Shown here piece after piece: positions 1 to 64,000 of a stretch of DNA of 64,000 nt. The DNA comes from Gammaproteobacteria bacterium (GTDB taxonomy: Bacteria > Pseudomonadota > Gammaproteobacteria > JAUZRS01). Each line of letters opens with the position of its first letter. The first letter of the stretch is position 1. The notes under the pieces are model-generated. The model ran no database searches and was not told where the DNA came from. It worked only from the letters and a program-made list of their open reading frames with translations. The stretch lies in assembly GCA_030949385.1 (NCBI GenBank), contig JAUZSP010000003.1:186001-250000 (forward strand), written 5' to 3'. A program made the position numbers and the translations under genes.

Positions 1-446
1 ATGACCACATGGCGGCGATGCGCGATCAAGCCATCGTCTGCAACATCGGCCATTTTGATTCCGAAATCAACATCGCCAGCCTGCGTCAGTACCAATGGGA
101 AAACATCAAACCCCAAGTGGATCACATCATCTTCCCTGACGGAAAGCGGATCATCTTACTGGCCGAAGGTCGTTTGGTGAACTTGGGCTGCGCCACCGGC
201 CACCCCAGTTTTGTCATGTCCAACTCCTTCACCAACCAAGTGCTGGCACAGATGGAATTATGGAACGACGACGGCAGCAAGTATGAAAACAAAGTTTACG
301 TGCTGCCCAAACATCTGGATGAAAAAGTCGCTCGTCTGCATCTGTCCAAAATTGATGCCGAACTGACCACCCTCAGTGATGCCCAAGCCGACTACATCAA
401 CGTTTCGGTAGATGGCCCTTACAAACCCGAGCACTACCGCTACTAA
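1..446 (+). CDS. ahcY: Adenosylhomocysteinase, C-terminal part (5' cut by window edge)
   Basis: Hydrolyses S-adenosylhomocysteine to adenosine and homocysteine in the cytoplasm, clearing the product of SAM-dependent methylation. The open frame runs in from the window start (codons begin at base 3), so only about the last 148 residues are present. The visible segment has the NAD-binding-region motif [10 protein letters not shown], the block [17 protein letters not shown] and the family's characteristic ending [11 protein letters not shown]. The homocysteine it makes is remethylated with methyl-THF supplied by MetF, encoded directly downstream, a common pairing in proteobacteria. Any SAH riboswitch or promoter would lie outside the window. 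Confidence 0.95.
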
Positions 447-490
447 ACATTTGAGGCTGAGGGTCGGACAACGACTCTCTGTTCTAACTC

Positions 491-1340
491 ATGCAGAAAC
501 AACAACACAACAAAACCGTCAGCGTTGAATTTTTCCCCCCCAAAACCGAACAAGGCATGCAAAACCTGCGCAGCGCACGGGCGGCGTTGGCGGAAAACCT
601 CAAGCCTAATTTCTACTCCGTCACGTTTGGCGCTGGGGGTTCAACCCAAGCCCGCACCTTAGAAACCGTGTTGGAAATTCAACAAAATGGCCTGCAAGCC
701 GCACCGCACATCTCCTGTGTTGGGGCGAATAAAAGCCAATTGTTAGAGACCTTGCAGCATTATCAAGAGGCCGGCATTCGCCATCTGGTGGCGCTGCGCG
801 GTGATCTGCCTTCCGGCACCCACGGTTATGGCGATTTGCAATACGCAAATGAATTGGTTGAGTTTATCCGTGCTGAAACCGGCGATCATTTTTTTATCGA
901 AGTGGCCGCCTACCCCGAAACCCACCCGCAAGCGTTGAACAGCGAAAGCGATTTGCTCAACTTCAAACGTAAAGTGGACGCAGGAGCAAACAGCGCCATC
1001 ACCCAATATTTTTACAACGCCGACGCCTATTTTTACTTTGTCGAACGCTGTGAAAAAATAGGTATACACGTTCCCATTGTGCCTCGGCATTATGCCGATC
1101 ACCAACTACAGCAGTTTGGCGCGTTTCTCCGCCGCCTGCGGCGCTGAAATCCCGCGCTGGATGAGCCAACAACTGCAAACCTACGGCGACGACAGTGACT
1201 CCATTCGCAATTTTGGGCTGGATGTGGTGAGTAAACTCGCGCAAACCTTACTCGACGGTGGCGCACCCGGGCTGCATTTTTACACCATGAACCGCGCCGA
1301 AAGCAGCCTTGCCATTTGGCAACGACTGCAACTGTCGTAA
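491..1340 (+). pseudogene. metF: Methylenetetrahydrofolate reductase, frameshifted
   Basis: MetF reduces 5,10-methylene-THF to 5-methyl-THF for methionine synthesis. The first frame (491 to about 1084) carries VEFFPPKTEQGMQNL, SVTFGAGGSTQARTLETV, LVALRGDLPSG and EVAAYPETHP, then loses homology after VPIVP and stops at 1147. The expected continuation GIMPITNYSSLARFSAACG resumes in another frame from 1086 and runs to the stop at 1340. One extra base at about 1082-1085 explains the switch; with it removed the protein would be about 282 aa, normal for MetF. Flanking sequence is intact and conserved on both sides, so either a very recent mutation or a sequencing/assembly error is possible. No other metF copy is in the window. 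It follows ahcY by 44 nt. Confidence 0.9.
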
Positions 1341-1362
1341 CCTTCACAGCCAGCGAAACCTC

Positions 1363-2094
1363 ATGCGCATACCACGAATTTACACAGCAACACCGCTGAG
1401 CCTACAACAGAACCTGTCGCTCTCAGTACAAGCCAGCCGCCATATCACCTCTGTGTTGCGGCTCAAAATCGGCGATCACATCATCTTATTCGATGGCCAA
1501 GGTGGGCAATACCGCGCCCATATTGTGCAATTGGACAAAAGGATCACGGTTGAAACCAGCGACTTTGAGGATCACAGCTGCGAATCACCGTTGCAAATTC
1601 ACCTCGCTCAAGTGATCTCAAAAGGCGACCGCATGGATTACACCCTGCAAAAAAGTGTGGAACTGGGGGTCAGCAGCATTCAGCCGCTCTTCTCTCGACG
1701 CAGCGTGGTGAAACTCAAAGGCAGTCGGCTGGAAAAACGCCAACAACATTGGCAAGAGGTGATCATCAGCGCCTGCGAGCAGTGTGGCCGTAACCGCCTG
1801 CCAGAACTGAAACCCACCCTCAATCTTGAGCAGTGGTTACAGCAAAGCCAAGCGGAAGCAACACACCCACACCTAATCTTAGATCCACAAGCCAGTGAAA
1901 CGCTCTCTCAACGCGAACATCACCCAGAACAGACGCTGTTAATTGGCCCAGAAGGCGGGTTATCAAAAGAAGAAATTCAGTTGGCTCAACAACACAACTT
2001 TGAAGGGGTTTGCATCGGACCACGTATTCTCAGAACAGAAACCGCAGCGTTAGTGGCGCTGACCGTACTGCAAGCTCACTGGGGCGACGTATAA
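1363..2094 (+). CDS. rsmE: 16S rRNA (uracil(1498)-N(3))-methyltransferase RsmE
   Basis: SAM-dependent SPOUT-fold enzyme that methylates U1498 of 16S rRNA in the assembled 30S subunit. The 243-aa product has the N-terminal PUA-like segment starting MRIPRIYTATPLS and the C-terminal trefoil-knot motifs LIGPEGGLSKEEI and GPRILRTETAALVAL that bind SAM. The reading frame is open further upstream, but the ATG at 1363 gives the family's usual N-terminus, while the upstream extension would overlap metF. It ends two bases before the convergent chpC-like gene. Confidence 0.95.
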   Translation: MRIPRIYTATPLSLQQNLSLSVQASRHITSVLRLKIGDHIILFDGQGGQYRAHIVQLDKRITVETSDFEDHSCESPLQIHLAQVISKGDRMDYTLQKSVELGVSSIQPLFSRRSVVKLKGSRLEKRQQHWQEVIISACEQCGRNRLPELKPTLNLEQWLQQSQAEATHPHLILDPQASETLSQREHHPEQTLLIGPEGGLSKEEIQLAQQHNFEGVCIGPRILRTETAALVALTVLQAHWGDV

Positions 2095-2095
2095 A

Positions 2096-2569
2096 TCAGC
2101 TCAAACTGCTTTTATAACGGTTCAGGCTGCTTTCTAATGCACTAATATTCGGAATGTGCATAACACTGGCATTCACTTCCACCTCTTTAGCAATATAAGG
2201 ACAATTGCCATTGACCTCTATTGCCACCAAGTCCGACTCCTGCAGACTAAAAAACTTCGGAATATCGCGCATATACAGACCGTAATAGCCGTACACGCAG
2301 TGACTGCTCAAAGCATACAACACCACAATGCGACCACGCCCTGCCTTCATACTGCCAGTACCACACAACTCCTCAAAACAGATTAACGGAATGTCCAAAC
2401 CACACCACTCAAACTGACCTAACAACCAATGGGGCGCAGAATTCAACTGCTCTACTTTACGACTGGGAACCACCTCAGCCACCATCACATTGGGCAACAA
2501 AAGATTGAAACTCTCCAGCGGCATCATCAAACATTTCAATACATCAGCATCAGTCATGGAGGTATTCAT
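2096..2569 (-). CDS. chpC: CheW-domain protein, ChpC-like
   Basis: A 157-aa CheW-like protein at the distal end of the pil-chp operon. CheW-domain proteins are adaptors linking chemoreceptor and histidine kinase. The N-terminus reads [23 protein letters not shown], where the segment up to [12 protein letters not shown] and the later GRGRIVVLY and [12 protein letters not shown] resemble CheW beta strands. It overlaps the 3' end of chpA by 20 nt, so it is translated as part of the same unit. In Pseudomonas the equivalent position after chpA is filled by chpB (methylesterase) and chpC; only the ChpC-like gene is seen here. The name rests on position and fold and is less certain than the CheW assignment. 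Confidence 0.75.
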
Positions 2570-5500
2570 CCAGCCCGACCTCTTTTAACACCAACCGAAT
2601 GCGAGCCAGTAAATCACTCTCTTGGTAGGGTTTACCCAAATAGTGTTTTACCCCCAAGGCTTCCGCTTTTTCTCGGTGTTTTTCACCTGTGCGCGAAGTA
2701 ATCATAATAATAGGCACTCGACTCAGCCGTTCGTTTTTCTGCATATACGAAGCGACTTCGTAACCGTCCATTTTTGGCATTTCAATGTCCAATAACATCA
2801 GATCCGGTATCGAGTTACCCAGATGCGCCAAGGCATCAACGCCATCTTTTGCGGTAAAAACCTCTAAATTATGACGTTGCAAGGCTCTCGTTGCCACTCT
2901 TCGCATAGTGATGGAGTCATCTACAACCAAAATTTTAGGTTTGCGTAACTCGTCACTGAGTAGTTGTGATTGCTGCTTGGCTCCCTGTGAAAAATCCCCT
3001 CCAGAGCGAATAAACGCACCTAGATCCAGCACCAAAACCACATTGCCATTGGAAAGAATCGAAGCACCGGCAATGCCGCGTACCGCGTTCACTTGCTGAC
3101 CGGTGGGTTTCACCACCAAATCTTGCCGCCCCAGCAAAAGATCGGCATGAATCGCCACTCGTCGCTGACCTGCTTTCAACATAATCAACGGCTGGGTGGC
3201 CTCCTCACTCTCTAAGTTTGGTACACCAATCTCCAGTACGGAAGCCAAACTCTGAACTTCGTACTCAACACCTGAATACTCATAACGCAGGGAACGATCT
3301 TGGTAATAACCCGCCAGCTGTTCGACGGGCAATTGGGTCACACCCTCAATCGCCATTACCGGAATGGCATAAATCTCTTCAGCAGCTTTGACCAGCAAAG
3401 AGTGAGCAACAGCCAAAGTCTGCGGCAGACGAATCAAAAACTCAGTGCCAACGCCCTTTTCACTTTTGATGCTGAGACTGCCCCCCATCTGTTTAACTTC
3501 GCTCTCGACCACACTCAAACCCATGCCTCGACCAGCAATTTGGGTCACAGCCGATGCGGTACTCAAACCGTCTTTTAAGGTCAGTAGCAACAAATCGCTG
3601 TCACTGAGCTGCTTATCAGGGTCAATCAAACCCTGTTGTTCCGCTTTTTTCCGAATTAGGCTCAGATCCATGCCTGCACCATCATCACGCACCGCAATCA
3701 AAACATCATTACCTTCGCGTTTTAAGATAATCTGAACTTGACCTGCTTCCGGTTTATTCAAATGACGACGCTGATTTAACGATTCAATGCCATGCGCAAC
3801 GGCGTTGCGTAAAATATGCTCAAGGGGAGCCACCATTTTTTCATGGGCACCGCGCTCAATTTCAATCTCACCGCCTTCCATAACAAACGAGACTTTTTTA
3901 TGCAGAGCACCGCCTGTTTGACGAACGGTACGAGCAAAACGTTGCACCAAAACATCAAAACGAGTCATACGGGTCTGGATTAAACCCTGTTGCAGTTCAG
4001 CCCCCACCCGAGCCTGCTGCTGCAACAGATCTTCACTTTCACGGGTTAAACCTTCTAAAAAGTCTTTAATATTACGTAGATCATTGACACTTTCTAATAA
4101 CGAACGAGAGAGCTGTTGCAAAGCCGAATAACGATCCAACTCCAGTGGATCAAACTCCAATTGCGAAGAGGTCAACGACGTTGGATCATCATCCTGCTCG
4201 TGTCGAAACAGAATTTGCGCTTCCGTTTCGGCCGACATATTGCGCAGCTGGCTGCTCAAACGGGTCACGGTCTGATCCAGTTCGGTCAAATTAAAACGAT
4301 AATCGCCAATTTGCTCGGCAAGTCGAGTATGAAGGATGTTCACCTCACCGGCGGAACTGACCAATTTATCCAATAAGTCAGCCCGCACCCGAGTCTGTTC
4401 CTGTGTCGTTTCAGACACCGGTTCCAGTGGTAATAAAAACTCGGGTTCAGGCTCTGGCTCAAGTTCTGCCTCGGGTTCTGGCTCGGGTTCTGGCTCGGGT
4501 TCTGGCTCGGGTTCTGGCTCGGGTTCTGGCTCAGGTTCTGGCTCAGGTTCTGGCTCAGGTTCTGGCTCGGGTTCTGGCTCGGGTTCTGGCTCGGGTTCTG
4601 GCTCGGGTTCTGGCTCGGGTTCTGGCTCGGGTTCTGGCTCGGGTTCTGGCTCGGGTTCTGGCTCAGGTTCTGGCTCAGACTCAAGTTCTGGTTCTTGTAA
4701 AGCATTACGCAGGGCTTGTTGCAGATCTTCATCCCAACTGACAGGGTTGCGCTCCACCGCCTGTTCCAACATGACATTCAATGCATCAACCGAAGCCTGA
4801 ATTAACTCAAAATCAGATTCAGTCGGCTGGTTATCACGATTCTCTATGACAAAAATCAACGATTCTAAATTATGGCTGAGATCCGCAATTGGGGTAAAAC
4901 TCGCCATCCGAGCCCCCCCTTTTAACGTATGCAACTGACGCTGAAAATCCATCACCAACAGTTGCTCATTAGGCTCTAAACGCCATTTATCAAGAATGGT
5001 ATCGCAGGCTTTTAACAACTCTTCTGCTTCATCAATAAAGATATCCAACAGATCCATGTCTTCAATAACGATGGCCTGCGTGTTTTCCAGCTCTACCTTT
5101 TCCAATAACATCGCTAAACTGGCGATCAACTTCCGCAGTGAAGGTGGCTCTGTTTTTTCTCCAACCAAACAGTTCACTGCCAACTGAATCGCGGTCATAC
5201 ACTCACGAAACAGAGCGGTATCGTTACCTTCGAGCAGTTTGCCCGCCTCCTGCTTACGGCGAACAATGTTCTCCATTACACCACTCAACAACGCAATGTC
5301 TTCCACCTCAGCGGTCTGAGCACTGCCGTGCAAGGTGTGCAAGGCACGCAACAGCTCCCGACTCATGGGCAGCAGATCATCCTGCTCTTGCGCCTCATCC
5401 AACAGATGGCGCAAAGTATCCAGATGAACAAGTGACTCTTCCCGAAAAATCCTCAACAAATCAGGATCAATTGCCCCAAAATCAGCAGGGCTAAACATGC

Positions 5501-8093
5501 TGGTTTCAAGCTCTTGATGCGGTTTTAATGGAGCGTCCTTTTTCTCCTCTGCTGCCTCATCTGTTATTGCACTCTGCTCTAATTCTGGCTCTAACTCAGA
5601 GACAGGCTCCGGCAGCGACTGCGTTACGGATGTGTCCTCATTCAACACCTCAAAAGGCGAAGCAACTTTCTTCACAGGAACAAGTAACTCATCGCCGACT
5701 TTTATTTGATGCGTTCGCTCAATCAGCTGAGCAATTTTTTCCACTGGCTCCGTATTGCCCTGCAGCTGTTCAATTAACTGCGGCAACACCCCCAAAGCTT
5801 CTTCCAATAAGTTGAAAGCCAGCTCAGAAGCAGGCAGATCCTCTTCCAAAACACGGTTTAGCAAGCGCTCCATCGACCAAGCAAACTCGCCCATCAACTC
5901 AGCCCCCAATAAACGACCACTGCCTTTTAAAGTATGAAACGAGCGTCTTAAGGTGGTTAAAAACGCTTCATTTTTGGGGTCATGTCGCCACTGTGGTAGA
6001 TACTCTCCAACGCGCTCCAACTCTTCCAGCGCCTCTTCTATGAAGATTTCCAGAATCTCTTCATCCACCTCGCTGTCTGCCAACACTTGCAGCTTCAGCT
6101 CTCCCTCCAATCCTTGCACAACCGTGATGGCTGCTTTATTAGTGATCGGAACATCTTCCATAACAGAAACAACAGGCGGCTCAATCTTAGGTTGATCTGT
6201 TATTGCAGAGACATTGGCAGAGATAGGCACCACTTTACTCGGCAACGACTCACTGTTCTCAACGGAAAGAGCGGTTCTTTGCTCTTCGTTTAAGGCAACA
6301 GACTCACTCTCTGCGCTGCGCAGTTCAATGACATTATTGGCTATTTTAGGCTGAGAATCGTTTGCTTCGGGCAACTCAGCCAGCGTTTTTATCAGCACCA
6401 CCATGGCACGGTTTGGCTGATCTAGCAGCTTGGGAACATCCAGAGCAAACTCACCAATACTGGCCAAATAATTCTCAATCCCCACCACCACATCAGCCAA
6501 CAGATCCTGTTCTTGGTTGGTCGGTTTTAGGTTTGCGCTTAAAAAGCCCTCTTGAATGTAACGACGCACATCAATCAACAACGGTGACAAAAGCGGCAAC
6601 GGTAAAATATCAGCGCAGCCAGAAAGATGCGTCAGCAATCGTGGCACCTCTTGCAAACCCTCAGCCGAAACCGTTTGAGAGCTAAAATAGATCAACAGGG
6701 ACTCTTTTATCTTATCAACGTCACGCTGCATCTCACGCATCAACGTCGTTAACAGCAGACGAAACTCCGTTTCTGGCAGCTCTTTTGCGGGCAGACGACG
6801 CAACACACCGTCTCTGGTTTCATCGTACTCAACCAGAGAGACGATATAGTCATCCAATTTGATCTCTACCTGCAGCAGGGTCGCCGCTAAATCCAGTAAA
6901 TCATCCCCGCTCACCTCTTCCTGACCTTGCAGCAGCAGGGTCAACAGCGGCATTGTCTCTTCTAACAAAGCACGCGGCGCTGCCATTCCAAGCATACCAA
7001 GGGTATCGTTGATCCGAGTCAAGATGGATTGCAAAGGCTCTAGGTCGGCTAGATTACGCTCTTCACTGTGAACATAAATCTCAATAATATCTTTGATACG
7101 TGAAATGTCTTCCTTGATGCCGTGATTAACCGCTTGCAGGAGATCTTTGGTTGGATTGGCATAGGCTCGTTTTGCATGCTCAAGTTCTTGCAACGAAGGC
7201 AACAAGGCATCCAACTGATAAAGCTGTTTGACCTTTTTAACGTTCACTGCCGAGGAGCTGGAACGAGAAACAACGTACAGCAGATTTTTCATCACCCCCA
7301 GAGGCACCTGACGTTCAAAAGCCGCATCACCGACTCGAATCAGCCCCATTAACAGACGATCCAACTGCGCTAACAGCTGCTTCATTGCCGCGCTGACCTG
7401 CAAACCACCGTCAGCCAAGGACTCAACGACTGCGCTGTAAATCAACCACAAACGACGTGTTCTAGCCCCACGCGAGAAAGCATACAGTTTTTCTAAAACC
7501 GACTGAATTAAACGCAAACTTTTTAAAGAATCACTGGAATTATGCCAGCCAAGCAAACCCTTTTGACAATGGGGGCGTAATTTTTTCGCGGCTAATTGCA
7601 AAGAAGGCGTTTTAGGATTTTTTAGCGGTACAAAAGCCGCTTTGGGCAAGAGTAAGTCGGGGAAATAAAGCACACTTTCAGAGAGCAAGTTTTTATTGCG
7701 GCTGGCTCTGAGGTCATTCAAAACCGACAATAGAACCAAAGGCACATCAGGACTGCCAGACTGCACTCGCCCCAAATACTCAGGCAGCGCCAAGGCGGCG
7801 TTCATCAAAACATCCAATGATTCCGCACGGGGAGGCTCATCAGTAGCCAACAAATCCTGCAATAAGAACTCCATCTCCTCGGCCAAAATAGCCGCGCCGT
7901 ACACTTCCATCAGAGAGAGCGTCTGCGTCACCTGATGTAAAGTCGCAGAACAATCGCCCAACAAGCCCGATTCTCTACAGTCTCCCTCGGCGTAACGCTC
8001 CAAGCGACTCTGAACCCCCCCCAGAAGGGGAATTAAAATATCTATAACTTTGTTTGCTGAGCTTAAAATTTCAGCTTTAAATTGTCGTCTCAT
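2550..8093 (-). CDS. chpA: ChpA/PilL-type hybrid chemosensory histidine kinase with response regulator
   Basis: Giant cytoplasmic CheA-like kinase (1,847 aa) of the type IV pilus chemosensory pathway; it phosphorylates PilG and PilH. From the N-terminus: a FimL-like helical region, then Hpt modules with FHTLKGSGR (about residue 718), LHTLHGSAQ (about 917) and [10 protein letters not shown] (about 1053). A Glu-Pro repeat follows (about 1138-1207), then the dimerisation region ([15 protein letters not shown]), the HATPase with N-box [12 protein letters not shown] (about 1428), a CheW domain, and a C-terminal receiver with phospho-acceptor in [13 protein letters not shown] (about 1766). It starts 46 nt after pilJ. 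The EPEP linker is encoded by a near-perfect 12-bp tandem repeat and is the odd feature of this copy. Confidence 0.95.
4471..4678 (-). repeat. 12-bp tandem repeat encoding (EPEP)n in chpA
   Basis: On the + strand the unit is TCGGGTTCTGGC, repeated about 17 times head to tail; four neighbouring units near 4530-4560 and the last ones carry TCA instead of TCG. On the coding strand each unit reads GAGCCAGAACCC-type codons, giving Glu-Pro-Glu-Pro. As 12 is a multiple of three, gain or loss of units keeps the frame. The array sits between the last Hpt module and the dimerisation domain, so it makes a stiff, acidic linker of variable length. Confidence 0.97.
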
Positions 8094-8139
8094 GGCTCAG
8101 CTGTCGCCTTTTATAGTCACCAAGCGGATTTACATTAAT

Positions 8140-10224
8140 TTAACCAAGTAAGTCTTTGTTACGCAAAATCACCGTATCCATTTCAGCCTGATCTATCTCG
8201 GGCAGTTTAAAACCCTTAACCTTTTCCCGTAACGAGTTCGCCAGCAGCGTTAACTCACCAATCGAGGAGGCCGTTTTGCTAATACTGCCCGAGGTCTGGG
8301 CAGTAATGTCTTGAATCACATCCACGGTATTGGAGATCGTGGTCGCCGCCTGCGCCTGCTGACTCGCCTCCTTGGATATATTTTGAATCAGGCTGGCCAA
8401 TTTTTTGGAACCAGATTCAATCGCAATCAGAGCCTCACCAGCGTTTTCAGCCAAATTGGCCCCTCTCACCACACCGGCTGTGCTCTGCTCCATCGAACTG
8501 GCCGCTTCACTGGTGTCCGCTTGAATGGTACGCACCAATACCTCAACTTGTTTAGAAGCTGCACTGGTACGCTCCGCCAATCGCTGAACTTCATCGGCCA
8601 CCACCGCAAAACCGCGTCCCGCTTCACCTGCTGTCGAAGCTTGAATCGCTGCGTTCAGAGCCAGAATATTGGTTTGATCGGCAATCTCGGTAATCAAACC
8701 AGTGATGTCACCAATCTCCTGCGAGCTTTCACCCAAACGTTTAATCCGTTTCGAGGTTTCCTGAATCTGCTCACGAATGGTATCCATACCCTCAATGCTC
8801 AAACGCACTGTACTGGCTCCTTTTGAAGCCATATCCACCGAACTCATCGCCACCCGCGCAGAACCGAGGGCGTTTTTAGAGACCTTATCCATTGCTGCCG
8901 CCATCTCACCAATGGAGTGACTGGCGGTGGCCACTTCGCTGGCTTGATGAGCGCTGGCGTCTTTTAGATCAATCGCAATCGCTTGCGTGGTGCCTGCCGC
9001 CGAAGCCACTTCACCGGCGGTTTGATTAATGGTGGTCACCAAACTGCGCAGGGCATCAATGGCGTAATTAACCGAATCGGCAATGGCACCGGTAATGTCT
9101 TCGGTGACCGTCGCATGGGTAGTCAAATCGCCTTCGGCCAGATTAGTCAGTTCATCCAACAGACGCAAAATAGCGCGTTGATTACGCCGCCCCTGTTCCG
9201 TCGTTTCTGCCAAACGTTGACGTGCTTCACGTACCAGAAAATAACCCAAACCTAACAACGTCGCGACCGCCAACAGACCCGCCACCACACCTTGGAAAAA
9301 AAGCACATCCAAACGACGTGAATAGTGGACAAAACCCTGTTCGAGACGAGTGGTCGAAGCCAACAGGTCGGCACTGAAATATTCCGCTTTTCCCGCCGCT
9401 TCATTAACCGAAAACAGCAACGGTGACAGCTCTAAAATACCGCCCATATTTTGATGAATTTCAGCAAACAGCGTTTCAACCTCTGTCAATTTTTTACGAA
9501 TCGTCGAGTTCTTAACCACTTTGATATTAAGGCTTTTGGAACCTTTTAACATGCCTTCCAATACTTGCCCAAACAGTGCCACATCTTGACCAAAAAAATC
9601 AGCTGCCGTCGCCACATCCTTCTGTCCAGCAACAATGTTATTGAGGTTATTTTCAATCCGTTGCACCAGCATTAATTGGCGGGTAGCCAAATAAATTAGA
9701 TCTTGTTTGGCCTTTTTCGATACTAAAATATTCACCACCTCTTCAGATATGGCCGATAGTTTAGGAGTCAAATCATGCAGACCATCAACAAAACGGTTCA
9801 CACTGATAATTGAATCACGTCCACCAAGAATGGTATCGATATTGACCCGCCCCGCCTGCCAGCTTTTTTCAACCGCCACCAGCGGGGGCAGTAATTCAGC
9901 AGGAATCGGAGGCAAACCCGTTGCTGGATTGCCATTTCTTAACAGATCTAAAGTCTCTAAAAAACGCTCTTCAAAGGCCTGTAGACGTGTACTGGCGGCC
10001 CGACTGCCACGCGCAGATTCAGCCGCATTGGCAACGATACGCTGCGATAACAACCGCTGCTCACTCACAATGGACATATATTCATTATCATAGCGGCCGT
10101 GTACCGCTCCATAGATGAAAGCCCCAGCCATGGCCGTGATAAAAACAACCAACAGGATGCCAAGCAAGACACTGGGTTTACCCGCGCTGAACTTATGTAC
10201 GGAAATTGATCCCCGCGCCTTCAT
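8140..10224 (-). CDS. pilJ: Methyl-accepting chemotaxis protein PilJ
   Basis: Inner-membrane chemoreceptor (694 aa) of the type IV pilus Chp pathway. A first membrane segment lies near residues 17-39 ([19 protein letters not shown]), then a long helical periplasmic region, a second membrane segment near 305-330 ([18 protein letters not shown]), a HAMP-like stretch and a cytoplasmic coiled-coil signalling domain. The hairpin tip has the MCP-conserved [20 protein letters not shown] followed by [19 protein letters not shown]. It lies between pilI and chpA in the canonical order. No pilK methyltransferase gene follows it, unlike in Pseudomonas, which bears on whether the receptor is methylated by a dedicated enzyme. 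Confidence 0.96.
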
Positions 10225-10299
10225 CCTCTCTCTCCTCGAATACCCACATGCTTTTCCATCATTTTATAATCCCTTGCTGACCCAAACCGGCAGCAAAGC

Positions 10300-10857
10300 T
10301 TATGAGGCTTGCTGTTTTGTAACCTGCAAAAAAGCCTCACTGGCCACCAAATCTCGTAAACTTAACACCAACCACTCTTCATCAAGACGTTTGAACATCG
10401 AATGCACAAACGGTGCAATAGACTTCTCTAAAGGGGGCAGTGTTTTTATTTTCTCTTCCATATAAAAATGTTTCAAACCCAAAACATTTTCCACTTTTAC
10501 ACCGACCCGCAGATTTTTTTTATTGAACATTAACACCCGAGACGAAGCTCGATTAACTAAATTTGTGCCATAAAAAAAACCGTTCAAATCACTGATCGGC
10601 AACAGAGCACCACGAATATTAGCAATGCCGACAAACCAACTTTGGGTGCGCGGTACCCGAGCATAAGAAGGCTGCTCTAAAATTTCAGCAATCTCACTCA
10701 TGGCAACCACAAACCGCTGCTTACCCAGATGAAAAGCAATGCCCGCCCACTTATCTCGCACCTCTTCCCGACTGGGAAGCGCCACATTACGCTGCAAAAT
10801 TCGGCGTTCATACTCTTGCAAAATTTTGAACGGTGAGCTGGTACTTAACTCAATCAT
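10300..10857 (-). CDS. pilI: CheW-like adaptor PilI
   Basis: Chemotaxis adaptor (185 aa) that couples PilJ to the ChpA kinase. The CheW domain covers most of the protein after an N-terminal extension of about 35 residues: WAGIAFHLGKQRFVVAMSEI, then PRTQSWFVGIANIRGALLPI and SDLNGFFYG, the canonical CheW beta-barrel strands. Its ATG overlaps the pilH stop by one base, so the two are translationally coupled. The next gene downstream is pilJ. Confidence 0.93.
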   Translation of the reverse strand: MIELSTSSPFKILQEYERRILQRNVALPSREEVRDKWAGIAFHLGKQRFVVAMSEIAEILEQPSYARVPRTQSWFVGIANIRGALLPISDLNGFFYGTNLVNRASSRVLMFNKKNLRVGVKVENVLGLKHFYMEEKIKTLPPLEKSIAPFVHSMFKRLDEEWLVLSLRDLVASEAFLQVTKQQAS

Positions 10858-11222
10858 CAGTTGTTTAAGCTCGCTTTCACGCGCCGCAACAGATCTTCTT
10901 CTTTGATCGGTTTTACAATGTAATCCACCGCTCCTTGGCGCAAACCCCAGACCTTATCGGTGTGTTGATCTTTGGTGGTAATCATAATCACCGGTATCGC
11001 AGAAGTATCTTCATTGTTGTGCAGCTGCCGAGTGGCCTGAAAACCGTTCATTCCCGGCATCACCACATCCATCAAAATCAAATCCGGCTGCAAACAGCCT
11101 GCTTGTTGCACCCCATCTTCACCGTTCGTGGCCACACTCACTTTAAACCCGTTTTTCTCCAATATGCTCTGAACGAAATGAACCTCTGTCGGAGAATCAT
11201 CCACAATCAACACATTGAGCAT
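10857..11222 (-). CDS. pilH: Response regulator PilH
   Basis: Single-domain CheY-like receiver (121 aa), phosphorylated by ChpA. It shows the acidic pocket VDDSP near the start, the phospho-acceptor Asp in LILMDVVMPGMNG, the Thr in PVIMITTK and the Lys in YIVKPI. In Pseudomonas PilH antagonises PilG and promotes retraction or dephosphorylation; that role is assigned by order (second receiver of the operon) and similarity. Its stop overlaps the pilI start. Confidence 0.92.
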   Translation of the reverse strand: MLNVLIVDDSPTEVHFVQSILEKNGFKVSVATNGEDGVQQAGCLQPDLILMDVVMPGMNGFQATRQLHNNEDTSAIPVIMITTKDQHTDKVWGLRQGAVDYIVKPIKEEDLLRRVKASLNN

Positions 11223-11307
11223 CGTCTTACTCCAAATATCAACATTAAGTCCAAATACAACACAAGCACCCCATCAACGCTCGCAACCAACAAAACAAAC
11301 TGATCTT

Positions 11308-11718
11308 TTAACTCAAAACAGCGTAGGTTTTGATCGCACCCAGCAGATCTTCTTTGGTAAACGGTTTGGTAACGTAATGTTCCGAACCCACCATGCGCCC
11401 ACGCGCACGATCAAAAATGCTGTCTTTGCTCGACAACATAATCACTGGCGTATTTTTAAACAAGCTGTTGTGTTTGATCAAAGCACAGGTCTGGTAGCCA
11501 TCCAGCCTTGGCATCATGATGTCGATAAACACAATGTCCGGTTTGTGCGCCATAATTTTAGACAACGCCTCAAAACCGTCTTCAGCGGTCACGACCTCAA
11601 ACCCCTCTTTTTTCAATAAATTTTCAGCCGAGCGACGAATGGTGTTGCTGTCATCAACCACCAATACCGTTTTAGTCCGCTCTGTTTCTGTTCTCGTAGA
11701 CACATCAACCTCTCTCAC
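11308..11718 (-). CDS. pilG: Response regulator PilG
   Basis: First gene of the pil-chp operon, a 136-aa stand-alone receiver. After a short N-terminal tail come VLVVDDSNTIRRSAENLL, the phospho-acceptor region IVFIDIMMPRLDGYQTC, PVIMLSSKD and the Lys in HYVTKPFTKEDLL. In the Pseudomonas pathway phosphorylated PilG drives pilus extension and, through FimV/FimL, cAMP synthesis. It is divergent from gshA, and the operon promoter should lie in the 211 nt between 11719 and 11929, where I see no clear hexamers. Confidence 0.93.
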   Translation of the reverse strand: MREVDVSTRTETERTKTVLVVDDSNTIRRSAENLLKKEGFEVVTAEDGFEALSKIMAHKPDIVFIDIMMPRLDGYQTCALIKHNSLFKNTPVIMLSSKDSIFDRARGRMVGSEHYVTKPFTKEDLLGAIKTYAVLS

Positions 11719-11929
11719 TGATCCCTATCACTTGAAGAAACTCCCTACCGTTCCACAATTTAGCGCAACTCGTCCTCCAGCAACAGCCCTAATCTCTCAC
11801 TTTTGAACAACGACGAACAATATGTCACTTCGATTGTTACACCACGATCTGAAAACCGAGCATCAGCGCATCACAAAACAGCCTGTCTATCGGGTAAACT
11901 ACGCCATTACCTTTCACACTGGAAACACC

Positions 11930-13237
11930 ATGAGCGCCGAGTCAGTCCCAGCCGTACCGCACCTAACCACCGCCAATCAAGGGCCGTTACAAGAGATTGA
12001 ATCCCATTTGCTGCAACATCAAAGCCGAATCGAAGCGTGGTTTCGCCAGCAGTGGTTACAGACGCCCGCCCCGCTCTACACTTCTGTTGATCTGCGCAAT
12101 TCTGGATTCAAACTGGCACCCGTGGATACCAACCTGTTCCCTGCCGGTTTTAACAACCTCAACCCAAACTTCATGCCCCTCTGCATTCAAGCCATGCAAT
12201 CAGCGATGGAGCGCATCTGCCCTCAGGCCGTTAAGCTGTTGATCATTCCCGAAAACCACACCCGCAACCTCTTTTATCTGGAGAGTTTAGCCGTCTTAGC
12301 TGAAACCATTACGCTGGCCGGTTACGAGGTTAAGATCGGCAGCCTCAACCCCGACATCACAGCCGCACAGACCTTTGAATTACCCTCAGGAAAAAATGTG
12401 CTGCTGGAACCGATTCAACGCCACGGCGGACAGCTCCAGATCGGCGATTATCTGCCCTGTGCTATTTTGCTCAACAACGACCTCTCCGGTGGCCGCCCCG
12501 ACATTCTGGAAAACCTCAATCAGATGGTTTTTCCGCCCACCGAACTGGGCTGGTCTAATCGACTCAAATCAGATCACTTTGCCCAGTACCATCAAGTGGC
12601 CGAGCAATTTGCCCAGTTGGTTGAACTGGATCCGTGGCTCATCAACCCGCTGTTCAATAACTGCGGCGCGATCAACTTTCTCAAACGAGAAGGCGAAGAG
12701 TGTCTGGTGAAAAAAGTCGCACAACTGCTAAATGCCATCCAGAAAAAATACGACCAATACCAAATTGATCAAGAACCTTACGTCATCATCAAAGCCGATG
12801 CGGGTACCTACGGCATGGGCATTATGTCGGTGAAAAACATTGACGAAGTACACAGCCTGAATCGCAAACAGCGCAACCGCATGTCCTCCAGTAAAGAAGG
12901 CAAAGCGATCACCCAAGTGATTTTGCAAGAGGGCGTTTACACCGACGAATATTGGGGCAACAACGATGCGGTGGCTGAGCCAGTGGTCTACATGATCGAC
13001 CATTTTGTCGTCGGCGGCTTTTATCGAGTACACAACAAGCGCAAACGCACTGAAAACCTCAACGCTCCTGGGATGACGTTCGAACCACTCGCCTTTGCCG
13101 ACACCTGCACCACCCCCGACCCCAGCCAAGCACCTGACGCTGAACCGAATCGGTTTTACGCCTACGGTGTTATCGCTCGCCTCGCCCTGCTCGCTGCGGC
13201 GCGTGAAATTGCCAACAGCCAAAACTCACAAAGCTAA
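11930..13237 (+). CDS. gshA: Glutamate-cysteine ligase, Acidithiobacillus-type
   Basis: ATP-dependent ligation of glutamate and cysteine, first step of glutathione synthesis. The 435-aa product belongs to the proteobacterial family distinct from the E. coli enzyme (the T. ferrooxidans-type GshA family), recognised from VDLRNSGFKLAPVDTNLFP, FNNLNPNF and KADAGTYGMGIMSVK. The frame is open back to 11822, but the ATG at 11930 gives the usual family start followed by PHLTTANQGPL. It is followed after 10 nt by gshB, so the whole pathway sits in one transcription unit. This GshA type is common in sulfur- and iron-oxidising and other environmental proteobacteria. Confidence 0.93.
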   Translation: MSAESVPAVPHLTTANQGPLQEIESHLLQHQSRIEAWFRQQWLQTPAPLYTSVDLRNSGFKLAPVDTNLFPAGFNNLNPNFMPLCIQAMQSAMERICPQAVKLLIIPENHTRNLFYLESLAVLAETITLAGYEVKIGSLNPDITAAQTFELPSGKNVLLEPIQRHGGQLQIGDYLPCAILLNNDLSGGRPDILENLNQMVFPPTELGWSNRLKSDHFAQYHQVAEQFAQLVELDPWLINPLFNNCGAINFLKREGEECLVKKVAQLLNAIQKKYDQYQIDQEPYVIIKADAGTYGMGIMSVKNIDEVHSLNRKQRNRMSSSKEGKAITQVILQEGVYTDEYWGNNDAVAEPVVYMIDHFVVGGFYRVHNKRKRTENLNAPGMTFEPLAFADTCTTPDPSQAPDAEPNRFYAYGVIARLALLAAAREIANSQNSQS

Positions 13238-13247
13238 GGGAGAGGTC

Positions 13248-14204
13248 ATGAAACTCAAACTCGGCATCGTCATGGACCCCATCGAACAGATCAAACCGCA
13301 CAAAGACAGCAGCTTGGCCATGCTGCTGGCGGCGCAAAAACGCGGTTGGTCGTTGCACTACCTGCAACAGCATGATCTCTATTTAGAACAGGAGATTGCT
13401 TGGGGAACGATGCGCCCTCTCAGCGTCGCAGACGATGCGCACAAGTGGTTTGAACTGGGTGAAAAAAGCGATCAACCGCTGCATCACCTTGATGCCATCT
13501 TAATGCGCAAAGATCCGCCCTTTAATATGGATTACATCTACAGCACCTACCTGCTGGAGCGCGCTGAAGCGGCGGGCTGTTTGGTGGTCAACCGAGCATC
13601 GAGTCTGCGCGATGCGAATGAAAAACTCTTCACCTCCGAATTCCCGCAGTGCTGCGCGCCCACCTTGGTCAGCAGCCAAGCGCCGCGCCTGTTGGCTTTT
13701 TTACAGCAACACCAAGACATCGTGGTTAAACCGCTCGACGGCATGGGCGGTGAATCCATTTTCCGATTGCGCCTCAACGACCCCAATACCAGCACCATTT
13801 TGGAAGTCATCACGCATAAAAACCAGCGCCTGATCATGGCGCAAAAATTCCTTCCCGAAATCAGTGCCGGTGACAAACGCATCCTGCTGGTCAATGGTGT
13901 ACCGGCTCCCTTAGCACTGGCGCGCATCCCCGCCAAAGGCGAGCTGCGCGGCAACATTGCAGCCGGAGGACGCGGTGTACCGGTACCGCTCAGTGATCGG
14001 GACCACTGGATTTGTGAACAGGTCGCACCCACGCTGCGCGAAAAAGGCCTACTGTTTGTTGGTCTCGATGTAATCGGCGACTATTTGACCGAAATCAACG
14101 TTACCAGCCCCACCTGCATCCGCGAGCTGGATCGGGAAGGCAACTTGGACATTGCAGGTGATTTAATGGAGTGCATTGCCGCACAATTAACGGAACAATC
14201 ATAA
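13248..14204 (+). CDS. gshB: Glutathione synthetase
   Basis: ATP-grasp enzyme joining gamma-glutamylcysteine and glycine to make glutathione. At 318 aa it matches the E. coli enzyme in length. Start chosen at ATG 13248, preceded by a good ribosome site (GGGAGAGG) and giving MKLKLGIVMDPIEQI. Motifs: DAILMRKDPPFNMDYIYSTY, VVKPLDGMGGESIFRL (ATP-grasp), RILLVNGVPAPLALARIP, and EINVTSPTCIRELD near the C-terminus. Its TAA overlaps the apbE ATG by one base. Confidence 0.96.
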   Translation: MKLKLGIVMDPIEQIKPHKDSSLAMLLAAQKRGWSLHYLQQHDLYLEQEIAWGTMRPLSVADDAHKWFELGEKSDQPLHHLDAILMRKDPPFNMDYIYSTYLLERAEAAGCLVVNRASSLRDANEKLFTSEFPQCCAPTLVSSQAPRLLAFLQQHQDIVVKPLDGMGGESIFRLRLNDPNTSTILEVITHKNQRLIMAQKFLPEISAGDKRILLVNGVPAPLALARIPAKGELRGNIAAGGRGVPVPLSDRDHWICEQVAPTLREKGLLFVGLDVIGDYLTEINVTSPTCIRELDREGNLDIAGDLMECIAAQLTEQS

Positions 14205-15235
14205 TGTTACGAACACTCTCCTTACTTGCCCTGCTGCTTCTGCTCAGCGCCTGTGGTGACAAAAAGCCCCAGATCCACAACGAACGTTTTTTGGCGATGG
14301 GCACGTTGGTGGACATCAGCCTTTACGGAGTTGAAGAGGAAAAACAGCGCCTCGCCATCCAAAAATTAACTCAGCTGTTCGAGCAACTCGACACCCGCTG
14401 GCACGCTTGGGATCCCAGCCCCTTAACGCAAATCAACCAACAACTGCACGCAGGTAAAACCGCTCAACTGCCCACAGAGATGCAACCGCTGTTCAAACAA
14501 GCTCAGCAGCTTTCGCTCAGCAGTCAGGGCTTATTTAACCCCGCCATCGGTGAATTAATCGCTCTGTGGGGCTTTCACAGCGACGATCTGCCCACCACAC
14601 CGCCAGCAGAAAAAGCGATTCAAACGCTCTTGGCGCATAAAAATCGCATGAGTGACATTCACCTCAAGACAACGGAAATCAGCAGCAACAATCCCAATGT
14701 TCATTTTGATTTTGGTGCCATCGCCAAAGGTTACGCCGTCGATCAAGCCATCGAGACTCTCAAACATCTGGGGATCAAAAATGCCATCGTCAATGCCGGT
14801 GGCGACCTGCGCGCCATCGGCCACCCAGAAGGTCGCCCTTGGCGCATCGGCATCCGCGCCCCTCGGCGACAAGGCATCATCGCCTCCCTCTCCGTGCATG
14901 AAGGCGAAAGCGTCTTCACCTCCGGCGATTACGAACGATTTTTTGATTACCAAGGTCAACGCTATCACCACATCATCGACCCCCGCAGCGGCACACCCGC
15001 CGACAACTGCCAATCGGTCACCGTCATCACCGACAACGCTGCTTTGGCCGATGCCGCTGCCACCGCGCTGTTCATTGCCGGTGGTGATCACTGGCTGGAA
15101 ATCGCCCGCAGCATGAAACTGGATCAAGTAATGCTCATCGACAAACAAGGCACCGTTCATATCACCCCTGCGATGCAGAAACGGCTCAAATTTGAAGGCC
15201 CAACTCCAGACAAGATCGTGGTTGAGTCGCTCTGA
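14204..15235 (+). CDS. apbE: FAD:protein FMN transferase (lipoprotein)
   Basis: Transfers FMN from FAD onto a Thr of periplasmic flavoproteins. A lipoprotein signal (LALLLLLSAC, lipidated Cys at residue 18) fits an ApbE anchored on the outer face of the inner membrane. Recognised from ERFLAMGTLVDISLYG, DFGAIAKGYAVDQAIE, NAGGDLRAIG and HHIIDPRSGTPA. The 343-aa length is typical. ATG 14204 overlaps the gshB stop. It is followed with one-base overlaps by a NusG domain II protein and a Gx-family membrane protein, a set often found with flavin-based electron transfer across the membrane. No FMN-binding target protein is encoded nearby. Confidence 0.94.
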   Translation: MLRTLSLLALLLLLSACGDKKPQIHNERFLAMGTLVDISLYGVEEEKQRLAIQKLTQLFEQLDTRWHAWDPSPLTQINQQLHAGKTAQLPTEMQPLFKQAQQLSLSSQGLFNPAIGELIALWGFHSDDLPTTPPAEKAIQTLLAHKNRMSDIHLKTTEISSNNPNVHFDFGAIAKGYAVDQAIETLKHLGIKNAIVNAGGDLRAIGHPEGRPWRIGIRAPRRQGIIASLSVHEGESVFTSGDYERFFDYQGQRYHHIIDPRSGTPADNCQSVTVITDNAALADAAATALFIAGGDHWLEIARSMKLDQVMLIDKQGTVHITPAMQKRLKFEGPTPDKIVVESL

Positions 15236-15606
15236 TGTTTTGGGGTGAGACACTATTAGACCGTGTGGTGGTGGTGCTCGCCACCCTGTCCGTCTTGAGT
15301 CTCTACCCTCTGTTGTGGGGTGGACAAAAACCCGCCAGTCACGCCCTCATTCAAGTGCAAAAAGAAGAGCCACGCAGCGCCAGCCTGCAACATCGCCAAC
15401 TGCTGCACATCAACGGCAAAATCGGCATCAGCACCATTGAGATCAAAGACGGTTTCGCCCGTTTTATCGACTCCCCTTGTCGCAGCAAAGTTTGTATCCA
15501 TTACGGTTGGCTCAAACACAGCGGCGAGGTAATCGCCTGCCTACCCAACAGCGTCACCTTAAGTCTGGTGGGCGGCGACAGCCGCTTTGACTCGATCAAT
15601 TTTTGA
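15235..15606 (+). CDS. NusG domain II-containing membrane-anchored protein
   Basis: A 123-aa protein with one N-terminal membrane segment (about residues 10-28, VVVVLATLSVLSLYPLLWG) and a NusG_II-like extracytoplasmic domain with three conserved cysteines (in SPCRSKVCIHYGWL and VIACLPN). The molecular function of this family is not established; it co-occurs with ApbE and Gx transporters and is thought to belong to flavin or electron-transfer systems in the envelope. It overlaps apbE at the start and the Gx gene at the end by one base each, so the three are probably co-translated. Confidence 0.85.
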   Translation: MFWGETLLDRVVVVLATLSVLSLYPLLWGGQKPASHALIQVQKEEPRSASLQHRQLLHINGKIGISTIEIKDGFARFIDSPCRSKVCIHYGWLKHSGEVIACLPNSVTLSLVGGDSRFDSINF

Positions 15607-16127
15607 TGAGCAATAAAACCCTAAAAACCGACCGCCACGACCTGCGCATCGTCTGGCTTACCTCGCTGGCCATCACCATTTATGTGGTTGAAGCCACCCT
15701 GCCCAGTCCATTACCTGGGGTAAAACCGGGGTTAGCCAACATCGTTACCCTCTTTACCCTTTATTACTTTGGGTTTGCTTCAGCGGTCTGGGTCAGTCTG
15801 TTGCGCGTGTTGGCAGGCAGTCTATTGTTAGGCACTTTTCTCTCTCCGGCTTTTTTTCTCAGCTTAAGTGGAGCTTGTTGCAGCTTGTTGGTGCTGGCCT
15901 TGGCGCGAAAACTGCCCTTAAGCCTCTTTGGACTCAGCTTACTGGCATCACTGGCACACATGCTCGGACAATTCTTCACCGCCTATTTTCTTTTTATTCC
16001 ACACAGCGGCCTGTTTCATCTGCTGCCGATATTAATGACCGCTGCGCTGGTTTTTGGTCTGGTTAGCGGTACAATTGCCCACGCCGCCTTAAAACAACTC
16101 AAGACGAAACCCATATCACTCTCATGA
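15606..16127 (+). CDS. Gx transporter family membrane protein
   Basis: A 173-aa integral membrane protein with about five hydrophobic segments, beginning after DLRIVWLTSLAITIYVVEA. It has the family pattern PSPLPGVKPGLANIVTLFTLY, then ASAVWVSLLRVLAGSLLLGTF and HMLGQFFTAYFLF. Relatives are annotated as Gx transporter or heptaprenyl diphosphate synthase component I; the transporter-like (ECF S-component-like) fold makes a vitamin or flavin-related role more likely than prenyl synthesis, but this is inference. The ATG at 15606 lies in TGATG with the previous stop; its own stop overlaps tonB in ATGA. Confidence 0.85.
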   Translation: MSNKTLKTDRHDLRIVWLTSLAITIYVVEATLPSPLPGVKPGLANIVTLFTLYYFGFASAVWVSLLRVLAGSLLLGTFLSPAFFLSLSGACCSLLVLALARKLPLSLFGLSLLASLAHMLGQFFTAYFLFIPHSGLFHLLPILMTAALVFGLVSGTIAHAALKQLKTKPISLS

Positions 16128-17017
16128 GCACCAGCCCAACTGCACCTCTCACCCCCAACCCCATTCGGGCCAATGACCGTCTTACCTTTACCCTCTTTAT
16201 TGCAGCGGTGATACACGGCATTATTATTCTCGGCGTTGGTTTTACCCACCTCGATTTCAGCAGCAACATTCCTCATGCTCTGCAGGTCATCTTGGTGCAA
16301 ACCGAGAGCGAAACCGCACCGGATAAAGCAGACTATTTGGCTCAAGTCAGTCAACAGGGCGGCGGAGACAGCAAGGAAAAGGTGCGTCCCACTTCGCCTT
16401 TTAGCGCCCCCGAACCAACACAAACCGACGGCCTCTCGGCGGTGCGCTTGCAAGCCAGTGCGCCGCACATCAGCCCAAAAAATGAACAACCGGTTCTGAC
16501 CCAGCGCCACGCTGAAGAAAAAGTCAGCCCAAAACAGCAACAGAGCCAGCCACAAGAAAAACCGATCCCCAAACTCAGCAACAAACTGATCGAACACAGC
16601 TTAGAAATTGCCCGTCTCACTGCCGAAATCGACAAAGAGATGCAGATGCACGCCAAACGTCCACGACGCGACTACATTGATGCCAGCACCCAAGGCACGC
16701 CTTCGGCCACTTACATGTACAACTGGGTGAAAAAAATCGAGCGCATCGGCAACCTCAACTACCCCGATCAAGCCCGTCGCAGCCAACTCAGCGGCACCCT
16801 GATTTTAACTGCTGTGATCAACACCGACGGCTCTTTGCAAAAAACCATTTTGGTTGAATCCTCAGGTCACACCGTGCTTGATCAAGCCGCCATTCGCATC
16901 GTCGAACTGGCCGCACCCTACGGCAACTTCTCCACCGAGCTAAAAAAGAAAGTCGATATTCTCTACATCACCCGCAGTTGGCAGTTTCTCAGCAACAACC
17001 GCCTCACCAGCCACTGA
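16124..17017 (+). CDS. tonB: TonB-family energy transducer
   Basis: A 297-aa TonB-like protein: cytoplasmic N-terminus, membrane anchor at about residues 24-45 (LTFTLFIAAVIHGIIILGVG), a long Gln/Pro/Lys-rich periplasmic linker, and a C-terminal TonB domain containing YPDQARRSQLSGTLILTAVI and DGSLQKTILVESSGHTVLDQ. In the usual system it carries proton-motive energy to outer-membrane receptors, but no exbBD genes or receptors are nearby. In Pseudomonas aeruginosa the gene in the same neighbourhood (tonB3, near pilG-chpA and gshB) is needed for type IV pilus assembly, so a pilus-related role is plausible by synteny. Confidence 0.92.
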   Translation: MSTSPTAPLTPNPIRANDRLTFTLFIAAVIHGIIILGVGFTHLDFSSNIPHALQVILVQTESETAPDKADYLAQVSQQGGGDSKEKVRPTSPFSAPEPTQTDGLSAVRLQASAPHISPKNEQPVLTQRHAEEKVSPKQQQSQPQEKPIPKLSNKLIEHSLEIARLTAEIDKEMQMHAKRPRRDYIDASTQGTPSATYMYNWVKKIERIGNLNYPDQARRSQLSGTLILTAVINTDGSLQKTILVESSGHTVLDQAAIRIVELAAPYGNFSTELKKKVDILYITRSWQFLSNNRLTSH

Positions 17018-17030
17018 TGGAGACACACTG

Positions 17031-17582
17031 ATGAATCTAACCCACCACTTTTTGCTCGCCATGCCCAACATGCAAGACCCCCGTTTTCAACAGAGTCTGA
17101 CCTACATCTGCGAGCACAATAAAAACGGCGCGATGGGTCTGATCATCAACCAGCCCCTTGATGTTGACATTCAAGAGCTGTTTGCCCATATGCAGATCCA
17201 GCAAGCCAAGGAAGTGGAGGTCGAACATGCCGTCTATTACGGTGGCCCTGTGGAGTCGGAACGCGGTTTTGTTCTGCATCAACCTACAGGCGCTTGGGGA
17301 GCCAGTATTCAGATTCAAGATGAGATCTGCGTTACCACCTCGCGGGACATTCTCAAAGCCATTGCCGCAGGCAAGGGGCCTGAAAAAACCCTCACCGCAC
17401 TCGGTTACGCCGGTTGGGGTGGTAGCCAGCTGGAAACAGAGATCGGCCAAAACAGCTGGCTCAGCTGCCCCGCCACCAGCCAGATCCTGTTCGATACGCC
17501 CGCCGAACAGCGTCTACAGGCCGCTGCCCAATTGATCGGCATTGATCTCAGCCTGATCTCCAGCCAAACAGGCCGCGCCTAA
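17031..17582 (+). CDS. yqgE: YqgE/AlgH family protein
   Basis: A 183-aa UPF0301 protein, cytoplasmic, with family motifs LTHHFLLAMPNMQDPRFQQS, NGAMGLIINQPLD, YYGGPVESERGFVLH and GYAGWGGSQLETEI. The biochemical function is unknown, although the gene is called algH in Pseudomonas. It begins 13 nt after tonB and directly abuts ruvX, a conserved arrangement in gammaproteobacteria. Confidence 0.95.
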   Translation: MNLTHHFLLAMPNMQDPRFQQSLTYICEHNKNGAMGLIINQPLDVDIQELFAHMQIQQAKEVEVEHAVYYGGPVESERGFVLHQPTGAWGASIQIQDEICVTTSRDILKAIAAGKGPEKTLTALGYAGWGGSQLETEIGQNSWLSCPATSQILFDTPAEQRLQAAAQLIGIDLSLISSQTGRA

Positions 17583-18017
17583 ATGAGCGCCCGTACTCTG
17601 CTGGCCTTTGATTACGGGCGGCAACGCATCGGCATCGCCGTCGGTCAAGAGATCACCCACAGCAGCAACCCCCTCACCACCGTTCACGCCATCAACCACA
17701 AACCGGATTGGGACACTATCTCTAAACTGATCCAAGAGTGGCAACCCGATGCACTGGTGGTGGGCATTCCGCTGCAGATGGACGGCAAGGAGCAGGAGAT
17801 GAGCAAAGCAGCACGGAAATTTTCCCGCCAATTGGAAGGGCGTTATCGACTGCCCATTTTTGAGGCCGATGAACGCCTCAGCTCCTGCGAAGCCCAACAA
17901 CAGATCAAACTCGGACGACAAAACGGCACCCGTGGCAGAAGCCAAAAGGGTGATGTGGATAAAATAGCCGCCAGCGTGATTTTGCAACGCTGGTTAGACG
18001 GACAAGTAACCTTATGA
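17583..18017 (+). CDS. ruvX: Holliday junction resolvase-like RuvX/YqgF
   Basis: RNase H-fold nuclease (144 aa) implicated in 5'-end processing of pre-16S rRNA in E. coli. Catalytic-site motifs are visible: LLAFDYGRQRIGIAV (first Asp), LVVGIPLQMDGKEQEMS, and the second acidic cluster EADERLSSCEAQQQI with DVDKIAASVILQRWL at the end. Starts immediately after yqgE and overlaps pyrR by four bases (ATGA). Confidence 0.95.
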   Translation: MSARTLLAFDYGRQRIGIAVGQEITHSSNPLTTVHAINHKPDWDTISKLIQEWQPDALVVGIPLQMDGKEQEMSKAARKFSRQLEGRYRLPIFEADERLSSCEAQQQIKLGRQNGTRGRSQKGDVDKIAASVILQRWLDGQVTL

Positions 18018-18520
18018 TCAGCGTCTCCCAAGTCGAGCTGTGGCTCGACAACATGACCACCTACCTGCAGCGTCAACTGGAGCAGAGCGACCCACAACAG
18101 ACCGTCATGATCGGCATTCACAGCGGTGGGGTGCGCGTTGCCGCCGAGCTGCAACAGCGGCTCAAACTGCCCAACGACATCGGCACTCTGGACATTTCGT
18201 TTTATCGAGACGATTTCAGCCGCATCGGCCTGCACCCAGAAGTAAAACCCTCTCACCTGCCCTTTGAAATCGAAAACAAAACCGTCATTTTGGTGGACGA
18301 CGTGCTCTACAGCGGTCGCACTGTGCGCGCCGCCCTCAATGAGATCTTCGATTACGGGCGTCCTGCGCGGGTGATTCTAGCGGTGCTGGTGGAACGTGAA
18401 GGCCAAGAGCTGCCGATCCGAGCCAACGTCTACGGCAGCCGCTTGGCGCTGCGCGAAGGCCAACAAGTGAAACTCAATGCCGACGACCTCGGCCTCACCC
18501 TGCAAGAACGCCAACGCTAA
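18014..18520 (+). CDS. pyrR: Pyrimidine operon regulator / uracil phosphoribosyltransferase-like PyrR
   Basis: A 168-aa type I phosphoribosyltransferase-fold protein. The PRPP-binding motif [18 protein letters not shown] is intact, as are [13 protein letters not shown] and DISFYRDDF. PyrR proteins bind RNA or regulate pyr gene expression in response to UMP/PRPP; in Pseudomonas pyrR precedes pyrB and pyrC' as here. No attenuator hairpin is obvious in the 10 nt between pyrR and pyrB, so any regulation would act upstream of the unit. Confidence 0.93.
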
Positions 18521-18530
18521 CGAGTCCGTT

Positions 18531-19541
18531 ATGAGCCTAAAAATACTGCGTCCAGCGCCCTCCTCTCTGCACCCCAACGCCAACAACGTGCAATTGGATG
18601 AAAATGGAAAGCTGCGTCATTTTCTCTCTTTTGATGGTTTGAAGGCCGACCACCTCACCGAGATTTTGGACATCGCCGAATCCTTTATGGGCGTTAACGA
18701 AAAGAGCAGCAAAAAAGTCCCGCTGCTGCGCGGCAAAACCGTGGTCAACCTCTTCTTTGAAAACAGCACCCGCACCCGCACGACCTTTGAACTGGCGGCC
18801 AAACGGCTCTCCGCCGACGTACTGAGCATGAACATCAGCACGTCGGCCACGACCAAGGGCGAAACTTTGCTCGACACCCTGCGCAATTTAGAGGCGATGC
18901 AGAGTGATATGTTTGTCATTCGTCACGCCGACTCGGGTGCAGCGCACTTTATCGCCAGCCACGTTGCGCCTCACATTGCGGTGATCAACGGCGGCGACGG
19001 CCAACACGCCCACCCCACGCAGGCAATGCTCGACATGTTTACCATTCGCCGTTGCAAAGGCGATTTCACCCGTCTCAAAGTCGCCATCGTTGGCGATATT
19101 TTGCACTCGCGGGTAGCACGCTCACTGATTCACGCCCTCAACTTGCTCAACACCGCCGAGGTACGGGTGATCGCTCCGCGTACCCTGCTGCCCGAAAGCG
19201 TCGAGAGCCTTGGGGTGCAGGTCTACCATAAAATGGACGACGGCCTGCACGATGTGGATGTGGTGATTATGTTGCGTCTGCAACGAGAGCGCATGAAAGG
19301 CGGCTTTCTGCCCAGCCGCGATGAATTTTACCAACAATACGGTTTGACCCAAGCCCGTTTGCAACAGGCCAAACCGGATGCCATCGTCATGCACCCAGGG
19401 CCGAGCAATCGCGGCGTGGAGATTGAATCGCAGGTGCAAGATGGGCCACAATCGGTCATTTTGCAGCAGGTCACCTACGGCATCGCGGTACGCATGGCGG
19501 TGATGTCTCTGGTGATGAGAAACGCAGGAGCCAGCGCATGA
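18531..19541 (+). CDS. pyrB: Aspartate carbamoyltransferase catalytic chain
   Basis: Condenses carbamoyl phosphate and aspartate to N-carbamoylaspartate in pyrimidine synthesis. The 336-aa length matches the class A Pseudomonas enzyme, which has an N-terminal extension compared with E. coli PyrB. Key motifs: [19 protein letters not shown] (carbamoyl phosphate site), [30 protein letters not shown] and [14 protein letters not shown] 18531 was chosen over an upstream in-frame start that lies inside pyrR. It overlaps the pseudo-dihydroorotase gene by four bases, in keeping with the dodecameric ATCase/pDHO complex of this class. Confidence 0.96.
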
Positions 19542-20824
19542 GCCGTATTTTGATTCAAGGAGGGCGTGTCATTGACCCCGCCAATCAGACAAATGCCATC
19601 CTCAATGTCTATTTGCACGCAGGTAAGATTTGCGCCGTTGGCGATACGGCTCCCGATGGTTTTAGTGCTGATGAGATCATCAATGCCAAAGGATTAATCG
19701 TGATGCCGGGGATGATTGCCCTCAGTGCGCGTCTACACGAACCAGGAAAAGAGTACAAAGCCACGATCAAATCCGAAACCCGCGCCGCCGCTGCGGGGGG
19801 CATCACCAGCCTCTGCTGCACCCCCGACACCCACCCCGTGATCGACGAAACCGCCACCGTGGAGCTGATTCATCGTCGCGCCGAAGATGCGGGCTTTGCC
19901 CGTGTTCTGCCCATTGGGGCATTAACCCGTGGTCTAAAAAGCGACTGTTTGAGCGAAATGGCCACCTTGCAAGCGGCGGGTTGCATCGCCTTTAGCAACG
20001 CCGGTCGTGCCATCAAAGACACTCAAATCCTGCGCCGCGCCATGCAGTACGCCACCACCTTTGACATCACCTTGATTCTGCAAGCGGAAGATCCGTGGTT
20101 GGCGCAAGGCAGCTGCGCTCACGAAGGTGCGGTTGCCACCCGTTTGGGCCTCAATGCCAGCCCCGTGGCAGCAGAGACCGTTGAGCTGGCGCGTTTGTTG
20201 GCGCTGGTGGAGCAGACCGGCGCACGGTGCCACTTTAGCCACCTCTCCTCACGCCGAGCGGTGGAGATGATCGCCGCCGCCAAACAGCAAGGCTTGCCCA
20301 TCAGCGCCGATGTGGCGATTCATCAGCTCTTTTTTACCGAGATGGATCTGGACGGTTTTAACAGCCAGTGCCATGTTAAACCCCCGTTTCGCAGCCAGCG
20401 GGACAAAGAGGCGCTGCGCCGAGGCGTGCAAGACGGCACCATCGACCTGATCTGCTGCGACCATCAACCTCACGAAGCCGATGCCAAACTGCAACCCTTT
20501 CCACAAACCGAGGCGGGCATCTCTGGGCTAGAGACTTTGTTGCCCCTGACGATGAAACTGGTGGAGGAAAAGGTGCTCACCCTCTCGCAGGCCGTTGCGC
20601 TGGTGACGCACAACGTCGCCAAGGTGATTCAACAGCCACTGGGCAGCCTGACCCCAGGACACAGCGCCGATCTCTGTCTGTTTGATCCCAATGCGTACTG
20701 GGAGCTGGAACCGCAACAGTTACTCAGCCAAGGTAAAAACACCCCGTTTGCCGGTTGGTGTTTTCAAGCGGAAGTTCAGCAGGTTTTTCTGGCTGGAGAG
20801 AAGGTTTTTTCTCACTCTTTATAG
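19538..20824 (+). CDS. pyrC': Dihydroorotase-like protein, predicted inactive (PyrC' / PyrX)
   Basis: A 428-aa amidohydrolase-fold protein of the dihydroorotase family. In active enzymes the first strand carries a zinc-binding HxH in a PGxxDxHVHxREPG context; here the segment reads [18 protein letters not shown], lacking both the Asp and the HxH pair. The later metal His pair is also reduced ([13 protein letters not shown]), although [11 protein letters not shown] retains the final acidic motif. Pseudomonas has the same situation: PyrC' is non-catalytic but needed to assemble active ATCase with PyrB. The ATGA overlap with pyrB supports a stoichiometric partner. An active dihydroorotase must be elsewhere in the genome. 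Confidence 0.9.
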
Positions 20825-20962
20825 ATGCAGTAACCGCTACGCATAACCGAGCTGTAAACTCCTGTTCATGCCGTGTTTTTTATGGCAATATCGTTCTATT
20901 TGTTGTGTAAGTGGCTGATTATAAGGCTATGATCAGCCTTTAAGAATTGGCCGTGTTAACTA

Positions 20963-20987
20963 AATAAACGGCCAGTGGCCGTTTATT
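20963..20987. repeat. 25-bp palindrome
   Basis: Arms AATAAACGGCCA and TGGCCGTTTATT are perfect complements around a single central base. It lies six bases before the first 40-bp repeat. It could form a 12-bp hairpin on either strand and act as a bidirectional terminator, or be a protein-binding or insertion site; the sequence alone does not decide. Confidence 0.85.
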
Positions 20988-20992
20988 ACAGA

Positions 20993-21032
20993 GATGCAGC
21001 AGGCGCTCCGCGCCTACTGCATCGGTTCTGCG
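20993..21032 (+). repeat. 40-bp direct repeat, copy 1 (hairpin-forming)
   Basis: Matches 39 of 40 bases with 22043-22082; the single difference is C/T in the loop. The first 31 bases fold into a hairpin: ATGCAG, a C-A mismatch, AGGCGC, a 3-base loop, GCGCCT, then CTGCAT. The last nine are CGGTTCTGCG. The two copies bracket the PD-(D/E)XK gene, placed like the boundaries of a mobile cassette. Confidence 0.95.
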
Positions 21033-21046
21033 TAATAAAGGAAAAA

Positions 21047-22036
21047 ATGAACCAGCCAAACCTATTTTCATATGCAACAAGTGAGCTTTCTCAGGATGCT
21101 TTTATTTGCTGGCTATTATCTTGGGCATCACCAGAACTCAAAGGTTCTGACAAAGGTTTACATGAGTGTGCAATTAATCTCATTAAATCATTATTCGATA
21201 AACACAAGATAAGTATTCCATCAAATATTGAGCAAGTTGAAGTTAGAAAACAAGATAATAATATTGATGTGCTATGTATCATTAATAATACCTACCCTAT
21301 TTTGATTGAAGATAAAACGGGAACAAAACATCATTCAAATCAACTGACTCGTTATCTTGAAGATGTAAAAAACAGAGACTTTAAAGAGCAAAATATAATC
21401 CCAATTTATTTTAAAACGGAAGACCAAGCCAGTTATTCAAGTGTTGAAGAAAATGGGTATAAGCCTTATTTAAGGGAAGATTTTTTAAAAATCTTAAACG
21501 CATATAATGGAGTAAATGCAATACTCGTTGATTACCGAAGTCATCTTAAATCAATTTCTGATAAAGTTGAAAGTTACAAATCCAAAGAAATATCTAAATG
21601 GGGTCGGTACGCTTGGATAGGGTTCTATCTTGAATTGCAAAAACAGCTTGGTAGTGGGCATTGGGACTATGTAGCAAATCCTGCGGGAGGATTTCTTGGG
21701 TTTTGGTGGCATTTTCAGGGTACTGATAACTGTAAGCAATATCTCCAGCTTGAGCAAGATAAATTTTGTTTCAAAATATGGGTAAAAAATGAAAACGAGC
21801 GAAGACTCCTCAGATCAAAATGGCACAAAATCCTTAATGACAAAGTAAGAAATAATAAAGATACTGGTTTTAACTTAATCAAGCCAGGTAGGTTTGGAAG
21901 TGGTAAATATATGACAGTTTGTGTTTTTGATGGTGAATATCGAGAAGTAGAGGATGGAGTAATAGATATAGGTAAAACTATAGAGCTGTTTAGAAAAGCA
22001 GAGAATTTTTTAAAGTCAGTGAATAAAAGCGCATAA
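21047..22036 (+). CDS. PD-(D/E)XK nuclease superfamily protein
   Basis: A 329-aa protein resembling the PDDEXK_4 family of restriction-endonuclease-fold proteins. The N-terminus SYATSELSQDAFICWLLSWA is the family hallmark. The likely catalytic core is NNIDVLCIINNTYPILIEDK followed by TGTKHHSNQLTRYLEDV, giving the Asp...Glu-x-Lys arrangement. The C-terminal half (HWDYVANPAGGFLGFWWHF onward) has no function I recognise. There is no methyltransferase or other defence gene next to it. Start at ATG 21047 follows AAAGGA. The gene is much more AT-rich than the pyr genes and lies between two 40-bp repeats, which suggests acquisition by transfer. Role unknown; a nuclease acting in defence or DNA processing is the best guess. 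Confidence 0.82.
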   Translation: MNQPNLFSYATSELSQDAFICWLLSWASPELKGSDKGLHECAINLIKSLFDKHKISIPSNIEQVEVRKQDNNIDVLCIINNTYPILIEDKTGTKHHSNQLTRYLEDVKNRDFKEQNIIPIYFKTEDQASYSSVEENGYKPYLREDFLKILNAYNGVNAILVDYRSHLKSISDKVESYKSKEISKWGRYAWIGFYLELQKQLGSGHWDYVANPAGGFLGFWWHFQGTDNCKQYLQLEQDKFCFKIWVKNENERRLLRSKWHKILNDKVRNNKDTGFNLIKPGRFGSGKYMTVCVFDGEYREVEDGVIDIGKTIELFRKAENFLKSVNKSA

Positions 22037-22042
22037 TTGGGC

Positions 22043-22082
22043 GATGCAGCAGGCGCTTCGCGCCTACTGCATCGGTTCTGCG
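22043..22082 (+). repeat. 40-bp direct repeat, copy 2 (hairpin-forming)
   Basis: Second copy of the repeat at 20993-21032, beginning six bases after the nuclease stop. It runs into the left arm of the longer inverted repeat at 22073-22192, which copy 1 lacks. Confidence 0.95.
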
Positions 22083-22192
22083 GATGTCCATCCCCTTGCT
22101 GGCCGTCGCTGCGCGCAGTCCATCAAGCGCCTGAACCGGACGAACCTTATGAAAATAAATTTTCAACGGAGCGCCGGTTATCCGCAGAACCG
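22073..22192. repeat. Long inverted repeat after the nuclease gene
   Basis: Arms CGGTTCTGCGGAT (22073-22085) and ATCCGCAGAACCG (22180-22192) are perfect 13-base complements about 94 bases apart. The symmetry extends weakly outward: CATAA at 22032-22036 can pair with TTATG at 22193-22197. The enclosed sequence is GC-rich, unlike the genes on either side. The layout recalls a large attC-type recombination site or a repeat-derived element, but the boxes do not match the attC consensus fully. Confidence 0.7.
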
Positions 22193-22244
22193 TTATGTGT
22201 AAAAGGCTCCCCGTATGATGCGATATTTGTTATAATGAAATAAT

Positions 22245-22649
22245 ATGAATCCGAATAAACCCCTACCAAATTACGCAATATTATTTTTGCTCACCATTGC
22301 GTTTCTTACAATGCAATGGACAAGTGTTCATATTCATTTAGTCGAACATCATAGCCATGATGGCATACACCATGAACATCAATCTAAAACACATGCGCAC
22401 AGCTTATTAGCGGATACTGATGTTTCTCACCAAGCGAATCATGTCAACTCGATAGAGTTTGAGCAAAATTACCTTGTAAAAAAGCATAAAAAGCAGAAAA
22501 CGTCTTTTGATGTTATAGCGGTTACAACTCTCCCACCATCATCATCACCGGCACAAATCAGTAACAAAAAACTGGTTATCACAAGCGCTACATTAGCCTA
22601 TTGTTGCTATTCCACACTCAATCCTCGCGCCCCACCAAAAACCTCCTGA
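22245..22649 (+). CDS. Histidine-rich membrane-anchored protein of unknown function
   Basis: A 134-aa product with a hydrophobic N-terminal segment (YAILFLLTIAFLTMQ, residues about 10-25) and then a histidine-rich stretch (VHIHLVEHHSHDGIHHEH, continuing to HAHS) expected to bind Zn, Ni, Co or Cu. The rest is polar and of low complexity. It precedes a HupE/UreJ-type gene and other His-rich small genes, so a metal-homeostasis role is inferred from context. A TATAAT sequence lies at 22231-22236, very close to the start codon. I do not recognise a named family. Confidence 0.65.
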   Translation: MNPNKPLPNYAILFLLTIAFLTMQWTSVHIHLVEHHSHDGIHHEHQSKTHAHSLLADTDVSHQANHVNSIEFEQNYLVKKHKKQKTSFDVIAVTTLPPSSSPAQISNKKLVITSATLAYCCYSTLNPRAPPKTS

Positions 22650-22755
22650 ATTTTTATTTTTCTATAATCTGAAAACTGTCGTATTAAGGGTTCAGAAATT
22701 CTAGTTATTTTAGGGAGAGTAATCTCGCCCTGAATAAAAATTTATCGAGGTATTT
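22650..22755. promoter_or_regulatory. Leader upstream of the HupE-like gene
   Basis: This gap holds an inverted repeat with arms AGGGAGAG (22712-22719) and CTCGCCCT (22724-22731) around TAAT, one mismatch pair. It lies 25 bases before the HupE-like start and could be an operator or a hairpin in the leader. There is no clear T-run, so a terminator is less likely. Confidence 0.35.
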
Positions 22756-23901
22756 ATGTTACACATTATAAAACAATCACGATGGCTGTTGGCTGTCTGT
22801 CTAACGCTTTTTGCAAGCTTGGCCTTTGCTCATGGCATGTCTGAGGCCGAAAAACAAATTATCATTGAGGGAGGTAATCTACGCTACATTTGGATCGGTG
22901 CGACTCATATGCTATCTGGCTATGACCATTTAGCCTTTGTGTTTGGCATTATCTTTTTCTTAACCAAGTTTAAGGATATTGTTAAATACATCACAGCATT
23001 CACCGTTGGGCACAGTATCACCCTTATCTATGCTACTTTTAATGCGATTCAAATCAATTATTTTTTAATCGATGCGGTCATTGCATTAAGCGTTTGCTAT
23101 ATAGCTTTTCACAATTTGGATGGATTTAAAAAATATCTAAATGTCAAAGCGCCAAATATGTTGGCAATGATTTTTAGCTTAGGTTTGATACATGGTCTCG
23201 GTCTATCGACACGCTTGCAGCAGTTGCCACTGAATGAAGATCAGCTATTAATGAATATTGTTTCATTTAATGTGGGGATTGAACTCGGTCAAATTTCTGC
23301 CCTGGCTCTTATGTTGTTGCTTATTGCTGCATTTCGTAAAAGCCACTCATTTCCCACCTTTAGCAAAATTTCAAATTACTTTTTAATTCTTGCAGGAGCC
23401 TATCTATTCCTTATGCAGATGCACGGCTATGAGCATACCGCCAATGCGGATGAGTTTGTAGTGAATGCAGAGCCAGTGGGGCAAACAAAAGTGAGCCTTC
23501 AGCAAGTTCAAAAATCTGATTGGAAGGATAAGATAATTATCAATATTTCAGCCAGAGGTGAAAAAGAATATAAATTACAACTGGCTAAAGGGGCGACCCT
23601 TGAATACACATGGAAAACGGATAAAGGAGAATTATTTTATGACTTTCATGGTGAGCCTAAAGGCGATACAACGGGTTATTTTAAAACATTTGAAAAAGAT
23701 ACCCAATCCAGTGCAAGCGGTTCTTTAACTACAATATTTGAAGGTACACACGGCTGGTACTGGAAAAACAATAATGCTTTTCCTATTGTTATTATTCTAA
23801 ATGTAGCAGGCGAGTATCAACGTTTGGACTTAAAGTCTGACATTGGGAAAACAAAATCTGCACCAATTCTTAACCCATCAACTCACGATACCATTGATTA
23901 A
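22756..23901 (+). CDS. HupE/UreJ-family membrane protein fused to a C-terminal anchor-protein-like domain
   Basis: A 381-aa protein with a signal peptide (about 1-25, cleaved after FAHG or nearby), then a HupE/UreJ-type domain with about six membrane segments carrying GATHMLSGYDHLAFVFG, FTVGHSITL, LIHGLGLS and FNVGIELGQ. HupE/UreJ proteins are nickel/cobalt permeases or their relatives. From about residue 245 comes a soluble domain (LAKGATLEYTWKTDKGELFY, then EGTHGWYWKNN) that in other bacteria I know as a separate small protein called transmembrane anchor protein in metal-resistance clusters. The two parts in one chain suggest a fusion. It is followed by two small His-rich genes. Confidence 0.82.
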   Translation: MLHIIKQSRWLLAVCLTLFASLAFAHGMSEAEKQIIIEGGNLRYIWIGATHMLSGYDHLAFVFGIIFFLTKFKDIVKYITAFTVGHSITLIYATFNAIQINYFLIDAVIALSVCYIAFHNLDGFKKYLNVKAPNMLAMIFSLGLIHGLGLSTRLQQLPLNEDQLLMNIVSFNVGIELGQISALALMLLLIAAFRKSHSFPTFSKISNYFLILAGAYLFLMQMHGYEHTANADEFVVNAEPVGQTKVSLQQVQKSDWKDKIIINISARGEKEYKLQLAKGATLEYTWKTDKGELFYDFHGEPKGDTTGYFKTFEKDTQSSASGSLTTIFEGTHGWYWKNNNAFPIVIILNVAGEYQRLDLKSDIGKTKSAPILNPSTHDTID

Positions 23902-23915
23902 TAGGAGGCATTAAC

Positions 23916-24044
23916 ATGCAAACAATAAAATTATTATTACTCGGTGTTTTTATCATTATGGTGGCTGGCTGCTCCGATCAAGGACACTCACATAATGACA
24001 ATTCACACGATCACACACCTACTAAACACGACACAATTAACTGA
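23916..24044 (+). CDS. Small histidine-rich lipoprotein (42 aa)
   Basis: Short gene with a strong ribosome site (AGGAGG, 7 bases before ATG). The product has a lipoprotein signal, LLLGVFIIMVAGC, with the lipidated Cys at residue 19, followed by a short tail rich in His and Asp (GHSHNDNSHDH). The tail would sit in the periplasm and could bind metal ions. It lies 14 nt after the HupE-like gene and 17 nt before the truncated His-rich gene, so all three look like one operon. Too short for homology-based naming. Confidence 0.7.
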   Translation: MQTIKLLLLGVFIIMVAGCSDQGHSHNDNSHDHTPTKHDTIN

Positions 24045-24061
24045 TACATTTGGAGAAAATT

Positions 24062-24175
24062 ATGAAAACTTTAGCAACAACACTTGTCTTATCATCCTTG
24101 CTTTTTGGCGCACCTGTTTTGGCAGGTTCTGGACATGATCATGGTCACAGCCATGCCCCCCCTGTGTCAGGGTAG
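24062..24175 (+). pseudogene. Truncated periplasmic His-rich protein (DUF6488-like N-terminus)
   Basis: Starts after a GGAG ribosome site and encodes a clean signal peptide (MKTLATTLVLSSLLFGAPVL, then AG) followed by GSGHDHGHSHAP, the N-terminal pattern of small His-rich periplasmic proteins found with HupE/UreJ genes (DUF6488 in my reading). The frame then ends at a TAG after only 37 residues, where relatives run to about 100 or more. The sequence beyond is unrelated repeat-rich DNA, so the gene appears cut by insertion or deletion near 24165. Confidence 0.65.
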
Positions 24176-24247
24176 TTGTCCGGTGAGTTGAATCAGTAAA
24201 CTTAACTCTCAGGGGGCGGAAAGTGACCCCGCTGAACGTTCCGCACT

Positions 24248-24380
24248 GTTCCCCTCCGTTGGAGGGGTGGCAGGCGTAGCCTGACGGGGTGGTTCCACCC
24301 TGAAGCGAATTCAGCACCTTTGCCTACGTTGAAGAAACCACCCCACCTCTCCAAGGCACTCCTCCACAGGAGGGGAATTG
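24248..24380. repeat. Inverted pair of GGAGGGG-type repeats, MITE-like
   Basis: Left copy 24248-24296 and right copy 24334-24380 (reverse complement) share the pattern TTCCCCTCC, a 3-base loop, GGAGGxGTG, a spacer, GGGGTGGTTxC. Each copy has its own small hairpin (CCCCTCC/GGAGGGG on the left, CCTCC/GGAGG on the right). About 37 bases separate them. The arrangement, size and lack of genes fit a small non-autonomous element, though no target duplication is evident. Confidence 0.6.
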
Positions 24381-24413
24381 TTCGCGTGTTTTTTCACTCA
24401 CTGCGTAACATCC

Positions 24414-24575
24414 GTTATTGGTAAGAATATGCGTAGCATGTCTGGCTAACCCCAATTCAATTAAAAATTTATCGGCTTCATCCGTAATATTGGGTCGCCA
24501 CAGATAATAAATTGGAATCCAATGACAAACGCTGTAAAAAAACATAAAGACCAACCCGTCTTCCTCCTCGGGGCT
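24414..24575 (-). pseudogene. PIN-domain toxin remnant
   Basis: The minus-strand translation reads SPEEEDGLVFMFFYSVCHW, IPIYYLWRPNITDEADKFL and IELGLARHATHILTNN. This corresponds to the central part of PIN-family toxin components, where IPIYYLWRPN..DEADN and a final ILTxN precede the acidic RDF-type end. Both ends are missing: no matching N-terminus is found upstream, and the 3' side runs into the inverted repeat element. No antitoxin gene is present. Family assignment is from motif memory and should be checked. Confidence 0.6.
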
Positions 24576-24647
24576 GATATTCGGCACGCACGCAAAACCG
24601 GTACACAATCTGTATAACCCCAACCAAGATCAACACGGGGTTGAAAA

Positions 24648-25319
24648 ATGGCAACAGATTATCAGGCTGGATTTTCACTGCTGGAGCTGGCCGTGGTGCT
24701 GTTTGTGGTCTCCCTGTTGGCCGCGGGTGTGTTAACCCCCCTTAAAGCCCAACGGGAAAACCAACAGATTCGCAGCACCAAAATCAGCTTGGAACGCCTT
24801 TCAAAGGTGATTCTCGGTTACACCCTCAGCCAAGGCCATTTGCCTTGCCCCGACAGCAACGGCAATGGCTGGCAAAACCGACTCGGCAACTCAAGTTGCC
24901 AAAATAATAACGGTACTCTGCCGTGGCGTGATCTGGGGGTTAATGCAACAGACGCTTGGAATCAATCCATCGGCTTGGCCGTCAGCCCAGATTACGCCGA
25001 TCAAATTGAGGGCGCGGCGGGCTGCGCCACCGTTTCAACGGGCATCTCCTTTAGCCTCTGCTCTGAGGCGACTCTGAGCGTCAGCGCCAACCTCGATGGC
25101 AGTGATCAACTGGCTCAACAGGTGCCTTTTATCCTCTTCTCTCAAGGCCAGCCACGGGGCTTCAACTCAACTTTGGAAGCCGAAAATCTGGACGGCGACC
25201 TCAACTTTATCAAACGCGGCCACAGCCTACTGACCGGAGCCGAGTTTAACGACCTGCTCATCTGGGTACCGGACAGCCTGTTGAAGTACACCATGATCAA
25301 CGCCCAACGACTGCCTTAG
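24648..25319 (+). CDS. Prepilin-type N-terminal methylation domain protein (pseudopilin-like)
   Basis: A 223-aa protein with a class III prepilin leader: a short basic-poor leader MATDYQAG, cleavage after Gly8, then FSLLELAVVLFVVSLLAAGV with Glu at +5 and a hydrophobic helix. The remaining roughly 180 residues form a soluble domain with several Cys (CPDSNGNGW, NSSCQNN, GAAGCATVS, FSLCSEA) that could make disulfides. It is far from pilin or T2SS operons. The family of larger pilin-like proteins with this fold is often poorly annotated; it may be a minor pilin or a surface pseudopilin. Next genes are an ABC-2-type permease and an anchored protein. Confidence 0.88.
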   Translation: MATDYQAGFSLLELAVVLFVVSLLAAGVLTPLKAQRENQQIRSTKISLERLSKVILGYTLSQGHLPCPDSNGNGWQNRLGNSSCQNNNGTLPWRDLGVNATDAWNQSIGLAVSPDYADQIEGAAGCATVSTGISFSLCSEATLSVSANLDGSDQLAQQVPFILFSQGQPRGFNSTLEAENLDGDLNFIKRGHSLLTGAEFNDLLIWVPDSLLKYTMINAQRLP

Positions 25320-25331
25320 GAGCGCCCTCTT

Positions 25332-26099
25332 TTGCACGCCTGTTTTATAATTGCCCGATTAACGTTCAAACAGATTCAGCACGCCGGTCTTTTCAGCGCC
25401 CTGTTTATCTGTGCTCTGCTCGCCATCAGCCTAAGCGAGTTTGCCGCCACCATCACCATCACAGAGCAACAGAGCACCCAGCTTGGTCTATTGGCAGTGG
25501 TCTTACGCCTCACTGGTCTATTGATCAGCGCCATGCTGGTCATCAACATCAATCACAACGAATTAAACAGTGGCCACACCCAACTGCTGCTTTCCACCCA
25601 GATCAACCGCAGCCAACTCTATTTTGGCAAACTGCTCAGCACGCTGCTGCTCTCCTTAACCGTTGCGCTGTTTAGCAGCCTCATCCTGCTCTTTTACAGC
25701 CAAAACAGCGTTCTGTTCTATTGGGGATGTTCGTTTTTTTTGGAGTTACTGCTGGTCAACAGCATGGCGCTTTGGCTGGCGTTTGGGCTGCGAAGCAGCG
25801 TGCTGGCCAGCTTGGCCTTGCTGCTCTTTTATCTGTTTGCGCGGCTGGCAGATAACTTGGTGCAGATTGCTCAAGGGCCTTTTTTTAATCCCCACTCTTG
25901 GCTCGATCAAATGGCTTTGCTCTTTTTAACCGCACTCTCTTGGTTATTGCCTTCATTGAATAACTTTGCTCTGAGCCAGTGGTTAATTCAAACACCGGTA
26001 TCATTAGATCACTTTTATTACTCAGCACTGGAAGCGTTTCTCTATCTTTTATTATTAATATCAGCCACCTTAATTGATCTGCATCGACGGGTTTTTTAA
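25332..26099 (+). CDS. ABC-2-type membrane permease-like protein
   Basis: A 255-aa integral membrane protein with about six hydrophobic segments, for example LFSALFICALLAISLSEFAA, LLAVVLRLTGLLISAMLVI and LLLLISATLIDL. The pattern NELNSGHTQLLLSTQINRSQ followed by FGKLLSTLLLS is the short cytoplasmic loop typical of ABC-2 permeases. The start codon is TTG at 25332, 12 nt after the pilin-like gene. No ATP-binding subunit gene is adjacent, so the partner ATPase is unknown. Substrate cannot be predicted. Confidence 0.7.
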   Translation: MHACFIIARLTFKQIQHAGLFSALFICALLAISLSEFAATITITEQQSTQLGLLAVVLRLTGLLISAMLVININHNELNSGHTQLLLSTQINRSQLYFGKLLSTLLLSLTVALFSSLILLFYSQNSVLFYWGCSFFLELLLVNSMALWLAFGLRSSVLASLALLLFYLFARLADNLVQIAQGPFFNPHSWLDQMALLFLTALSWLLPSLNNFALSQWLIQTPVSLDHFYYSALEAFLYLLLLISATLIDLHRRVF

Positions 26100-26108
26100 A
26101 TTGAATTT

Positions 26109-26819
26109 ATGCACACGTTAAGACCTTTTAAACAACTGCCCAATGGGTTGATTTTGAGCCTGTTAATTTTTCTTATTGGTTTTATTGTTTTAAAAACACA
26201 ACAACCCGATAAAACAATCGTAATAAACAAACTCACCTCACCACCAGAAAGCGTTTTACTGCGTCAACTCAGCTTTAATGAACCGGCACTGGCTTCACGT
26301 CTGCTTTCAATCTGGCTGCAAGACTTTGATTATCAACACGGTCAAAGCCTCAAATATAAACAGCTAGATTATACTCATTTAATCAATTGGTTAAATGCTA
26401 TTCAAGAGCTGGATGGTGACAATCGTTACCCTCTGCTCAGCGCCAGCCACCTCTACAGCAACGTGAACGATTCGGACAAACTACGCCAAATTATTGATTT
26501 TGTAGCAAATAAATTTGAACAAGCACCCGCACGAGAGTGGCCTTGGATGGTAAAAATGGTGTTATTGGCGCAACATAAACTGCACGATGCAGAGCTAGCC
26601 CTAAGATTAAGTCAAAAACTAATGCGGCTCACCAAAGGAAATAAAAACGTACCCCGTTGGGTCAAACAGATGACCGTGTTTATTTTAGCGGGAGAGGGGA
26701 AAAAAGAAGCAGCGGCCACTTTAATTGCCGCATTATTAAAAAGCGGCGAAATAAAAGACCCAGCAGAGCAACATTTTTTAGAGCAACAGTTTATTAAATT
26801 ACAACCGAACAAACAATAA
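26109..26819 (+). CDS. Membrane-anchored hypothetical protein with TPR-like helices
   Basis: A 236-aa protein with one N-terminal membrane segment (about 13-30, LILSLLIFLIGFIVL) and a mostly alpha-helical periplasmic or cytoplasmic domain (SHLYSNVNDSDKLRQIIDF, LLAQHKLHDAELALRLSQKL, ILAGEGKKEAAATLIAALL) that reads like degenerate tetratricopeptide repeats. It is 9 nt downstream of the permease gene, suggesting a shared function. I do not recognise the family. Confidence 0.6.
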   Translation: MHTLRPFKQLPNGLILSLLIFLIGFIVLKTQQPDKTIVINKLTSPPESVLLRQLSFNEPALASRLLSIWLQDFDYQHGQSLKYKQLDYTHLINWLNAIQELDGDNRYPLLSASHLYSNVNDSDKLRQIIDFVANKFEQAPAREWPWMVKMVLLAQHKLHDAELALRLSQKLMRLTKGNKNVPRWVKQMTVFILAGEGKKEAAATLIAALLKSGEIKDPAEQHFLEQQFIKLQPNKQ

Positions 26820-26842
26820 AAGGGCGGATATGGAATCCGCCC
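26816..26842 (-). terminator. Rho-independent terminator for the 26851-27363 gene
   Basis: Arms GGGCGGAT (26822-26829) and ATCCGCCC (26835-26842) with a 5-base loop. Read on the minus strand the stem is followed by TTTTATTG, a T-run as expected for the minus-strand gene. On the plus side no T-run follows the stem. Confidence 0.75.
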
Positions 26843-26850
26843 CTCCGGAA

Positions 26851-27363
26851 CTACAGATCAATCTGTAGACCCAAAGAAGCGTAACTGGTGTCGTTTTTCA
26901 GCACCGTCCACTCCAGCTCAAGCTGCGCCACACCGATGCCAATACCGATGCCTGCACCACTGGAAGCACCAGTGTCTGAAACACTGGTTGTACCACGAGT
27001 CACAGTCTGATTCACAAAACCGGTTTTCACTTTGAAGTAAAACGGGCCTGCTGTACGCAACGTCGCGTACACCGCGCTGCTTTCCACTTCCACGTCTTGA
27101 TTGTTGCTCACCCCAGGGCTCAAGGTACGGCTCAGCTCTCCCTCGACGGCCAAATCACCAATGACAATGCCCATAATTTCATAACCCACCAACAAACTGG
27201 CGTTGGTCGGTTGAGTGTCAATGCCGTTCAATAACACCGTCGTTGTATCGTCAAGGATCATACGGCCTGTTTTAGCACCAAAATAGAGGCCACCGGCAAA
27301 CAGTTGAGGGCTGATCAGCAGGCTTAACAGCAAAGCAAAATGGCGAAGGGATGGTTTGAACAT
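26851..27363 (-). CDS. Outer-membrane beta-barrel protein
   Basis: A 170-aa predicted outer-membrane protein. The start ATG at 27363 is preceded by GGAG and gives a signal peptide, FALLLSLLISPQLFAG. The mature part begins GLYFGAKTGRMI, has alternating polar/hydrophobic strands, a Gly-rich GASSGAGIGIGIGVAQLELE segment and closes with SYASLGLQIDL, as small OmpA/OmpX-like barrels do. A longer frame upstream is open but lacks a signal peptide. Function unknown; it has its own terminator. Confidence 0.75.
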   Translation of the reverse strand: MFKPSLRHFALLLSLLISPQLFAGGLYFGAKTGRMILDDTTTVLLNGIDTQPTNASLLVGYEIMGIVIGDLAVEGELSRTLSPGVSNNQDVEVESSAVYATLRTAGPFYFKVKTGFVNQTVTRGTTSVSDTGASSGAGIGIGIGVAQLELEWTVLKNDTSYASLGLQIDL

Positions 27364-27461
27364 GGTTTGATTCTCCAAGAATGTGGTTTTTGTGCTACCT
27401 ATTGTAGCGTTTTTGTCAAAAAAGGGCAGGGGGCGGTTCACATATTATGATTTAAACCCGC

Positions 27462-28835
27462 TCACTCGCCATAAACCAGTTTTGGCAGCCACGTTGCCAA
27501 CTGCGGCCAAAGCGCCAACAACATCAATGCGAATAATTGAATACCAATAAACGGAACCACCCCCCGATAAATCTGCGCAGTTTTCACCTCTGCAGGAGCC
27601 ACGCCACGCAAGTAGAACAGGGCAAAACCAAAAGGCGGGGTGAGGAAAGAGGTCTGCAAATTAATCGCAATCATAATCCCCAGCCAAACCGGATCAACGC
27701 CCATCGACAATAGAATCGGCCCAACAATGGGCACAATGACAAACGTGATCTCGATAAAGTCCAAGACAAAACCGAGCACAAACATCAGCAGCATCACCGC
27801 CAACATGGCGGAAAACAGACCACCAGGCAGATCACTGAGCAGACCATGAACCCACTCATCGCCACCAAAACCTCGAAACACCAAGGAAAAAATCGAGGCA
27901 CCAATCAAGATCATAAAGACCATGCTGGTGACTTTGCTGGTCTGCTGCACCACCTCTTTTAAGGTTGATAAACTCAGCTGACGATGCACCAAGGCCAATA
28001 ACATCGCCCCCATCGCCCCCACAGAGGCCGCTTCTGTGGGGGTAGCAAACCCGCCGATGATCGAACCCAAGACAGCAAAAATAAGCAACAACGGCGGCAG
28101 CAACACCCTTAGCGCCTGCAGCAGCAACGCTTGGCGTGATTCAGGCAACTCTTCTTTGGGCAGCGCAGGCATACTCTCTGGCTTGAGCTTGGCCATAAAA
28201 ATAATGTAAAGCAGATACAACCCTACCAGCATCAGCCCCGGGATCAACGCGCCCATAAAAAGATCACCCACAGAGACGGTTTTCGGCGAATAGACCCCCA
28301 TATCCAGTTGCGCTTGCTGATACGCTGAGGAGAGCACGTCACCCAACAAAACCAAAATAATCGACGGCGGAATGATCTGCCCCAAAGTACCCGAGGCACA
28401 AATGGCACCGGTAGCGATGGCCGGATCGTAACCTCGTTTCAACATCGTCGGCAGCGAGAGCAGCCCCATCGTCACCACCGTGGCACCAACGATGCCGGTA
28501 CTGGCCGCCAACAACATGCCGACCAAAATCACCGCGATGCCGATGCCGCCAGGACGGCTGCCAAACAGCATCCCCATCGTATCCAACAGGTTTTCAGCGA
28601 CCTTGGAACGTTCCAGCATCACCCCCATAAAGACAAACAGCGGCACCGCAATCAAGGTTTCATTGCTCATAATGCCAAACAGACGGTTGGGCAGCGCCGT
28701 CAAAAAATCACCATCAAAACTGCCTGTCAGAGTGCCGATGGCAGCAAAAATCAACGCCGTGCCGCCCAAGGTAAACGCCACCGGATAACCGGCCAATAAC
28801 ACCACAATCAGGGTCAAAAAAAGCAACAGAGCCAT
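27462..28835 (-). CDS. dctM: TRAP transporter large permease (DctM-like)
   Basis: A 457-aa membrane protein of the DctM family, about 12-13 membrane segments, which forms the main ion-coupled channel of tripartite ATP-independent periplasmic transporters. Motifs: VPLFVFMGVMLERSKVAENL, GILGATVV-like GIVGATVVTMGLLSLPTML and PATGAI-type DPAIATGAICASGTLGQIIP. Its start lies one base inside the end of dctQ. A periplasmic binding protein (DctP) gene is missing from this locus. The adjacent thrB is probably unrelated in function. Substrate cannot be inferred. Confidence 0.93.
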   Translation of the reverse strand: MALLLFLTLIVVLLAGYPVAFTLGGTALIFAAIGTLTGSFDGDFLTALPNRLFGIMSNETLIAVPLFVFMGVMLERSKVAENLLDTMGMLFGSRPGGIGIAVILVGMLLAASTGIVGATVVTMGLLSLPTMLKRGYDPAIATGAICASGTLGQIIPPSIILVLLGDVLSSAYQQAQLDMGVYSPKTVSVGDLFMGALIPGLMLVGLYLLYIIFMAKLKPESMPALPKEELPESRQALLLQALRVLLPPLLLIFAVLGSIIGGFATPTEAASVGAMGAMLLALVHRQLSLSTLKEVVQQTSKVTSMVFMILIGASIFSLVFRGFGGDEWVHGLLSDLPGGLFSAMLAVMLLMFVLGFVLDFIEITFVIVPIVGPILLSMGVDPVWLGIMIAINLQTSFLTPPFGFALFYLRGVAPAEVKTAQIYRGVVPFIGIQLFALMLLALWPQLATWLPKLVYGE

Positions 28836-29347
28836 TAGGATTTTTTCCCAGCCAGCAACGGCAAACGACGGGCAATGTCCGCCGAACCTTGCACAATCAA
28901 TAAAATCGCCATTACTGGAATGGCCGTTTTTAAAGCAAACACCAGCGGCAAACCTCCCGCCTCACGCGAGCCTTCCAACAACGCCCAAGAATTGCCTACA
29001 TACGTCCAACTGAGCCAGAGAATAAACAGGCTCATGGGAAACAGCAGTAACAACGTACCGATCAAATCCACCCAAGCTCGGCCTCTAAGGGACAATTTTT
29101 GATAAACGATGTCCACCCGCACATGGCCGTCCAATTTAAGCGTATACGCACTGGCCAACAGGAAGAGCAGGGCGTGCATATACACCACCGACTCCTGCAT
29201 GGAGATCCAACCGAGATTAAAGCCGTAGCGCAGCACCACAATCAAAAAGGTCACCAGCACCATCAACAGACTCAACCACGAGACCCACTGGCCACAGGTT
29301 TCAGTAATCTCCTCACAGAGGTCAATAAACGCCACTCTAGTCATCAT
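28835..29347 (-). CDS. dctQ: TRAP transporter small permease (DctQ-like)
   Basis: A 170-aa protein with four predicted membrane segments: WLSLLMVLVTFLIVVL, MHALLFLLASAYTL, LIGTLLLLFPMSLFILWL and TAIPVMAILLIVQGSADI. The pattern MQESVVYMHALLFLLASAYT then DGHVRVDIVYQ is typical of the small TRAP permease subunit, which pairs with DctM. It is preceded on the same strand by thrB with an 11-nt overlap, so the two are probably cotranscribed. Confidence 0.9.
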   Translation of the reverse strand: MMTRVAFIDLCEEITETCGQWVSWLSLLMVLVTFLIVVLRYGFNLGWISMQESVVYMHALLFLLASAYTLKLDGHVRVDIVYQKLSLRGRAWVDLIGTLLLLFPMSLFILWLSWTYVGNSWALLEGSREAGGLPLVFALKTAIPVMAILLIVQGSADIARRLPLLAGKKS

Positions 29348-30290
29348 AAAGCCGCCTCAAAGCAATCGGATGCCGTTGGCGATGCAAAAACAGACAGCGA
29401 TACTCTTCAGGGTCTTTATCACAAGTCAATTCTGACGCTTGACGGAAGTGTTGATTCAATAACCGCGAAAGCCAAAAACGCAGAGCAGACAGCTCACACA
29501 TACGAGGCCAAACACGATGTTCAGACTCGCTAAACGGACGCAGACCTTGATACGCACTCATAAACGCCCGACTCAGCGGCAGATCCAACGAACCATCAGG
29601 CCGACTGCACCAGTCGTTCAATACCACCGCGACATCAAAAAGCAGCGGGCTATGAACGGCGCTGTTAAAGTCGATAATGCCACTGAGTTGATCGCCCTCA
29701 AACAGCACGTTGTCGCGGAACAGGTCGCTGTGCAGCGCCCCCTGCGGCAGATCCAAAGCAACATCATCTTGGTAACGCCGCACCAACTGTTGCAACGTGT
29801 GCAACGTCTCTGGATCCAACTTATCGTGCAATTTTTGCAGGCTCTGCTGCCGCCAGAGATGAGCGTCCAGCTTTGGCTCACTCAATGGAAACGTTTGACT
29901 GGCGTGATGCACCTTGGCCAAAGCCGTGCCTAACTGTTGGCAATGCTGAACCTTTGGGGAGAAAACACTTTGACCGACAATACGCTGACTGAGCACCGTT
30001 GCTTTACCCAAAAAATCCCGCTGCAATCGGCCATCTTTGGCAGCAAGAGGGTAAGAAACAGCCAAGCCTTTGGCGGCTAAAAAAGCACCTAACTGAACAC
30101 TGAAATTGATCTCGTCTGCAGAGTGTTTTTCATACAGAGTGAGGACAAAAGCACCTTCAGTTGTATTAACAAAATAATTGCTGTTTTCGATCCCAGCACT
30201 GATGCCCTCAAAGTTAATCAGAGACCCCAGATTAAACTGGCACAAAAAAATTTGCAGCTGCTCGGAGCTGACGGAAGTAAAAACGGACAT
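29337..30290 (-). CDS. thrB: Homoserine kinase, APH-fold type
   Basis: Phosphorylates homoserine in threonine synthesis. The 317-aa protein is of the aminoglycoside-phosphotransferase-like ThrB group found in Pseudomonas, not the GHMP type of E. coli. Motifs: GIENSNYFVNTTEGAFVLTL (ATP-binding lobe), the catalytic loop HSDLFRDNVLFEGDQ and the metal-binding GIIDFNSA. A DUF2782-type gene lies upstream, as is common for this thrB group, but here it is frameshifted. Confidence 0.93.
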   Translation of the reverse strand: MSVFTSVSSEQLQIFLCQFNLGSLINFEGISAGIENSNYFVNTTEGAFVLTLYEKHSADEINFSVQLGAFLAAKGLAVSYPLAAKDGRLQRDFLGKATVLSQRIVGQSVFSPKVQHCQQLGTALAKVHHASQTFPLSEPKLDAHLWRQQSLQKLHDKLDPETLHTLQQLVRRYQDDVALDLPQGALHSDLFRDNVLFEGDQLSGIIDFNSAVHSPLLFDVAVVLNDWCSRPDGSLDLPLSRAFMSAYQGLRPFSESEHRVWPRMCELSALRFWLSRLLNQHFRQASELTCDKDPEEYRCLFLHRQRHPIALRRLYDD

Positions 30291-30344
30291 GACTCACTCA
30301 AATTAAGATTTATCAACCTAATGGTCGAACAAAAGTGAGGGAGT

Positions 30345-30616
30345 TTACCATCGAATCAGAACCCATTGCGGGACTTGAAAATTTTCATCCAGCTCAAAGC
30401 GTTTGGTTTCCAGATCACCGTCACCATCACGGTCAATCAAATAATACGCTGGCCCTATGTTTGGAGTGATTTTCAGCATATAAAGTTGGTTGTTAACCCG
30501 ATACTCTTCAATACTGTCTTCACTGCCTAGGCCTAATCACAATCTCCGCTTCAGGCAGAGACCGCCGACACAACGGAACAGAAACAAAACAGCGCTAATA
30601 AAGACCCTGCTTTCAT
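30345..30616 (-). pseudogene. DUF2782 family protein, doubly frameshifted
   Basis: No single open frame spans this gene, but three consecutive segments reconstruct a DUF2782 protein. Frame one from the ATG at 30616 gives a signal peptide, MKAGSLLALFCFCSVVSAVS. A +1 shift gives LPEAEIVIRP, and a second +1 shift gives EDSIEEYRVNNQLYMLKITP, GPAYYLIDRDGDGDLETKRF and the ending VPQWVLIRW then stop. A strong ribosome site (GAGGAGG) precedes the ATG. DUF2782 genes usually sit just upstream of thrB of this type, as here. Two separate one-base changes in such a short gene suggest decay or sequence errors. Confidence 0.85.
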
Positions 30617-30767
30617 GACACCTCCTCGCTCTTAAAATTCGTACCTACCCTATACCTTTCTCTTTAAAGGTAGCACTGAATTTAACAAATACGTTTAACC
30701 GCTTCGCTGCTGCGACGTCCGTTTAACATTATCCACCGTCATCCACAGAGTTATCCACAATGCGCTC
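30617..30767. promoter_or_regulatory. Intergenic region with DnaA-box-like sites downstream of mnmE
   Basis: No gene is seen. Three 9-mer-like sites cluster within 30 bp: TTATCCACC (30729-30737), TCATCCACA (30739-30747) and the perfect DnaA box TTATCCACA (30751-30759), just past the end of mnmE. In related genomes mnmG follows mnmE; it is absent here. Confidence 0.6.
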
Positions 30768-32117
30768 TTATTTACCGATGCAAAAACTGGAAAAAATACG
30801 ACCCAAAAGATCATCACTGCTAAATTCTCCTGTAATTTCATTGAGATAGCGCTGTGCTAACAACAACTCCTCGGCAGCCAACTCACCCGCACCTTGCTCA
30901 CGCAGCACCTGCTCTGCAGCGTCGATGGCCTCTTGAGCCAGCCTCAATGCATCAAGATGACGGCGACGCGCAATAAAACGTCCTTCACCGCTCTGCTGAT
31001 AACCCATACAGGACTTGAGATGCTCTCTTAGCAACTCAATACCCACATCCGCTTTGGCGGAGAGCCAGATCTCCGTACCGGTCTCACTCTGCTTAATCTC
31101 CGTCGAACGACCACTGAGGTCAATTTTATTGTGGATTCGATCTCGAGGAATGTCAGAAGGCAGAGAGTCCAATAACTGCTGCACCTCCGCACTTAAACCC
31201 ACCTCATCGTCGATCAACACCAAAATACGATCTGCTTTATCAATCTCAGCACGAGCACGGCGAATGCCTTCTTTTTCAACCAGATCATCGGTCTCACGCA
31301 AACCAGCGGTATCAATCACATGCAATGGCAAACCATCAAGATGAATCTGCTCGCGCAACACATCTCGCGTGGTACCGGCAATATCGGTCACAATGGCCGC
31401 TTCGTGGCCTGCCAAACGGTTTAACAAACTTGACTTGCCCACATTAGGCCGACCGACGATCACCACCGACATGCCTTCTTTGAGCAACTGCCCCTGACGC
31501 GCCGAGCGTTGCACATCCAGCAACGCCTTTTTCAGCTCATCTAATTGCTGATAAATCGTCGCATCAGCAAGAAAATCGATCTCCTCTTCGGGAAAATCCA
31601 AAGCCGCTTCAACGTAAATACGCAGATGAATCAAACGCTCAAGCAACTCCTTCACCAGCAGGGAAAACGCGCCTTGCATGGAACTCAGGGCAGCTCGCGC
31701 CGCCTGCTCACTGCCACTTTCAATCAGATCAGAGACCGCTTCCGCTTGTGCCAGATCCATTTTGCCATTGAGAAACGCACGCTCGGTGAATTCTCCAGGA
31801 CGCGCCACTCGAACTCCAAGGGCAAGAATCCGTTTTAGCAACATATCCATCACCACTGGCCCACCGTGTCCCTGCAACTCTAAAACATCTTCTCCGGTGT
31901 AGGAGTGGGGCGCGACAAACCGAATCGCCAAACCATGATCAATGTGCGTCCCATCTTGCTCTAAAAAGGGCAGATAAGTTGCCAAACGCGGAGAGGGAAG
32001 TTGACCAACTAATTCGCGCGCAATCTCAGCAACTCTGCCACCAGAAACACGCACCACACCGATGCCGCCACGACCTGGCGCGGTGGCCAATGCTGCAATG
32101 GTGTCATTGTCGCTCAA
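30768..32117 (-). CDS. mnmE: tRNA uridine-5-carboxymethylaminomethyl(34) synthesis GTPase MnmE
   Basis: With MnmG it makes the cmnm5U34 wobble modification in several tRNAs. The 449-aa protein shows the N-terminal folate-binding fold ([20 protein letters not shown]), the G-domain in order: [40 protein letters not shown], and the C-terminal catalytic FCIGK. It is upstream of the partly broken thrB locus and downstream of yidC on the same strand; mnmG is not in the window. Confidence 0.97.
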
Positions 32118-32129
32118 AATAAAAAACGC

Positions 32130-33806
32130 TTATTTTTTCTTTTCACCAGCCAGCACATGGCGCGTGATGTACCACTGTTGAGCAATGGAGAGTAGGTTGT
32201 TTACCGCCCAATACAGCACCAGACCTGAAGGGAAGAAGGCAAAGAAAAAGGTGAAGGCTACCGGCATGATCATAAAGATTTTCTGCTGCACTGGATCAAT
32301 CGGCGCTGGATTGAGTTTTTGCTGAACAAACATACTCACACCCATAATCAACGGCAGAACGAAGTAGGGATCTTTCGCCGAGAGATCCGTCACCCAGAGC
32401 ATAAAGGGCGCTTGGCGCATCTCAACACTTTCTAATAACACCCAGTAGAGAGCAATGAAAACGGGGATCTGCACCAACATCGGCAGACAACCACCCAGTG
32501 GATTGATCTTCTCTTTACGATAAAGATCCATGGTTGCCTGACCCATCTTCTGCCGATCATCACCGTGACGCTCCTTAAGCGCCTGCAATTTGGGTTGCAG
32601 GCGGCGCATATTGGCCATCGAACGGTAACTGGCTTCCGACAATTTGTAGAAGATCAGCTTAATGATCAAGGTAACGAAGATGATGGCCCAACCCCAGTTA
32701 CCCAAGAAGCTGTGCAGCCATTTCAATAGCCAGAAAATCGGCTGGGCAATAATGGTCAAGATACCGTAATCAACGGTCAACTTGAGACTCTCCTGAATTG
32801 CTTCCAGACGCGCCTGATCTTTCGGCCCGACAAAGAGCTGAGAACTCAAATTAACACTGTCGTTAGGCGCAACTTCTACTGCGGCTGAATACAACCCCAT
32901 CACGTAACGTTTACCAAAATTGCTCTGCACCACCTTGGTGTAAAAGGTGTTCTCTTCATCGACAGCAGGAACCCAAGAAGCGAGGAAATAGTGCTGAATC
33001 ATCGCCGCCCAACCGCCTTTAAAACTGCGATTGAGATCGGCCTCTTCCATATCGGAGAAATCAATCTTCTCGTATTTTTCTGCCTCGCTGTACAACACCC
33101 CACCAATGTAGGTGTAAATAAACGCGGGCTGCTCATCTTCACCGACAAATTTACGCTGCAATTGACGATATTGACGACCCCGCCACGGCTGATCAGAGCC
33201 GTTTTTCAGCTGATATTCCACATCAATCAGATAGCTATTTCGATGAAAGACGTAGGTTTTGATCACCTCCACACCGTTATCACCACTCCAATAAAGTGGC
33301 ACTCGCAACTCATCTTTGCCCTCTTCTAGACGAAACTCAGAAGCCTTAACCTGAAACAGAGCGTGATGGGTAGGCGCATCCCCTTTTGCTGCCTGTAGAC
33401 CAGACTGCGCGATGAAAAAGCTACCCGAACGATCATCCATCAACTGAAACGGCACATCAGGCTGATCAGGAGAAATGGGGTACTCTGACAACAGCACCTG
33501 ATTGATACCGCCACCTTGGCTGTCAATAATTATCTGAAAGGTGTCTGTGTAAACAGCAATACGCTGCCCTTTGCTCACCACCTCTTCTTGCGCCACCCCA
33601 CCTTTCATTGAAGGTACCGACTTGGACTGCAAGGCCGCCTGAGGAATATCATTAGCAACGGAATCGGTTTGACCCATTGGAGAGATACGAGTGCTGCTTT
33701 GAACCGCAGTTTGGCGATCAACGCCATAATCCATCTGCCAATTTTGATAAATTAACAGCAAAAGAAAACCTAAACCGGCAAAAAGAAAAAGGCGCTGATT
33801 ATCCAT
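32130..33806 (-). CDS. yidC: Membrane protein insertase YidC
   Basis: Inserts and folds inner-membrane proteins, alone or with SecYEG. The 558-aa protein starts MDNQRLFLFAGLGFLLLLIY (start chosen at 33806; the longer upstream frame would overlap yidD), has a large periplasmic beta-sandwich domain, and the conserved C-terminal membrane core with NWGWAIIFVTLIIKLIFY, MRRLQPKLQALKERHGDD and GGCLPMLVQIPVFIALYWVL. Gene order with yidD, rnpA and rpmH is canonical. Confidence 0.97.
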   Translation of the reverse strand: MDNQRLFLFAGLGFLLLLIYQNWQMDYGVDRQTAVQSSTRISPMGQTDSVANDIPQAALQSKSVPSMKGGVAQEEVVSKGQRIAVYTDTFQIIIDSQGGGINQVLLSEYPISPDQPDVPFQLMDDRSGSFFIAQSGLQAAKGDAPTHHALFQVKASEFRLEEGKDELRVPLYWSGDNGVEVIKTYVFHRNSYLIDVEYQLKNGSDQPWRGRQYRQLQRKFVGEDEQPAFIYTYIGGVLYSEAEKYEKIDFSDMEEADLNRSFKGGWAAMIQHYFLASWVPAVDEENTFYTKVVQSNFGKRYVMGLYSAAVEVAPNDSVNLSSQLFVGPKDQARLEAIQESLKLTVDYGILTIIAQPIFWLLKWLHSFLGNWGWAIIFVTLIIKLIFYKLSEASYRSMANMRRLQPKLQALKERHGDDRQKMGQATMDLYRKEKINPLGGCLPMLVQIPVFIALYWVLLESVEMRQAPFMLWVTDLSAKDPYFVLPLIMGVSMFVQQKLNPAPIDPVQQKIFMIMPVAFTFFFAFFPSGLVLYWAVNNLLSIAQQWYITRHVLAGEKKK

Positions 33807-33826
33807 GAGTCTGTAAAGGTTCCCAT

Positions 33827-34054
33827 CTAATGTTTGTGAGGTTTTTCGGGCACAGGATCGTAACCACTGCTTCCCCAAGGGTGACAACGAAAAATACGTT
33901 TTAAAGCCAGCCAAGAGCCACGCGCACTGCCAAAACGCTGAATCGAGACAAAAGTGTATTCAGAACAACTTGGAATGTGGCGACAACGATTACCCAAGTA
34001 AGGACTGATCCCATATTGGTAAAAACGCACCAGCGCTAAGAGGATTTTTCGCAC
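33827..34054 (-). CDS. yidD: Membrane protein insertion efficiency factor YidD
   Basis: A 75-aa protein with the family signature [20 protein letters not shown], with the three conserved Cys in the [10 protein letters not shown] and FRCHPWG parts. It helps YidC-dependent insertion. It overlaps rnpA by 19 nt at its start and precedes yidC by 20 nt, in the standard arrangement. Confidence 0.95.
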
Positions 34055-34440
34055 TGTTTTTTTAACTGCTTACACAGATAAATCCATTGGCGATCAATGC
34101 TCTTTCTTAGCTCCGATTTATCGGCATCCGCAGCCGCCCGCTTAGCCATGACTACAATATCCAGGTGTTCAATCTGCGCTTGGTTCAGGCGAAAACTCTC
34201 ACGCACAATACGTTTGATGCGATTTCGACCCTTAGCATGGCGCACATTTTTTTTGGCAATAGCCAAACCCAATCGAGAAGGCTGTTCTCCGTTGACACGT
34301 GCTAAAACAGTAAGCAGGCGATCACCAGCACGAATGGGTTGCTGAAATACGTTTTTGTAATCTTCTGGTGTTAACAGCCTCACCGAACGAGGAAAAGCCT
34401 CGTTCGGTGAGGCTGCACCACCATCGTGCTGATTAAGCAC
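34036..34440 (-). CDS. rnpA: Ribonuclease P protein component
   Basis: Binds the RNase P RNA and helps tRNA 5'-leader cleavage. The 134-aa product contains [40 protein letters not shown] and [20 protein letters not shown], the RNR core. The start used is GTG 34440, overlapping the rpmH stop by eight bases, but a shorter start is possible. The 5' coding region contains a perfect 15-bp inverted repeat, which is unusual. Confidence 0.94.
34378..34412 (-). repeat. 15-bp perfect hairpin in the 5' coding region of rnpA
   Basis: Arms CCTCACCGAACGAGG and CCTCGTTCGGTGAGG are complementary at every base around a 5-base loop (AAAAG). The stem falls in codons 10-21 of rnpA, about 35 bases from its start and 25 bases from the rpmH stop. 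A very stable structure here would sit where ribosomes load on rnpA or where transcription leaves rpmH, so it may hold rnpA expression below that of rpmH. Confidence 0.9.
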
Positions 34441-34567
34441 TCAGACGAGCACGACCCTTAGCACGACGGGCTCTTAAGACAGCGCGACCACCACGGGTGG
34501 CCATGCGAGCACGGAAACCGTGAGTACGTTTACGACGCAGGGTGCTGGGTTGGAATGTTCTTTTCAT
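34433..34567 (-). CDS. rpmH: 50S ribosomal protein L34
   Basis: A 44-aa basic protein beginning [20 protein letters not shown] and ending in a run of Lys/Arg/Ala ([10 protein letters not shown]), identical in layout to bacterial L34. A small ribosomal gene that starts the left-hand transcription unit rpmH-rnpA-yidD-yidC-mnmE, divergent from dnaA. Confidence 0.97.
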
Positions 34568-34636
34568 GGCTATGACCTCAATTTGAAAAACAGCAACGGC
34601 CACGACGTTCTATCAGCGGCAACTGCAAAACGGCGA

Positions 34637-34666
34637 AACGTACATTCAAACACCCCCAGTTGTCAA
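34637..34666 (-). promoter_or_regulatory. Candidate sigma-70 promoter for rpmH
   Basis: On the minus strand TTGACA (34666-34661) and TACGTT (34642-34637) lie 18 bases apart, about 70 bases before the rpmH start. The -35 is a perfect match and the -10 is weak. It would serve the rpmH-rnpA-yidD-yidC-mnmE unit. Confidence 0.5.
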
Positions 34667-34674
34667 TCAATTAC

Positions 34675-34717
34675 TTATCCGTAGATCTCATTTTCTCCCC
34701 ATCGTACCTGTGGATAA
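34675..34717. promoter_or_regulatory. DnaA-box sites upstream of dnaA
   Basis: TTATCCGTA (34675-34683, one mismatch to the consensus box) and TGTGGATAA (34709-34717, the perfect box on the minus strand) lie between rpmH and dnaA. They probably mediate DnaA autoregulation and may add to the origin. Confidence 0.75.
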
Positions 34718-34782
34718 CTTTTTTAAACAACGTTAAACTGCGCCGCTGAGCCCGTTATTAACCCTTAACTAGGAGTGATGTT

Positions 34783-36153
34783 GTGAGCACATCTCTGTGG
34801 AACCGTTGTCTCTTGTTATTAGAGACCGAACTGGATGAGCAACAACTCAACACCTGGATTCGCCCTTTACAAGCAGAGCTAAAGGATGGCTGCCTGCATC
34901 TTTTTACCCCAAATCGTTTTGTTCAAGATTGGGTGAGAAATAATTACCTAGAAAACATAGAACGTATTATTGCTCAACTGGATCAAAACAACGTTGTTGT
35001 GATGCTGGAAGTCGGGGTTAACAAACAACCGACAGCCACCACTGTTATTGAAAAACCAAAAGCACCTGCTGAAAAACCCAGCCAAGAACATATCAATTTT
35101 CTCAAAAAAGACAACTCTCCTTTACAACCAATAGAAAGCAATTTAAACCCTATTTTTACCTTTGAAACCTTTGTTGAAGGTAAATCCAACCAGCTTGGCA
35201 GAGCAGCCTCTTTGCAAATCTCAGATAATCCAGGTTCAGCTTACAATCCTCTGTTTATTTACGGTGGAGTCGGGTTGGGTAAAACCCATTTGATGCATGC
35301 GGTAGGCAATAGCATATTGCAAAAAAACCCAGCAGCACGTGTGCTTTATCTGCATTCAGAACGCTTTGTGGCTGATATGATCAAGGGTCTACAACGCAAT
35401 ACAATGAACGCCTTTAAACGCTACTATCGATCCTTAGATGCTCTGTTGGTAGATGACATTCAGTTTTTTGCCGGAAAAGAGCGCTCACAAGAAGAATTTT
35501 TTCATACCTTTAACGCGCTTTTAGAGGGCAAGCAACAGATTATTCTTACTTGTGATCGTTATCCCAAAGAGGTTAATGGTCTTGAGGAGAGGCTCAAATC
35601 TCGCTTTGGCTGGGGTTTGACGGTTGCCATCGAACCTCCTGAACTGGAAACCCGCGTCGCAATTTTGAAAAACAAAGCGGAGCAAAATCACATTGACCTA
35701 CCCAGCGATGTGGCTTTTTTCATCGCCAAGGGTATACGTTCTAATGTTCGAGAGCTTGAAGGCGCATTACGACGAGTGGTTGCAAATGCCCAGTTTACTG
35801 GTCGCGCCATTACCCAAGCTTTTGCTGAAGAGGCGCTTGGAGATTTAATATCTTTACAAAACAAATTGGTAACCATTGAAAATATTCAGAAGACCGTAGC
35901 AGAATACTATAAGATCCGAGTGGCAGATCTGCTCTCCAAACGTCGCACTCGTTCCATTACTCGACCACGCCAAATTGCCATGAGTCTTGCGAAAATATTA
36001 ACCAGCCACAGCCTTCCTGAAATCGGTAATGCGTTTGGAGGTAGGGATCATACAACTGTACTTCATGCCTGTAGAAAAGTGGAAGAACTCAAGCAGAGTG
36101 ATGCCTCTATAGCGGAAGATTATATTAATTTAAATCGTATTTTAGCCTGTTGA
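34783..36153 (+). CDS. dnaA: Chromosomal replication initiator protein DnaA
   Basis: ATP-dependent initiator that binds DnaA boxes and melts oriC. The 456-aa protein starts at GTG 34783 behind AGGAG (the ATG five bases upstream is out of frame). Domain [24 protein letters not shown]+ Walker [15 protein letters not shown], Walker [13 protein letters not shown], then [17 protein letters not shown]; domain [22 protein letters not shown], which contacts the 9-mer. Followed by an origin-like region, dnaN and recF. Confidence 0.98.
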
Positions 36154-36379
36154 TAACCCATGTATAACCCTGTGGATAAGCTGTGCAAAAGCTGTTGATA
36201 AGAAAGACAAATACTTATCCACAATTTAATCCACAGCTTATCCACAGGAAACAGGCCACTTATGAACAACTTATCCAGAGGTTTATCTACATGCTAATGG
36301 CATGAATTTAAAAGAGAAAAATGACTTATCCACAGAAAATGGGCTCCCTTATAACTATAACTATAAGGTATATATATAT
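36154..36379. other. oriC: Putative chromosomal origin, oriC
   Basis: The dnaA-dnaN gap is packed with DnaA boxes. Perfect 9-mers: TGTGGATAA 36171-36179, TTATCCACA 36215-36223, 36238-36246 and 36326-36334. Near matches: TGTTGATAA 36193-36201 and TTATCCAGA 36271-36279. An AT-rich stretch, including a TA-repeat at about 36350-36392, precedes or overlaps the start of dnaN and fits an unwinding element. Location next to dnaA and dnaN, diverging gene arms and the strand-composition change support this as the origin. Confidence 0.88.
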
Positions 36380-37483
36380 ATGTACTATATAATACAGACT
36401 GAAAATTTGTTGGCTGCTTTACAAAAAACCATTACGGTTATTGAGAAACGTCAGACACTCCCAATACTCGCCAATGTTCTGCTTATTTGCGATGAAGACA
36501 GATTAAAGCTCAAAGCAACCGATTTGGAAATAGAAATCGGTTCAGAAGCAATTCTGTTGGAAACTCATGAGACTGGAGAAATCACAGTTCCAGCCCGTAA
36601 GTTATTCGATATCTGCCGTACTCTACCTGCCGACAGTCAAATTAAGTTTACTTTGAAGGAGGGGCGTGTTTACATAGTCTCCAATCGAAGTCGATTTGTA
36701 TTGTCAACATTACCTGCCACAGAGTATCCGGTACTCGATGCGCTGCAAAACCCAACTGTTTTTAAAATCAGCCAATCGGCGTTAAAAAAGCTATTGGATA
36801 AAACAGCTTTTGCTATGGCTCAACAGGATGTTCGTTATTATTTGAATGGTTTGCTGTTGGAAATTAATTCAAATTCAATCAAAAGTGTCACCACCGATGG
36901 GCATCGCTTGGCATTGTCTAGCGTGGAGCAATCATTGGATATTGATTCCAACCAGCAAATTATTCTGCCACGCAAAGGGATTATTGAATTATTGCGTCTC
37001 ATTGATGATTCAGATGATGAAGTGGAAATTTCTTTGACTTCAAATCATATTCAAGTTGAATTAAAAGATGCCCGTTTTACTTCGAAGTTGATTGATGGCA
37101 AATTTCCTGATTATTCCCGTGTCGTGCCTTCGGACTGTCCAAACATGATGCTGGCAAACAGAGAGCAGTTACGCAGTGCTCTTATTCGTACCGCCATTTT
37201 GACCAATGACAAATACAAGGGCGTTCGTTTTCAGCTCGATAATCACCTGTTAAAAATAAAAACCCATAACCCTGAAAAGGAAGAGGCGGAAGAAGAGTTG
37301 GAAGTAAATTATCCTGGTAGTGCAGTTGAGGTCGGATTCAATATTAACTATCTGATGGATATTTTGAATGTGATTGATTCTGAGTTGGTGCAATTTAATC
37401 TGAAAGACTCAGGCAGCAGTTGCCTGATTCATAACGAGGGTGATACTACCTCTCAGTACGTGGTGATGCCGATGCGTTTGTAG
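36380..37483 (+). CDS. dnaN: DNA polymerase III beta subunit (sliding clamp)
   Basis: Ring-shaped processivity clamp for DNA polymerase III. The 367-aa product starts MYYIIQTENLLAALQKTITV; this start was chosen over an earlier in-frame ATG because it matches the family's N-terminus. The family's domain starts are at residues 1, 121 and about 240 by the pattern. Ending VVMPMRL is the conserved C-terminus. The AT-rich run before its start, with only AAGG as a ribosome site, overlaps the origin's AT-rich element. Followed one base later by recF. Confidence 0.96.
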   Translation: MYYIIQTENLLAALQKTITVIEKRQTLPILANVLLICDEDRLKLKATDLEIEIGSEAILLETHETGEITVPARKLFDICRTLPADSQIKFTLKEGRVYIVSNRSRFVLSTLPATEYPVLDALQNPTVFKISQSALKKLLDKTAFAMAQQDVRYYLNGLLLEINSNSIKSVTTDGHRLALSSVEQSLDIDSNQQIILPRKGIIELLRLIDDSDDEVEISLTSNHIQVELKDARFTSKLIDGKFPDYSRVVPSDCPNMMLANREQLRSALIRTAILTNDKYKGVRFQLDNHLLKIKTHNPEKEEAEEELEVNYPGSAVEVGFNINYLMDILNVIDSELVQFNLKDSGSSCLIHNEGDTTSQYVVMPMRL

Positions 37484-37484
37484 T

Positions 37485-41025
<3,541 letters not shown>

Positions 41026-41055
41026 TTTATACAACTTCCCCTCTTCACAGTTTTG

Positions 41056-41083
41056 AAACAGAGCCATCCTTTGGCTCTGTTTT
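41056..41083 (+). terminator. Rho-independent terminator after gyrB
   Basis: Arms AAACAGAGCCA (41056-41066) and TGGCTCTGTTT (41072-41082) pair perfectly around a 5-base loop, with Ts at the end. It ends the dnaA-dnaN-recF-gyrB group. Confidence 0.88.
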
Positions 41084-41358
41084 AGGGTAAACCACACTTT
41101 GTTGTCGTTTTTTTGAAACAAAGTTGCTTTATGTATACTCACTGGTTGTTAAATCCCAACAAAAAAGACAGGCGGTGCTTTTTTAGAGATAACCGGTGTT
41201 GCAAGAGTCGTCCAAATTGAATAAATTGTGACGCATTCCACAACTTTTGTTTGGGATGTTATTCGATGAATCGCGGAGTTGGAGAGTTCCTCGGTTTTGA
41301 ATGTAACTTTTTTACAACTACCCAAAATACGGTGTCGTAGACACTGGGAGAATCTTGT
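41084..41358 (+). promoter_or_regulatory. Upstream region of the Cyc2-like gene
   Basis: A 275-bp non-coding stretch. A possible promoter has TTGAAA (41113-41118) and TATACT (41134-41139), but the 15-base spacer is short. A small hairpin, GTGTC-GTA-GACAC (41332-41344), lies directly before the ribosome site GGGAGA. The long untranslated leader suggests regulated or independent expression of the cytochrome gene. Confidence 0.35.
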
Positions 41359-42630
41359 ATGAAATTCGCTTCTAAACTCGCTGTTACCGCAGCTGCTCTG
41401 ATGACCGGCATGTCTGGTCTGATGATTTCTGGTGAAGCAGGCGCAGTGCCTGCTTTTGCTCGTCAAACTGGCATGGCTTGCAACACCTGCCATTTCCAAT
41501 CTTTTCCTGCGTTAACCGCATTTGGGCGTTCTTTTAAAGCCGGTGGGTTCACCATGATGGGTGCGGCTCCTCTGATCGAAGCGGAAGGCCTTTCTTTGCC
41601 TTCTACTTTGAACGTCTCTGTGATTACTAAAATCCGTAACTCATGGACCAAAGATGATGGTGCAACAGGCTACACCAGTGAAATGGCATGGCCTGATGAA
41701 GCGGCTCTGTTGATCGGTGGTCGTTTGAATGCCGACACCGGTTATTTGATGGAGTTGGGTTTGGGAAAGGGCAGCAACTTCCTTTCCACCAAAGTTCACT
41801 TTAACTTGGCTCAAATGGGTGGTACGCAGATTTCTGTGATTCCTTTCTCCACTGATGGTTTGGGTGTGGCGTACGGCTTTGAATTGTTAAACACCGGTGC
41901 TTTCCGTGCGGATCGTCCGATTGAAGACCGTAAAGCCTTCAGTGCGAACCAATTGTTGACCGCAGGCGGTTCACCTCTGGACGGTGATGCAGGTGAAGCT
42001 TTGGGATTTGCTGCTGTTGCTTCTGCGAGTAACTTCTTTGTGAATGCTTCTGTTTATACCCCTATCTTTGAAGGCGATGTGATTTCAAAACAGGCCATTT
42101 ATCTTCGTGGTGCGTACATGACCGATGTTGCTGGTTGGGATGTGGGCGCAGGTGCTCAGATTTACACCGGTGGCTTTGATACGGGTTCTCATGGCGCAGC
42201 TAATGCTGAAACCAACGTGTTTGATTTCCAAGCACAAGGTGCTGTTGGTGGAATGCCTCTGGGTCTTTACGGCAGTGTTGGTAGCAGCCCCAAAGGCACC
42301 GCTGCTGATCACAACGCCTATAACGGTTCACTTGTGACAGATGCTTCTGCTTTGGGTGTTTTGGCTAAACTAAGCCCGACTGCTAAAACCGCTGTGTACG
42401 GTGCATTTTCTAAGTTGGATGATGAAGATTACAACATGGTTGCTGGTTCACCTGTCGCAAACGGTGCTGACCGTAGCGTAACTCGTGTCACAGTGGGCGC
42501 TACTTACAAGCCTTCTCAAAACATCTCTTGGGATGCCTACAGCACCACAACCACAACCACTTCTACTTTGGCTAACAGAGCCGATACAAGTGATATCTTG
42601 CTGATGCTGCAATTCTTCGCTGGTTACTAA
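41359..42630 (+). CDS. Cyc2-like fused cytochrome c-porin (outer membrane)
   Basis: A 423-aa protein with a signal peptide (MKFASKLAVTAAALMTGMSG, cleaved about residue 29), one heme c site CNTCH in the context FARQTGMACNTCHFQSFPAL followed by TAFGRSFKAGGFTM, and a long C-terminal part of alternating strands ending in the barrel-like LMLQFFAGY. This pattern (an N-terminal monoheme segment and an outer-membrane barrel of about 350 residues) is that of Cyc2, an outer-membrane cytochrome-porin that takes electrons from Fe(II) or other extracellular donors in neutrophilic Fe oxidisers and related bacteria. The assignment to the Cyc2 family is from motif and architecture; the donor is unknown. Single-gene unit with its own terminator. 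Confidence 0.7.
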   Translation: MKFASKLAVTAAALMTGMSGLMISGEAGAVPAFARQTGMACNTCHFQSFPALTAFGRSFKAGGFTMMGAAPLIEAEGLSLPSTLNVSVITKIRNSWTKDDGATGYTSEMAWPDEAALLIGGRLNADTGYLMELGLGKGSNFLSTKVHFNLAQMGGTQISVIPFSTDGLGVAYGFELLNTGAFRADRPIEDRKAFSANQLLTAGGSPLDGDAGEALGFAAVASASNFFVNASVYTPIFEGDVISKQAIYLRGAYMTDVAGWDVGAGAQIYTGGFDTGSHGAANAETNVFDFQAQGAVGGMPLGLYGSVGSSPKGTAADHNAYNGSLVTDASALGVLAKLSPTAKTAVYGAFSKLDDEDYNMVAGSPVANGADRSVTRVTVGATYKPSQNISWDAYSTTTTTTSTLANRADTSDILLMLQFFAGY

Positions 42631-42660
42631 GCACTACGCTTAATACCTATCTTGCGATTA

Positions 42661-42692
42661 AAAGGCGACCCTCTTTGAGGGTCGCTTTTTTT
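42661..42692 (+). terminator. Rho-independent terminator after the Cyc2-like gene
   Basis: Arms GCGACCCTC (42665-42673) and GAGGGTCGC (42677-42685) around TTT, followed by seven Ts. Strong intrinsic terminator. Confidence 0.93.
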
Positions 42693-42754
42693 ATGCCCGT
42701 TGATAAAGTTCCCGTGTAAAATAGCGATCAAATAGAAGCGTAAGGAACGTTATT

Positions 42755-43540
42755 GTGCAAAAACGACTGCTGTGTTTGATCTTGTTAATGATGTGTTCTC
42801 TCTCTTTGTTGGCTGAGGAGGTGATGTACGTTACCGATAAGTTGTATTTGGGGCTTTACAGCGAAAAGGGTGATAAGGGAAAGAAGCTCAAGACTCTGGT
42901 GAGTGGCAGTAAGTTATTTGTTGATGCCATTGAGGGTGGGTACGCTGAGGTTGAAACCGATCAAGGGGTCAATGGTTGGGTGAAAAAACGGTTTTTGGTT
43001 GAAAAAGCACCGGCCATTGTGCAGCTAAAACTCTTACAAGCTGAACAAAGCGTGGGAGAGGTAATAGAGAAGCAGGCTTTACAGGTGGAGAATAAAACAT
43101 TAAAAGAAAAAATAGCACTGCTAGAGAAAAGGTATGCCGAAAGTCAGCAAAAAGAGCGTTCAATACAAAGTGAACTAGAGCAATTGAAGCAGAATGGAGC
43201 TAAAGACGTTGTGCTTGAATCACACACTTCAGTTGTTAAAACAGAGTTAGAGGATAAAGATTCTGTTTGTACTAAGAGTGTTGCTGATGATTCAGAGACA
43301 AACGTATCTCAAGAGCTATTGGCGTTAAAACAGAAGGTGAGCCAAGCGGTGTCCATTTTGAGTTTGAGTCCCGATGAGAAAATGGAATCGTCAGAAAACC
43401 CATTGTTAACCAGTTTAAAAAACAATCAAATGGTTCTGATTGGTGTGTTGTTGTTGATTATTTTATTGAGCTTTTTTGTCGGAGCAAAATGGGTTAGCTG
43501 GCGGATTCGGAATAAATTGGGTGGTGATTTGGTCTGGTAA
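42755..43540 (+). CDS. TIGR04211-family SH3-domain membrane protein (YgiM-like)
   Basis: A 261-aa protein with a signal peptide (LLCLILLMMCSLSLLAEE), a bacterial SH3 domain (VMYVTDKLYLGLYSEKGDKG to VNGWVKKRFL), a coiled coil (KTLKEKIALLEKRYAESQQK) and a C-terminal membrane anchor (MVLIGVLLLIILLSFFVG). This layout is typical of the TIGR04211 SH3 domain family in gammaproteobacteria. Function unknown; a peptidoglycan- or envelope-associated role is plausible. The start codon is GTG, with AAGGAA as ribosome site. Confidence 0.85.
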   Translation: MQKRLLCLILLMMCSLSLLAEEVMYVTDKLYLGLYSEKGDKGKKLKTLVSGSKLFVDAIEGGYAEVETDQGVNGWVKKRFLVEKAPAIVQLKLLQAEQSVGEVIEKQALQVENKTLKEKIALLEKRYAESQQKERSIQSELEQLKQNGAKDVVLESHTSVVKTELEDKDSVCTKSVADDSETNVSQELLALKQKVSQAVSILSLSPDEKMESSENPLLTSLKNNQMVLIGVLLLIILLSFFVGAKWVSWRIRNKLGGDLVW

Positions 43541-43555
43541 ACTGGATTTATAACT

Positions 43556-45040
43556 ATGAAATACAAAGATTTACGGGATTTTATTGCTCAACTTGAAGCA
43601 CAAGGCGAGCTAAAACGGATTCAGTTTGAGGTTGATCCCAACCTTGAGATGACGGAAATTTGCGATCGAACCTTAAAACAGGCCGGACCTGCGTTGTTGT
43701 TTGAAAATGTGCTGGGTTCGGATATTCCCGTGTTAGCCAATCTGTTTGGTACCCCCAAACGGGTGGCAATGGGCATGGGGGAAGATTCCGTTGAAGCCTT
43801 GCGTGAAGTGGGGAAATTACTGGCGTTTTTAAAAGAGCCGGATCCACCCAAAGGTCTGAAAGAGGCGTGGAAGACCCTGCCTATTTTCAAAAAAGTCTTG
43901 GATATGGCACCGAAAATGGTGCGTTCAGCCGCCTGTCAGCAGCAGATTTTTGCAGGAGATGAGGTTGATCTACATAAATTGCCGCTGCAGACCTGTTGGC
44001 CTGAAGATGTGGCTCCTTTGCTTACTTGGGGGTTGGTGATTACTCAAGGGCCGAATAAAAAACGCCAAAATATGGGTATTTATCGGCAACAGTTGTTGGG
44101 TAAAAACAAACTGATTATGCGCTGGTTGGCGCATCGTGGTGGAGCGTTGGACTTTAAAGAGTGGCAACAGAGCAACCCGGGTGAGCCGTTTCCGATTACG
44201 GTGGCTTTGGGTGCTGATCCAGCGACGATTTTGGCTGCGGTGACCCCGATCCCTGATACCTTGTCGGAGTACGCTTTTGCGGGTTTATTGCGGGGTTCAA
44301 AAACCGAACTGGTTAAATGCAAAGGTTCTGATCTATCGGTGCCTGCCTCGGCAGAGATTGTTTTGGAAGGGGTGATTTACCCCGATGAGGTAGCAAAAGA
44401 GGGGCCGTTTGGTGATCATACGGGCTATTACAACGAGGTTGAAACCTTCCCTGTGTTTACCGTGGAGCGTATTACGCAGCGTAAAAAACCGATTTACCAT
44501 TCGACCTATACGGGTAAACCGCCCGATGAACCGGCGGTTTTGGGCGTGGCACTGAATGAAGTGTTTGTGCCCATTTTGCAAAAACAGTTTCCCGAAATTG
44601 TTGATTTCTACCTCCCTCCTGAGGGGTGTTCTTACCGCTTGGCGGTGGTAAGCATTAAAAAACAGTACGCCGGTCATGCCAAGCGGGTCATGTTGGGGGT
44701 CTGGTCTTATTTACGCCAGTTTATGTACACTAAATTTGTCATTATTGTCGATGACGATGTGGATACGCGGGACTGGCAGTCGGTGATCTGGGCGATGACC
44801 ACCCGTATGGATCCTTCGCGGGATACGGTGCTGATCGAAAATACGCCGATTGATTATCTCGATTTTGCTTCGCCGGTCTCTGGATTGGGGTCAAAGATGG
44901 GACTTGATGCCACCAATAAATGGCCAGGAGAGACCACCCGTGAGTGGGGAGAGCCGATTAAAATGAGCGATGAGGTAAAAGATCGAGTCGATGAGATATG
45001 GGATGAATTGAATATTTTTTCAGCAGTAGAAACAGAATAG
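43556..45040 (+). CDS. ubiD: 3-octaprenyl-4-hydroxybenzoate carboxy-lyase UbiD
   Basis: Prenylated-FMN-dependent decarboxylase of ubiquinone synthesis. The 494-aa product has the N-terminal [50 protein letters not shown], and [20 protein letters not shown], all typical of UbiD. Its prFMN partner UbiX is not in the window. A ferredoxin-type reductase gene follows 84 nt downstream, a neighbourhood I have seen in pseudomonads. Confidence 0.96.
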
Positions 45041-45124
45041 ATAATAACCTATTTTATACAGGGTTTTTTATGCGATAAAAATCGGTGAAAATCCCCTTTT
45101 TCAAGCAGTTTTAGCAGAGCAGAA

Positions 45125-46168
45125 ATGACTTATAAAATCGTAATACAACCCAGCGCACATCAACTGGATGTGGATGAAAACGAAACCATTTTAGATGCGG
45201 CCTTGCGTCACGGCTTCTCTTTTCCTTACGGTTGCCGAGGCGGTGCCTGTGGTGCTTGCATGGGAAAAGTGGTCAGTGGTTCGATTGATTATCGAGGCGA
45301 CCGCCCCAGAGGCATTAGCGACCAAGAAGAGATTGCTGGTCAGGTGTTGTTTTGCCAAGCCTATCCAAGCAGCGACCTTGAGATCGAGGTACATGAAATT
45401 CTGGCCCAAGAAGAGATTCGGGTAAAAACCTTGCCGGTACGGTTGGCGCATAAAGAGAAGTTAACCCACGATATTATGCGTTTGAAATTGCAACTGCCAC
45501 AGAGTGAACGCTTGCAGTTTTTGGCCGGTCAGTACATTGATATTTTATTGGAAGACGGTCGTCGTCGTGCCTTTTCATTGGCGAATGCACCGCACGATGA
45601 TGAGTATTTGGAGCTGCATGTGCGCCACGTTGAGGGCGGTGAGTTTACCGATAAAGTGTTTGATTCACTGCAAGAGAAGAGTTTGCTGCGTATGGAAGGG
45701 CCGCACGGTGATTTCTTTTTGCGTGAAGAGTCTGAGCGGCCAATGATTTTGATTGGTGGAGGAACGGGTTTTGCGCCACTGAAAGGCATTATCGAACACG
45801 CTTTGGCTTCTGACCATCATCGTCCGATGCATCTGTTTTGTGGTGTGCGAGCGGGGCGGGATTTGTATATGGATGCAATGGTGAAAGGCTGGATGCAGGA
45901 GTATGATTTTGTGCAATACACACCTGTTTTATCCGAACCTAGTGATGAAGATAAGTGGTCAGGTGCGCTGGGTTTTGTGCATCAAGAAGTGTTGCGTCAG
46001 TATCAAACTTTAGCGGATTTTGATATTTACATGAGCGGCCCACCGATTATGGTTAAGAGTGCGCGGGATGCGTTTCGAGCTCAAGGGGTTGCTGATGAAA
46101 ATATGTTTTACGACTCGTTTGATTATGCAGCAGATACCTTGAAAAAGATTGAAGAAGGCGCTGATTAA
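45125..46168 (+). CDS. 2Fe-2S ferredoxin/FAD-NAD(P)H oxidoreductase (AscD-like)
   Basis: A 347-aa electron-transfer flavoprotein: N-terminal plant-type ferredoxin with cluster-binding Cys in PYGCRGGACGACMGKV and VLFCQAYP, an FAD-binding domain with RRAFSLANAP, and an NAD(P)-binding domain with GGGTGFAPLKGI, ending YDSFDYA. Usually annotated CDP-6-deoxy-delta-3,4-glucoseen reductase, but relatives next to ubiD are likely general ferredoxin-NAD(P)H reductases; its partner here is unknown. It is convergent with hemY. Confidence 0.88.
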   Translation: MTYKIVIQPSAHQLDVDENETILDAALRHGFSFPYGCRGGACGACMGKVVSGSIDYRGDRPRGISDQEEIAGQVLFCQAYPSSDLEIEVHEILAQEEIRVKTLPVRLAHKEKLTHDIMRLKLQLPQSERLQFLAGQYIDILLEDGRRRAFSLANAPHDDEYLELHVRHVEGGEFTDKVFDSLQEKSLLRMEGPHGDFFLREESERPMILIGGGTGFAPLKGIIEHALASDHHRPMHLFCGVRAGRDLYMDAMVKGWMQEYDFVQYTPVLSEPSDEDKWSGALGFVHQEVLRQYQTLADFDIYMSGPPIMVKSARDAFRAQGVADENMFYDSFDYAADTLKKIEEGAD

Positions 46169-46178
46169 CAAGTTGGGG

Positions 46179-47357
46179 TTAGGCTTTTTCTAAAGCGTGT
46201 TGCAGACCCAAACGGTAGTTTTCCAATGCGGCCTCTTTTTCACCCAGTTGAGTTAGGAGTTCTGCGTATTGGTAATAACTCTCGGCGCTTTTTTCAAAGC
46301 TGAGGCTGGTTTCCAGATAAAGTTTGGCTTTGCCCCACAATTGGCGAGCCATGCAAATGCGGGCTAAGCTTAATAACAGTGTGGCACTTTGTTGGTGTTC
46401 TACTAACCACATTTCAGCGCAGTTTAACTGCTGGGTTGTGTCCTTTTTTATCGCCAAGCCATAAGCGTTTGCCAGCTGTTCATCCCAACTGTGATTAAGC
46501 TGTTCTCGCAAAATTGTTTCTGCCAACTCCATCTCTTCTGCTTGTATTAGTTTTTGACTGTACGCGTGGACAATCAATGGGTTTTTTTGATTCTCTTTGC
46601 AGAGTTTTGACCAGAGAACTTTATTGTCTTCAATGTTTGGGCTTTGTTTTAGTAAAATACCCCAGCTTTGTTGTTCCAAATTAAGTAATTCTGTTTCAGT
46701 TAGGATACTTTTTTTACGCAGCTGAGGTAGGCTATTAAAAATCGTTTGCCACTGATTTTTTTGCTGTTGATATTGTAGGTTTAGTTTTTTAAACAGTGGG
46801 TGTTGAGGGTTGGTTTTTTTTACTTGGTCTAGAATTTTTTTAGCATTTTTTGTCTGTTCATCATTTAAATACCAGCTGGCTAAACTGAGATTCAGTGCTG
46901 TTGCTGCGTGGCTGTGCTCATTCAAGGCCGTTTGAATGTAATCATCGCGGCGTTGGGATTCTCCCATTTGATGTGCGCAGTGAGCCGCAAGTAGGCAGTT
47001 GATCAGAGGAGCTTCACTCTGTTTTATGTAGCGGGTGCAGAGTTGTTCAGCTTGTGACCAGTGCTGCTCAAGCATCTCGGTAAAGGCACGGCGCAGGCTT
47101 CGATGTGCGCGCAGGCGGGCTTTTTCAGTTTGGCGAGAGTGCAGTTTGTTTGGAATTTTAAATATAAATTCCAATAAGCGAATCGCAACATGCAGTAAAA
47201 CATAAAATAGGAGGATGGCACCGAGCAAAACAGCCAAGGTGCTCTCTATGCTGAGGTTATCATAGCCGATCAGCAGATAGCCTGGATCCTTTTGGATCAT
47301 TAAACCAGCAGCCACAGCTAAAAAGAGTAAAACCAGTGTTGAGATCAGCGTTATCAT
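46179..47357 (-). CDS. hemY: HemY-family TPR membrane protein
   Basis: A 392-aa inner-membrane protein with two N-terminal membrane segments (LISTLVLLFLAVAAGLMI and TLAVLLGAILLFYVLLHVAI) and a long helical TPR-like cytosolic or periplasmic region (SESYYQYAELLTQLGEKEAA at the end). It is encoded in the conserved hemC-D-X-Y group. The name comes from an uncertain role in the late steps of heme synthesis; the protein is not the oxidase HemY of Gram-positives. Starts at the hemX stop. Confidence 0.9.
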   Translation of the reverse strand: MITLISTLVLLFLAVAAGLMIQKDPGYLLIGYDNLSIESTLAVLLGAILLFYVLLHVAIRLLEFIFKIPNKLHSRQTEKARLRAHRSLRRAFTEMLEQHWSQAEQLCTRYIKQSEAPLINCLLAAHCAHQMGESQRRDDYIQTALNEHSHAATALNLSLASWYLNDEQTKNAKKILDQVKKTNPQHPLFKKLNLQYQQQKNQWQTIFNSLPQLRKKSILTETELLNLEQQSWGILLKQSPNIEDNKVLWSKLCKENQKNPLIVHAYSQKLIQAEEMELAETILREQLNHSWDEQLANAYGLAIKKDTTQQLNCAEMWLVEHQQSATLLLSLARICMARQLWGKAKLYLETSLSFEKSAESYYQYAELLTQLGEKEAALENYRLGLQHALEKA

Positions 47358-48490
47358 TACTGTTTCTCCTCAACAGGTTTTTGGGCTGGGTTTTTAGAGT
47401 GGGTGTTTCTGATGTTATGGATCAAATCGAAAGCGGGTTTTAGATTTATTTCTTCTACAGACAAATTGACATTGAGTAGATTGTTTAACTCAGATAAATA
47501 GTGTCTACCACTCTCTGTGTTGATATTGTAACTGTTTTTAACAAAATCTAAGCTGGCTGCAATATGATTTTTATAACTCTTAGCTTCATAACGCAGCAGT
47601 GCAATGCGAGCGGCTCCCAATTTTAGAATAAGTTTTTCATCTGTTTGTTGTTGATTATTGCTAGAAAAATCTTTAATCACACGGCCATCTTGACGCACGA
47701 CGACAAATTTTTCTAAGGTTTTCCAGATTGAATTTGTCTCTGTGTTTTTGTTGTCTTCTTGTTGCCCTTTGTTTTTAATCTGAACTGCGATGGGTGATAA
47801 GGTTTCAACTCGTTTTTCCAGTTTATGAAGTTTGATAACCGTATTGCCAATCTCAGGTGTTTTGACACGGTTTAGCTGTTGAACTGTTTGGTTTAGAGTA
47901 TTGAATAATAAATTTACATTATTCTCTTTGGGCAAAGCCTGTACTCGTTGCATGGCTGTGAACAGTGCTTTGGCTGCGCCATTTCGATTGTGTAATAAAT
48001 TAACTTGATAGTGGGAAATTCTAAGTAGGTATTCAATTTCGCTGAGAACCGCTGCTTGGCTGCTATTATGGCCGACTTGGTTGATGCGATTGCGCAGTGA
48101 GTTATCCACCCCTTGCAATTGTCTCTTTAATTCAGTTATATTTTTTTGTTGTGTTAAATTTAGTTGTTGCACATTTTGTTGCAATTGTTCAATACGTGGG
48201 TCACTGCCAAGTTTAGCCAGATCTGCGGCGCGTTGTTGAGGAATGGATAGCAGCTGTTGCTGAAGTTTACTCTGCAACTGTTTTATCATTTCCTGTTGTT
48301 GATAAAGATAGGTAGAGAGTGCAATGGCAGATAGAGCGAATAAAAAAGCGAATAGAGCAGAAAGATTAGAAGCTTGCTTCTCAGGTTTTTTATCAACAAT
48401 CTTGCTTGGTTTTTGAATCGCTTTTTTTGTTTCTTGTGGTGAATTTTTATTCACAGCTGTGGTTGAGGTCTTAGCGTTTGTCTCATTCAT
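47357..48490 (-). CDS. hemX: HemX-family protein
   Basis: A 377-aa bitopic membrane protein: cytosolic N-terminus rich in Lys and Gln, one membrane segment (SALFAFLFALSAIALSTYLYQ, about 43-63) and a large helical periplasmic part with coiled coils (QLQSKLQQQLLSIPQQRAAD; RIEQLQQNVQQLNLTQQKN). Database entries often call it uroporphyrinogen-III C-methyltransferase, but the methyltransferase domain is not visible, so that label should not be trusted. Sits between hemD and hemY, overlapping hemD by eight bases. Confidence 0.88.
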   Translation of the reverse strand: MNETNAKTSTTAVNKNSPQETKKAIQKPSKIVDKKPEKQASNLSALFAFLFALSAIALSTYLYQQQEMIKQLQSKLQQQLLSIPQQRAADLAKLGSDPRIEQLQQNVQQLNLTQQKNITELKRQLQGVDNSLRNRINQVGHNSSQAAVLSEIEYLLRISHYQVNLLHNRNGAAKALFTAMQRVQALPKENNVNLLFNTLNQTVQQLNRVKTPEIGNTVIKLHKLEKRVETLSPIAVQIKNKGQQEDNKNTETNSIWKTLEKFVVVRQDGRVIKDFSSNNQQQTDEKLILKLGAARIALLRYEAKSYKNHIAASLDFVKNSYNINTESGRHYLSELNNLLNVNLSVEEINLKPAFDLIHNIRNTHSKNPAQKPVEEKQ

Positions 48491-49286
48491 GGTTTTGATC
48501 CAAGGTCATGCGGTCTGCGTGTTTAATAATGGTGTTGCTGATTTCAAGATCGCTGGCTTGTGGGCTGATCACAGTCCAATTTTTAAAGCCTAACTCCACT
48601 GCTAATCGTTGTGTCCGTTTGCTGATCAATAGCAGAGGGGTCTGTTCTAAATAAGCTCTTCCTTGGCTGCCGGTGCCTACCATAGCATAAAGCGTGTTTA
48701 GACTTTTACTGCTGGTAATGATGATCAACTGAATCTTATTTTGTTGCCAGAGTGGCAGTAAAACCTCTGACTTGTTGGGGGTGGGGCGGCGTTGATAAAA
48801 CTCAAGGTAATCCACCGTGGCACCGCGTTTTTTCAGTTGTTGGGCAAGGTATTCACGACCGCCTTGACCCCGAAAAATCACAATGCGCTGGTTTTGTAGG
48901 TTCTGCATAGAGGGCAGTTCCAACAGTGCCTCGCTGTTAAAGCGTTCTTTAGGGAAAAAATCCACGTTAAATTGGTGTTGTTGTAAGGTTCTGGCACTGC
49001 CTTGGCCAACCGCTGCAATTTTTAGCCCTATTGGCCAGTCGCCGCGCAGCTGTTTTAAAGCAAACGTAACCGCGTTGGGGCTGATGAAGATGGCTAAATC
49101 GTAAAGGGATAATTGCCCAAAAACACGCTGTTGTGGCGGTTTTAATTCGCTGGCTGTGATCTGTAATAAGGGGCAACGAATCACGTTTGCCCCTAGGCTA
49201 CTAAGGCGTTGGCAGAGCGGCTCGGCTTGATGTTCGGGGCGGGTGACGACGATGCCCAAACCGTATAACGGTTTTGCTTTGGCCAT
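48483..49286 (-). CDS. hemD: Uroporphyrinogen-III synthase
   Basis: Closes hydroxymethylbilane to uroporphyrinogen III, inverting ring D. The 267-aa product starts MAKAKPLYGLGIVVTRPEHQ. The start chosen is ATG 49286, because the longer open frame upstream overlaps hemC completely. Weakly conserved family features are seen: LYDLAIFISPNAVTFALKQL, IAAVGQGSARTLQQ and IIITSSKSLNTL. It follows hemC by one base. Confidence 0.9.
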   Translation of the reverse strand: MAKAKPLYGLGIVVTRPEHQAEPLCQRLSSLGANVIRCPLLQITASELKPPQQRVFGQLSLYDLAIFISPNAVTFALKQLRGDWPIGLKIAAVGQGSARTLQQHQFNVDFFPKERFNSEALLELPSMQNLQNQRIVIFRGQGGREYLAQQLKKRGATVDYLEFYQRRPTPNKSEVLLPLWQQNKIQLIIITSSKSLNTLYAMVGTGSQGRAYLEQTPLLLISKRTQRLAVELGFKNWTVISPQASDLEISNTIIKHADRMTLDQNHE

Positions 49287-49287
49287 A

Positions 49288-50220
49288 TTAACTGGGATGG
49301 ATGCCCATGTTATTGAGAATGGCGCGTGCGCCGCTGTCAAGCAGGGTCTCGGCCAGTTGTGTGCCGAGCTGTTCTGCCTGCTGAGCAGAGCCATGGATTT
49401 CAGCGCGCACCACCTGTTTGCCATCGGGGCTGCCCACCAACCCGCGCAGGTGCAGTTGCTCGTCATCAATGATGGCATAACCGCCGATGGGCACTTGGCA
49501 GCCACCCTGTAGGCGACGGTTCATGGCGCGTTCTGCTGTGACGCGCAGAACTGTATCAGGGTCATTAAGCGGAGCCAATAAGGTTTCGATACGAGGGTCG
49601 TTGAGGCGACATTCAATGCCAACGGCACCTTGACCCACGGCGGGCAGACTCTGTTCCGGTTCGATAAAGGTTTTGATGCGCTCGGGCATCTCCAGACGAA
49701 TCAGACCGGCGGCGGCGAGAATGATGGCGTCGTAGTCGTCGTTGTCCAGCTTCGCTAAACGGCTGTTGACGTTGCCACGCAGATCAAGCAGTTTGAAGTC
49801 GGGGAAACGCTCTTTCAATTGGGTTTGACGACGCAGGGAGCAAGTACCCACACGGGCATCGCTGGGCAGTTCGTCAAGGGAGGTGTAGCGGTTGGAGACA
49901 AAGGCATCACGGGGGTCTTCCCGTTGCATAATCACCGCCAACTGAAAGCCTTCAGGCAGTTCGGCAGGCACGTCTTTCATCGAGTGGACGGCAATGTCGG
50001 CTTCACCGGCCAACATACCTTCCTCTAACTCTTTGACAAACAAGCCTTTGCCGCCGATTTTGGCCAGTGGGCTGTCGAGAATTTTATCTCCTTGGGTGAC
50101 CATTTTGACCAACTCGATGTTCAAGTCGGGGTTGAGTGCCTGCAGACGGCGGGCAACTTCGTGGGCTTGCCAGAGGGCGAGAGGGCTTTTGCGGGTGGCG
50201 ATGCGAATGGTTTGAGTCAT
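49288..50220 (-). CDS. hemC: Hydroxymethylbilane synthase (porphobilinogen deaminase)
   Basis: Joins four porphobilinogens into hydroxymethylbilane. The 310-aa product has [19 protein letters not shown], the substrate loop [40 protein letters not shown] and the cofactor-carrying Cys in [12 protein letters not shown]. First gene of the hemC-D-X-Y unit; in Pseudomonas algZ-algR is directly upstream of hemC, and here a thioredoxin-like gene lies between them. Confidence 0.97.
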
Positions 50221-50332
50221 AAGAGGTGCTTGCAGCTTTGTTTAAGGCTAATATTAGGGAAATTTTTCAATCCGTTTTTAACAGAAAATGGATTCGATGT
50301 CTTGTTTTTCAGGATAAAAAAGAGCGTTTGTG

Positions 50333-50821
50333 ATGTTAAAGTGGCTGTTGTTTTGTTTTTCTGTTGTTCTGTTTCCTTCTGTTTTGCTGGCCGCAGAGGT
50401 GCAAGTGGTGAGTGACTTGCGCCAAGAGGCTAAGTTGTCTCAGCAGCGAGGCTTGCCTTTGTTGATCAGTTTTTCAGCGGAGGAGTGTCATTACTGTGAA
50501 CTGCTTGAAGAGGATTTTTTAGAGCCGCTGTTGTTGCGTCAAGTGGATCGAGATCGAGTGATTATCCGTAAGTTGGAGCTGGATGGGGAGGATGTGCGTG
50601 GATTTGATGGTGCGTTGCTTAGTCCTGCCGCTGTGGCGCGTCGTTACGGGGTGACGGTGACACCCACGGTGCTGTTTTTGGATTCGCAAGGAGAGGAGTT
50701 AAGCGAGCGCCTGATTGGTATCTCTACCCCAGAGTTGTTTGGCGCTTATTTGGATCAGAGTATTGATCAAGCGCGCTCTGTTTTACGAGCAAAGACGTTT
50801 AGTTTTTCCCAAACGCCTTAA
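50333..50821 (+). CDS. Periplasmic thioredoxin-fold protein (SoxW/thioredoxin-like)
   Basis: A 162-aa protein with a signal peptide (LKWLLFCFSVVLFPSVLLAA) and a thioredoxin-fold core: SFSAEECHYCELLEEDFLEP carries a C-x-x-C redox motif (CHYC), and YGVTVTPTVLFLDSQGEEL has the cis-Pro region TPT. The Cys pair and the position of the Pro suggest a reductase or isomerase-type thioredoxin. It runs opposite to hemC and algR and is convergent with algR two bases away. It could reduce periplasmic proteins such as those of thiosulfate oxidation, but no sox genes are seen here. Confidence 0.78.
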   Translation: MLKWLLFCFSVVLFPSVLLAAEVQVVSDLRQEAKLSQQRGLPLLISFSAEECHYCELLEEDFLEPLLLRQVDRDRVIIRKLELDGEDVRGFDGALLSPAAVARRYGVTVTPTVLFLDSQGEELSERLIGISTPELFGAYLDQSIDQARSVLRAKTFSFSQTP

Positions 50822-50823
50822 TT

Positions 50824-51564
50824 TCAACTCAACTGCATCGCTTTGAGTTTTTTTCTCACCGCAGGCAGGTGACGACGGCTGATGTCCAGACGCTGTTCTG
50901 AATTGCGAAAACAGATTAAATAACCGCCTTCGTTGTTTTTCACAATGCCGGAGATGTGGCTGTTGGCCACCAAGGCGTTGCGATGAATGCGGGTAAAACC
51001 GTCGTTAAATTCCTCTTGCAGCAGCTTGAGTGAATCTTCGATCAGATCTTCGCCCTCTTTGTGGTGAATGGTGACGTATTTGTGTTCGGCTAAAAAGTAG
51101 AGAATCTGCGGCACGGGGATCAGGTTAAGGTTGCCCCGTTGGCGAACACAGATGTGGCTGCGGGCAGTCTGTCGCTCTTCTTGTACTGCGGCGCTGAGTT
51201 GAGCGCGATTGGGTTTAACCGCTTTGTGCAAGGCTCGTTCGAGGCGTTCTTTGCGGATCGGTTTCATCAGATAACCCAGCGCATGGGTCTGAAAGGCATC
51301 CAGTGCGTGGTCGCTGTAGGCGGTGGTGAAGATGATCGCAGGAGGTTGTTCTAGGGTGGTCAAATGTTGAGCGGCTTCTAGACCGTCCATGCCCGGCATT
51401 CTGATGTCCATTAGGATCACGTCGGGCTGTAGGCGATCCGCCAGAGTCAGTGCGCTGTGGCCGTTATCGGCCTCGCCAACCACGGTGTAGTCGGAAAAGT
51501 CTTCCAGTAAGCGTTGTAGACGTGAGCGGGCTAGGGGTTCATCGTCAACGATCAGTACGTTCAT
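50824..51564 (-). CDS. algR: LytTR-type response regulator AlgR
   Basis: A 246-aa transcription regulator: receiver domain with VDDEPLARSRLQ and the phospho-acceptor in VILMDIRMPGMDG, a Lys in LMKPIRKERL, and a C-terminal LytTR DNA-binding domain (FLAEHKYVTIHHKEGEDL, FTRIHRNALVANSHI). In Pseudomonas AlgR controls alginate, twitching and virulence genes together with AlgZ. Gene order algZ-algR fits. It overlaps algZ by four bases. Confidence 0.94.
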   Translation of the reverse strand: MNVLIVDDEPLARSRLQRLLEDFSDYTVVGEADNGHSALTLADRLQPDVILMDIRMPGMDGLEAAQHLTTLEQPPAIIFTTAYSDHALDAFQTHALGYLMKPIRKERLERALHKAVKPNRAQLSAAVQEERQTARSHICVRQRGNLNLIPVPQILYFLAEHKYVTIHHKEGEDLIEDSLKLLQEEFNDGFTRIHRNALVANSHISGIVKNNEGGYLICFRNSEQRLDISRRHLPAVRKKLKAMQLS

Positions 51565-52637
51565 AGTTTTACTCTCTCTCCCAAAGGGGCTTCCAAAGTA
51601 ACGCGGTAATGGTTGTTTTTCAGCTGTACGCTCATCTTGCCACGGTTGGCAAAGGCGAGCGCAAAACGCTGGCGAACGTTGTCTTGGGCAATTTGATTGC
51701 CCGATTGTGCTTTTTTACCGTCAGTAGGTACGGGGTTGCTGATTTCGATTCTGATGCACTGTTGGCGTTTTTTGGCGGTAATGCGAATGGTGCCGCCTTT
51801 GGGCAGTTGTTCAATGCCGTGGTAGACCGCATTTTCCACCAGAGGTTGAATGCTTAAGGCGGGTAGATTGATGGCGTAAGCGGCTTCATCAATGTCCCAG
51901 ATGACACGCAGACGGCTGCCCAAACGCAGAGATTCGATGCGTAAATAACTGCGTGCCAGCTCAAGTTCGTCTTCTAAGTTAAGGCTTTCACTGCTAGAGA
52001 GGCTGGCGCGAAACAGCTCGGAGAGGTCTTCCACCGCTTGTTCGGCCAAAATAGGGTCGGAGCGGGTCAGACTGGCAATGATGTTCATGCTGTTAAAGAG
52101 AAAATGGGGGCGAATGCGCGCTTGCAGTGCTCGAATGCGTGAGCGAGCTTCGGCTTCAATGTGCAGTTTTGATTGGTGTTGAATGTAGAGGTAACGCAGG
52201 GCAATGGCGGTGATGATCAGGCTGATGAGCAAGTTGCTCAGCAGTGAATCGAGCAACCAATCTTTTTGCAAACTGGCGGCGATGCCGGTGAACAGGGTGA
52301 TGGCGTAAGAGAGCAGGGTAAAGAGGATCGTTAGGGCTTGAATGAGGCCAAAACTGATTAGAGCGGCTTGCACGTTGTTCAAACGGCGTAAAAATTTTTG
52401 CAGTGAGCACATGATGGATATGCTGCTCAGGGCGATCCACTGAATAAACAGGGAAACCAGCGCCAAATAACTGAGGCGATCCATAAAGCTGCCCGGTTGA
52501 GCAATGGCGAGAACCATCGCCAATAGTTCGGCGACCAAAATGATTATAATTAAATTCCCTTTTTCACAAAAATCGGGTAGAAAAAGACCGCTCAATTGCG
52601 TTGATAGAGGCGGATCTTTATGGGTGATTTGTGCCAT
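51561..52637 (-). CDS. algZ: Sensor histidine kinase AlgZ/FimS-like
   Basis: A 358-aa membrane kinase of the LytS type. The N-terminal half has about four membrane segments (IIIILVAELLAMVLAIA, LALVSLFIQWIALSSISI, FGLIQALTILFTLLSYAITL, LISLIITAIALRYLYI), followed by the kinase domain with the phospho-acceptor motif ARIRPHFLFNSMN and an ATP-binding region with LSIQPLVENAVYHGIEQL. It shares a four-base overlap with algR. Diverges from argH, as in Pseudomonas. Its signal is unknown. Confidence 0.92.
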   Translation of the reverse strand: MAQITHKDPPLSTQLSGLFLPDFCEKGNLIIIILVAELLAMVLAIAQPGSFMDRLSYLALVSLFIQWIALSSISIMCSLQKFLRRLNNVQAALISFGLIQALTILFTLLSYAITLFTGIAASLQKDWLLDSLLSNLLISLIITAIALRYLYIQHQSKLHIEAEARSRIRALQARIRPHFLFNSMNIIASLTRSDPILAEQAVEDLSELFRASLSSSESLNLEDELELARSYLRIESLRLGSRLRVIWDIDEAAYAINLPALSIQPLVENAVYHGIEQLPKGGTIRITAKKRQQCIRIEISNPVPTDGKKAQSGNQIAQDNVRQRFALAFANRGKMSVQLKNNHYRVTLEAPLGERVKL

Positions 52638-52842
52638 AAATTAAGGAAAAACTGTCATTATTGTATAAGTGAATAGGGTTCCGAAAGCCTTTTGTCGGAT
52701 AAATTGATCATACTCGTGATTATTATAAAAAACTGCAAGTGGTTGATTATTTGAGTTGTTTCACCGCTTAACGGCCATTTTGCTGTTATTAACGGTCAAT
52801 GTGCTTGCTATACTTGGGAATAATTAACAGTGAGAGGCAAAT
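52638..52842. promoter_or_regulatory. algZ-argH divergent promoter region
   Basis: A 205-bp AT-rich gap between algZ and argH. TGCTATACT lies at about 52807-52815, an extended -10-like motif 28 bases before argH. No convincing -35 is seen. The region should hold both divergent promoters. Confidence 0.35.
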
Positions 52843-54252
52843 ATGAGTCAGGAAAACAGCAGAAGCAAACTTCTGAGTGGACGTTTTAGTGAGGCCACCG
52901 ATGCCTTTGTTCAGGAATTTACTGCTTCGATACATTTCGATAAGCGTATGTATCGTCAAGACATCGAAGGTTCACGAGCACACGCCAAGATGTTGACTAA
53001 GGTGGGGGTGTTAAATGACGAGGAGTTGACCTCGATTTTAACCGGCCTAAATGAGGTTGAAGCGGATATTGAAGCGGGACGGTTAGAGTGGTCGGTGGCG
53101 TTAGAAGACGTTCACATGAACATTGAAGCGCGTTTGACCGACAAAATTGGTCTGGCAGGCAAAAAACTGCATACGGGGCGCTCGCGCAACGATCAAGTGG
53201 CGACGGACATTCGTCTCTATCTGCGCGATGAGATGGAGCCTATTTTGGCGCAGTTGCAACGTCTGATGGAGGCTTTGCTGGATCAAGCTGAGAACAACGC
53301 CGAGGTGATTATGCCGGGCTTTACCCACCTGCAAACGGCTCAACCGGTCACCTTTGGCCATCATTTGTTGGCGTGGTTTGAGATGTTGATGCGCGATGCG
53401 GATCGTTTGTTGGATTGTCGTAAGCGATTTAATGTCTTGCCTCTGGGGGCAGCAGCTTTGGCCGGTACCAGTTATCCCATTGACCGTTTTTACACCGCTG
53501 AACTGTTGGGGTTTGATGCGCCAACGGAGAATTCGTTGGATTCGGTTAGTGATCGTGATTTTGCCATCGAGTTTTGCGCGGCTGGTGCTTTGATCATGAC
53601 CCATCTGTCGCGTTTCTCTGAGGAGCTGGTGCTGTGGGCGTCGGCGCAGTTTGATTTTATTGATCTGCCCGATCGGTTTTGCACCGGTTCTTCCATTATG
53701 CCGCAGAAAAAAAACCCCGATGTACCTGAGCTGGTGCGCGGTAAAACCGGTCGAGTGAATGGCAATTTGATCAGTATGTTGACCCTGATGAAATCACAGC
53801 CTTTGGCCTACAACAAAGACAATCAAGAAGACAAAGAGCCGCTGTTTGATACTATTGATACCTTGCTGGGCTGCTTACGCGCCTTTGCCGATATGATGCC
53901 AGCGGTGACAGCCAAACAAGAGGTGATGTACGCCGCTGCCAAACAAGGGTTTTCCACGGCTACGGATCTGGCTGATTATTTGGTTTGTAAAGGTTTGCCG
54001 TTCCGTGATGCTCATGAGGTGGTGGGTAAGGCGGTGCAGTTTGGGGTGCAAGAGGAGCGTGATTTGAGCGAGATGAGCTTGGCAGAGTTGCAGGTTTTTT
54101 CAGACAGCATCAGTAAGGATGTGTTTGAAGTGTTGACGCTGGAAGGTTCGGTGGCCAGTCGGGATCACATCGGTGGTACTGCACCAAAACAGGTCAAACA
54201 GGCGGTGGTGCGCGGTCGTCAGCGTCTGCTTGATTTGTTGCAAGTAGGCTAA
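52843..54252 (+). CDS. argH: Argininosuccinate lyase
   Basis: Splits argininosuccinate to arginine and fumarate, the last step of arginine synthesis. The 469-aa protein has [20 protein letters not shown], the substrate region [27 protein letters not shown] being the fumarase-superfamily motif, and the signature [20 protein letters not shown]. It sits between the AlgZ/AlgR pair and an Hpt gene, as in related genomes. Confidence 0.98.
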
Positions 54253-54262
54253 AATGCAGTGC

Positions 54263-54613
54263 TCAGTTCAGGTATTTGCGACTTAGGTTTTGCAGCGCGT
54301 TTTTTACCTGACTGTATTCATTGACCAGCTGTTGTTGTAATAGCTCGGCATGTTCTGCGTCACCAGCACGGCCTTTCTGTTCCAGTTCAAAGGCGACGGC
54401 CATTAGACGTTCTGCACCCAAATTTCCGCTGCTGCCTTTGATGCGGTGAGCGGTTTTGGCTAAGGCATCGCTGTCGTGTTGGGCGATGGCGGTGCCGGTT
54501 TGTTCAATCAGCTCGGGGATTGTGTCTTGAAATGTCTGTAGCAGAGAAGGCATCTCTTCTTCCATGATGTCGCACAGCTCTTCAAACATTGTCTCGTTGA
54601 TGGTGGTTCCCAT
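54263..54613 (-). CDS. Hpt-domain phosphotransfer protein
   Basis: A 116-aa single-domain protein with the histidine phosphotransfer motif AKTAHRIKGSSGNLGAERLM; His in this motif is the phospho-acceptor. It starts MGTTINETMFEELCDIMEEE. An Hpt protein separate from its kinase relays phosphate to a receiver, such as a hybrid kinase or AlgR-like regulator. It is convergent with argH and has no linked kinase. Confidence 0.9.
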   Translation of the reverse strand: MGTTINETMFEELCDIMEEEMPSLLQTFQDTIPELIEQTGTAIAQHDSDALAKTAHRIKGSSGNLGAERLMAVAFELEQKGRAGDAEHAELLQQQLVNEYSQVKNALQNLSRKYLN

Positions 54614-54710
54614 CGTGACTCCTTTCCGTTAAAAAATAGTATCGTATCGCTTATTAAAGAATTTTTATTCTATTATAGTCTCAGTTTTGTTAGAAAATCG
54701 AGGAAGATCC

Positions 54711-55082
54711 TTATCTTTTTCGATTTGCCTCGTATTGATTGGCGACTATGAGGACTTCAGGGACACGTGCTTTTATCGCTGCGGCTATTTCATAAGATAG
54801 TCCAGGAATGGGTTTTATGCTGACCCAAAGCACGTTGATTTTTAAATTAAGGTCGGCAAAGACAATTTTGTCTTGATAGAGGTCGAAAATTTTTTCGATC
54901 TGGAGCACTGTTTCTTGTTGTTGCTCTAAGGGCTTTTTGTTGAGTTTGGGAATGTGTAGGATAAAATCAAACAGAGAAACGCCGTTTTCATCTCGTTTTG
55001 GGGCGCGCTGCCAAAGCGGTTGAGAGGGCTCTAAACCGAGGCTACTTTGCACTGATGTGCCATGTTGTTTGTCGAGTTTCAT
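54711..55082 (-). CDS. Conserved hypothetical protein
   Basis: A 123-aa soluble protein with no membrane segment or motif I recognise. It reads like a mixed alpha-beta domain: QRAPKRDENGVSLFDFILHI, PKLNKKPLEQQQETVLQIEK, IVFADLNLKINVLWVSIKPI and PEVLIVANQYEANRKR. The 97-nt gap before the Hpt gene is AT-rich. The ORF is clean and well-formed, so it is probably a real gene; relatives may exist in sulfur-oxidising gammaproteobacteria, but I cannot name a family. Confidence 0.6.
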   Translation of the reverse strand: MKLDKQHGTSVQSSLGLEPSQPLWQRAPKRDENGVSLFDFILHIPKLNKKPLEQQQETVLQIEKIFDLYQDKIVFADLNLKINVLWVSIKPIPGLSYEIAAAIKARVPEVLIVANQYEANRKR

Positions 55083-55094
55083 AATATGATGCGC

Positions 55095-55763
55095 TCATTT
55101 TAATGTTGTTATTAACCATGTTCTTATTTGGTCGATTTCATCGGCACAAAGGCTGTGTGCCATCGGATATTCTGACCATTGAAAGGGGATCTGCTGCTGT
55201 TGTAACGTTTGGTAGGAGGTTTGGGCAACATGAATGGGAATGACGGAATCCTGCTGGCCGTGGGCGATAAAAATAGGCTGATTTTTGTGGGGGTGTTTTA
55301 GATCTTTTGGCAGAGGCAGATAGGAAGAGAGGATCATCAGACCGGCCAGTGGTTGTGAGGTGTGTAAACCGCAGTGCAGGGCAATGGCTCCACCTTGAGA
55401 GAATCCGGCCAGAATGATCTGTGCATGAGCGATGCCGCGCTGGTTTTCTCGTTGGATCAGCTGTTCGACTTGAGCGCAGGAGTGCAAAATGCCTGCGCGG
55501 TCTTGTGGGTGCTCAAAGTCCAATGAGGTGAGATCGTACCAAGCGCGCATGGTTTGTTGGCCATTGATGGTAATGGGACGAATCGGAGCGTGTGGGAAGA
55601 TAAACCGCACCCCACCCAACTCCGTGGGCAGGTGCAGTTCTGGCACGATGGCCTCAAAGTCATGGCCATCGGCTCCCAAGCCGTGCAGCCAAATAACGCT
55701 GTTTTTGACCTGTTCGGCGGTCTGTAATTCGACGCACTCTAGGATATTGCTTGTTTGCTGCAT
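55095..55763 (-). CDS. Alpha/beta-hydrolase, carboxylesterase family
   Basis: A 222-aa cytosolic esterase of the phospholipase/carboxylesterase family. The nucleophile elbow is GFSQGGA (Ser), the acid residue is in HGQQDSVIP and the His is in PMAHSLCADEI. N-terminal NSVIWLHGLGADGHDFEAI gives the oxyanion-hole HGxG motif. Commonly annotated estB or similar. Its substrate is unknown. Confidence 0.9.
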   Translation of the reverse strand: MQQTSNILECVELQTAEQVKNSVIWLHGLGADGHDFEAIVPELHLPTELGGVRFIFPHAPIRPITINGQQTMRAWYDLTSLDFEHPQDRAGILHSCAQVEQLIQRENQRGIAHAQIILAGFSQGGAIALHCGLHTSQPLAGLMILSSYLPLPKDLKHPHKNQPIFIAHGQQDSVIPIHVAQTSYQTLQQQQIPFQWSEYPMAHSLCADEIDQIRTWLITTLK

Positions 55764-55876
55764 TGTGTCTTCTGCCTGTGAGTTTATGCCTTGGGGTTGA
55801 TTATTTTAGCGCTTTGATTTTCTCGAAGATAGTCAGCCGTTATACTGTGAAAAATTGAATTAAGTGAGTGAATGGC

Positions 55877-56047
55877 ATGTATTTTTGTTGGTCTCGATGG
55901 CTTTTTTTTGCGGTAGTGGCCGGTTTGGCGCTGTTGAGCATGTTGAGCGGCTGTGGTTTGAAAGGGCCACTTTATTTGCCAACGGAACCCGCCGCTGAGC
56001 CTGTGCAGGCGCAGGAATCTGTGGCTCAAGACAATAATAGGAAGTAG
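55877..56047 (+). CDS. lptM: LPS-associated lipoprotein LptM (YifL)
   Basis: A 56-aa lipoprotein, too short for many gene finders. It has a membrane signal (AVVAGLALLSMLSGC) with the lipidated Cys at residue 26, followed by the family motif GLKGPLYLP. LptM assists LptD maturation in the outer membrane. It sits directly before lysA, the conserved position of this gene. Confidence 0.88.
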   Translation: MYFCWSRWLFFAVVAGLALLSMLSGCGLKGPLYLPTEPAAEPVQAQESVAQDNNRK

Positions 56048-56048
56048 G

Positions 56049-57296
56049 ATGGATTTTTTTGATTATAAAAACAAGCGGTTGTGTGCAGAAAGCGTTGATT
56101 TAAAAGAGTTGGCGGCGGAGTACGGTACACCGTTGTACGTCTATTCGCGGGCGACTTTGGAGCGGCATTGGCGTGCCTTTGATGATGCGTTGGCTGAACG
56201 TCGTCATTTGGTCTGTTATGCCGTTAAAGCCAACTCCAATGTGGCGGTGCTGAATGTGCTGGCGCGTTTGGGTTCGGGTTTTGACATCGTCTCCGTGGGT
56301 GAGCTGGAACGAGTCTTGGCGGCGGGCGGTGATCCCAAAAAGGTGGTCTTTTCCGGTGTGGGTAAACGTTCATCGGAGATTCGGCGCGCACTGCAAGTGG
56401 GGATTCGCTGTTTTAATGTCGAGTCGTTGCCAGAGCTGAAGCGGATCAATCGAGTGGCAATGATGGAGGGCAACGTGGCTGCGGTGTCGCTGCGGGTCAA
56501 CCCCGATGTGGACGCAAAAACACACCCCTACATCTCTACGGGTTTGAAAGAGAACAAGTTTGGCATTGCGGTAGATCAGGCTTTGACGGCGTATCAATAT
56601 GCGGCTTCGCTGTCGAATTTGCAGGTGGTGGGCATTGATTGCCATATCGGTTCTCAATTGACGGAGATCGCTCCCTTTGTGGCTGCGTTACAGCGCGTTT
56701 TGGCGTTGGTGGAAAAGATCGAAGCGGCGGGTATTGAGCTTCAGCATCTGGATCTGGGCGGTGGCTTGGGTATTTGTTACGACGATGAGACACCACCAGA
56801 ACCACGGCAGTGGGCTGAGGCCTTAAATGCGGTGTTGGGGGATCTGGACAAAGAGATTATCATCGAACCAGGGCGTGCCATTGCGGGTAATGCGGGTATC
56901 TTATTGACCGAGGTGGAGTTTTTGAAACCCACGGAGAGCCATAACTTTGCCATTGTGGATGCAGCGATGAACGATCTGCTGCGTCCGGCACTCTATCAAG
57001 CGTGGCAGAAGATTGTGCCGGTTCTGCCTCGTGACGGTAAAACAGAGGTGTACGATGTGGTCGGGCCGATCTGTGAAACCGGTGACTTTTTGGGTAAGGG
57101 GCGTGAGCTCTGTTTGCAAGAGGGGGATCTGTTGGCGATCCGTTCATCAGGGGCGTACGGTTTTACCATGAGTTCCAATTACAACAGCCGTCCGCGTGCC
57201 GCTGAGGTGATGGTGGACGGTGAGCACGCGCATCTGGTGCGTGCTCGTGAAACTGTGCAACAGTTGATGGTGGGCGAAAGCCTATTGCCGGAGTGA
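56049..57296 (+). CDS. lysA: Diaminopimelate decarboxylase
   Basis: PLP-dependent last step of lysine synthesis. The 415-aa product shows LVCYAVKANSNVAVLNVLAR (PLP Lys), GIDCHIGSQLTEIAPF, LDLGGGLGICYDDETPP, EPGRAIAGNAGILLTEV and CETGDFLGKGREL. Starts one base after lptM and is followed nine bases later by dapF, so the pathway genes are grouped. Confidence 0.97.
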   Translation: MDFFDYKNKRLCAESVDLKELAAEYGTPLYVYSRATLERHWRAFDDALAERRHLVCYAVKANSNVAVLNVLARLGSGFDIVSVGELERVLAAGGDPKKVVFSGVGKRSSEIRRALQVGIRCFNVESLPELKRINRVAMMEGNVAAVSLRVNPDVDAKTHPYISTGLKENKFGIAVDQALTAYQYAASLSNLQVVGIDCHIGSQLTEIAPFVAALQRVLALVEKIEAAGIELQHLDLGGGLGICYDDETPPEPRQWAEALNAVLGDLDKEIIIEPGRAIAGNAGILLTEVEFLKPTESHNFAIVDAAMNDLLRPALYQAWQKIVPVLPRDGKTEVYDVVGPICETGDFLGKGRELCLQEGDLLAIRSSGAYGFTMSSNYNSRPRAAEVMVDGEHAHLVRARETVQQLMVGESLLPE

Positions 57297-57305
57297 GAAA
57301 AGATC

Positions 57306-58136
57306 ATGTTGCTTAATTTTACAAAAATGCACGGTTTAGGTAATGACTTTGTGGTGATTAATGCCTTTGAAGCCCCTGTGAATTTAGGTGTTGAGCAGTT
57401 GAGGTTTTTGGCGGATCGTCATGTTGGCGTGGGCTGTGATCAGATTTTGCTGGTGGAGCGGGCGCAGAGTGAACACGTGGATTTCCGTTATCGCATCTTT
57501 AATGCCGATGGTGGTGAAGTGCAGCAGTGCGGCAACGGTGCGCGTTGTTTTGCCCGTTTTGTGCTCGATGAGGGGTTGAGTAACAGCGCTGTGATCCCAG
57601 TAGAGACCGCAGGTGGCAATATTGTTTTGTACCTGCAGGAGGACGGTCAGGTGAAGGTCAATATGGGACAGCCTCGTTTTGAGCCTTCGGCATTGCCTTT
57701 TTTGGCCAATGAAGTCGCACACTCTTATTTGTTGGAAGTGGAGGGTCGGTCATATCAAGTTGGGGCGGTTTCGATGGGTAATCCTCATGTGGTGTTACAA
57801 GTAGAGGATGTTGATTTGGCTGCGGTTTCATCTTTGGGGGCATTGATTGAAGTTCATGATCGTTTTCCTGAGCGGGTAAATGTCGGTTTTATGCAGATTC
57901 TGGATCGTGATTCGATTCGGCTGCGGGTTTTTGAGCGTGGTGCGGCGGAGACCTTGGCCTGTGGCACCGGTGCGTGCGCGGCGGTTGCGGTAGGGCAACG
58001 GCAAGGTTTATTGGCGGACAAGGTGCAAGTCACATTGCCAGGAGGCACTTTGTCCGTTGAGTGGCAGGGAGAAGGTCATGATCTGTATATGACTGGGCCA
58101 GCAGAGCGAGTTTACCAAGGAGAGATTGAGTTATGA
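57306..58136 (+). CDS. dapF: Diaminopimelate epimerase
   Basis: Converts LL-DAP to meso-DAP for lysine and peptidoglycan. The 276-aa product has FTKMHGLGNDFVVINAFE, VQQCGNGARCFARFVLDEGL (first catalytic Cys) and GAAETLACGTGACAAVAVGQ (second catalytic Cys). It overlaps the DUF484 gene by four bases. Confidence 0.98.
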   Translation: MLLNFTKMHGLGNDFVVINAFEAPVNLGVEQLRFLADRHVGVGCDQILLVERAQSEHVDFRYRIFNADGGEVQQCGNGARCFARFVLDEGLSNSAVIPVETAGGNIVLYLQEDGQVKVNMGQPRFEPSALPFLANEVAHSYLLEVEGRSYQVGAVSMGNPHVVLQVEDVDLAAVSSLGALIEVHDRFPERVNVGFMQILDRDSIRLRVFERGAAETLACGTGACAAVAVGQRQGLLADKVQVTLPGGTLSVEWQGEGHDLYMTGPAERVYQGEIEL

Positions 58137-58837
58137 AAAACCAGTTGAACCCAGCACAGTCCACAGAACTGCCCAGTGAGGCGGAAGTGAGGCGTTATCT
58201 TGCTCAGAATCCTGATTTTTTTGAGCGTAATGGGGCATCGTTAGAGACGTTGGAATTGAAACACGCTTGCGTCCCAGCCGCTTCATTGATTGAACGACAG
58301 GTACAGCAGTTGCGAAGCCGTTCACAGCAGTTGGAATTGAAGCTGCAAGAGCTGCTGCGGGCGGCGGGCAATAATGATCGTCTGGCTGAGGCGCTGCAAC
58401 AGTTGGCTTTGGGGCTGTTTAAGGCCAAAAATATTGCTGCTGCGCTTTCCTTAACTGAAGATCTGCTGAAGCAGCAATTTTTGGCAGATCAGGTTGTGAT
58501 TCGTCTGCAGGTTGAAATGCCCAAACGCACGGCAAAAAAAATCCAACACTATTTTGTCGCTGAGGCTGGTAACTGGTCTGTGTTTGAGGATCTGTTGTTG
58601 AGCGGTCGTATTGTCTGTGGGCGCTTGCTGAGCGATCAGCTGCGGTTTTTTTCTCTACAAAGTGAGCTGCAAAAAGGCTCTCATGCGTTGATGCCTCTGC
58701 TCAGTGGGGAGCGAATTTTAGGAGTGATGATGATCGGAAGCCATGATCCCGATCGTTTTAGTCCAACTATGGGGGTTGATTTTTTAAATCATTTCTCTCA
58801 ATTGCTTGCCGGTCGTTTGGCGCAGTTTTTTAAATAG
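58133..58837 (+). CDS. DUF484 family protein
   Basis: A 234-aa protein: N-terminal helical part SEAEVRRYLAQNPDFFERNG, a coiled coil of about 40 residues (RQVQQLRSRSQQLELKLQEL), and a GAF-like C-terminal domain (LMPLLSGERILGVMMIGSHD, FSPTMGVDFLNHFSQLLAGR). The family is known between dapF and xerC in gammaproteobacteria; its molecular role is unknown. Confidence 0.94.
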   Translation: MKNQLNPAQSTELPSEAEVRRYLAQNPDFFERNGASLETLELKHACVPAASLIERQVQQLRSRSQQLELKLQELLRAAGNNDRLAEALQQLALGLFKAKNIAAALSLTEDLLKQQFLADQVVIRLQVEMPKRTAKKIQHYFVAEAGNWSVFEDLLLSGRIVCGRLLSDQLRFFSLQSELQKGSHALMPLLSGERILGVMMIGSHDPDRFSPTMGVDFLNHFSQLLAGRLAQFFK

Positions 58838-58856
58838 TTGCTGGTTTTTTATAAAT

Positions 58857-59768
58857 ATGCCCTCCGATTTACAACAGGATATGCAGCAGTTTTTGCAGGT
58901 GCTTTCTGTGGAGCGGCGTTATTCTTCCTACACCATTAATGCGTATCAGCATGATATCAGCGACTTTTTACGTTTTTGTCAGCGTGCTTCCTTGTCCAGT
59001 TGGAAACGCGTGGGGCAGGCTGAAGTGCAGCGTTATATCAGTATCAGTCATCAACGTGGATTGAGTGGTCGCTCTCTGGAGCGTCGTCTATCGGCGTTGC
59101 GTTCGCTGTTTAAATTTTTATTGCGTGAAGAGTTGATGGTGCATAATCCGGCGGTGATGGTACATGCCCCCAGTGGTGAATACACCTTGCCGGTGATTCC
59201 TGATGTGGCGCAGGTGCAGGCGTTATTAGAATCGATGTTAACAGGACGTTTGGGCAGTCGTGATCGAGCCATGATGGAGTTGTTTTACTCTTCTGGGTTG
59301 CGCTTGATGGAATTGACCTCATTGAACATCACTGATTTGGATCAACCGGATGGTTCGGTGCGGGTGCGGGGTAAAGGCAGCAAAGATCGCATTGTGCCGG
59401 TGGGTGAAAAAGCCTGGTTGGCGCTTCGATCTTGGTTTGTGGCGCGAGAGAGTATGGCCAATGCCGATGAGACGGCGCTGTTTGTTTCGCAACGAGGAAC
59501 GCGTATTTCCGTGAGGGCGATTCAGTCGCGGTTGCGTTATTGGTCAGAGCGGTTGCAGTGGCACCACGCATTGCATCCGCACATGTTGCGTCATGCGTTT
59601 GCCAGCCATATTTTGCAATCCAGTGGTGATCTGCGCGGGGTGCAGGAGTTGTTGGGTCATGCGGACATTGCGACCACCCAGATTTACACTCATCTTGAGT
59701 TTCAGCATTTGAACGAGGTGTATCAGCGGGCGCACCCTCGGGCGCGGAAAAAAGGCTCAGAGTCTTGA
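58857..59768 (+). CDS. xerC: Tyrosine recombinase XerC
   Basis: Resolves chromosome dimers at dif with XerD. The 303-aa product has the active-site residues of tyrosine recombinases in order: Arg in SSGLRLMELTSLN, Lys in RGKGSKDRIVPVG, H-x-x-R in HPHMLRHAFASHIL, His in LLGHADIATTQIYTH, and the nucleophile Tyr in that last motif. Start ATG 58857 (an upstream frame is open but overlaps the DUF484 gene). It is convergent with the next large gene. Confidence 0.95.
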   Translation: MPSDLQQDMQQFLQVLSVERRYSSYTINAYQHDISDFLRFCQRASLSSWKRVGQAEVQRYISISHQRGLSGRSLERRLSALRSLFKFLLREELMVHNPAVMVHAPSGEYTLPVIPDVAQVQALLESMLTGRLGSRDRAMMELFYSSGLRLMELTSLNITDLDQPDGSVRVRGKGSKDRIVPVGEKAWLALRSWFVARESMANADETALFVSQRGTRISVRAIQSRLRYWSERLQWHHALHPHMLRHAFASHILQSSGDLRGVQELLGHADIATTQIYTHLEFQHLNEVYQRAHPRARKKGSES

Positions 59769-59781
59769 TTGAGATGTCGGG

Positions 59782-61617
59782 TTAGATGTTATCCCAGACC
59801 GAATCAAAATAACCGTCCTGTTTTTTCTCTTTTTTCTCTACGTGTTCATCGTCGCTGGTATTGATGTGGAATTGAGTAAAAAATCCCGTATGGCGCAAAA
59901 TATCTTTGAATTGAACGTGCATATCTTTGTTCATGATTTTGATATTGGCACGACTTCCCACTTTATACATGTGTGATGGCGTCAGCAGAGAGGTGGGCTG
60001 ATCCAGAGACATGTCTTCAGGAAAAAAGAGACACTCCTGCTGTTGTTCGCTGGCGAAGGTTGGGTTTTTGGTTTCCACATTGACTGCAAAAGCACGGGAT
60101 GAAAGCGCTTGTACGCCGATCTCAAAGGTCTGCTTTTCCAGAAAACGCATCCAGCGAATGACGCCAATTCTCCAAGAGGCGTTGCCATTGCGATCATTTT
60201 CTCTTAGGCCGAGAATTTCACCAACGTGAGCTTTGGATTGGCTGGCACCCCGTCGAAGTAGGCCAAAACCACCTGGGCTGGTATTGAGTAGGCTCCATTG
60301 TTGATCGTCTTTTTTTGCCTGTGGTTTGTTGTTTTGTTTTTTTTCTGTCTGTTTTTCTTTTTCTTGTTCGTAGTGGTTGTTAAAGACGTTTCCACTGGCG
60401 ATGTTTTCCCATGAGTCAGAGGCGATTTGGCTGCCTCTAGAGCCAGGGTGGTTGATAAAACCACTGCTACCGGCGTTGCGTCGTTCTTCGATGGGAATAA
60501 TTTGCAGGTGCATCATGTCTGGGTTGAAGGCATTGGGGGCTGCTTTTGGTTTGTTTGCCGCCGGTGTGCTGGTGGCAGCAACTTCAGCCAGTATGCTGTC
60601 GTGAATCGCTTTCAGGCCGATCTCGACGATGGCTGAGGTTTTTTTCGGAATACGACTGTGAGCGCGTTCGATGCTCATGCCCCAATTAACCCACAGGCGT
60701 TTTTGAGCGTTGGGAGAGAGGCCATCACCTTCCATCAGAGGAGAGTTGACGTCTTCATCTTCGTTCATGTGGGTGCTGAGTTTGGCCAGCAGTTTGCGCA
60801 CATCCAGCCAGCGAATTTTTGCGCCAAAGGTGGGGCGCAAATAATCGAGGCTGACAGGCGGTTTGTCACTGTCCAAATTGACCCCAAACAGCCGTCCCAG
60901 AGGCGCTGTATTTTGGCTGAGTTGCAAATTACAAAGTTCAGTCCACTCTTCTAGGTCGGTGTAAATGCGTTCCGCTTCACCTCGATGCAGGGTTTCAGGG
61001 TGTGCTAAGGCGAGCATCAAAGCGCGTTTGTAGATCTGGCTGATGCTGAGTTTGTCACGTCGTTGCAGCTCGCTGTCTTTGATGGGCAACTCGTGCAGTT
61101 GTTTCTCTTCGGCATAATGGTAGAGCTGATGCAGGTCGTACCACAGGCTTTCGGGGATCAGGGTGTAGACCTGAGCGCAACGCAACATGACGCTAGAGAG
61201 GTAGTTCATGGCGCGTTGCAGACCGAGAGTGATGTAGCGATTGTGCAGTTGAGAGCGCTCTTGGGTGCCGTCATTAACTACGATTTTGTAGCCGTAAGCC
61301 ATCTCTTGTAGCAGTGCCAAGTTGAGATCAAAGATTTTACGGGATCGTTCCGGCAGTGGCAGGCTCAAAGAGAGGTAACGTTTCTGCAAGTGATTGTTGA
61401 TGACGCGCGCCATGGGGCGAAAGGATTCTAGGTATTCCAGCCGTTGGCGAGGGGCAATGATCTCTCGGTTCATCTGCTTTAGAGTAGTAAAAAATTCACG
61501 TATCGATTTTTGCACCGTGTTCTCTTGTTGTTCCACTAACCACCGTTTCACCAGACGCGGCGAGCCGCAGAATGCAGAAAATTCGGTTTTTTCTTGGTTT
61601 GGAATACAGAGCTTCAT
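59782..61617 (-). CDS. Large PilZ-like domain protein of unknown function
   Basis: A 611-aa cytosolic protein with start at ATG 61617 (MKLCIPNQEKTEF). A helical N-terminal half of about 360 residues (YLESFRPMARVINNHLQKRY, TLGLQRAMNYLSSVMLRCAQ, LPIKDSELQRRDKLSISQIY) is followed by a Lys/Gln-rich linker of about 50 residues (KEKQTEKKQNNKPQAKK) and a C-terminal domain with LLNTSPGGFGLL and SWRIGVIRWMRFLEKQTFEI, resembling PilZ. The NxSxxG part is present, but the Arg-rich RxxxR motif for c-di-GMP binding is not clear. Located between xerC and hslV, outside any pilus operon. A role in c-di-GMP signalling is inference only. Confidence 0.65.
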   Translation of the reverse strand: MKLCIPNQEKTEFSAFCGSPRLVKRWLVEQQENTVQKSIREFFTTLKQMNREIIAPRQRLEYLESFRPMARVINNHLQKRYLSLSLPLPERSRKIFDLNLALLQEMAYGYKIVVNDGTQERSQLHNRYITLGLQRAMNYLSSVMLRCAQVYTLIPESLWYDLHQLYHYAEEKQLHELPIKDSELQRRDKLSISQIYKRALMLALAHPETLHRGEAERIYTDLEEWTELCNLQLSQNTAPLGRLFGVNLDSDKPPVSLDYLRPTFGAKIRWLDVRKLLAKLSTHMNEDEDVNSPLMEGDGLSPNAQKRLWVNWGMSIERAHSRIPKKTSAIVEIGLKAIHDSILAEVAATSTPAANKPKAAPNAFNPDMMHLQIIPIEERRNAGSSGFINHPGSRGSQIASDSWENIASGNVFNNHYEQEKEKQTEKKQNNKPQAKKDDQQWSLLNTSPGGFGLLRRGASQSKAHVGEILGLRENDRNGNASWRIGVIRWMRFLEKQTFEIGVQALSSRAFAVNVETKNPTFASEQQQECLFFPEDMSLDQPTSLLTPSHMYKVGSRANIKIMNKDMHVQFKDILRHTGFFTQFHINTSDDEHVEKKEKKQDGYFDSVWDNI

Positions 61618-61896
61618 AGTCGATTGAGGTGCCTTGGGTTTAGCGTAAAAACGTAACTTACTTAGGTTCCATGAATTGTACCAGTTTCCTGAATAGCACA
61701 ACATAATCCGTTTTTAACTCAAGGAATGCGGAGAATTTTTTATCGGTTTCTTATGGGTAATTTGTCAGACTTGCCGTTCTTGTTAAGTTTTGGCTTGTGC
61801 TGTGGGGGGGGTGATTAGGAAAAGCAAAAAAGGGGGCGGTTGTTTCGAGCCTCTTTGGTGTAGAATTGCCGCCATTCGATTAACGGGAGAGACATC
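61618..61896. promoter_or_regulatory. Divergent gap between the PilZ-like gene and hslV
   Basis: The 279-bp gap shows no coding gene. TAGAAT (about 61861-61866) preceded by TTGTTT (about 61849) resembles a -10/-35 pair with a short 15-base spacer, 30 bases before hslV. I do not see a clear sigma-32 heat-shock promoter, which hslVU usually has. A G-run lies at 61803-61810. Confidence 0.35.
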
Positions 61897-62439
61897 TTGC
61901 AGCAGTATCGTGGAACCACGATTATCTCCGTGCGACGGGGAAATCAAGTCGTTATTGGCGGCGATGGTCAAGTGACCTTAGGAAACACGGTTATGAAAGG
62001 CAACGCGCGTAAAGTGCGCCGTCTTTATAATGATCGCGTGATTGCCGGTTTTGCCGGTGGCACTGCCGATGCGTTTACTTTGTTTGAGCGTTTTGAAGCC
62101 AAGTTGGAGATGTACTCGGGCAACTTGACCCGCGCAGCGGTGGAAATGGCCAAAGATTGGCGCACCGACCGTATGTTGCGTCGTTTGGAAGCCTTGTTGG
62201 CGGTGGCGGATGCGGAGAGTTCTTTGGTGATTTCGGGCAACGGTGATGTGATTGATCCGGAACACGGTCTGATTGCCATCGGTTCTGGTGGCCCGTTTGC
62301 CCAAGCGGCAGCGCAGGCGTTGTTGGAAAACAGCGAATTGAGTGCGCGCCAGATTGTTGAAAAGAGCCTCAATATTGCGGCGGATATCTGCATCTACACC
62401 AATCACAACTTGACCATTGAGGTGCTGGAGACCGAGTAA
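61897..62439 (+). CDS. hslV: ATP-dependent protease subunit HslV
   Basis: Threonine protease chamber of HslVU. The 180-aa product starts at TTG 61897 behind GGGAGAG and reads [20 protein letters not shown]; the catalytic Thr is at position 7 or 8 (after processing). Other motifs: [38 protein letters not shown] and [14 protein letters not shown]. The upstream N-terminal residues QQYRG are removed in the mature enzyme. Confidence 0.96.
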
Positions 62440-62508
62440 GGTCTCTTACCTTTTAGACATTCAGTTTGTTTGAATTGCATTTTACCCCCTAGGAAGTGTG
62501 TTAAAGCT

Positions 62509-63840
62509 ATGTCACAGATGACTCCGAGAGAGATTGTTCAAGAGTTGGACAAACACATCATTGGCCAAAACGCCGCCAAACGCGCGGTGGCTATTGCCCT
62601 GCGTAATCGCTGGCGTCGCCAGCAGGTGGACATCAGCCTGCGCAATGAAATTACGCCGAAAAATATTTTGATGATCGGTCCGACGGGGGTGGGTAAGACC
62701 GAAATCGCTCGTCGGCTGGCAAAACTGGCCAATGCGCCGTTTATCAAAGTGGAAGCGACTAAGTTCACCGAAGTGGGCTATGTCGGGCGTGATGTTGAGT
62801 CGATTGTGCGCGATCTGATGGATGTGGCGATTAAAGTGACCCGTGAGCAGGAGATGGAAAAGGTTCAGTTTCGCGCCGAAGAGGCAGCGGAAGAGCGCAT
62901 TCTTGATGCTTTGTTGCCACCTTCACACGATGAGTTTGGTAATAAAGAGCGTTCCAGCGAAAACGGCACACGGCAGAAATTTCGCAAGATGTTGCGTGAA
63001 CATAAATTAGATGAGCGTGAGATTGAGATTGATCTGCTCGCACCCAGCATGGGGGTGGAGATTATGGCTCCTCCCGGCATGGAAGAGATGACCCAGCAGT
63101 TGCAGGGTCTATTTCAGAACATGGGCAATCAGCAGAGCAAAAGCCGCAAATTAAACGTGGCCGAAGCGTTCAAGCTGCTCACCGATGAGGAAGCGGGCAA
63201 ACTGGTCAATGAAGAGGAGATCAAGCTCAAGGCGTTGGACAACGTGGAGCAGAACGGCATCGTTTTTCTGGATGAGATTGATAAAGTCACTCGTCGTGGC
63301 GAGCAGAGTGGCGGCGATGTTTCTCGTGAAGGGGTGCAGCGGGATCTGCTGCCGTTGGTGGAGGGCTGTACGGTCTCGACCAAGTTTGGCATGGTGAAAA
63401 CCGACCACATCTTGTTTATCGCTTCGGGCGCGTTTCATCTGGCCAAACCTTCGGATCTGATTCCTGAATTGCAGGGTCGTCTGCCGATTCGAGTGGAATT
63501 GCAGGCGCTCAACAGCGACGACTTTGTTCGCATTCTGACCGAACCCGATGCCTCCTTGACCGAACAATACAGCGCGTTGATGGAGACCGAAGGCGTGCCG
63601 TTGAGTTTTACCACAGAAGGCATTCAACGCATTGCTGAAGCGGCGTGGCAAGTAAACGAGCGCACAGAAAACATCGGTGCCCGTCGCCTGCATACGGTGA
63701 TGGAGCGATTGCTGGAAGAAGCCTCCTTTGCAGCGGCAGATCTGCCCTCGGGAGAATCAATTAAGGTGGATGTGGCCTACGTCGATCAGCACTTGGGTAA
63801 CTTGGTGCAGGACGAAGATTTGAGCCGCTACATCCTATAG
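62509..63840 (+). CDS. hslU: ATP-dependent protease ATPase subunit HslU
   Basis: AAA+ unfoldase partner of HslV. The 443-aa product starts [20 protein letters not shown] at ATG 62509 (an upstream start at 62470 is open but off-family). Motifs: Walker [36 protein letters not shown], Walker [12 protein letters not shown], and the tail [19 protein letters not shown], whose last residues dock into HslV. It follows hslV by 69 nt, the standard operon. Confidence 0.97.
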
Positions 63841-63867
63841 CGAGTTTTACTTTTTGGAGTTATTGTT

Positions 63868-64000
63868 ATGCCTAAACCTACTGATATTACCTACCACAGC
63901 ACCTCTCGCATGTTGGATTTAACCTTTGATGACGGTTATTCATGCAGTTTGAGTGCAGAGTATTTGCGTGTGTTTTCCCCTTCGGCTGAAGTACAGGGGC
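63868..64000 (+). CDS. DUF971 domain protein (partial, 3' cut by window edge)
   Basis: Start of a gene 27 nt after hslU, with ribosome site TTGGAG. The visible 44 residues MPKPTDITYHSTSRMLDLTF, DDGYSCSLSAEYLRVFSPSA match the N-terminus of the DUF971 / gamma-butyrobetaine hydroxylase N-terminal-like family often found right after hslU. The role is unknown, though a link with iron-sulfur assembly has been proposed for relatives. The remainder lies outside the window. Confidence 0.85.
   Translation, partial: MPKPTDITYHSTSRMLDLTFDDGYSCSLSAEYLRVFSPSAEVQG

Follow-up and report, generated by a model that had tools for sequence, protein, structure and literature searches.

A cyc2 gene beside the dnaA-gyrB block of a predicted gammaproteobacterial sulfur oxidizer and the probable recombination of its barrel

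The fifth gene counting from dnaA on a gammaproteobacterial contig raises the question whether it encodes an outer-membrane cytochrome-porin by which electrons would enter from outside the cell, which donor such a protein would serve, and why most of it differs so strongly from its counterpart in a sister species. The window, i.e. the whole stretch of 64,000 nucleotides that was analysed, contains dnaA, dnaN, recF and gyrB (starting at 34783, 36302, 37485 and 38602), followed by the gene under study (Table 1). The original prediction, made from the letters alone, had read this gene as Cyc2-like and had named Fe(II) or mineral sulfur as examples of possible electron sources. We consider it likely, for the reading as a whole, that this is a cluster 1-type cyc2 of a sulfur oxidizer with iron as an extra donor, and that its barrel was recombined within the genus.

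Table 1. Features of the cyc2 locus, in window coordinates.
Feature	Position	Strand	Basis and remarks
dnaA-dnaN-recF-gyrB block upstream of cyc2	34783..41025	+	same order in sister species
cyc2 leader/upstream region	41083..41358	+	~93% identical to sister species except block ~41261-41278
cyc2 CDS	41359..42630	+	ORF, ATG start, 423 aa; homologues; profile match 196.6 bits
Signal peptide, residues 1-29	41359..41445	+	MKFASK...SGEAGA; cleavage site by inspection only
Cyc2 cytochrome signature	41443..41514	+	AVPAFARQT (29-37), CNTCH (41-45), PAL (50-52)
Probable recombination tract	41480..42665	+	mostly 40-70% identical to sister species, flanks at least 90%; sliding nucleotide identity, synonymous comparison
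Predicted 16-stranded beta-barrel porin, residues 84-422	41608..42624	+	AlphaFold2, Foldseek
Loop between strands 5 and 6, residues 166-212	41854..41994	+	model strands, conservation
Terminator hairpin GGCGACCCTC TTT GAGGGTCGC + T tract	~42661..42692	+	sequence, scan (palindrome listed on minus strand); kept in sister species

Published hallmarks of Cyc2 are AxPxFAR[Q/K][T/Y] before a single CxxCH, PxL four residues after it, a length of at least 365 aa and a 16-stranded barrel (PMC8406198). The protein matches the three motifs exactly and its 423 residues exceed the required length. CNTCH, encoded at nt 41479-41493, is its sole CxxCH and stands in the context AVPAFARQTGMACNTCHFQSFPALTAFGRSFK (R35, then QTGMA, then C41), and the arrangement CNTCH-FQSF-PAL places PxL four residues downstream. 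A barrel region of approximately 340 residues closes with FFAGY. All the features from which the original prediction had argued, namely a signal peptide, a single CNTCH, the ARQTG context and an aromatic C-terminal residue, are present in the ORF.

Neither Pfam nor NCBIfam scans of the product returned a matching model, and no solved structure was matched by sequence; since neither collection offered a curated model, the family was rebuilt from genomes. Homologues 36-55% identical over nearly the full length occur in other genomes. Six homologous loci lie in named MAGs. Identity is 36-40% for five and 54% for the sixth, in the gammaproteobacterial MAG AMOR20, which by its coordinates is the same contig as in our sister-species genome (G001). 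Cyc2 homologues were found in 62 of 369 genomes of the class and in 89 of 398 of the phylum, and those found phylum-wide come mostly from one family (f207) of another Pseudomonadota class, which is probably Zetaproteobacteria given its frequent full-length Cyc2 and the second Cyc2 type in small genomes (compare PMC11427306). A home-made profile, built from 29 homologues, all but one from f207, stands in for the FeGenie HMMs; it matches the protein over its whole length, at positions 20-393 of 401, with 196.6 bits, which bears out the Cyc2-profile match proposed as a check. The barrel alone scores 108.9 bits against the homologous profile, whereas 200 shuffles do not exceed 6.4 bits. Given this distance and the nearly full-length homologues, the pattern is no product of chance. 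The profile of the other Cyc2 group matches residues 11-135 only (89.6 bits).

The phylogenetic tree shows two well-supported halves, and the protein falls in the half that contains f207, among gammaproteobacterial copies that are sister to those of Deltaproteobacteria, in a tree built without a named cluster 1 reference. Gammaproteobacterial cluster 1 copies have been published as sister to deltaproteobacterial ones (PMC12442345), and cyc2 of the gammaproteobacterial MAGs of one metagenomic study was assigned to clusters 2/3 (PMC11427306). Placed by topology and by published description, the gene is a cyc2, probably of the group corresponding to cluster 1.

An AlphaFold2 model, built with seven sequences, has 16 main strands, a mean pLDDT of 65 and a pTM of 0.68; pLDDT is below 50 for residues 16-82, the signal peptide/cytochrome region. 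The best solved structures in a Foldseek search are outer-membrane porins, with OprO (4rjx, E-value 2.6e-10) and OprP (2o4v, 4.5e-10) as second and third hit, so that a 16-stranded porin is predicted, as had been anticipated. Together with the exact signature and the profile match this supports the identification as Cyc2. The longest loop of the model, connecting strands 5 and 6, carries the family-conserved GFELLNTGA..RPIE. It would sit at the position of constriction loop L3 of 16-stranded porins and may have a constricting role; we suggest that it could shape the ion path to the haem.

The gene had also been described as a lone unit near the origin with a long leader and a strong terminator, and the layout agrees, with hairpins bracketing it. 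The gap of 333 nt that separates it from gyrB has a terminator-like hairpin of gyrB in its first part, at ~41055-41082, and a second, strong hairpin follows the cyc2 stop codon. Judged by this layout cyc2 is a single-gene unit. An Rfam scan of the locus yielded no family, merely two sub-threshold chance matches, and a scan of the upstream region found no sigma-70 consensus site. Within the leader a short block, 41261-41278, is unlike the sister species, with ~93% identity on either side. The following gene, at 42755, encodes an SH3-like protein that scores below the Pfam cut-off, and the second gene downstream resembles ubiD by sequence; hence no electron-transfer gene directly adjoins cyc2. 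Elsewhere in the window, 2096-11718 encodes a CheW-like protein, a PilJ-type chemoreceptor, response regulators and an ORF of 1847 aa, a combination typical of Pil-Chp (type IV pilus chemotaxis), and at 14171-15606 the gene of the flavin transferase ApbE precedes one for a NusG domain II protein, a combination frequently associated with flavin-based electron transport.

The host genome (2.87 Mb, 98% complete) belongs to a gammaproteobacterial order represented here by two genomes, both of which have cyc2. It carries ccoN (cbb3 oxidase), the RuBisCO large subunit, soxB, dsrA together with dsrE and a dsrB-like match nearby (within 2.5 kb), and several dihaem c-type cytochromes. By this gene content the host is a sulfur-oxidizing autotroph, and it probably also oxidizes dissolved Fe(II). 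Cluster 1 Cyc2 of strain PV-1 directly oxidizes Fe(II) and has a fitting potential of ~208 mV, and a single haem in a porin has been argued to suit dissolved Fe2+ and not solids (PMC8406198). For a member of this cluster it seems reasonable to infer that Fe(II) would be used via Cyc2. Mineral sulfur appears less likely as donor than dissolved Fe(II), because monohaem Cyc2 is predicted in the literature to act on dissolved Fe2+ (PMC8406198).

A true Cyc2 could nevertheless serve another donor than free Fe(II), be it conductive minerals, other cells or a reduced sulfur or metal compound, or act in general extracellular electron uptake. Such a role would suit the sulfur-oxidizing gene set of the host; in addition, gammaproteobacterial cyc2 has been linked to biocathode growth in Ca. 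Tenderia electrophaga, iron in sulfide minerals has been proposed as a source (PMC7329443), and for sulfur-oxidizing gammaproteobacterial symbionts with Cyc2 iron oxidation is a proposed and not a demonstrated role (PMC12442345). The direct Fe(II) oxidation and potential of the PV-1 protein, as well as the better fit of one haem to dissolved Fe2+ than to solids, argue against it, and we regard a donor other than free Fe(II) as unlikely. On the reading with Fe(II), the organism would join the bacteria that probably tap iron as well. Cyc2 of sulfur-oxidizing gammaproteobacteria has already been reported from vent chimneys (PMC7329443) and lucinid symbionts (PMC12442345), in both with iron oxidation as a proposed role, and the present gene adds one more. 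The genome of the sister species is a MAG from a vent, and the addition bears on the share that bacteria other than Zetaproteobacteria have in vent iron oxidation.

In plasmid-borne named relatives, genes for c-type cytochromes adjoin cyc2, joined in a single instance by one for a HiPIP. The dihaem cytochrome adjoining cyc2 in one genome (G349) was tried as a guide to a partner and rejected, as it has only weak relatives in the host genome. Directly after cyc2, Deltaproteobacteria MAGs encode a lipoprotein-like protein of ~300 aa with a PEGA domain (L001:9344-10213, L003:9418-10335, L004:9297-10199), which is a possible partner; we know of no prior discussion of a PEGA-domain protein alongside Cyc2. 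Two f207 genomes have three small lipoprotein-like ORFs next to cyc2 (L074:5373-7549, L077:4908-6928), most of which show the motif SMPKLFW or GMPKLFW after a cysteine. An Acidithiobacillus ferrooxidans plasmid has a Cyc2-like gene (L067:2965-4332) that adjoins a transposase and a c-type cytochrome, and a match on an Acidiphilium cryptum plasmid scores equally to it, with the same query range, identity and E-value; this is perhaps a mobile copy.

Comparison with the sister species (41359-42665 against L006:8001-9245) reveals two very different levels of divergence. Protein identity is 98, 98, 93 and 97% for dnaA, dnaN, recF and gyrB, with dS between 0.24 and 0.40, and the first 30 codons of cyc2 are 93% identical with a dS of 0.19, whereas codons 69-423 are only 48% identical with a dS of about 1.2. 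Nucleotide identity of at least 90% drops to ~60% from ~41480, so inside the haem motif, and is back above 90% at ~42665-42680, between stop codon and terminator; the haem site is kept between the two species. Because dS cannot be relied on when proteins are only 48% identical, four-fold sites of conserved codons were compared as well: 31 of 81 such sites differ in the barrel (0.38) versus 172 of 801 (0.21) in the four flanking genes (p = 0.001), where codon usage predicts saturation at 0.55 for the barrel and about 0.65 for the flanking genes.

The simplest reading, which we rate as probable, is that homologous recombination with a divergent relative exchanged the barrel in place. A divergent copy would have replaced the barrel-coding segment, leaving the gene at its place on the chromosome with its signal peptide and haem site. 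The rating takes into account that two genomes are compared, that the contig of the sister species, whose genome is a fragmented MAG, stops 144 nt past cyc2, and that dS is imprecise at such divergence. The two barrels are each other's nearest in the tree, hence the donor would probably come from the same subclade. A second copy or silent cassette as donor was considered and rejected, as both the host genome and the sister species have a single cyc2 match. The viral contigs searched contain no Cyc2 homologue, which leaves a phage-carried donor without support, and a literature search on mosaic or recombined Cyc2 found nothing relevant.

Alternatively, rapid diversifying selection might have produced the differences without any exchange, for instance in escape from phages. 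Porins are common phage receptors, and extracellular loops L4 and L7 have no identity between the two species, as such selection would have it. The strands, however, diverge widely too (30-75% identity), the synonymous divergence is raised along with that of the protein, and the tract has sharp edges. Nor is the barrel simply always fast-evolving: in a congeneric f207 pair with conserved synteny, in which the trpD-like, trpC and gshA flanks are mostly 80-87% identical, the barrel still shows 71%. Diversification in place therefore seems improbable to us, and exchange by recombination remains the preferred reading. Should it hold, trees of full-length Cyc2 mix two histories, that of the haem domain and that of the barrel, and one could then test what selective cause lies behind the altered pore of an iron oxidase. 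More tentatively, and with rather less confidence, the barrel might be an exchangeable module: within a genus, and at a single fixed place on the chromosome, recombination starting at the conserved haem motif would swap entire barrel segments, while haem domain and regulation stay; lineages would then acquire different pores, differing for instance as phage receptors or in substrate selectivity, on one and the same electron entry point.

That the protein is an ordinary haem-free porin with an incidental CNTCH is hardly credible: although some Cyc2-profile matches are known to be porins without a haem motif (PMC8406198), all 16 homologues that were aligned, which come from more than one class, share the two cysteines and the histidine, and the region around the haem signature is the best-conserved stretch of the protein.

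Among known systems MtrAB, PioAB and MtoAB also pair a porin with haem for electron passage across the outer membrane, but in them the cytochrome is a separate multihaem protein and the porin is larger, and a search with PF11854 for the MtrB/PioB porin gave no match in the host genome. Cyc2 of the second group (plasmids of Caballeronia and Methylocystis, with a CH..FPELT motif) shares the N-terminal signature and the fused architecture, but forms a separate branch with a support of 100, and its profile meets the protein in its N-terminal part only. Cyc2 of Mariprofundus ferrooxydans PV-1, of cluster 1, likewise has a signal peptide, AxPxFAR[QK][TY], one CxxCH, PxL and more than 365 aa (PMC8406198), and, by its published description, a predicted 16-stranded OprO/OprP-like barrel; unlike PV-1, the present host is a gammaproteobacterial sulfur oxidizer and not an obligate iron oxidizer. 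The same gene in the same type of organism, with dsr, sox and RuBisCO, is found in vent-chimney MAGs and Ca. Tenderia electrophaga (PMC7329443) and in lucinid symbionts (PMC12442345). Compared to these gammaproteobacteria, the cyc2 described here is distinguished by its place directly after gyrB, by the origin, and by a barrel that differs strongly between sister species.
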